Positions 1-35,489 of a stretch of 35,489 nt of DNA are shown here, piece after piece. The stretch lies in contig JAODMI010000093.1 in NCBI GenBank assembly GCA_025464755.1, forward strand, positions 1-35,489, written 5' to 3'. A program made the translations under genes and the position numbers. The DNA comes from Homoserinimonas sp. GTDB taxonomy: Bacteria > Actinomycetota > Actinomycetes > Actinomycetales > Microbacteriaceae. The notes below the pieces were generated by a model. The model had not been told where the DNA came from and made no database searches. It saw nothing but the letters and a program-made list of their open reading frames with translations. Numbering within the stretch: the stretch's first letter is position 1; each line of letters opens with the position of its first letter.

Positions 1-2718
1 CGCCCCGTCACCGGTACCGGCAACCGCGCCCTCAAGTCGCTGAGCGACATGCTCAAAGGCAAGCAGGGGCGTTTCCGCCAGAACCTCCTCGGCAAGCGCG
101 TCGACTACTCGGGCCGTTCGGTCATCATCGTTGGTCCCCAGCTGAAGCTTCACCAGTGTGGTCTGCCTAAGCAGATGGCTCTGGAACTCTTCAAGCCGTT
201 CGTGATCAAGCGTCTGATTGACCTCAGCCACGCTCAGAACATCAAGAGCGCCAAGCGCATGGTCGAGCGCAGCCGCCCCCAGGTTTGGGACGTGCTGGAG
301 GAGATCATCCGCGAGCGCCCAGTTCTCCTGAACCGCGCACCAACCCTTCACCGCTTGGGCATCCAGGCCTTCGAGCCTCAGCTCGTGGAAGGTAAGGCCA
401 TCCAGCTTCACCCGCTCGTCTGTGCAGCGTTCAACGCTGACTTCGACGGTGACCAGATGGCTGTCCACCTGCCCCTGTCGGTTGAGGCTCAGGCCGAGGC
501 GCGCATCCTGATGCTCGCATCGAACAACATTCTGAAGCCGTCTGACGGACGACCGGTCACCCTGCCAACACAGGACATGATCATCGGCCTGCACCACCTG
601 ACCACCCTCAAGGAGGGGGTTGTCGGTGAAGGTCGTGCGTTCGCCTCTGTCGCAGAAGCAATCCTGGCGTTCGACCAGCACTCGCTGGACTTGAACGCTA
701 AGGTGCGTATCCGCCTCGATGACCTTCACTTCGCCGACGGTGCAGCCCCCGAGGGCTTCGTCTCTGGTGAAACCTTCCTGCTGAACACGACACTCGGCCG
801 TGCGCTCTTCAATGAGACGCTGCCTGCGGACTACCCGTACATTGAGGCCGTCGCCGACAAGGGCCAGCTCTCGTCGATCGTCAACGACCTTGCCGAGCGG
901 TACCCGAAGGTTGACGTTGCTGCAGCGCTTGACCGCATCAAGGACGCCGGTTTCCACTGGGCAACGCGCTCTGGTGTGACTGTTGCTCTGTCGGATGTTC
1001 TCACACCGCCGAATAAGCGGGAGATCATCCTCGGATACGAGAAGCAGGCCGCCAAGGTGCAGAGCCAGTTCGAGAAGGGCCTCACGACCGACGCCGAGCG
1101 TCGTCAGGAGCTCATCGAGATCTGGAACAAGGCAACAGCTGAAGTCGCCAAGGCGATGGAAGACAACATGCCGGAAGACAACACGATCAACCGCATGGTC
1201 ACCTCCGGTGCCCGCGGTAACTGGATGCAGGTTCGCCAGATCGCCGGTATGCGTGGGCTTGTCTCGAACCCCAAGGGTGAGATTATTCCCCGCCCGATTA
1301 TCTCGAGCTACCGTGAAGGTCTTTCGGTCGCCGAGTACTTCATCGCAACTCACGGTGCTCGTAAGGGACTGGCTGACACGGCACTTCGTACCGCTGACTC
1401 CGGTTACCTCACGCGTCGTCTTGTCGATGTTTCGCAGGATGTCATCATCCGCGAGGACGACTGCGGCACTTCACGTGGTCTCGACCTGCTGGTTGCGACT
1501 CCGGATGCCAATGGCGTGCTCGTTCGCGACCCCAACGTCGAGAACTCGCTCTACGCCCGCAGCCTTGCTGAGGACGCAGTCGATGACAAGGGAACCGTTG
1601 TAGCCAAGGCTGGCGACGACGTCGGAGACGTCCTGATTCAGGACCTCATCGACGCTGGCGTCACGCACGCCAAGGTGCGTTCAGTCCTCACTTGTGAGTC
1701 CGCTGTCGGTGTGTGTGCTGTCTGCTACGGTCGCTCACTTGCCACCGGAAAGCTCGTCGACATCGGTGAGGCCGTCGGTATCATCGCGGCCCAGTCGATC
1801 GGTGAGCCCGGTACGCAGCTGACGATGCGTACCTTCCACACCGGTGGTGTCGCCTCTGCTGATGACATCACACAGGGTCTGCCCCGCGTCACCGAGCTGT
1901 TCGAGGCTCGTACCCCGAAGGGTGCGTCCCCGATCGCGGAGGCCGCAGGAAAGATCACCATCGAAGACACGGATCGCAGCCGCAAGCTGATCCTGACCCC
2001 CGACAACGGTGACGAGCCCATTGCCTACCCCGTGCTCAAACGTGCAACCCTCCTCGTAGAGGATGGACAGCATGTTGAGCTGGGCCAGCAGCTGCATGTT
2101 GGCGCCATCGACCCGAAGGAAGTTCTTCGCGTACGCGGTGTCCGTGCGGTGCAGATTCACCTGGTAAGCGGTGTGCAGGGCGTGTACCGCTCGCAGGGTG
2201 TGCCGATTCACGACAAGCACATTGAGGTCATCGTTCGCCAGATGCTCCGCAAGGTCACCGTGGTTGACCACGGCGACACCGGGCTTCTGCCCGGTGAGCT
2301 GGTCGACCGCCTCCGTTACAACGATCTGAACCGCACTGCGCTGACCGAAGGTCGCAAGACCGCTTCGGCTCGCCAGGAAGTCATGGGAATCACCAAGGCA
2401 TCACTTGCGACCGAGTCGTGGTTGTCGGCCGCATCGTTCCAGGAGACCACACGCGTTTTGACGCAGGCGGCCATGGAAGGCGCATCCGACCCGCTGATGG
2501 GGTTGAAGGAAAACGTCATCATCGGAAAGCTGATCCCGGCCGGTACGGGGCTTCCCCGGTACCGCAACGTGTCGGTCGAAGCGACCGAAGAGGCCAAGGC
2601 TGAGCGCTACCCGAACCGCATCTTCACAGATGAGTCGGTGTTCAACGAGTCGGACCTCAGCTTCGTCGATTTCGACAGCTTCAGTTCGGATGACTACCAG
2701 CCCGGTACGTATAACTAA
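1..2718 (+). CDS. rpoC: DNA-directed RNA polymerase subunit beta' (3' part; 5' end outside window)
   Basis: Frame open from base 1; contains [14 protein letters not shown] catalytic motif, [16 protein letters not shown] trigger-loop region and the CxxxxxxCxxCYG zinc motif. Confidence 0.98.
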
Positions 2719-2733
2719 GCAGTAGTACTTGTG

Positions 2734-2761
2734 GTGGCCCCTCACTTTGGTGGGGGGCCAC
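2734..2761 (+). terminator. Probable rpoC terminator hairpin
   Basis: GTGGCCCC...GGGGCCAC inverted repeat 16 bp after the rpoC stop; no strong T-tract. Confidence 0.65.
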
Positions 2762-2925
2762 TGCTGGTTGCGGGAGCTTCGCCACATTCCTCGCCGAAAC
2801 TGGCGTTCGGCGTTCTTCCGGCGCTGCCCGTATTCGGGCCTCTAGCAATCACGGGAAACCTAAGGTAAATTCGAACAGTCCAGCTCAAGCTGTTCCGGGG
2901 GAATAACGAGCAGGGGGCTGCAGCC

Positions 2926-4593
2926 GTGTCATCTCTGACAGAGATCCTCATCATCCGTGGAGCGATGCCCATCACCGCCATGGACAACCTTGTCGACGGC
3001 TGGAACGATGACGAAGCATCCATCAAAAAACTTGTTGACCAAGGGTTCATCAGCGCGCTCGACTTTGCGTCAGCGAAGGCCGCTCAGCAGGGAGTCCCCT
3101 TTGTTGAGCTGACCGAGTATCCAGTTGACCGTGCCGCCGTCAGCCTGGTACCTGCAGCCATCTGCCGTCGGCACGAGGTTTTACCGATTGCGGCCATCGG
3201 GAACACCTTGACCCTGGCCGTCGTCGACCCTGGCAACGTGTTCGCGGTCGACGATGTGCGCGCGGCGGTACGGATGCAGGTCACCCTGGTGGTTGCAGAA
3301 CGCAAAGACCTGCTGGCAGCAATCGACCGCTACCACCGAGCCGATGGTGAGCTTAGCTCCCTGACGTCGGTGCTGGAAGAGGAGAGCACCAGCCGGGAGC
3401 TTACGGTTTCCGAGACAGAACCCGGACTCGACGATGCGCCCATTGTTCGGTTCGTGAACCTGCTCATCAGCCAGGGCATCCAAGACAAAGCATCCGACAT
3501 CCATATCGAACCGGCGCAGCATGACATGGGCGTGCGATATCGCATCGACGGCGTTTTGCACGAAATGCAGCGCGCTCCGAAGTCCATCCAAAACGGTGTC
3601 ATCTCGCGGCTGAAAATCATGAGCGATATCGACATTGCCGAGCGGCGCAAGCCGCAGGATGGGCGACTTTCGGTCACGCACGGCGGTCGTCAGATCGACC
3701 TCCGTGTGGCGACGCTTCCCACTGTTTGGGGCGAGAAGATTGTCATGCGAATTCTTGACAACTCGAATACCGCGCTGAGCCTCAGTGATCTGAACATGCT
3801 CGACCGCAACCTTGAGATCTACCGCAAGTCGTTCACCAAGTCGAACGGCATGATTTTGGTGACCGGACCGACAGGTTCCGGCAAGTCGACGACGCTCTAC
3901 ACAACACTGCACGCGGTGTCGCGCCCTGAGGTTAACGTCATCACCATCGAAGATCCGGTGGAGTACCGGATGGCCGGCATCAACCAGGTGCAGGTGAACC
4001 CCAAGGCGGGCCTCACCTTTGCCAGTGCTCTGCGCTCGATTCTGCGTTCCGACCCGGATGTGGTGTTGATTGGTGAGATAAGGGATCAGGAGACGGCGCA
4101 GATCGCGATTGAGGCATCGCTCACCGGTCACCTCGTGCTCTCAACTCTTCACACCAACAGTGCTCCCGCCGCGATCGTTCGTTTGACTGAGATGAATATA
4201 GAACCATTCCTGGTGGGCTCGGCGCTCGACAGTGTCGTGGCTCAGCGACTTGCGCGCCGATTATGTGAGCGTTGCAAAGACCCTTACCAGGGCACGGCGG
4301 AAAGTTTGGCGCAGCTCGGCTTCTTCATCGATCCCACACAGCCCGCCCCGACATTGTTCCGGCCCATCGGGTGCATGCATTGCTCGAGCACGGGTTACCG
4401 TGGACGTATTGCCCTGCACGAGGTCATGGCGGTTACTGAAGAGGTCGAGAAGCTGGCTGTCGCCCGGGCCTCGAGCATGGAAATTACCAAAGTCGCCGTT
4501 CAGCAGGGCATGTCAACGCTGCGTCAAGACGGCTGGAATAAGGCGTTGCTCGGATACACGGCCGTTGAAGAAATATTGAGAGTGGTGGCGTAA
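2926..4593 (+). CDS. pilB: Type IV pilus assembly ATPase PilB / GspE family
   Basis: N-terminal MshEN-like region, Walker A GPTGSGKSTTLY, Asp box/Walker B (RSDPDVVLIGEIRD), tetracysteine CERC...CMHC; GTG start. Confidence 0.93.
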   Translation: MSSLTEILIIRGAMPITAMDNLVDGWNDDEASIKKLVDQGFISALDFASAKAAQQGVPFVELTEYPVDRAAVSLVPAAICRRHEVLPIAAIGNTLTLAVVDPGNVFAVDDVRAAVRMQVTLVVAERKDLLAAIDRYHRADGELSSLTSVLEEESTSRELTVSETEPGLDDAPIVRFVNLLISQGIQDKASDIHIEPAQHDMGVRYRIDGVLHEMQRAPKSIQNGVISRLKIMSDIDIAERRKPQDGRLSVTHGGRQIDLRVATLPTVWGEKIVMRILDNSNTALSLSDLNMLDRNLEIYRKSFTKSNGMILVTGPTGSGKSTTLYTTLHAVSRPEVNVITIEDPVEYRMAGINQVQVNPKAGLTFASALRSILRSDPDVVLIGEIRDQETAQIAIEASLTGHLVLSTLHTNSAPAAIVRLTEMNIEPFLVGSALDSVVAQRLARRLCERCKDPYQGTAESLAQLGFFIDPTQPAPTLFRPIGCMHCSSTGYRGRIALHEVMAVTEEVEKLAVARASSMEITKVAVQQGMSTLRQDGWNKALLGYTAVEEILRVVA

Positions 4594-4596
4594 CCG

Positions 4597-6102
4597 ATGA
4601 GTGACCCCGGGTTTGACGATCGCTTCACTGGCAGTGACGCGTTCAGCGGTGGGCGGCGGACCGCTTTGCCAGCAGATTCTGCTGGTTGGCCGGTCCCGGA
4701 CCCGGAAACCGTCGCACCCGCCTTGCTGCCTACGAATGCGCCTCACTCGGCCGCGTATAGGGAAGAGCCCGAACAGTTCTACCCGTCGGTGCCCTTCGAC
4801 CGTATTGCTGCGCCGTCTATCAACGTTCCCATCATTGGATCGCCCATGCAGGGGGCGCACAATTTTCCGCCACCCCAAGCCGCCCCGACCAGCATGCCGG
4901 CGCCGTCATCGGCATACGTGTCTCGACGCGATCCTAATCTGAACCCCGACGCCGACCTGGAGTGGGCTCTGGAAAAGGTTTTGATGCGCAGCGGCTCCGA
5001 TCTGCACGTCACGGTGAACGCACCGCCCATGATCCGCATCGACGGCGCCCTCGCCCCTCTCGACGGTGCGCCCAGCTGGAGCCAGGAGAAGGTCACGGCG
5101 GCCCTGCACAGCATTCTCACGCCGGCGCAGAAGGCGACATTCGAGTCGGAGCTGGAATTCGATTTCGCGTATACGATGTCGGCCAACGCGCGTTTTCGCG
5201 TCAACTTCTACCAGCAGCGCAACAGTATCGGTGCAGCATTCCGACTCATCCCCACGGAAATCAAGGCCCTCAGCGAGCTGGGTGTTCCTGAGTCGATCGC
5301 GGCCTTCGCCGGGCTCGCACGTGGACTGGTGCTGGTGACAGGACCTACTGGTTCTGGTAAGTCGACTACCCTGGCCGGCATTATCGACCTGGTCAACCGC
5401 ACCCGGGCTGACCACATTATGACTGTGGAAGACCCGATCGAGTTTCTGCACTCCAATCACAAGTCGCTGGTGAATCAGCGCGAAGTCGGGCATGACACAC
5501 ACAGCTTCGCCGCTGCTCTCAAGCACGTCCTGCGCCAGGACCCTGATGTGATTCTGGTGGGGGAGCTGCGCGACCTGGAAACAATTTCTGTTGCCCTTAC
5601 CGCGGCAGAAACCGGTCACCTCGTTTTCGCCACCCTCCACACCCAAGATGCTCCGCAGACCATCGACCGCATCATCGACGTCTATCCGCCACACCAGCAG
5701 GGCCAGGTGCGCGCTCAGCTCGCTGCCACCTTGCAGGGCGTGGTCTGCCAAACCCTGGTTAAGCGCGCGTCCGGTCAGGGGCGGGTTGTTGCCACTGAGG
5801 TGCTGGTGGGTACGCACGCCGTGGCCAACCTCATTCGCGAGGGCAAGACCTACCAAGTGCATTCAGCGATGCAAGCCGGACGGAGTCTGGGGATGCACAC
5901 GCTTGACCAGCATCTGGCGGAACTGGTCAATAGTGCTCAGGTGACGTATGAGGCGGCAGCGGAGAAAGCGCACGACACGGAAGTGTTGAAACGTTTAGTT
6001 ACCCGCACGGAGATGCCGGCGGTCCAGTCCGGTTCTATGTCTGGCGGATTCGACTTCGGTGACAGCTTCTCTCCGGGCAACTATCCCGACAGCAACTACT
6101 GA
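4597..6102 (+). CDS. pilT: PilT-type twitching motility ATPase with long Pro-rich N-terminal extension
   Basis: Walker A GPTGSGKSTTLAGIID, RQDPDVILVGELRDLETI, HLVFATLHTQDAPQTIDRIIDVYPPHQQ typical of PilT. Confidence 0.93.
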   Translation: MSDPGFDDRFTGSDAFSGGRRTALPADSAGWPVPDPETVAPALLPTNAPHSAAYREEPEQFYPSVPFDRIAAPSINVPIIGSPMQGAHNFPPPQAAPTSMPAPSSAYVSRRDPNLNPDADLEWALEKVLMRSGSDLHVTVNAPPMIRIDGALAPLDGAPSWSQEKVTAALHSILTPAQKATFESELEFDFAYTMSANARFRVNFYQQRNSIGAAFRLIPTEIKALSELGVPESIAAFAGLARGLVLVTGPTGSGKSTTLAGIIDLVNRTRADHIMTVEDPIEFLHSNHKSLVNQREVGHDTHSFAAALKHVLRQDPDVILVGELRDLETISVALTAAETGHLVFATLHTQDAPQTIDRIIDVYPPHQQGQVRAQLAATLQGVVCQTLVKRASGQGRVVATEVLVGTHAVANLIREGKTYQVHSAMQAGRSLGMHTLDQHLAELVNSAQVTYEAAAEKAHDTEVLKRLVTRTEMPAVQSGSMSGGFDFGDSFSPGNYPDSNY

Positions 6103-7331
6103 TGGCCTCGACTAAGGAGTTCGCTTACAAGGGTCGCGATACACGAGGCAAGGTCGTTAAAGGTCGGCTGGATGCTGCATCGGAGGCGGCGGTGACGATG
6201 AAGCTGCGCACGATGGGGGTGTCGCCCCTGGCTATCTCCGAGGCGGGGTTGGGTACCGGCCTCAATATGGACATCAACCTTCCCGGGTTCGAGAAGGGCG
6301 TAGCCCTCAAAGATTTGGCAGTGATGGCTCGCCAAATGGCGACGATGATTTCATCGGGTTTGTCGCTGATCCGAACCCTCACAATTCTGGCGGAACAGAC
6401 AGAGAACACGACCCTGGCGAAGACACTCGACCTGGTAAGAACGGACGTCGAGGCTGGGTTCTCCCTTTCAGGCGCTCTCGGCCGCCACAGTCACATCTTC
6501 CCCCCGCTGATGATCAACCTTGTACGCGCAGGAGAGTCCGGAGGCTTCCTCGAAGGAACAATGGGTTCGATCGCCGAAAGTTATGAGGGCGAAGTCAAAC
6601 TGCGGTCAACGATCAAGTCCGCGTTGACCTATCCGATCGCTGTGCTTGCAATGGCGGTTCTCGCGGTCATTGCCATGCTCACCTTCATCGTTCCTGTTTT
6701 CGAGAAAATGTTCACCGACCTCGGCGGGGCGCTGCCCCTTCCGACGCAGATCCTTGTGGTGCTCTCTCGGCAGATGGTGTGGATTGCGCCCGCCCTTGTT
6801 GTCGTGGCCGTCGCGTTTGCTGTCTGGTGGAAGGCAAACAAGAACAAGGAGAACGTGAGAGCCTTCGTCGACCCACTGAAACTTAAAATCCCGGTATTCG
6901 GCAACTTGTTCGCCAAGGTAGCCATCGCTAGATTCTCGCGTAACTTCGCGACAATGATGGGTGCCGGGGTGCCCATCTTGCAGTCGCTTAGCATTGTCGG
7001 CGAGACATCGGGGAATTATGTCATAGAGCGCTCGCTCAAGAAGGTGGCGGAGTCGGTGCGTGCAGGCAAATCGATTGCTGCGCCACTGGCACTTGAACCG
7101 GTCTTCCCTTCGATGGTCACGCAAATGATTGCCGTGGGTGAAGACGCCGGCGCGCTAGAGACGATGCTCAACAAAATCGCCGACTTCTACGACCAGGAAG
7201 TGCAGGCAACCGCCGGACAGCTCACCGCCCTGATCGAACCGCTCATGATTGCCTTCATCGGTGTCGTGATCGGCGGGATGGTGGTCGCGATGTATATGCC
7301 TCTGTTCTCAATATTCGAGCAAGTCCAATAG
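6102..7331 (+). CDS. pilC: Type II secretion / type IV pilus inner-membrane platform protein PilC (GspF family)
   Basis: 409 aa with duplicated GspF domain (MARQMATMISSGLSLIRTL... / FSRNFATMMGAGVPILQSLSIV), EDAGALETML; TGATG coupling with pilT. Confidence 0.93.
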   Translation: MASTKEFAYKGRDTRGKVVKGRLDAASEAAVTMKLRTMGVSPLAISEAGLGTGLNMDINLPGFEKGVALKDLAVMARQMATMISSGLSLIRTLTILAEQTENTTLAKTLDLVRTDVEAGFSLSGALGRHSHIFPPLMINLVRAGESGGFLEGTMGSIAESYEGEVKLRSTIKSALTYPIAVLAMAVLAVIAMLTFIVPVFEKMFTDLGGALPLPTQILVVLSRQMVWIAPALVVVAVAFAVWWKANKNKENVRAFVDPLKLKIPVFGNLFAKVAIARFSRNFATMMGAGVPILQSLSIVGETSGNYVIERSLKKVAESVRAGKSIAAPLALEPVFPSMVTQMIAVGEDAGALETMLNKIADFYDQEVQATAGQLTALIEPLMIAFIGVVIGGMVVAMYMPLFSIFEQVQ

Positions 7332-7346
7332 CTTTCCTCACCTTGT

Positions 7347-7365
7347 CACCCTCGTTTTGGGGGTG
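7347..7365 (+). terminator. Hairpin CACCC-tcgttttgg-GGGTG downstream of pilC
   Basis: Inverted repeat in the pilC-pilA intergenic region. Confidence 0.45.
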
Positions 7366-7375
7366 TGCTGCAGAG

Positions 7376-7400
7376 GTGATCCACCCCCCTCGGGGGTCAC
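7376..7400. promoter_or_regulatory. Second hairpin upstream of pilA
   Basis: GTGA-tcca-CCCCC-ctc-GGGGG-TCAC inverted repeat. Confidence 0.4.
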
Positions 7401-7494
7401 GGGCACGCAGATCACAGGCGACAATTATTGCGGGGGCAATTCCGTTGGGGGCCACCTGTCCGCAACTTCTCATCACTTGACAGGAAACATCATC

Positions 7495-7935
7495 ATGAGC
7501 ACATCCATTAGCGCCGCACTGGCGAACAAGCACGCCGAGATTAAGGCTAACGACAAGGGCTTTACCCTCATCGAGCTTCTTGTCGTTGTCCTGATCCTCG
7601 GCGTCCTCGCCGCTATTGCCATCCCAGTCTTCGTCGGACAGCAGGAGAAGGCGCGTGCATCTGCAGTGGAAGCTGAGCTTGCCACGGCTAAGACCGCGTG
7701 GGTTAGCTACCTGGTGGAAAAGCCTGACGCTGCTACTGTCCCGCAAGCCGGTCCCGACCTGGACACATTGCTGAGCTTCGGGTGGCCCGCACCGGACGTG
7801 GCAACCGTCACAGGCACGCCTGCGACGTTCTGCATCCACATCACCAACTTGAATCAAGAAGGGCACTCGGGCAGCGTCGGAGCGAAAACGAAGGTTCGGG
7901 TAGTGAAGTCAACCAGCCAGGTGGAGTGCGTCTAA
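7495..7935 (+). CDS. Major type IV prepilin (PilA-like)
   Basis: Prepilin motif NDKG^FTLIELLVVVLILGVLAAIAIPVF; Cys pair near C-terminus; ATG at 7495 preferred over the ORF-track start at 7357. Confidence 0.9.
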   Translation: MSTSISAALANKHAEIKANDKGFTLIELLVVVLILGVLAAIAIPVFVGQQEKARASAVEAELATAKTAWVSYLVEKPDAATVPQAGPDLDTLLSFGWPAPDVATVTGTPATFCIHITNLNQEGHSGSVGAKTKVRVVKSTSQVECV

Positions 7936-7952
7936 GTAACGCCTAGCCCAGA

Positions 7953-7980
7953 GGGTGTCGACCCGTCGCGGTCGGCACCC
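7953..7980 (+). terminator. Hairpin after pilA
   Basis: GGGTGTCGAC-ccgtcgcg-GTCGGCACCC, 10-bp stem with one G-T wobble, 17 bp after pilA stop. Confidence 0.6.
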
Positions 7981-8030
7981 TAGGGATACGTCACGCGATC
8001 ACACAGCATCCGAAAGGAAAGAGGTCGGGA

Positions 8031-8435
8031 ATGACTTCCCTAAGCCGCCTCGAAAGTGATGAATTTGGCGTGGGAATGGTAGAGATTGTCGTCTCAATGC
8101 TCGTTCTCGCGGTCTTGGCGATGTCGTTCCTTCCGCTTCTGATTCAGGGCATCAAAGTGTCCGCATCGAACGCCACCCTTGTCACTGCCACCCGGATAGT
8201 GCACGACGAGATGGAGCAAGTTCGTACACTCACCACGTGCGCATCGGTGACCCCGACACCCACGCCATCTCCCACCGTCACAGATCCGCGTGGTGTGCAG
8301 CTCGCGGTCAAGCGCACCGTCGGGCCGTGCCCGGTCTCCTTCCCCGGGACGAGAAAAGTGACCGTCGAAGTCAGCCGCGGCATTCCACCCAAGGTCCTCG
8401 CCAGTGCCACGACCCTTGTCTTTGTGGAGAGCTAG
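8031..8435 (+). CDS. Minor prepilin (PilV/GspI-like)
   Basis: Short leader plus hydrophobic helix ESDEFG^VGMVEIVVSMLVLAVLAMSFLPLLIQG with Glu at +5; upstream GGAAAGAGG RBS. Confidence 0.75.
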   Translation: MTSLSRLESDEFGVGMVEIVVSMLVLAVLAMSFLPLLIQGIKVSASNATLVTATRIVHDEMEQVRTLTTCASVTPTPTPSPTVTDPRGVQLAVKRTVGPCPVSFPGTRKVTVEVSRGIPPKVLASATTLVFVES

Positions 8436-8440
8436 CCGCT

Positions 8441-9019
8441 ATGGACGTGCGCACCCGAAGCGAGACCAGCTCTGCAGAGCAGGGCTTCACCCTTATCGAG
8501 CTGTTGGTCTACAGCCTGCTGCTGATGGTTGTTCTCGCCATCGTTGGCAGCGTTCTCATTAGCTCCATGCGCGTGGAGAGAACAGTCCGGCGCGTGACCC
8601 AGACATCGAGCGCAGGCCAACTTGCTGTCGCCTCCGTCGAGACAGGAATCCGAAACTCATCCGGCTTCTTTTTGACGGCGGTGGGCGCAGATCAGCTCTT
8701 GCTGGCTCGCACGGCGCGCGGTACAGCCGCGGTGGTGTGGGGTTGTGAGGCGTGGTACTACTCAGCGAGCGCAGGAACAATTCACTACAAACACTCCACC
8801 GCCATTATCCCGACGCCGAACGCAAGCCAACTGAACCAATGGCTTCTCCTGGTCGACGGCGTCACACCCAATAGCGGCAGCACAATATTCCTTGAAGTAG
8901 TTTCCGGCAAAAATCTTGACATCGTCTTCAATGTCTCGGCCGATGACAACCCAAATATTGCCATAGCGAGCTCTGCAGTGAGTAGAGCCGGCCCAGGGGG
9001 AGCACCGTTATGCTACTGA
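8441..9019 (+). CDS. Minor prepilin (PilW/GspJ-like)
   Basis: SAEQG^FTLIELLVYSLLLMVVLAIVGSVLISSM; ATG at 8441 chosen over upstream start 8237, which overlaps the previous gene. Confidence 0.8.
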   Translation: MDVRTRSETSSAEQGFTLIELLVYSLLLMVVLAIVGSVLISSMRVERTVRRVTQTSSAGQLAVASVETGIRNSSGFFLTAVGADQLLLARTARGTAAVVWGCEAWYYSASAGTIHYKHSTAIIPTPNASQLNQWLLLVDGVTPNSGSTIFLEVVSGKNLDIVFNVSADDNPNIAIASSAVSRAGPGGAPLCY

Positions 9020-10563
9020 AGAACCCGCAGCTCAACCGCGCAAACGAAGAAGGTTCAGCGCTTGTAGCCGTGATCGCAGTGATGCTGGTGGGGTTGCTGA
9101 TCACTACCGTCATCATGACGTCCGTTGTCGGCGCGGTCGGCTACACCTCGGTGGCTCGCGCCGGTGTGCAGTCGCAAGCCTCTGCAGACGCTGGCATCGC
9201 CGCCGCGCGAGTGGGTCTAATGACGGGGACGTGTGCGGCGAAGTCGGGCCTCTACGCAAGTGCTGCAGGCGAAGTGCCACAGTACCGTGCGGTCATTTAC
9301 CAGTCGACGGCAGGAGCGTGGGTGCAGGGTTGCCCAGCTTCCTCCGCCGTCCCGGTAAAAATTGTCGCCGATGGCTCAGCCCAATCGATCGGGGTTGCCG
9401 GTAGATCCGCCAATGACGGCAGCCGTGTCGAAGCAATTTTTGCCGCGGCACCGCTTGTCACCACGATCACCCCGTCCGGGCCTGCCATCTACTCCTATTC
9501 CTCCACCGGCTTCGGTGGATCCGGCACCTTATCCAGTGTCAGCGGATCTGTTCCCAGCGTGATGGTGCGGCACGGGGATGTGGTGTGCAACGGCTCCAGC
9601 AGCGGCGCGGACAACTTTGTTGTCGCTGACGGTACGTTGAGTGTGGACGGATCATGCAAGGTGCGCGGCAGCATTTGGTCATCCGGCAAGACGACACTGA
9701 CTGGTTCAGCGGATATCGGCGGAAACGTCGTGTCCTCGGGCCTGTCGATGGAAGGCAGCGCGAAAGTCGGGGGAAGCGCGTGGTCCATCGGGCAGGCAGA
9801 CATGCCAGGCAGCAGCCATATCGTGGGAACCCTGAGCGCTACAAAACTTGTGATGTCAGGCAGCGCGAAAATTAGTGGCAACGTGTGGTCACCGACGGCT
9901 CCCACACAGTCGGGCTCCGCTGCAATCTTGGGGCAGTACCTCACCGGAACAGGCCCTCAGCCCATCTCGGCTCCCACGGTGCCTGATTGGGTTGACTTCG
10001 CCTACAAGGCGTCCGACTGGACAGGTTTCACAGAGAAAGTGATTTCCGGCAGCTGCGATGTTGCAGTCCTGCAGGCCGCCATCAGCACCTTAGCCGGCGC
10101 TAAAGGAGTCATTGATGCACGCGCCTGCACCGGCGGGCTCAGTATCGGCGGCAGCAGCGATGTTGCCTTCACCAATGACCTCGTCATCGTCGCAAATAAG
10201 TTCGATTTTGGCGGCAGCGGCAGCCTCACCTCCACAGCAAATGCAAGGTTATGGTTGATCACCCCCGATGACAGCGACGACGATCTCCCTACCTGCCCGG
10301 TGGGTGCAGACTTCAGTGTCGGCGGGAGCTTTAGCCTCGGCTCAACAGTTTCGGCCATGATTTATACGCCGTGTTCTGTGAGCATGGCCTCATCCACGCA
10401 ATGGAGGGGACAGGTGTTCGCCGGCAAAACCTCGATGGGCGGATCCTCGAAGCTGGCGTACGTTGCGATGGGGTTACCCGGTGTCGACTTGAGTGATGGA
10501 GTGCTGGCCTCCACTGGCGGGGCAGAGCGACCACTGCAATCCATGCGCGACCTAGTTGGCTGA
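9010..10563 (+). CDS. PilX-like pilus-associated protein with beta-solenoid/bactofilin-like repeats
   Basis: N-terminal NEEGSALVAVIAVMLVGLLITTVIM helix; repeated GSAxIxGxVWSxG units in the C-terminal half; overlaps the previous gene by 10 bp. Confidence 0.7.
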   Translation: MLLKNPQLNRANEEGSALVAVIAVMLVGLLITTVIMTSVVGAVGYTSVARAGVQSQASADAGIAAARVGLMTGTCAAKSGLYASAAGEVPQYRAVIYQSTAGAWVQGCPASSAVPVKIVADGSAQSIGVAGRSANDGSRVEAIFAAAPLVTTITPSGPAIYSYSSTGFGGSGTLSSVSGSVPSVMVRHGDVVCNGSSSGADNFVVADGTLSVDGSCKVRGSIWSSGKTTLTGSADIGGNVVSSGLSMEGSAKVGGSAWSIGQADMPGSSHIVGTLSATKLVMSGSAKISGNVWSPTAPTQSGSAAILGQYLTGTGPQPISAPTVPDWVDFAYKASDWTGFTEKVISGSCDVAVLQAAISTLAGAKGVIDARACTGGLSIGGSSDVAFTNDLVIVANKFDFGGSGSLTSTANARLWLITPDDSDDDLPTCPVGADFSVGGSFSLGSTVSAMIYTPCSVSMASSTQWRGQVFAGKTSMGGSSKLAYVAMGLPGVDLSDGVLASTGGAERPLQSMRDLVG

Positions 10564-11399
10564 TGTTTACTAGTCCCGTTGTGATCGCTGCAGTCTCCGG
10601 CGCAGTCGTGTTCGGCCTCCTCATCGGTTCGTTCCTCAACGTCGTCGTCTGGCGATTGCCTCGCGGCCAATCGCTGAACCATCCGGGCAGCCGCTGCCCC
10701 GGCTGCGGCCACGCCATCCGGTGGTACGACAACATTCCGGTGCTTTCATGGCTCATCCTGCACGGTAAGTGCCGCGACTGTGCATCGCGGATCTCAGTGA
10801 GGTACCCTGCCGTTGAATTGGCGACTGCGCTGTGCTTCGGAACAGTCGCGTGGTGGTGGATTGCAAAAATCTCGATCAGCGGCATGGGCTTGGTCAGCGG
10901 GATTTTCGCGCTGATCGCCTTCCTTTATCTGGCCGCAATCTCGATCGCGCTCGCTCTGATTGACCTCGGCACCCACAAGCTGCCGAACAAGATCGTTCTG
11001 CCGGCTTACCTTGTCGGTGGCGCTCTGCTGGCGGCGTCCAGCATCCTGCAGTCAGATTTCGCTGCCCTTGCTCGTGCTGGCACCGGCATGGCCGCCATGT
11101 TCCTTGCCTACTTTTTGATGGCGGTCGCCTACCCCGGTGGTATGGGGTTCGGTGACGTGAAACTTGCTGGCGTACTGGGTCTGTATCTGGCGTGGCTGGG
11201 TTGGGGCGAATTGATCGTCGGCACCTTCGCCGCATTCGTACTCGGCGGCATCTACGCGGCCGTCTTGCTCGTGCTGCGTAAGGCGAACCGTAAAAGCGGC
11301 ATCCCTTTCGGACCATGGATGCTCGCCGGGGCCTGGGTCGGGGTATTTTTAGGAGGCAGCATTTGGCGCGGCTACCTGAAATTGGTCGGGGTGGGGTAG
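10563..11399 (+). CDS. pilD: Prepilin peptidase (A24 family, PilD)
   Basis: GSFLNVVVWRLPRG, CPGCGH...CRDC zinc motif, GxGD motif (GMGFGDVKL); TGATG coupling. Confidence 0.93.
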   Translation: MFTSPVVIAAVSGAVVFGLLIGSFLNVVVWRLPRGQSLNHPGSRCPGCGHAIRWYDNIPVLSWLILHGKCRDCASRISVRYPAVELATALCFGTVAWWWIAKISISGMGLVSGIFALIAFLYLAAISIALALIDLGTHKLPNKIVLPAYLVGGALLAASSILQSDFAALARAGTGMAAMFLAYFLMAVAYPGGMGFGDVKLAGVLGLYLAWLGWGELIVGTFAAFVLGGIYAAVLLVLRKANRKSGIPFGPWMLAGAWVGVFLGGSIWRGYLKLVGVG

Positions 11400-11433
11400 T
11401 GGCAGCGCCGCATATACCGGGGAAGGGCACATT

Positions 11434-12483
11434 GTGGCCAAAAGAGTAGTGGGCGTGGATATTGGCAATTCGTGGATTCGCGCCGTCGAGGTGGCGGATG
11501 CTGCGGGCCCACGCCCGACGGTCGAGCGCTACCACCGGGTGCCGCTCGCCGACGATGCCGCACGCAGCGGTGACGTACTCGATGTGCACACTGTTGCCGA
11601 CGCGCTGAAACGTCTCTGGGCTGACGCTGGGTTCAAAAGCAAAGATGTGGCGCTTGGGATGGGTAACCAACGGGTATTGGCGCGGGATCTCACCGTGCCC
11701 AAGATGAGTCTCAAACACATTCGCGAGTCCCTGCCCTTCCAAGTGCAGGAGATGTTGCCTGTCCCGGTCGCTGAAGCTCTGCTAGATTTCTACCCCATCT
11801 CCGAAGGGGTGGGCGAAAACGGGAGTCCAGTCATCAACGGCTTACTTGTCGCCGCTGTGAAGGAAGCGGTGATGGCCAACGTCAGCGCTGTCCAAGCGGC
11901 CGGGTTGAACCCCGTTGACGTCGATTTGATCCCGTTCGCGCTCAGCCGCGTGCACCTGCGTGGCAAAGACGTACGCGGCACCGTTGCCATGATTGATGTC
12001 GGCTCGACAACGACGAACGTCGTCATCACCATCAATGGAGTTCCCCAATTCGTGCGCATCATCCCGGCAGGGGGTGACGACCTGGGCAGGGCCCTAACAT
12101 CGCATCTGGGTGTCAGTGTGGCAGAGGCGGAACACCTCAAACGCACTATCGGTCTGCGAACGGCCGGTGTTCCCGCCGAGTTCCGGCCCGCAGTCGAAGT
12201 GATGTACCAGGCAACGGGTCAGCTGCTTAACGCTTTGCGCAATACGTTGAGCTTCTTCGTCAGCTCACACCCGAACGACCCCATCGTCGCCGTGCTACTC
12301 ACCGGTGGCGGCTCGAAACTTCCGGGTTTCGTCGCGGCACTGGGCGAGCTGATCCGCGTGCCGGTTTCCCTCGATGACGGATTTGGCGGCATCCGCGTGT
12401 CACGCACCGCAGGCGCCTCGCACGATGTCGACCGCGACGGCATGACGCTTGCGCTTGGGCTTGCGCTGGGGAGCAAGGCATGA
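11434..12483 (+). CDS. pilM: Type IV pilus assembly protein PilM
   Basis: Actin-like fold motifs VVGVDIGNSWIRAVEV, MIDVGSTTTNVVI, VLLTGGGSKLPG; GTG start. Confidence 0.9.
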   Translation: MAKRVVGVDIGNSWIRAVEVADAAGPRPTVERYHRVPLADDAARSGDVLDVHTVADALKRLWADAGFKSKDVALGMGNQRVLARDLTVPKMSLKHIRESLPFQVQEMLPVPVAEALLDFYPISEGVGENGSPVINGLLVAAVKEAVMANVSAVQAAGLNPVDVDLIPFALSRVHLRGKDVRGTVAMIDVGSTTTNVVITINGVPQFVRIIPAGGDDLGRALTSHLGVSVAEAEHLKRTIGLRTAGVPAEFRPAVEVMYQATGQLLNALRNTLSFFVSSHPNDPIVAVLLTGGGSKLPGFVAALGELIRVPVSLDDGFGGIRVSRTAGASHDVDRDGMTLALGLALGSKA

Positions 12484-13160
12484 ACATCGGCCGACGTGAA
12501 CCTGCGATCGTCATTGGCGGTGTCCCCCGTATCGACTTTCTGCCGCCAGAGATCAAAGCGAAGAAGGAGGGTCGCCGCACTCGGCGTTATCTGACCGCGG
12601 CGGTGGGTTGTGTCGCGGTCTTGTGCCTTATCGCCTACGTGTGTGCCACGACGCTCGCCGCTGATGCGCAGTCGGACCTGGCGGATGCCCAACAACGAAG
12701 TCAAATCCTCCTCACTCAGCAAGGTGAATTTATTGAGGTGCGGGCAATCGCAAGCGAAGTAGCTACCGCCGGCGACGCTCTCAAGGTGGGATCAGCTACC
12801 GAGATTTTGTGGTTCCCCTACCTGCAACAAGTGCACTCGACTTTGCCCGCTGGCATGGCGGTCACCACCTTCGCGGTGGATTCGCAAAGCGCACTCGAGG
12901 CGACACCGCTGCCCAGCACTCTGTTGCAGGGGCCGCGCGTCGCCACCATCGGGCTCACCGCGACGAGTCCCGGCTACGCGGAGATCGAGGTGTGGCTGAC
13001 CAACCTGCGAAGCCTTACCGGCTTCGCAGATGCCACCGTCTCCTCAATAGCGTTGGAGGAAGGCACCTACGTCGCCATGGTGACTCTCAACGTCAATGCG
13101 GACGCATTCGAGCGACGTTTCTTCGAGGCGTCCGCTGCACCAACCGACACGGAGGAGTGA
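12480..13160 (+). CDS. pilN: PilN-like type IV pilus assembly protein
   Basis: IDFLPPEI motif followed by a single TM segment, position between PilM and PilO, ATGA overlap. Confidence 0.75.
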   Translation: MNIGRREPAIVIGGVPRIDFLPPEIKAKKEGRRTRRYLTAAVGCVAVLCLIAYVCATTLAADAQSDLADAQQRSQILLTQQGEFIEVRAIASEVATAGDALKVGSATEILWFPYLQQVHSTLPAGMAVTTFAVDSQSALEATPLPSTLLQGPRVATIGLTATSPGYAEIEVWLTNLRSLTGFADATVSSIALEEGTYVAMVTLNVNADAFERRFFEASAAPTDTEE

Positions 13161-13162
13161 TC

Positions 13163-13828
13163 ATGAACTCCAACAAAATCTGGACATTCGGCTCGATTGT
13201 TGCCATCGTCACACTCATCCTCGGAACATGGTTCCTGAGCGTATCGCCGCGACTGGCGGAGATGAGCACCGCACATGACTCTCGCCTGTCAGCGGACGCG
13301 CAAAACGCAGAACTTGAGAACGCGCTGGCAGCGCTCGAAGATCAGTACGACGAGATGGCTACACTCGAAAGCCAGCTCGCTGACGTGCGCATCGCTGTGC
13401 CAGATGACGCCGCGCTACCCGCTCTCATCGACCAGCTCAACCAGCGGGCGAACGCTAATGGGGTCGTCATAACCTCGATGACGGTCAGCGACGCGGAACC
13501 GTATGTGCCGGCGGCGGATGTTTCGTCGGACGCAGAGCTTTCAGCGGCATCAGCCAGCGTGACGGCGGACAACTTTCTCACGATGAACATTGGGCTGACC
13601 CTCAGCGGTGCCTATGGGCCCGTCATGCAGTTCATCGCTGACGTGCAGCAGGGAGAGCGCTTGTTCCTTGTGCACGACCTCGCCCTCACCGAAGGCACGA
13701 TGCAGGCGGACGCCCCAGTTGTTATCGTTGCCACCGGCCAGGTGTTCGTGCTGCTTGACGAGGCGACGGTGGCGGCCAATCGCACGGTGGCCCCACCGGT
13801 GGAGGCTGAGGCGCCGCCCGCTGAATAA
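13163..13828 (+). CDS. pilO: PilO-like type IV pilus assembly protein
   Basis: N-terminal TM, coiled coil, IAVPDDAALPALIDQLNQRANANGVVITSM typical of PilO; start at 13163. Confidence 0.75.
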   Translation: MNSNKIWTFGSIVAIVTLILGTWFLSVSPRLAEMSTAHDSRLSADAQNAELENALAALEDQYDEMATLESQLADVRIAVPDDAALPALIDQLNQRANANGVVITSMTVSDAEPYVPAADVSSDAELSAASASVTADNFLTMNIGLTLSGAYGPVMQFIADVQQGERLFLVHDLALTEGTMQADAPVVIVATGQVFVLLDEATVAANRTVAPPVEAEAPPAE

Positions 13829-13960
13829 GCGCGCGTGGTCGATCAGCGGAAATCGCCTGGGCGAGCGCGTCACCCCCGGAGCTCGGTGGGACCATTCACT
13901 GGCGCTCGGCTCTAGCTGGCTCAGCCTGCCTGCAGCCTCAACGTGGACGCCGGTGGGGCA

Positions 13961-14635
13961 TCAGAGATAGGCCGCAACCGCAGCCACCCAGCATCCGCCG
14001 ATCACTACGGCGAACAGGGCGAGCCACACAACTGACGGTACCCCGGTGCGGCGATATAGCAGGTATGCATCCGATGTGGTCAATTGCCCGCGTCGTTTCG
14101 TATGCACACCGATCACCGTTGCCAGTCCCCGTATCGAACCGAGAAGCAGCGCTATGCCGACAATCAGCAACGCGTGGCTTTGCACCTCTGCGGTCGCGTA
14201 AAACCACAGCACGGCGCTGAGCGCTACTGACGCGAGTACGACGAGGATGCCGACGAGATTGCGGATAACGAGAACGGTCAACAGGAGCGCGACCCCTCCG
14301 GTGAAAAGTGCGATGGCGACGTACCCGTGAAACACGCTCCACAACTGGGCGGCCCCAACGATTGCCGGGGCGGGGTAGCCCATGGCGCCACTGATGATGG
14401 TGCCGAGAACCCCACGACCGCTACTCAGTGCATCACCGGAGTGGTTGCGGTGAATGCGGATGCCGTGCACTACCCGACCGGTCAGGAGGGCGGCTAAGGC
14501 GTGGCCGAGCTCGTGCACCAGGGTGGTGAAGAGCCCAAAGTACTGCCAGGTGGCGCGCGGAATGCTCAGCGCTGCAGCGATGGCCAAGATGAGCAGAAGG
14601 GTGTGCGGGGGTACATCGAGGGGGTCTGCGCGCAT
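13961..14635 (-). CDS. M50 (M50B-like) family membrane metallopeptidase
   Basis: HELGH zinc motif in TTLVHELGHALAALLTGR, multiple TM segments; start MRADPLDV preferred because the longer ORF start (14746) falls in a terminator palindrome. Confidence 0.8.
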   Translation of the reverse strand: MRADPLDVPPHTLLLILAIAAALSIPRATWQYFGLFTTLVHELGHALAALLTGRVVHGIRIHRNHSGDALSSGRGVLGTIISGAMGYPAPAIVGAAQLWSVFHGYVAIALFTGGVALLLTVLVIRNLVGILVVLASVALSAVLWFYATAEVQSHALLIVGIALLLGSIRGLATVIGVHTKRRGQLTTSDAYLLYRRTGVPSVVWLALFAVVIGGCWVAAVAAYL

Positions 14636-14730
14636 GAGAAGCGACGGCCAGTCGAAGTCGAAAAGTGGAGTGCTGATGCTTCCAGTGTGCCAGGCGGCCC
14701 GGGCTTTGCAGAGACAGAGAACACCGCTGG

Positions 14731-14772
14731 TCGAGCTTGTCGGCACTTTCGTGAATATTTCGACAAGCTCGA
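14731..14772 (-). terminator. Perfect 12-bp inverted repeat (tcgagcttgtcg / cgacaagctcga)
   Basis: Directly downstream of the minus-strand gene ending at 14783; resembles the dispersed GGTTTCGACAAGCTC-type palindromes of Microbacteriaceae. Confidence 0.7.
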
Positions 14773-14782
14773 GCAGCAGGTG

Positions 14783-17700
14783 TTATGTCACGACCGCGGT
14801 TAGTGCGAATGTCTTGTTCGGTGTTGCGCGATAATTCGATACCACCTGTGCACTGATCACGTTGAGACCTTCTGCGAGGGCCGAAGCAGGTACATCAATC
14901 GTGACCGCATTTGCGGGCGCCGTTGCCGTTGCCGTGCTTCGGGCGCTGATCGCGTACGTGTTGTGGCCAATTGGGCCGTCGGAGATATTCGACCGACCGA
15001 CTTCGACGCCGTTGACGTAGATGACGATCCCGTCATCAGCCCGCGTCGTCAAACGCACTCCACCGGCCGGCAGCTGGCCTGTCGGTATGGTGAACGAGTG
15101 ACGGAAGTACACAGCAAGAGGTTTTGGTGTCACCGTCGTCGTGATTTCGGTACCGAGCCCGGTGGTTCCCCAGCCGAGAACACTTGCACCGGTTGGCCAT
15201 ACTGTTGAGTTGAAGCCTGATGACGCCCATTCGGCTGCGGGTGCATCCGCCTGGATCAGGTATGACCAGGTCGAATCATTAGCGACGAGAAGCGTCCCGG
15301 ACGGGAGGCCAGCAGGGGGGTCAGCCGGTGGGTCGGCCGGCGCGGTCCCGTCCATCGATGCCTTGGCCGTCAGCTCGAAGCTGGCGCTCGGGGTGGTGCG
15401 GTAGTTCAGGTGAACCTCCGCCGCGATGACGTTGTTACCGTTTCTGAACGCCGACCCTGGAATGGTGATCGTCACAGGGTTGGAGACCGCACTACTTGCC
15501 GTGACGGCAGCATTTGCGTAGGTGCTGAAGCTGATCGCGCCTGCGGAGATGTTGCGCCGCGCTACTTCCACTCCGTTCACGTAGACAGCGATGCCATCGT
15601 CGGCTCGGGTCGTGAGGGTTACCGTTCCGAGCTTGCTCGCATCCGTCACTGCAACAGACCGCGAGTAGTAAGTGGCAACCGGCCTGGGCGAAGGCGCCGT
15701 CAGCGTGGTGCCGAGGTTGGCATGTCCAAAACCGATCGGTGCCTTCCCGGTGGACCAGGTACTGGAATCGAAGGCGACGGTGTTCCAGTCAGCGGGGGGT
15801 GCCGTGACAGCCTCACGGTAACGCCAATGCGATCCAGCTGCCACAAGTTCACCGGCCGGAGGCGGGGGATCGACCGGTGCGGTGATGCTGACAGATGTCG
15901 TGCTGGCAGAGAGGTTGCCTCCGGCGTCGGCTGCTCTGATGAAATACTTCGTCTCCGGAGTTGCCTCAGGCAAGGTGATCGTCCGTGCCGTCGTTGTCGC
16001 CACGACTCTGTCGTTTCGCAGCACCTGGTATTCGACTATGCCGGAGTCATCGGTTGAGCTTGCCCAGTTCAGCACTACGCCGGATGGAGATGAGCTTGCC
16101 GTCAACCGTGATGGGGAGGTCGGTGCGCTCGAGTCGCGGCGATCGAAGCGCACGAATCCGCCGGACCACTGCTTGAGGAAACCGGTCCTCACTGAAGCGG
16201 TGAAAGCGCCGCCGGTCCACAATTTTCCGGTGGAGTCGGTTATTTGTGCCCAGCTTCCCGCGCCGGCCCTGCTGCTGAGGATCGGGCTGAAGTCGGGAAG
16301 CGTCAAACCCGTCGCGTGGTCCCAGGCGCCAACGGACTCTATCTTGGTGGCGCTGGTCCAGGTAGTGCCAACATTGTTTATGTTGGTCCACTGTGTTGCG
16401 TTCTCGTACTGTGTGTTGTTGCAGTGGCAACCGCCGTAGATGGTCTGCCCGTCGGCAGAGATCGCCTGGAAGTCGCCGTTCGGGTTGCCTATATTGGTAC
16501 TGAGATTTGCGAACGTGTTGCGGTCGTAGCTGTACAGCTGATGCTGGGAGCCGCCGATCCACACTTTCGATCCGACCTCAAGTACAGCCTGTTGATAGCC
16601 CCGCCCACCTACTTCGGTTGCCAGGAGCATATTCCACGGCAGAGCTGTTCCATCGGACGTGCGGATGGCGGCGCCTTTGTTGGTGCGCGTCGTCTGCTTC
16701 GAGGTGTTGAAGAAACCGCCGAAGTACGTTTGATCGCCTTGCGCGGAAGCATCGACGGCCACGACGGTTCCATTGAATTCCGGGTTGAAGGCGGTATCGG
16801 GCTGCCCTGTTATTGCGTTGACTCGCGCGCCATTGCGCATGTATCGCTCGCGGGTGTCACCGTTCCAGGTGAAGTGAGTGAAAGTCCCGCCGATGTAAAG
16901 CCAACTGCCCTGCACATCAAGCCCCCGCACGGTGACGGCGCCACCACTTACACGGTTAACCATCTGGGTGCTAAATCCGGCGATCGTCGCCCCCGTAGTG
17001 GGGTGGAGTGCTACCAGGCTGGTTCGCGCCTCTCCGTTGACCTCGGTGAAGTACCCACCAGCGGCAATGTTGCCGTTCGGAAGCACGGTGAGGGCCTTGA
17101 CCTGGTTATTCAGTACGGGGCGGAACGATGTGATCAGTTCGCCGGTCGCGACGCTGAAGGCGGCCAGGTAAGGCTGTGCCACGCTACCCGTTCCTGTTGA
17201 TGTGCGCTGTGCAGAGGTGAAGTTGCCACCGACGTACATGACGCCGTGTGCTTCTGCAAACGCGGAGACCTCGTTGCTGCCTTCGATCGACTGTGAGCCG
17301 GCGCCGATTCCCGTAACGCCCCAAGTTGTGGGTTCTGCGAAGCTGTCGGCGAGAACTCGCTGCTCCACCTTGGGCGTACCCCCATCCGCTATGGCGGTGA
17401 AGATAGTGGATGAGATCAAGGTGGGGCGTAGAAAAACCTGCGTGAATGGGCGTGGGTTCCGGGCGGTTGCAGTGGGTGCCCAGATGTAGCTGGTGTCAGA
17501 AGCTGAACCGCGTGAGTCTCGACCGTATCCGAAACCGGCTACCCAGCCTTGTTGCGCGCCGTTTATGGTCTCCACTCGTGTGAGCAGGGTGCCCGAACCG
17601 AAGGAAGTGGTGGTTCCGCCGGTGCCGGTCAGGTCGCCGATAGTCCAGTTCGCCACCCGTTGGAGGTTGTTGAACTGCCACGTCCAATCCACTCGAGGTG

Positions 17701-18226
17701 AAGCGAAGGTGAAGCCGACCTCTTGCCAGGAGCTACCATCCTGAGTGAGCGCCCTCCTGAGGCGAATGCCATCGGCGAGGTCTCCGACCGAGCCGCCGTT
17801 GAGAAGCGCTTCGATCATGTTGGAGGAGAGCTGGCGCGGCTGGAACGCTGCCTGTCCAGTGGTGACCGCGCTGACCTGCGCCGGTGTGCCGCGGCCTTCA
17901 TTCGAGTTGGACCAATCCTCCCGTCCACGGCCGATGAGCACCCAGCCTCCGCCGTTTGTTTCCTGGTCACAGTAGAACCGCTCAGCGGCGCCCATGGCGG
18001 GTGTCAGTAGCCAGTACACGCCGCTCGGGGACGCAGCGTCGTTCTGCTTGATCTCCCAGCATGACGCGGCTGCAGTCAGCTCGGACAAACCGTCGGGGGC
18101 CGGGATCGGTGCAGCAGCCGCCTGCTGCGGCGGGGCGAGAATCACCCCGACGACAAGTGCGGTGACAAGGCCTACACCTATCCTTTGGGTGATTCTCGGG
18201 TTGACTGCGCTTCGGGTAAGCGACAT
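14783..18226 (-). CDS. Secreted multidomain protein: fibrinogen-like YCDxxxxGGGW domain, beta-propeller-like region, FN3, two tandem C-terminal domains
   Basis: Signal peptide (VGLVTALVVGVILAPPQQAAAAP), RFYCDQETNGGGWVLIGRG, delta-60-like repeats (GGxFTxxNGxxR...LxPxTG), FN3 segment APTSPSRLTASSSPSGVVLNWASSTDDSGIVEYQVLRND, repeated LTTRADDGIxxYVNGVEVxRxNIS. Confidence 0.85.
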   Translation of the reverse strand: MSLTRSAVNPRITQRIGVGLVTALVVGVILAPPQQAAAAPIPAPDGLSELTAAASCWEIKQNDAASPSGVYWLLTPAMGAAERFYCDQETNGGGWVLIGRGREDWSNSNEGRGTPAQVSAVTTGQAAFQPRQLSSNMIEALLNGGSVGDLADGIRLRRALTQDGSSWQEVGFTFASPRVDWTWQFNNLQRVANWTIGDLTGTGGTTTSFGSGTLLTRVETINGAQQGWVAGFGYGRDSRGSASDTSYIWAPTATARNPRPFTQVFLRPTLISSTIFTAIADGGTPKVEQRVLADSFAEPTTWGVTGIGAGSQSIEGSNEVSAFAEAHGVMYVGGNFTSAQRTSTGTGSVAQPYLAAFSVATGELITSFRPVLNNQVKALTVLPNGNIAAGGYFTEVNGEARTSLVALHPTTGATIAGFSTQMVNRVSGGAVTVRGLDVQGSWLYIGGTFTHFTWNGDTRERYMRNGARVNAITGQPDTAFNPEFNGTVVAVDASAQGDQTYFGGFFNTSKQTTRTNKGAAIRTSDGTALPWNMLLATEVGGRGYQQAVLEVGSKVWIGGSQHQLYSYDRNTFANLSTNIGNPNGDFQAISADGQTIYGGCHCNNTQYENATQWTNINNVGTTWTSATKIESVGAWDHATGLTLPDFSPILSSRAGAGSWAQITDSTGKLWTGGAFTASVRTGFLKQWSGGFVRFDRRDSSAPTSPSRLTASSSPSGVVLNWASSTDDSGIVEYQVLRNDRVVATTTARTITLPEATPETKYFIRAADAGGNLSASTTSVSITAPVDPPPPAGELVAAGSHWRYREAVTAPPADWNTVAFDSSTWSTGKAPIGFGHANLGTTLTAPSPRPVATYYSRSVAVTDASKLGTVTLTTRADDGIAVYVNGVEVARRNISAGAISFSTYANAAVTASSAVSNPVTITIPGSAFRNGNNVIAAEVHLNYRTTPSASFELTAKASMDGTAPADPPADPPAGLPSGTLLVANDSTWSYLIQADAPAAEWASSGFNSTVWPTGASVLGWGTTGLGTEITTTVTPKPLAVYFRHSFTIPTGQLPAGGVRLTTRADDGIVIYVNGVEVGRSNISDGPIGHNTYAISARSTATATAPANAVTIDVPASALAEGLNVISAQVVSNYRATPNKTFALTAVVT
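14786..15298 (-). repeat. Second copy of duplicated C-terminal protein domain
   Basis: GTLLVANDSTWSYL...VRLTTRADDGIVIYVNGVEVGRSNIS...VISAQVVSNYRATPNKTFALTA. Confidence 0.8.
15350..15853 (-). repeat. First copy of duplicated C-terminal protein domain
   Basis: GELVAAGSHWRYRE...VTLTTRADDGIAVYVNGVEVARRNIS...VIAAEVHLNYRTTPSASFELTA. Confidence 0.8.
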
Positions 18227-18278
18227 CTACTGCTCCTAGCGTGTGTGAGCGGAACATGATCGGGTTGGCAAAACGTGC

Positions 18279-18962
18279 TTAGCAGGCAGCGTCATCGGGG
18301 AACGTCCGCGCGGACACGCGCCAAATGTTGCCTTCGTTGACGAGGGAATAGGTGTTCAGTGACCGAGGGCTGGCCAGGGGGTCGCCGATGACATCACCCG
18401 CCACATCGAGGAGGCGCACCTCCGTTGAATCCACGCAGACTTCAACAACCGCTGTGGCTGGAGCAGCGCTCGCGTCATTCGAAATCATCCGTATGCCGTC
18501 GACCTTGGGTGCACCCGTCCTTGTCCAGCCATTTGCCGCAAGCTCTTGCGTATCTGCCGCAATCTCGTTGAGGATCGCGCCGGTTGCCAGGGAAGTCAGG
18601 TTGGCGTCGTCTGGCTGCACGCCAGCTGGGTCTGAGGCGAGTGTCAAGAGCAGGGACTGCACTGCAGTTGTCGCGACTTCTGGGCTCAGGGCTCCGACCG
18701 GTGCCGACGGATCCGATGTTGCTGCGGGAGCGGGCGCCGAAGTCTTAACAGGCTTGGGTGCGGATGCGACGGAGGCTTCCTTGGGCAGATCGGCACCCTC
18801 AGGCGCAAAAATCAGTCCCAACGCAAAAGCGCCCGAAATGGTGCACGCGGTGATGATTGTCGGCATTCGCCACGCACGCTTGTCGACCCGCGAAGGCGAA
18901 CGCGGCGCGGGGCGCTCGGGTCCAGGAATAGGCTCGCGCGCACGGAAAAGTCGTGGAGGCAT
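18279..18962 (-). CDS. Hypothetical single-pass membrane-anchored protein
   Basis: Basic N-terminus then TM TIITACTISGAFALGLIFA and Ala/Pro-rich linker; internal ATG (MPPRLFRARE) favoured over 19070. Confidence 0.6.
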   Translation of the reverse strand: MPPRLFRAREPIPGPERPAPRSPSRVDKRAWRMPTIITACTISGAFALGLIFAPEGADLPKEASVASAPKPVKTSAPAPAATSDPSAPVGALSPEVATTAVQSLLLTLASDPAGVQPDDANLTSLATGAILNEIAADTQELAANGWTRTGAPKVDGIRMISNDASAAPATAVVEVCVDSTEVRLLDVAGDVIGDPLASPRSLNTYSLVNEGNIWRVSARTFPDDAAC

Positions 18963-19171
18963 GATCGGGTGTCCAGCTGTTCGGGGTACGGGCTCCGCCC
19001 GGGAAAAGTCGACCTGAGGGTGTTGGTGACTGTACACGCAGATAGTCGCCATAACAAGACAAATTGTCACTTTTTATGGGAGGCGGATATTGTCCAGTTA
19101 GATTTCCAGAATGGGACCATGTCTGGCGGGCCCGTGAACGTGATCCACGGGTGCGGTGCTTGAATTAGTCC

Positions 19172-20443
19172 ATGACCGAAGCCCTCGCCCACGTCCGTGA
19201 CCTCGCCAGCTTTGTCGCAGCGTCGCCCTCGTCGTTTCACGCTGCAGCAGAAGCTGCGCGCCGACTGTCCGCCGCAGGCTTCACCGAACTGGATGAGTCA
19301 TCACAGTGGGAACCCGCAGGTCGACACTTTGTGGTGCGTGATGGCGCTATCGTCGCCTGGATTCAACCCCCCAGGGCCACTGCGGTGACACCGTTTCGCG
19401 TTCTCGGCGCCCACACGGACTCGCCAGGATTCAAGCTGAAACCGAAGCCCACAACCGGATCCCACGGATGGCTGCAAGCCGGCGTCGAGGTTTACGGAAG
19501 CCCGCTGCTCAACTCCTGGCTCGACCGCGAGCTAGAGTTCGCCGGGCGTCTCGTCTTTTCCGATGGAAGCACGGAACTTGTGCGCACCGGTCCATTTCTT
19601 CGCTTCCCGCAGTTGGCGATTCACCTCGATCGCGGTGTTGGTGACGAGGGCCTGAAACTCAGCCGACAGCATCACATGAAGCCCGTCTTCGGCGTGGGCG
19701 ATGTTGCGGACGTCGATCTGCTTGGGCACCTGGCGGCCCTGGTGGAACGTAAGGGTGAGGAAGTGGATGGGTACGACGTCGTGGTCGCCGACACCGCAGC
19801 ACCCGTCGTTTTCGGATACGGTGATGCGCTGTTCGCCTCCGGGCGCCTCGACAATCTGTCGTCTGTGCACTCCGGGCTCACCGCATTGCTTCGGCTCGGC
19901 GACGACCTCAACGACATCGCGGTTTTTGCCGCATTCGATCATGAGGAGGTGGGTTCTGCCACACGTTCTGGTGCAAGTGGTCCCTTGCTGGCCGATGTCT
20001 TAAGTCGCATCAGCGCCGGGCTGGGAGCTTCCGACAGCGACCGGATGCGAGCCATCGCAGAGTCATGGTGTCTCTCGGCTGATGCCGGGCACGCCGTGCA
20101 CCCCAACTATTCAGACCGACACGACCCGGTCAATAAGCCGCTGCTGAATCACGGCCCGCTCGTGAAGATCAATGCCAATCAGCGCTATGCGACGGATGCG
20201 ACGGGGGCAGCGGAGTGGGCACGTGCATGCCGCCAGGTCAGCGTCAACTACCAGGAGTTCGTGTCGAGCAATGACCTTCCCTGCGGCTCAACGATCGGGC
20301 CGCTGACTGCAACCAGGCTCGGCATCCGAACCATTGATGCCGGGATTGCGCTGCTGTCAATGCATTCCGCACGCGAGTTGTGTGGCGTGCAGGACCCTGC
20401 AGCCTTCTGCGCTGCGATCGAGGCTTTCTTCGCACCCGCTTAG
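19172..20443 (+). CDS. M18 family aminopeptidase
   Basis: GAHTDSPGFKLKP, FDHEEVGS, CLSADAGHAVHPNY, LSMHSAREL motifs. Confidence 0.93.
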   Translation: MTEALAHVRDLASFVAASPSSFHAAAEAARRLSAAGFTELDESSQWEPAGRHFVVRDGAIVAWIQPPRATAVTPFRVLGAHTDSPGFKLKPKPTTGSHGWLQAGVEVYGSPLLNSWLDRELEFAGRLVFSDGSTELVRTGPFLRFPQLAIHLDRGVGDEGLKLSRQHHMKPVFGVGDVADVDLLGHLAALVERKGEEVDGYDVVVADTAAPVVFGYGDALFASGRLDNLSSVHSGLTALLRLGDDLNDIAVFAAFDHEEVGSATRSGASGPLLADVLSRISAGLGASDSDRMRAIAESWCLSADAGHAVHPNYSDRHDPVNKPLLNHGPLVKINANQRYATDATGAAEWARACRQVSVNYQEFVSSNDLPCGSTIGPLTATRLGIRTIDAGIALLSMHSARELCGVQDPAAFCAAIEAFFAPA

Positions 20444-20636
20444 CGTCATGCCGATGGCAGCGCGTACCGTCATGGCATGACAGTGACCTGGGAGGGGTCG
20501 TTGTCGACTATCGCGACTCATCGGGTCAGTCGTCTCACGTGTCGACGTAGGTCAGGGCGAGCGAAGCTGGGTCGTGTTGGCCGGGCTCTGAGGGCACCAA
20601 ACTCTGTGTGCTGTCACAACGTTAGCTGCGACTGCC

Positions 20637-21341
20637 TCAGATAAGCCTGCGCAACAGCTCTTGCTCGGTGACCCCGAGTTGCCGTGCGCGCGCGGCCAGG
20701 CGGGAAAACTCTTCGGCCGTTAGCTGGAGCGAAATGATGGTTACCTCGTCGCAGTCGAACAGGCTCGGCGGCGACTGGATCGGTAGTGCTGTGACAGGTA
20801 CAGACGCGACGGCGTCGGTTGGGAGCGCAGCAACCGTCGCCCCCTGTATCCCACCAGGACCCTGTATCCCACCAGGACCCTGTATCCAACCAGGACCCTG
20901 TGGGATGGGGCGGCCCCGCTGGAATGCTTCAGCAACCGCCCGCGCCCGAACATCCGCGGCCTCGTTAAGAGCGTGGCCGATGTGCCCGCGCACCCACTCG
21001 AAGCGGTATCGGCGGCCGGTAAGAGCCTCGTCGATTTCCTGGAGCAGCTCGAGATTCATGACGGGCTTACCGTCGCTCTTGCGCCACCCCTTCTTCTTCC
21101 AGCCGGGCATCCACTTCGTCACCGAATTGATCACGTACTGGCTGTCGCACAAGATGTGCAGGTCATCGTCTAGATGAGCAGTGGCGCGGAATAGTTCAAG
21201 CACCGCCTTGAGCTCGCCCTGGTTGTTCGTGGCATGGTTCCAGCCTCCGGCGGCCCAGCATTCGTCGTTTACATACCAGGCCCAGCCAGCAGGGCCTGGG
21301 TTTCCGAGGGCGGAGCCGTCAGCAGCGGCAGTGATGGTCAT
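20637..21341 (-). CDS. rnhA: Ribonuclease HI with C-terminal extension
   Basis: TITAAADGSALGNPGPAGWAW, NQGELKAVLE, CDSQYVINSVTKWMPGWKKKGWRKSDGKPV, EWVRGHIGHALNEAAD. Confidence 0.9.
   Translation of the reverse strand: MTITAAADGSALGNPGPAGWAWYVNDECWAAGGWNHATNNQGELKAVLELFRATAHLDDDLHILCDSQYVINSVTKWMPGWKKKGWRKSDGKPVMNLELLQEIDEALTGRRYRFEWVRGHIGHALNEAADVRARAVAEAFQRGRPIPQGPGWIQGPGGIQGPGGIQGATVAALPTDAVASVPVTALPIQSPPSLFDCDEVTIISLQLTAEEFSRLAARARQLGVTEQELLRRLI
20842..20895. repeat. 18-bp in-frame tandem repeat, 3 copies (ccctgtatcccaccagga; third with one mismatch)
   Basis: Read directly; encodes GPG(G/W)IQ repeats in the RNase HI C-terminal extension. Confidence 0.95.
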
Positions 21342-21519
21342 GCAGGCTCCCCAGGGTCAATGGCCTACCCATGGTATCGACGTTGTGGCGTCTGAAAACC
21401 ACAGGTGGCGACCCGCGGGTGGGCCATTCTGAACGCCAAGTGTGAGTTACGCCCGACGTTCCAGGGGGCGGAGTACCGTCGCTATTAAGTAAATGTCCCT
21501 GAGGAGAGAAGAGGTCTGG

Positions 21520-21693
21520 ATGAGTGCCGATGACAAGATTCACAATTCAGTTGAAGACATGAAGGGTAAAGCCAAAGAAGCTGCCGGAAAAGTGACCGAT
21601 AACGAGAAACTTGAAGGCGAAGGAAAGATGGATCAGAGCAAAGCCGATCTGAAGAAGGCCGGCGACAATGTGAAGGACGCTTTCACCAGCTAA
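21520..21693 (+). CDS. CsbD-family stress-response-like protein
   Basis: 57 aa: MSADDKIHNSVEDMKGKAKEAAGKVTDNEKLEGEGKMDQSKADLKKAGDNVKDAF. Confidence 0.85.
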   Translation: MSADDKIHNSVEDMKGKAKEAAGKVTDNEKLEGEGKMDQSKADLKKAGDNVKDAFTS

Positions 21694-21705
21694 GCCCCAC
21701 GATGA

Positions 21706-21741
21706 GAAGCCGCACGCGTGAACTGTCACGGGTGCGGCTTC
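21706..21741 (+). terminator. Terminator hairpin after csbD-like gene
   Basis: GAAGCCGCAC...GTGCGGCTTC 10-bp perfect stem. Confidence 0.75.
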
Positions 21742-21788
21742 CGTCTGTGCGGGGGAATACCGGGACCGGTGTTAACGCTGCACCCAGT

Positions 21789-22808
21789 ATGAAACGCATC
21801 GGGTTCCTCTCCTTCGGTCACTACCAGAATGTTCCGGGCTCCTTGGTGCTCACCCCTCGCGACGCACTCCTGCAGACGATTGAGCTGGCCGTTGCCGCCG
21901 AAGAACTCGGCATCGACGGTGCCTACGTGCGCGTACATCATTTCGCGCCGCAGCTCGCCTCACCGTTCCCTCTGCTTGCTGCGATGGCAGCTCGCACTAG
22001 CAGTATTGAGCTCGGTACCGGCGTGATTGATATGCGTTATGAGAACCCGCTGTATATGGCAGAGGAGGCTGCTGTCGCCGACCTGATCAGCGGCGGAAGG
22101 CTGCAGCTCGGCGTCAGCCGAGGATCACCTGAAACGGCATTGAAAGGGTATGAATCATTCGGCTACGTACCTGCCGATGGCAGCACGGATGCGGATGATG
22201 CGCGCCAGAAAACGGCGATCTTCCGGGAGGCAATTGCAGGGGCGGGCGTCGCATCCGCACATCATCAGATGACCGGGAGTCGTGGCCTACTGGCCATAGA
22301 ACCGCAATCACCCGGGTTGCGTGATCGTATTTGGTGGGGATCTGGGACTCGTGCAACCGCCAAGTGGGCGGGGGAGCAGGGCATGAACCTCATGAGCTCC
22401 ACCCTTCTCACAGAAGACACCGGCGTGCCGTTCGATGAGCTGCAGGCAGAACAAATCGAGGTGTACCGACGTGCGTGGGCGGATGCCGGGCATCCGGGCA
22501 CCCCCCGGGTGTCGGTCAGTCGTAGCGTCATGCCCATCGTCACTGATGCTGACCGACACTACTTTGGGCTGCGCGCTCAAGTGGAGGGCGAGGACCAGGT
22601 TGGGTACCTCGATGGTGGCCTAGCCCGTTTCGGCAGGAGTTACATCGGTGAGCCCGATGTCTTGGCTGAACAGCTGGCGGCGGATGCTGCGGTGCAGGCG
22701 GCAGACACGGTATTGGTTACCGTTCCGAACCAGTTGGGGGTCGACTATAACGCGCGCCTGCTTGAGTCAATTGTGCAGTTGGTGGCTCCGGCAGCTGGCT
22801 GGCGCTAG
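21789..22808 (+). CDS. LLM-class flavin-dependent oxidoreductase (luciferase-like)
   Basis: MKRIGFLSFGHY, GAYVRVHHFAPQLASPFPLLAAMAARTSSIELGTGVIDMRYENPLYMAEEAAVADLISGGRLQLGVSRGSPE. Confidence 0.9.
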   Translation: MKRIGFLSFGHYQNVPGSLVLTPRDALLQTIELAVAAEELGIDGAYVRVHHFAPQLASPFPLLAAMAARTSSIELGTGVIDMRYENPLYMAEEAAVADLISGGRLQLGVSRGSPETALKGYESFGYVPADGSTDADDARQKTAIFREAIAGAGVASAHHQMTGSRGLLAIEPQSPGLRDRIWWGSGTRATAKWAGEQGMNLMSSTLLTEDTGVPFDELQAEQIEVYRRAWADAGHPGTPRVSVSRSVMPIVTDADRHYFGLRAQVEGEDQVGYLDGGLARFGRSYIGEPDVLAEQLAADAAVQAADTVLVTVPNQLGVDYNARLLESIVQLVAPAAGWR

Positions 22809-22885
22809 CGGCGTCCCCAGGGGAAGGGGATCACTGTGTTCCTCTGCGGAGGCTTGCCAACTGTGCTGGAAGGCAGCATCGCTTC

Positions 22886-23560
22886 TCAGCCCGCCCGCGC
22901 CTCACTGAGCGTCTCGCCGGCCGGGTCGCCAGCCGCGGAATCCGCTAGCTGCGTTCCACCGATCGGCTGATCGGCCCAACGGGTGAGCGTCCACCCTTGC
23001 GCGAAGGTGCCTTCCACCTCGACCACACCAGTGTTGTCGAGGTGGTTCTCACTGGCGAACGTCGGCGGGACGTTGATGGCATGGGCTGCGACCCAGACTC
23101 GGATCGCTGCGCCATGGCTCACCACCGCCGCCGTCGAGGCGCCGGAAGCGGTGATCGCCTCGAGGTCGGCGTTGTACCGGCCGAAGAAGTCACGGCCGTT
23201 CGGGCCGCCGGGCAGTGCGACATCGAGCTGCCCTGCGCCCCAGGCGAACACCGTCTCCAAATACAAGCGCACCGACTTCGCATCATTGCGCCCTTCAAGG
23301 TCGCCGGCCTCAACCTCGTGCAATCCGGTGCACACCTGGACGGTGAGGCCGCGGGTTTGCGCTAGAGGAGCCGCAGTTATTTGCGTGCGCACGAGGGTCG
23401 AGGCGAAAAGTTCATCGATCGGTTGGTGTACGAGGGCCGCTGGGATTGCCTTCGCCTGGCGGCAGCCAAGTTCGGTAAGACCTGGCCCCGGGTGTGCCGT
23501 GTCGAGCTGGCCGAGAACATTGGCAGGTGTCTGGCCGTGTCGAATGAGAAGGAGGCGCAT
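22886..23560 (-). CDS. Histidine phosphatase family (phosphoglycerate mutase-like) protein
   Basis: MRLLLIRHGQTPAN, GLHEVEAGDLEGR, VVSHGAAIRVW. Confidence 0.9.
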   Translation of the reverse strand: MRLLLIRHGQTPANVLGQLDTAHPGPGLTELGCRQAKAIPAALVHQPIDELFASTLVRTQITAAPLAQTRGLTVQVCTGLHEVEAGDLEGRNDAKSVRLYLETVFAWGAGQLDVALPGGPNGRDFFGRYNADLEAITASGASTAAVVSHGAAIRVWVAAHAINVPPTFASENHLDNTGVVEVEGTFAQGWTLTRWADQPIGGTQLADSAAGDPAGETLSEARAG

Positions 23561-23640
23561 GACGACGGATCTTAGGGGAGCTAGCTGCGCACAGACCGCA
23601 AACCGCGGTGGCCGCGTCGGGTGGTGTCGGTAGCTCGGGT

Positions 23641-23646
23641 TAGCGT
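23641..23646 (+). promoter_or_regulatory. Putative -10 (TAGCGT) for leaderless sbcD transcript
   Basis: TAGCGT-gaagga-ATG: spacing places the TSS on the start codon. Confidence 0.5.
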
Positions 23647-23652
23647 GAAGGA

Positions 23653-24804
23653 ATGAAAATCCTGCACACCTCCGACTGGCACATCGGGCGCACCTTCCAC
23701 GGAAGCTCTACGCTTGACCACCTCGGCACGGTTTTGGATGCTCTAGTTCAGATCGTGCGGGAACACGACGTTGATGTCGTGCTCGTCTCAGGCGATGTTT
23801 TCGACTCCGCCACTCCTGCTCGCGAGAACTATGACCTGCTCGCAACGGCATTGCGGAACCTGCGCAACGCTGGCGCCGAAGTTGTCATGATTAGCGGCAA
23901 CCATGATTCCGCAACGCGCCTCGGTTTCCAGTCCGAATGGCTGGGCCTCGCAGGAATCCATATCATCACCCGACATGACCAGCACGACCAGCCTGTGACT
24001 ATCAGCGATGGTCACGGGGCAGTTAACTTCTATGGCATCCCCTATCTCGAACCTTCCCTTATCCGCCACCACTATCCCGACGCCCAGCTGCGCCGGCAGG
24101 CAGATGTGTTGGGCTTTGCCATGGACAGGGTCCGGTCTGAGATAGCCTCACGCGGCGGTCGGTCCGTCGTGTTGTCGCACTGTTTTGTCGTGGGGCTCGA
24201 AGCCAGCGACGTGGAGCGCGACATCACCGCTGGCGGGCTGGACTACGTGCCGGCAAACGTATTTGATGGCCCCCACTATGTTGCGCTCGGCCATATCCAT
24301 GGCCGCAACATCATCAACGAGCGGGTTCGCTATTCCGGTGCTCCGCTGCATTACTCCTTTAAAGAAGCAGGAAAACCGCGCGGCGTCTGGTTGATTGAAC
24401 TGGGTGCTCAGGGCGTCGACGTAACCGAGTGGGTTGATCTCCCGGTCCCTCGTCAGCTAACCGTTCTCACCGGTGAGGTTGAGACTCTGCTTACAGACGA
24501 CTCACTGGCCGGCCACGAAAATGACTGGGTTTGCGCCGTCCTAACCGACCAGGTACGGCCACTGGACGGTATGCGCAGAATTCAGCAGCGCTTCCCGCAC
24601 TGCGTGACGCTAGAGTATCGGCCCAACGAGCGTGCCGAGAATTTGGGATCAAGCTACGCCGATCGCGTCGCAGGCAAGACCGATCACGAAATTGTCGCCG
24701 ATTTCCTTAAGCACGTGCGTAACGGCGCAGGGCCATCCGACTTCGAGCGGGACCTCATCGCCGAGGTCATTATCGAACAAGCCACCGCTGAGGCGACAGC
24801 GTGA
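23653..24804 (+). CDS. sbcD: Exonuclease SbcCD subunit D
   Basis: MKILHTSDWHIGRTFHG, VLVSGDVFD, MISGNHDS, ALGHIHGRN metallophosphoesterase motifs. Confidence 0.95.
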   Translation: MKILHTSDWHIGRTFHGSSTLDHLGTVLDALVQIVREHDVDVVLVSGDVFDSATPARENYDLLATALRNLRNAGAEVVMISGNHDSATRLGFQSEWLGLAGIHIITRHDQHDQPVTISDGHGAVNFYGIPYLEPSLIRHHYPDAQLRRQADVLGFAMDRVRSEIASRGGRSVVLSHCFVVGLEASDVERDITAGGLDYVPANVFDGPHYVALGHIHGRNIINERVRYSGAPLHYSFKEAGKPRGVWLIELGAQGVDVTEWVDLPVPRQLTVLTGEVETLLTDDSLAGHENDWVCAVLTDQVRPLDGMRRIQQRFPHCVTLEYRPNERAENLGSSYADRVAGKTDHEIVADFLKHVRNGAGPSDFERDLIAEVIIEQATAEATA

Positions 24805-27740
24805 GAATCAACCGCCTCACCATCGCCGGGTTCGGCCCATACAAAAACGAGCAGCACATCAATTTCGACCACTTCGCCGACGAGGGACTCTTCCTGATGA
24901 CGGGTAAAACGGGGGCCGGAAAATCATCCATCCTCGATGCCATCTGCTTTGCACTGTATGGTTCCATTCCACGGTTCCAGGGAACACAGCAAAGGCTTCG
25001 CAGTGACCACTGTGACCGGGATGACCCGTCGTTCGTTGAGCTTGAATTTACGGTCGGTGAGAGGGAATATCGGGTTCATCGCACACCCGAATACGATCGC
25101 CTCAAAGCTCGAGGCGCCGGCTATGTTAGCCAGAAACCCACGGCAACTCTGGCGGTGCGCAACGGCGATGGGTGGGAAGGCCTTGCCGCCCGCCCCGTTG
25201 ATGTGGCCCATGAGTTGACCGGCATTGTGGGACTCACCAAAGACCAGTTCCTTCAGGTGATCTTGTTGGCACAAAATCGATTTCAGGAATTTCTGCTGGC
25301 CAAGAACGAGGCGCGGCAAGAAATTCTGCGCACCCTGTTCGGCACGCGTCGGTTTGCTTCCATCGAGACGATGCTCGTTGACCGCCGAAAAGAACTTGAC
25401 GCCCACCTTGCCGGGGCGCGGGACACTCTCCAAGAGCAAGCGATTCGCGCTGCCAGCTTGGCGAACTGCAATGAAATTCCTGGCGAGCCAAGCCTGGAGT
25501 GGTTCAGTGAGACCCTAGACGCCCTGCGTCAGGAATACGGCCAAGCTGTCGCACAGGCGACGCAAGCAGACGCCGTATTCTCCGCAGCGGACAGGGCGCA
25601 CCGCAACCTAGAATCTGTGCGCCAGTTGCAGGCTCGACGCGATGACGCGGTTGCGCAGTTGGCCGCACTGCATGAGCAGGGCGCGGCACGATCTGCTGAC
25701 AGGAGAACTCTTGAAGCGGCTGGCCGGGCAGCGATCGTGTGGGCGCAGATTGTGGTCAAGCGGGAGGCAGCAAGTGCACTGCAGAGCGCAATATCTGCCG
25801 AGGCGGAGGCCCGCGAAAAGTACGACGGTGAAATTGCCGACCTCGGATCGCATATACGATCGCTCACAAAAAAATGGGGAACGCTTGAAGCCGTCCTTGC
25901 CGACGAAGGAACGCTACCCGCGCTACTCATCGAGATCGAAGCCCTGCAACAGCAGCTTGACGAATGTGACCAGTCGCTCGCACAGGCGATGACCAGAACC
26001 GCCGAGCTGCCATCGCTGCTGGATGCCCTTGCCGCACGGCTCAGCGATGCACGGGTACTGGCGGCCGGCGAGTCGAACGCCAGCGACCGACTCGAGCGGT
26101 TGAAGGCGGCGCGCAAGGCTGCCCTGGTTGCTGGAGACCTGCAACGGCAGCACTCCGAAGCACTGGCGCAAGAGACAACAGCGGCCGGTATACACGCTGC
26201 CGCTGCGGCGCAGGTTCACCGGCTCATGCAGCAGCGGCTCGCGGGTTACGCCGCAGAGCTGGCGAACAACCTGGTCGAGGGAGAACCGTGCGCGGTATGC
26301 GGCTCTGAACGCCACCCCATGGCAGCCAGGGGAGAGGCCGCTGCCGTCACCGGAGAGGATGTTGACCGTGCGCGTGAGGAAACCGACACAAGCAAAGCGA
26401 CGGTAGACACCGCCCGAGCGAAAACGCAAAACCTGGCAACCAAGATGGCCGAAGCGCTTGCACGGGCCGAAAACAGAGGCGCCGACGAGCTTGAGGTTGA
26501 AATCACCGATGCCGAGTCCGTTCTTGATGCCGTGCGTCGAGCCCGTGATGAGGCAACCTCTCTCACTGCCGAGCAAATCGTTCTCAAGGAGCAGCTGACG
26601 TCAGCTGCGGCTGCGATTGGCGAACTTCGGGAGGCTCGGGACGAATCTGCCAAGCGGCTCGCCGGGAAGGTACGCGAGCATGGAATGCTTATCGAACGTA
26701 TCGAAAAGCACCGCGAAGAGTACGAGACGGTAACGGCCCGCGCGAAACGGCTGCAAATAGATCTCCACCTGGCCAACCAACTGTTAGAAGCCGTCTCGCA
26801 TATGCGCCTCCAGGAGAAGTCGGTCCACAGGGCATCGGCGGCGTTGGCTGAGCAACTTACCGAGCAAGGCTTCAGCGGCGAAGACGTCGCGGTCGCAGCG
26901 CGAAGGACTCGCGTGGAGACAGCGCAGCTAGAAGCACAGCTGAAGCAATACGACGAAGGCGTCGCCGCAGCGAAAGCGACGCTGGCCGACGCTCACCTTG
27001 CCGACCTCACCGAAGAGCCCGTTGACCTGGTCCCCAGTGAAACGGCGGTGGCGGTGGCGAGCGAAGCGCGGGATGCCGCGGTCAGTGCCCGCAGCTCGCT
27101 CGCCGCCCGATGCGAGCAGCTGCAAAAAGTGGTGGTCTCCGCACACGCCGAACACGCTGCATCCGCCGACCTGCGGCAACAACATTCGCAGCTTCGAGAA
27201 CTGGCCAACGTCGTGCAAGGCAACGAACCCAATGAGAAGCGGATGCGACTGGAGACGTTTGTGCTGGCCGCCCGTCTTGAAGAGATCGTGGCAGCGGCTA
27301 ACGCCCGGCTGCGCACCATGACCGGGGGGCGTTACGCCCTTGAGCACGATGATGCGGTGCAGTTTCGTCGAGTGCAGTCGGGGTTGGGCCTGGCTATTCG
27401 CGACGAACATACCGGGCGGGCGCGTGCAACGCAGTCCCTGTCCGGTGGGGAGATGTTCCTGGCTTCGCTGGCGCTAGCGCTGGGCCTCGCCGAAGTGGTG
27501 ACGAACCAGGCTGGAGGCATCACGCTTGACACTCTTTTCATCGACGAGGGCTTCGGCTCCCTCGACAGTGACACACTCGAAGTTGCAATGAGCACACTTG
27601 ACAGCCTGCGAGCGGGTGGCCGCACCATAGGATTAATCAGTCACGTCGACGCCATGAAGGAGCAGATTACGGCCAAGCTCAAAATCGCCGTGACCGCCGA
27701 AGGGTATTCCGAAATCGCAGCGATTCGTGAGCCTGCATAG
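24801..27740 (+). CDS. sbcC: Exonuclease SbcCD subunit C (SMC/Rad50-like)
   Basis: Walker A MTGKTGAGKSSILDAICFALYG, zinc hook CAVCGSERHP, signature SLSGGEMFLASLALALGLAE, Walker B LDTLFIDEGFGSLD; GTGA overlap with sbcD. Confidence 0.95.
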   Translation: MRINRLTIAGFGPYKNEQHINFDHFADEGLFLMTGKTGAGKSSILDAICFALYGSIPRFQGTQQRLRSDHCDRDDPSFVELEFTVGEREYRVHRTPEYDRLKARGAGYVSQKPTATLAVRNGDGWEGLAARPVDVAHELTGIVGLTKDQFLQVILLAQNRFQEFLLAKNEARQEILRTLFGTRRFASIETMLVDRRKELDAHLAGARDTLQEQAIRAASLANCNEIPGEPSLEWFSETLDALRQEYGQAVAQATQADAVFSAADRAHRNLESVRQLQARRDDAVAQLAALHEQGAARSADRRTLEAAGRAAIVWAQIVVKREAASALQSAISAEAEAREKYDGEIADLGSHIRSLTKKWGTLEAVLADEGTLPALLIEIEALQQQLDECDQSLAQAMTRTAELPSLLDALAARLSDARVLAAGESNASDRLERLKAARKAALVAGDLQRQHSEALAQETTAAGIHAAAAAQVHRLMQQRLAGYAAELANNLVEGEPCAVCGSERHPMAARGEAAAVTGEDVDRAREETDTSKATVDTARAKTQNLATKMAEALARAENRGADELEVEITDAESVLDAVRRARDEATSLTAEQIVLKEQLTSAAAAIGELREARDESAKRLAGKVREHGMLIERIEKHREEYETVTARAKRLQIDLHLANQLLEAVSHMRLQEKSVHRASAALAEQLTEQGFSGEDVAVAARRTRVETAQLEAQLKQYDEGVAAAKATLADAHLADLTEEPVDLVPSETAVAVASEARDAAVSARSSLAARCEQLQKVVVSAHAEHAASADLRQQHSQLRELANVVQGNEPNEKRMRLETFVLAARLEEIVAAANARLRTMTGGRYALEHDDAVQFRRVQSGLGLAIRDEHTGRARATQSLSGGEMFLASLALALGLAEVVTNQAGGITLDTLFIDEGFGSLDSDTLEVAMSTLDSLRAGGRTIGLISHVDAMKEQITAKLKIAVTAEGYSEIAAIREPA

Positions 27741-27859
27741 CGTGCGAGCGTTCTAACTCCACCGACGTCCTGTGTCTACCGGTTGACCTTGCGCGGCGCA
27801 CCGACCACCGTAGGTTGCTACACAGCCAGGCGGATGGCGACTGACGCGGAAGGAAAAGT

Positions 27860-28909
27860 ATGATCATCACGAAGACGATTACCAGCGACATACCGTCCCC
27901 ATCGCCGCAGCCGACCGACAGGTCCCCAAGAAAGACACACGGTCCGGCAGTGGTGATCACCGGCGCTTCCAGCGGCATCGGACGCGCGACCGCGTTAAGA
28001 TTTGCTCGCCGGGGCGCGGCGCTGGTGCTTGCCAGTCGACGCGGGCCTGCGCTGCGAGCTCTTGCAGCGGAGTGTGAATCCGTCGGCGGCCAAGCGATCG
28101 CGGTAGCAATGGACGTGACCGACGCTCGGGAGGTGATGTCACTCGCCGACATTGCGGTGAGCCGCTTCGGACGCATCGACGTGTGGGTCAACAACGCGGC
28201 GGTCTCAGTTTTTTCGCCATTCCTCAAGGTTCCCCTGGAAGACTTCTATCGGGTCATCGACGTCAATGTGATGGGCTACGTTTACGGCTCACGGGCCGCC
28301 CTTGAGGTGATGACAGCGCAACGTCGCGGCGTGCTCATCAATGTGGCATCCATTGTCGGCGAAATCCCACAGCCCTACACCGCTGCCTATGGCATGTCTA
28401 AAGCAGCCGTTCGAGCGCTGAGCGTGAGCTTGCGTCAGGAACTTCACCTGCAAAAACGCAAGCGCATCAAGGTGGTGACAGTGATGCCAGCGACCATAGA
28501 TACGCCGTTCTTCCGCCACAGCGCCAACTACACCGGCAGGAAAGTTGTGGCCATGCCGCCGGTCTACCCCGCCGATAAAGTGGCACGCGCCATCGTGAAA
28601 TTGGCCAGGAAGCCGCGTTCCGAGGTGGTCGTCGGTCCCGCAGGAAAAGCTTTGGTTCGCCAGCATCGAAAGACATCAACGGTCGTTGAAAGGCAGATGG
28701 CTTTGCAGACGGAGAACATGCACCTGTCGCACAGGAATCACGTCGAAGACAACGAAGGAACCCTGTATGTACCGGCGTCGTCCAGCGAGGCGGAGGTGAC
28801 AGGCGGGTGGGGAGGCAGGAAGCGGCTGGCTAAACGACGAGCCCTGACTTGTGCCCTGCTGCTGGGTGGAGTCCTGCTTGCAAAGAAAGTTGCACTGGCG
28901 TCCAAGTAG
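27860..28909 (+). CDS. SDR family oxidoreductase with C-terminal hydrophobic segment
   Basis: VVITGASSGIGRATALRFARRGA, NNAAVSVFSPF, YGMSKAAVRALS; C-terminal ALTCALLLGGVLLAKKVALASK. Confidence 0.9.
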   Translation: MIITKTITSDIPSPSPQPTDRSPRKTHGPAVVITGASSGIGRATALRFARRGAALVLASRRGPALRALAAECESVGGQAIAVAMDVTDAREVMSLADIAVSRFGRIDVWVNNAAVSVFSPFLKVPLEDFYRVIDVNVMGYVYGSRAALEVMTAQRRGVLINVASIVGEIPQPYTAAYGMSKAAVRALSVSLRQELHLQKRKRIKVVTVMPATIDTPFFRHSANYTGRKVVAMPPVYPADKVARAIVKLARKPRSEVVVGPAGKALVRQHRKTSTVVERQMALQTENMHLSHRNHVEDNEGTLYVPASSSEAEVTGGWGGRKRLAKRRALTCALLLGGVLLAKKVALASK

Positions 28910-28912
28910 CGC

Positions 28913-29227
28913 TCAGTGCAGACCGCGCACACTGAGCATTCGCCAGACCGTGCCAGAGAGCCCGGGATGCTCAAGCGCGATCTGGCGCAGAACCCGGTAT
29001 TCCCGCGTGGCCGACGGCATCCGCCCGTCATCGGCATTGATGGCGTCAGCTCTCAGGAGATAGACAACAAGCTCATCGACGGTGGGAAGTTCGTCCATGA
29101 ACTGCCACGGGTCCTCTCCGGCAAGCAGCCGTTCGTGGATGACGGTGTCGCGCTCCTGGATCGCCTCGGCCCGCAAAACTTCCAGGCTTGCCCGCCCGCG
29201 AGGAAGCATGTGGCTTGCTGTCATCAT
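28913..29227 (-). CDS. Hypothetical protein
   Basis: 104-aa ORF, convergent with the SDR gene, plausible composition; no recognised domain. Confidence 0.5.
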   Translation of the reverse strand: MMTASHMLPRGRASLEVLRAEAIQERDTVIHERLLAGEDPWQFMDELPTVDELVVYLLRADAINADDGRMPSATREYRVLRQIALEHPGLSGTVWRMLSVRGLH

Positions 29228-29278
29228 TCGAGCCTAAATATTGATCCGGGGGAGTGCAAAAGGGTGAAGGCACCCGGT

Positions 29279-29284
29279 TAGCCT
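29279..29284 (+). promoter_or_regulatory. Putative -10 (TAGCCT) for leaderless GNAT transcript
   Basis: TAGCCT-gaagtc-ATG, same spacing as upstream of sbcD. Confidence 0.5.
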
Positions 29285-29290
29285 GAAGTC

Positions 29291-30595
29291 ATGAGCGCCC
29301 ATCGCACTGTTCCTGTTGACCACAAGTCAGCGCAACGACTCCTCAAGCAGCACCTTCGGCTCGGTTTGGTCGACACTTCGAACACCGAGGAGTTCGGCCT
29401 ATGGATGGTCGCCATGGCGCGCGGGTTCCATGAGCAACGACCCTCACCCGATGAGCTCGACGAGCAACTGCGGGGTAACGCTCACCGGCGAACGACAGGC
29501 GTATGGGATGCCGCGGCAGCCGATCCTGCAACCCCGGTAGCAACGGTGAGTTCCTGGCCGACTGACATGACTGTCCCAGGTGATAGCACGGTAGCCGCCT
29601 GGGCGATCAGTGCCGTTACCGTCTCGCCAACCCATCGGCGGCGGGGCATTGCCCGAGCGCTGCTCGAGTCCGAGCTTCGTACCGCGCACACCCTTGCGAT
29701 TCCAGTAGCGGTGCTCACCGTGAGCGAGGCAACCATTTACAGTCGGTACGGTTTCGCTCCGGCGGCGATGTCAGCGGACCTGCGCATCGCCACGCCTCGG
29801 GCTAAATGGGCCGGCCCCGTGGCATCCGGTCAACTCCACCTTGTCTCCCCGGAACAACTTCTTGATGACGGCCGCGAACTTGTCAAACGGGTTCAGTTGC
29901 GTGCGCCAGGGCAACTCCAGCTAGAGGAGCGGCTCTGGCAACGCATCCTGTGCCTGATAGGAGATAGGGAGCGAGCGAAGAACACACGCGTGGTTCGCTA
30001 CGACGACGGCGGCGGAAGGCCGCAAGGGTTCGCCGTCTATCGCGTCGTGGACACCGGCCCGGGAAACTCGCAGCAGGTTCTCGACCTGCACTACCTGGTC
30101 GCGGCAACCGACGATGCGTACGCCGGGCTTTGGCAGTATCTGATCGAAATGGACTTGGTCGGCTCGGTCACCGCATCGCTTCGCCCAGTGGATGAACCTC
30201 TGGCCTGGATGCTGTCAGATTTCCGCGCGGTTGTGAAGACCAACGAGCGGGATCACCTGTGGGTGCGCATCCTGGATGTGAAGACTGCGCTGGAAGGCCG
30301 GCGTTACAGCTCGCCAGGGCGCGTCGTGCTGGAAGTGCAGGACGCACTCAACTTCACGGACGGCCGCTATCTTCTCGACATTGACGGGGAAGGGCACGGT
30401 GTCGTGTCGCTAACAGCGGAACCCGCAGACATCTCGCTGACCGTCAATGAGCTCGGCGCGCTCTACTTAGGCGGTACCACGCTGGCGACGCTGAGGCAGG
30501 CCGGACGAATTGCAGAGCGGACACCCGGTGCGGTTGCAACGCTCGACGCCTCATTCCGCTCCGCTGTCGCGCCGTGGCTCAGCTTCTGGTTCTAA
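29291..30595 (+). CDS. Eis-like GNAT family N-acetyltransferase
   Basis: AISAVTVSPTHRRRGIARALLESEL, ATIYSRYGFAPA, C-terminal SCP2-like region (LDIDGEGHGVVSLTAEPADISLTVNELGALYLGG). Confidence 0.88.
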   Translation: MSAHRTVPVDHKSAQRLLKQHLRLGLVDTSNTEEFGLWMVAMARGFHEQRPSPDELDEQLRGNAHRRTTGVWDAAAADPATPVATVSSWPTDMTVPGDSTVAAWAISAVTVSPTHRRRGIARALLESELRTAHTLAIPVAVLTVSEATIYSRYGFAPAAMSADLRIATPRAKWAGPVASGQLHLVSPEQLLDDGRELVKRVQLRAPGQLQLEERLWQRILCLIGDRERAKNTRVVRYDDGGGRPQGFAVYRVVDTGPGNSQQVLDLHYLVAATDDAYAGLWQYLIEMDLVGSVTASLRPVDEPLAWMLSDFRAVVKTNERDHLWVRILDVKTALEGRRYSSPGRVVLEVQDALNFTDGRYLLDIDGEGHGVVSLTAEPADISLTVNELGALYLGGTTLATLRQAGRIAERTPGAVATLDASFRSAVAPWLSFWF

Positions 30596-30651
30596 CGCTG
30601 TTCTTGGCTTTCGGGTGGTGACTGCCCGTATCTGATAGCTCACGGGGGGTG

Positions 30652-33600
30652 CTAATTTTCGAACAGGCCGCGGATGTCGTCTGCTGTCAACGCCGAGCTG
30701 AAGACCGCATCGTCATCCATGACTGAACTGAACAACTTAGCCTTACGCTCCTTGAGCGCCATCACTTTCTCTTCAATGGTCCCGGTGGCAACCATGCGAT
30801 AGACCATCACATTCTTGTTTTGGCCGATCCGATGAGTGCGGTCGACGGCCTGTGCCTCGCTGGCCGGGTTCCACCACGGGTCGAGCAGGAAGACATAGTC
30901 AGCCTCGGTGAGATTGAGCCCGAAACCGCCAGCTTTCAAGCTGATGAGGAACACCGGCGCGGTGCCATTTGTGAACCCGCTAATGACATCGCCGCGGTTG
31001 AGGGTCGTGCCATCCAAATAGCTATACGCGATGCCCTGCTCATCGAGGCGGACCGCCGCCTTCTTCAGGTACGTCGTGAACTGACTGAAAATCAGTGCCC
31101 TATGGCCTTCCGCCACCACATCCTCAAGCTGGTTGCAGAGCGCGTCGAGCTTGCTAGACGGCACCCCCGCATGAGTGTCATCCACCAGCGAGGCATCAAG
31201 ACTCAACATGCGCAGCAGTGTCAGCGACCGGAAGACGATGAAACGGTTGCGGTCCATATCTTCGATCAGGCCGAGGAGCTTCTGTCTCTCCCGTTGCAGG
31301 TACGTGTCATAAATCTTCTGGTGACGCGGGTCGAGAGCGATGCGCAACACCTGTTCCTGTTTGGCAGGCAAATCCGCAGCCACCAGCTCCTTGGTTCGTC
31401 GCATCATCAGCGGGCGGATGCGTCGCCGCAACTTAATGAGCAGCTCACTGCTTGGGTCCCGGTCGATCGGCCGCACGTAGTCTTCGGTGAACTTGCGCGC
31501 TGAGGGGAAAAGGCCCGGTGCGACGATGGAGAACAGTGACCATAGGTCGAGCAGGTTGTTCTCCATGGGCGTGCCGGTGATGGCCAGCTTGAACGGCGTG
31601 TTCAGCTCTTTGGCGCAGGTGTAGGCACGCGAAGTGCGGTTTTTCACAAACTGGGCTTCGTCGAGGACGAGTCCCGCCCATTCCCTGCCTTGGTACGCAT
31701 CGAAATCGAGACGGAACAGTGCGTACGAGGTCACGACGATGTCGGCGCCGACGATCACCTCGGCAAGCGGCATCCGCCCCTTCTTCTGCGTTTCGGTGAT
31801 CCCGGTGACGGTGAGAGTGGGGACGAAGCGCGCCGCTTCTGAAATCCAGTTAGGGACGACGGAGGTTGGCGCCACAACGAGGAATGGACGTGAGGCGGAT
31901 GCGTGCGCGATAAGGGCGAGTGCCTGCAGCGTCTTCCCGAGCCCCATATCATCGGCAAGGATCCCGCCGAGCTGATGCTCATAAAGGAAGGCGAGCCAAG
32001 CGAAGCCGTCGGCCTGATAGGGGCGCACGTCGGCTTGCACCGATGCGGGCACGCGCGCTGGTTCGACGGTGTCCAACGCAAGCAAGCCGGTTACGGCCGC
32101 CCGCCAGCTCTGCGCTTGCGCAGTCTCCTCGGCGAGATCCTCGAAGTCTGCCCACAGGCTGGCCTGATACCGGCTGATGCGCAGGCCGGTGTCCCACTCG
32201 GCGAGGGTCCGAGCCTCTTCGATAAGTGCGTGAAGTTGCTCGAATGCCGGCTGGTTGAGGCTTAGGTACGTGCCATCCACCAGTAGGAGCTTGTCTTTGC
32301 CTTTCGACAGCGCCGTGAATAGCGGCCCGAAGGGAATATCGCGTCCCTCGATGTGGACGATCACGCCGAGGTCGAACCAGTCGCGTTGGTCCGTTTCGAC
32401 CGTCGTGAACCGCAGTTGGGGCGCCTCGGTCAGCTCACGGTAGGGCGGTTTCTTGCCGACGACGTCGACGCGAACCCCGGCAATGCCTTCGATCAGTGGA
32501 AGCTGGTTTTCCGTGAACTCCGCCGCGGCAACGCCCTGCAAGGTTCGCTCCTCAATCGGGCACAGGCGAGACGTGCTGTCGAGGATCTCGTTCTCGTAAT
32601 CGGTGTTGTTCTCCCGCGAATGGAACGGCTTCCGTCGTTGCGGCTGCTCCCATTCCCAACCCAGGTGCAGGGTGTGATTGGGTGTGAACGTAGCAGTGAG
32701 CACGAGAAGGGGAGACACGATCTCGGGCAACGCAACTGACGCGTCCATGCTGGTTACCTGAATGCACCGCACCAGCCGTGGATAGTACTGCGCGAAAAAT
32801 TCGTCGGTGTCAGCTGCGGGAATAACTACGGTTTCTGGCTGCCCAAGCAGTCGCAACTGTTCGTTACCCAGAACCTTTCCGGTGGGAGCCAGCACGAAGG
32901 CGGTGCGGGGCGATAGCTGGAAGCCATAAACGCCGTGAGTGCCGATGGCGCCGGCTTGCTCCGGCGGATGAGGGTGACCGCCGATGGTCAGCTGGGCGCA
33001 TAAGCGCACGTCCGTCCCCGGCAGATTCGCCTCCCGGCTCATGTCCAGAACAAGTGCAGCCTGGGCCGCGACCGATACAGTCACCTCCTTCTTGCTACCC
33101 ACAAGCGCGATTCTGAGGTCGCCTGCTTCGGCGAGAAGCTGCCAGAGAAGCGGGCTCTGGAAGTCGTCCAGATACACCCAATCGGCCTCTTGTCCGTAAT
33201 ACACTTCACGGGTTGCCCTATGCAGGGCCAGGAACTGGCAGAACCAACGGTGCTGGTCAGCGGCGAGGTTCAGCCTGGCAGCCTGGTAGGTGATGTTGCT
33301 CCAGGTGAGATTGTTGCGAACCCAGTTGCCACGATCGTTCCGGATCACCGGCCGAACACCCAGGCGATGCTCGCCTTCGCCGACGGAGGTCGCGGTTTTG
33401 GCTGTCGGTCCCCGCCAGCGTTCGCGCGTGCGCGGCATCCGTTCACGCAGCTCGAATTGCAGGCCCATCTGTGTGGTGTGGGTGACTTCGGAGGTGGCAC
33501 CGACACTAAGCAGGGCTCCTACCGTGGACTGCCATGCCGGCTGAACTTGGCTGACCCCTGCGGCGACCGGCGCAGTCGAGGGCTGGGGCGACATCACGTG

Positions 33601-33903
33601 CTTCGCGTTGCTGGCCAAAATTGTCGCGGCCACATGTTTACAGTCCGACCCGACCGGGCAGGTGCAATAACTACTCGTTGGAAGACTGAACCCTTTTCTC
33701 GTCGGCACCAGATCGACCCGACAGCGGTAGGGCGAGGCGCCCGTGCCGTGCACTATACCGGTGAGCCGGCTCGAGTAGGCATCCCAGGTGACTTCTGCGA
33801 CCGCATCCGTTCTCGCGTAGCTGCGCCCGCGAGAGAAAGATGCCTCACCGACCAAACGGATGATTTCGCTCGCATCCACCAGGGGATAGGTGGCCGCCAA
33901 CAT
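30652..33903 (-). CDS. SNF2-family DEAD/DEAH helicase with N-terminal SWIM zinc finger
   Basis: SWIM CTCPVGSDCKHVAATIL; GGILADDMGLGKTLQ, VLDEAQFVKN, DPWWNPASEAQAVDRTHRIGQ. Confidence 0.95.
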   Translation of the reverse strand: MLAATYPLVDASEIIRLVGEASFSRGRSYARTDAVAEVTWDAYSSRLTGIVHGTGASPYRCRVDLVPTRKGFSLPTSSYCTCPVGSDCKHVAATILASNAKHVMSPQPSTAPVAAGVSQVQPAWQSTVGALLSVGATSEVTHTTQMGLQFELRERMPRTRERWRGPTAKTATSVGEGEHRLGVRPVIRNDRGNWVRNNLTWSNITYQAARLNLAADQHRWFCQFLALHRATREVYYGQEADWVYLDDFQSPLLWQLLAEAGDLRIALVGSKKEVTVSVAAQAALVLDMSREANLPGTDVRLCAQLTIGGHPHPPEQAGAIGTHGVYGFQLSPRTAFVLAPTGKVLGNEQLRLLGQPETVVIPAADTDEFFAQYYPRLVRCIQVTSMDASVALPEIVSPLLVLTATFTPNHTLHLGWEWEQPQRRKPFHSRENNTDYENEILDSTSRLCPIEERTLQGVAAAEFTENQLPLIEGIAGVRVDVVGKKPPYRELTEAPQLRFTTVETDQRDWFDLGVIVHIEGRDIPFGPLFTALSKGKDKLLLVDGTYLSLNQPAFEQLHALIEEARTLAEWDTGLRISRYQASLWADFEDLAEETAQAQSWRAAVTGLLALDTVEPARVPASVQADVRPYQADGFAWLAFLYEHQLGGILADDMGLGKTLQALALIAHASASRPFLVVAPTSVVPNWISEAARFVPTLTVTGITETQKKGRMPLAEVIVGADIVVTSYALFRLDFDAYQGREWAGLVLDEAQFVKNRTSRAYTCAKELNTPFKLAITGTPMENNLLDLWSLFSIVAPGLFPSARKFTEDYVRPIDRDPSSELLIKLRRRIRPLMMRRTKELVAADLPAKQEQVLRIALDPRHQKIYDTYLQRERQKLLGLIEDMDRNRFIVFRSLTLLRMLSLDASLVDDTHAGVPSSKLDALCNQLEDVVAEGHRALIFSQFTTYLKKAAVRLDEQGIAYSYLDGTTLNRGDVISGFTNGTAPVFLISLKAGGFGLNLTEADYVFLLDPWWNPASEAQAVDRTHRIGQNKNVMVYRMVATGTIEEKVMALKERKAKLFSSVMDDDAVFSSALTADDIRGLFEN

Positions 33904-34265
33904 TGCCCAATCGTCTCACGGGTGGCTGACGTGCGGCTTGACGAAGCCCATCCTGTGGATGAGGCCCCAAACCTGCCCCGCGGTGCACAATCGATAGCCC
34001 ACCCTTCCGGCACACAGAACCACCATGGCGTACATGAACCGGCTCTACCGTGATGTCGGGCACTTCTTTGCGGGTGGGGACCAGCCGGATCGGTTCTGGG
34101 AGCGCAGCGAAGCTGCCGACAGGGGCATCGTGGCCGAAAGCATGAGGCGATGTCGGCTGGGGCTAAGTCAATGCCGCATCGACGTGCGTGGCTAGGAAGA
34201 TTGGCCCAACAGTTTCGGCCAGCGCGATCCGCTTGGCGAATAAGCGGGGCTAGCATAGGCCCACG

Positions 34266-34748
34266 ATGTCACCATTCCTCTCCGACGAATCTCGTGCGGC
34301 CGTGATGCGGCTCGCAGCCGGCGATGGCGCAGATGCGGTCCCAGACGCCCTCGCTCGCCTCCGTGACATCCGCACTCTAATCACTGCGCTCGAGCGCGAC
34401 CCAGCATCTCAGAGGGCAGTCCACGACGCGCTCGCGGTTGGAGAAAGCTGGGACGCCGTAGCCGCGGCGGCTGGTTTGAAGCCGGCAGCCGCGAAATGGC
34501 GGTGGCAGGGCACGGAAGAAGAGATCGCTGCCCGGCAGGAAGCTGGGCGTAAGCGATCGGCGCGTCCCAGTAGTGTGCCAACCGGCTTGCCTGGATATTC
34601 AGTTACGGATGCTGCCAGGAAGCTGGGCGTGACGCCCCAGGCCGTGTACCTCCAGGTCAGCCGTGGAAAGCTGCGCGCGGAAACCGTGGAATTGCCCGAT
34701 GGGCGTAAATATAAGAGAGTGCACCTCAGCCCTTCAACGCCGGACTAA
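34266..34748 (+). CDS. Helix-turn-helix (MerR/excisionase-like) domain hypothetical protein
   Basis: YSVTDAARKLGVTPQAVYLQVSRGKLRAETVELPDGRKYKRV; TAGCAT at 34251 just upstream. Confidence 0.6.
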   Translation: MSPFLSDESRAAVMRLAAGDGADAVPDALARLRDIRTLITALERDPASQRAVHDALAVGESWDAVAAAAGLKPAAAKWRWQGTEEEIAARQEAGRKRSARPSSVPTGLPGYSVTDAARKLGVTPQAVYLQVSRGKLRAETVELPDGRKYKRVHLSPSTPD

Positions 34749-34777
34749 CCCCCGGCTTGGTGGACCGGTCGTCAGGT

Positions 34778-35053
34778 CTAGCCGCGTGGTCTCGACAGGC
34801 CGGAGCCGGTATCCAGGTCATCTCCAGCTTCAAGCTGTGGCCCCTCGCTCTCGGTGATATTGATGTCGTTATCGCCGAGACCTTCCCCTGACGCCTCTTG
34901 GTCAGTCATAGCGTCGTACCCGGCCAAGTCGTCGCGTCCCCTATAGGTCTCAGGGTCGCTCCCCGCGGAGGGAGCATCGTCCCGGTCGAGGCTCATGGGC
35001 TCCGTGCTCTCTGCGCCGACACCTGCCGGGTCATTGCTTGCAGTGCTGCTCAT
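34778..35053 (-). CDS. Small acidic hypothetical protein
   Basis: 91-aa Asp/Glu/Ser-rich ORF; GGAGCC/GAAGGGAG RBS-like sequence upstream. Confidence 0.5.
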   Translation of the reverse strand: MSSTASNDPAGVGAESTEPMSLDRDDAPSAGSDPETYRGRDDLAGYDAMTDQEASGEGLGDNDINITESEGPQLEAGDDLDTGSGLSRPRG

Positions 35054-35194
35054 ACTGGCTCCCTTCTCCGCTTCAGCATGACGCTAAACGCCCTGACGAT
35101 CACCGATCAAGGCGTTGACAGCAGCGCTGACGCACCGACGCAGCACCCACGCGAACTCGAGAATCCCTTAAGACACGCCCGAGATTACCTAGAT

Positions 35195-35223
35195 TTGTGC
35201 GACCCCCGGATCCCACGTAAAGT
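35195..35223 (+). promoter_or_regulatory. Putative rRNA operon promoter (TTGTGC-N17-TAAAGT)
   Basis: Sigma-70-like -35/-10 boxes with 17-bp spacing upstream of rrn leader sequence. Confidence 0.6.
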
Positions 35224-35489
35224 ACTTACTTGTCACCCCAAAGGTGCGGAAAGCCGAAGAGCTTCCCGGCCTCAAGTGGGGGCCAAAGTCTTGAAAAAGA
35301 CACAGCCTCGAAAGAGGTTCCCCGTCAAAGTTCACGTCGAAAGACAATGAACATGCGACACACCCAAAGCAAGAGACTGTCAAAGACTCTAGCTGAGGGT
35401 TAGGGCAAATGCCCGAACAGCTAATCCGCAAGGTGAGGCATTCGGAGCGTCCGATCCTTGAGAACTCAACAGCGTGCACAATGTCAAAT
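35224..35489 (+). other. Probable rRNA operon leader (upstream of 16S rRNA outside window)
   Basis: Non-coding stem-loop-rich segment ending in CCTTGAGAACTCAACAGCGTGCACA (35456-35480), matching the conserved actinobacterial pre-16S leader motif. Confidence 0.7.

Follow-up and report, generated by a model that had tools for sequence, protein, structure and literature searches.

Type IVa pili (T4aP) of monoderm bacteria have been described from Streptococcus sanguinis and Clostridium, in which PilB, PilT, PilC, PilD, PilM, PilN and PilO are encoded in a single cluster together with modular minor pilins and without PilP or PilQ (PMC6916266). The absence of a secretin is the rule in this group, and the systems that had been studied in Actinobacteria up to 2019 all belonged to the Tad type (PMC6916266). 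T4aP have been recorded genomically in Actinobacteria (PMC6668835). Type IV pili have been described in Rubrobacter (PMC8325347), and those of Actinoplanes missouriensis zoospores are cited there for adhesion to hydrophobic surfaces (Kimura 2019, cited in PMC8325347). Modular pilins, which display a functional module grafted onto a pilin module, form a further point of comparison; known modules include vWA and concanavalin-like lectin domains in S. sanguinis PilB and PilC as well as the carboxypeptidase-regulatory-like family PF13620 (PMC8179133).

Given the genomic reports and the experimental system in Actinoplanes, the core of the locus analysed here is of a known kind. It shares its gene content, layout as a single cluster without PilP/PilQ, and modular minor pilins with the other monoderm T4aP, but differs in having V-W-X minor pilins with a predicted beta-solenoid PilX that lacks Glu5, and its modules are unlike those of S. 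sanguinis PilB and PilC. The Actinoplanes and Rubrobacter systems, compared by description, are likewise encoded by actinobacterial type IV pilus genes, whereas this locus belongs to Microbacteriaceae. Unlike the modular pilins described previously, whole V-W-X cassettes appear to be exchanged here, at one conserved site and within one bacterial group.

The window, i.e., the whole stretch of 35,489 nucleotides that was analysed, derives from Homoserinimonas sp. (2.1 Mb genome in 192 contigs, 91% complete). Open reading frames and family checks support 11 co-directional genes in the order pilB-T-C-A-V-W-X-D-M-N-O (2926-13828, + strand; Table 1), in agreement with the order and coordinates given in a preliminary description of this DNA, and the gap of 207 bp between the rpoC stop and pilB upholds its placement of the locus immediately downstream of rpoC. 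Its portrayal of a compact operon with overlapping genes holds for four junctions (pilT/pilC, 1 nt; pilW/pilX, 10 nt; pilX/pilD, 1 nt; pilM/pilN, 4 nt), but not for the flanks of pilA, where larger gaps occur (163 nt on the 5' side and 95 nt on the 3' side, at 7936-8030, where a hairpin lies). The start of pilA is most likely ATG 7495 and not TTG 7357, as given by the mechanical ORF call, and the starts of pilW (ATG 8441) and pilO (ATG 13163) were also corrected. Scanning the region for sigma-70-like promoters yielded no site, below chance expectation, a result that says little about an actinobacterium.

Table 1. Features of the pilus locus and its upstream neighbour (positions refer to the window).
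Feature	Position	Strand	Basis
rpoC, 3' part, upstream neighbour	49..2718	+	
pilB, extension ATPase, MshEN N-domain	2926..4593	+	Family match, motifs, nearest solved structures
pilT, retraction ATPase, ~120-aa low-complexity N-terminal extension	4597..6102	+	Family match, motifs, nearest solved structures
pilC, platform protein	6102..7331	+	Family match
pilA, major pilin, GFTLIE processing site	7495..7935	+	Family match and start correction
Hairpin 3' of pilA, 12-bp stem	7952..7981	+	Fold computed; role inferred
pilV-like minor pilin, Glu5 present, cassette type V1	8031..8435	+	
pilW-like minor pilin, Glu5 present	8441..9019	+	
pilX-like putative tip pilin, without Glu5, pilin module and parallel beta-helix module, cassette type X0	9010..10563	+	Tip placement inferred
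pilD, prepilin peptidase, tetra-Cys and both catalytic Asp motifs	10563..11399	+	
pilM, actin-like assembly protein	11434..12483	+	Family match
pilN-like alignment protein	12480..13160	+	Weak family match; position conserved
pilO-like alignment protein	13163..13828	+	Weak family match; position conserved

A strong fold 3' of pilA was present in 68 of 71 related loci relative to mononucleotide shuffles, and the fold of the window hairpin reached a z of -2.3 against dinucleotide shuffles. The hairpin is probably a 3' stabiliser or attenuator and, through transcript stabilisation or termination, may increase PilA relative to the minor pilins. Beyond the operon, on the opposite strand and convergent with it, the region 14783-18226 encodes a secreted-looking protein of 1147 aa that had no Pfam match at 1e-5; its start reads as fibrinogen-type, followed by repeats, and it is a possible surface adhesin.

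The components expected of a T4aP are encoded at the locus, namely PilB (T2SSE, 457 bits, plus an MshEN domain), PilC (T2SSF, 211 bits), PilD (Peptidase_A24 and A24_N), PilA with an N_methyl match and a class III signal, and a dedicated PilT (TIGR01420, 463 bits versus a cut-off of 319). The PilM-PilN-PilO alignment complex is also represented: PilM scored over its cut-off (TIGR01175, 173 versus 133 bits), PilN matched weakly (15.9 bits, under the cut-off), and PilO had a weak GspM match as its sole family match. Recognition of PilN and PilO relied mainly on position; in relatives, both gene position and BLAST show them to be conserved. The catalytic motifs of the motor proteins and peptidase are all preserved: PilT has Walker A and B, the His box and an AIRNLIRE-like motif, PilB has its tetra-Cys, and PilD has a tetra-Cys as well as the two Asp motifs. 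The solved structures nearest to PilB and PilT are those of Geobacter-type PilB and PilT. No secretin was found in the genome of the window, while the same search was positive in six control genomes. The PilY1 model had no match in any control genome, hence that search was uninformative. Because the motifs are intact and the genome holds no secretin, we assign the locus to the secretin-less T4aP and neither to type II secretion systems (T2SS) nor to relics; as secretin absence is the rule in monoderm T4aP, it does not argue against membership. At the level of sequence, this confirms the proposal of the preliminary description, namely a type IVa pilus that has no secretin and can be both extended and retracted, and the ATPases for both steps are intact. 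The hallmarks of a Tad/Flp system (TadA, TadB plus TadC and a short Flp pilin) were not found at the pilus locus, and two TadA-like ATPases are encoded elsewhere in the same genome (L118, G000:C12; L119, G000:C37), which therefore carries Tad-type pilus genes as well.

The N-terminal extension of PilT (4597-4950) is proline-rich and of low complexity. In many relatives it may be longer still: the stretch between the stop of pilB and the core of PilT has a median of ~193 codons and reaches ~380, which is an upper bound on the extension as start codons are unfixed. In the MshEN domain of PilB (2926-3350), the Arg-Leu-Gly residues of the c-di-GMP motif known from MshE seem to be missing, as judged by eye.

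The preliminary description had implied that such loci are rare. This does not hold, as PilT was detected over its cut-off in 147 of 300 sampled Microbacteriaceae genomes and actinobacterial T4aP had been reported before (PMC6668835, PMC8325347). Within the class, 81 of 395 genomes, spread over many families, had a PilM above the cut-off. Across 80 named loci (from Microbacteriaceae, Cellulomonadaceae, Sanguibacteraceae, Jonesiaceae, Demequinaceae and Rarobacteraceae), the order pilB-T-C-A-minor pilins-D-M-N-O is near-universal, and its conservation extends outside Microbacteriaceae to Cellulomonadaceae, Sanguibacteraceae, Demequinaceae and Rarobacteraceae. Exceptions are three loci that appear rearranged (L084, L106 and L112) and some that are truncated at contig ends. 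The fetched upstream flank included rpoC in 22 Microbacteriaceae loci, and in several of these it is separated from pilB by no more than a few hundred bases, which speaks for a locus position that is both old and fixed. In four Naasia loci (L058, L064, L069 and L073), another, divergent PilT-like gene precedes pilB (at ~5.8-8.6 kb; 53-59% identity).

While the preliminary description correctly recorded three minor pilin genes, it named them merely as pilV-, pilW- and pilX-like, and their cassette proved to be the most informative part of the locus. Nearly every locus has three extra prepilins (V, W and X) between pilA and pilD, although the motif filter overlooked the middle prepilin in some loci. 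Matches of the window proteins to known families were limited: PilV matched TIGR02523 with 28 bits (under the cut-off), PilW matched N_methyl, and PilX (457-636 residues across loci) had weak bactofilin/DUF7305 matches only. A bactofilin identity for PilX was rejected (23.7 bits versus a curated cut-off of 27.9); the likeness comes from its beta-helix repeats. PilX lacks Glu at mature position 5 throughout (0/70 with Glu5), a trait that marks out the tip pseudopilin GspK, while PilV and PilW have Glu5, apart from rare exceptions that are one-residue cleavage-site offsets.

Sequence clustering yielded four PilX groups and six PilV groups, coupled into six types among 70 loci (X1V0, 28; X0V1, which includes the window, 25; X2V2, 7; X0V3, 5; X2V4, 3; X3V5, 2). 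The cassette types differ in their modules, for example a ricin-B lectin in 9/70 PilX, in a type other than the two modelled below, and weak bactofilin-like repeats in 6/70, and carboxypeptidase-regulatory-like (13/71), Big_9 (7/71) and cadherin-like (7/71) domains in PilV. These lectin and Ig-like domains occur in the cassettes of relatives and are absent from that of the window. In Rarobacter, one PilV (L116:13956-16436) is 818 residues long, with a C-terminus that looks discoidin (F5/8C)-like by eye after Ig-like repeats.

Comparison with backbone trees suggests that the tip genes are replaced in place as a block, that the motor and shaft are mostly vertically inherited, and that the target of the pilus is what evolution keeps changing. 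On a tree of 69 loci built from pilT+pilC+pilM, cassette type shifts at least 12 times; the pilB-T-C tree gives 17 shifts and the pilD-M tree 13, all counted on quick LG+G4 trees in which some deeper branches are open. Type labels are strongly clustered on the tree relative to shuffles; hence, exchange is recurrent but not constant. In the clearest case, the window groups with Salinibacterium L037 and L038 with 100% SH-aLRT on both the pilB-T-C and pilD-M trees; the backbone of this sister lineage is 74% identical to that of the window, and all three loci have rpoC upstream. Both Salinibacterium loci are nonetheless of type X1V0, and BLAST found no match in them to V, W or X of the window (X0V1), the PilX of which has its closest counterparts in different Salinibacterium loci (L049, L047 and L046; 41-43%). 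Although the window is a MAG-like contig, most cassette swaps are between isolates. From these comparisons, the V-W-X genes between pilA and pilD are predicted to form an exchangeable cassette, which is new here.

Structure prediction provided clues to the nature of the putative tip. The model of the window PilX (pLDDT 91.4) comprises a long pilin helix (5-63), a small beta domain (72-184), a parallel beta-helix of ~295 residues that extends to ~480, and a last strand (500-505). In Foldseek, ComZ of Thermus ranked first (E 5.6e-5) and tapirins second (E 0.003-0.007). An X1-type PilX, from L037, was modelled with its own alignment at moderate confidence (pLDDT 79.5) and also matched ComZ best, in all three chains (E ~1.5e-6); the two ComZ-matching PilX types belong to separate sequence clusters. 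ComZ of Thermus thermophilus (PDB 6qvi) has been described as a DNA-binding tip pilin that resembles GspK and into which a beta-solenoid is inserted (PMC6561018), and the predicted PilX structure has the same combination of a pilin module and a beta-solenoid module. The last strand of the window model would fit a ComZ-style insertion between the final two strands of the pilin sheet. However, global TM-scores against ComZ stay low (0.17-0.30), and a PilX sequence profile searched against the PDB gave ComZ as the best match at a non-significant E of 0.53, so the likeness is one of architecture and not of close superposition. ComZ differs further in that it comes from a diderm competence pilus, and the module of PilX is acidic, with a pI of 4.8 and a net charge of -7. 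The tapirins of Caldicellulosiruptor (PDB 4wa0, 6n2b) are likewise beta-helix surface proteins, but the PilX match covers their C-terminal domain only and, to our knowledge, tapirins are not known as pilins.

We consider it probable that the locus encodes a retractable pilus whose tip receptor can be exchanged and which would serve mainly in surface attachment and retraction-driven movement. Based on family membership and intact motifs, PilD would cleave PilA, and PilB, PilC, PilM, PilN and PilO would assemble the fibre, which the intact retraction ATPase PilT would retract. PilV, PilW and PilX may prime and cap the fibre. PilX is the candidate for the tip, as it lacks Glu5, as in GspK, and its predicted structure has a bulky module after the pilin module. 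This module could act as a receptor for a surface, a glycan or DNA, such that retraction would draw in the cell or the ligand, and replacement of the V-W-X cassette in place would alter what the pilus binds. The lectin and Ig-like modules of alternative cassettes favour adhesion or twitching, as does the presence of TadA-like ATPases and comEC in every sampled genome, whether or not it encodes this pilus.

DNA capture is possible as a further role. The preliminary description named DNA uptake among the possible roles and proposed a search for comEA and comEC elsewhere in the genome, and a comEA-comEC-holA cluster is indeed present (L117:3925-7953, G000:C60). However, comEC occurred in 30/30 genomes with this PilT and in 30/30 without it, so that DNA uptake does not follow; being universal in the family sample (60/60), comEC was set aside as evidence. 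TadA-like ATPases were found in 61/61 genomes examined, and the idea that T4aP has replaced Tad was rejected on these grounds. The gene cluster and ComZ as the closest structure speak for DNA uptake, and also for a pilus serving primarily for competence, with PilX as a ComZ-like DNA receptor and PilT retraction feeding ComEA/ComEC. We regard such a primary role as unlikely, since the distribution of comEC and TadA-like ATPases does not follow this PilT, the PilX module is acidic, lectin and Ig-like swaps are not explained by a DNA receptor, and in Micrococcus luteus, where an actinobacterial pilus for transformation has been investigated, it is of the Tad/Flp kind (PMC6916266).

Tip variation could instead be driven by phages or antagonists that use the pilus as a receptor, and not by ligand choice. 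Block replacement of an exposed tip on a conserved motor would also be expected under receptor escape, but the ricin-B lectin is a recognisable ligand-binding module that points to a binding function, and the shaft protein PilA is not replaced as a block, which makes this explanation very improbable. It is scarcely credible that the locus is a T2SS-like secretion pseudopilus or degraded, the outcome that the preliminary description had set as its refutation: PilX is GspK-like and PilB scores barely higher with the PilB model than with the GspE model (613 versus 577 bits, both under cut-off), but PilT and PilM exceed theirs, reading frames and catalytic motifs are intact, the locus is conserved in several families, and the secretin GspD expected of a T2SS is absent from the genome. 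We know of no T2SS that includes a dedicated PilT.

The reading of a retractable pilus with a swappable tip can be extended, tentatively, to Micrococcales-type actinobacteria in general. These may possess one conserved pilus chassis on which ComZ/GspK-like tip cassettes (beta-solenoid, ricin-lectin or Ig-like) are traded at a fixed site, with some tips capturing DNA; this would represent a second, unrecognised organelle for DNA uptake or attachment beside Tad. A complete T4aP is a common and old possession of Microbacteriaceae and their relatives, in a phylum studied mainly for its Tad pili. Strains with similar motors and differing tip blocks provide a natural experiment on minor pilin function, and the role of the tip in binding specificity, motility or DNA uptake is directly addressable via these cassette differences.
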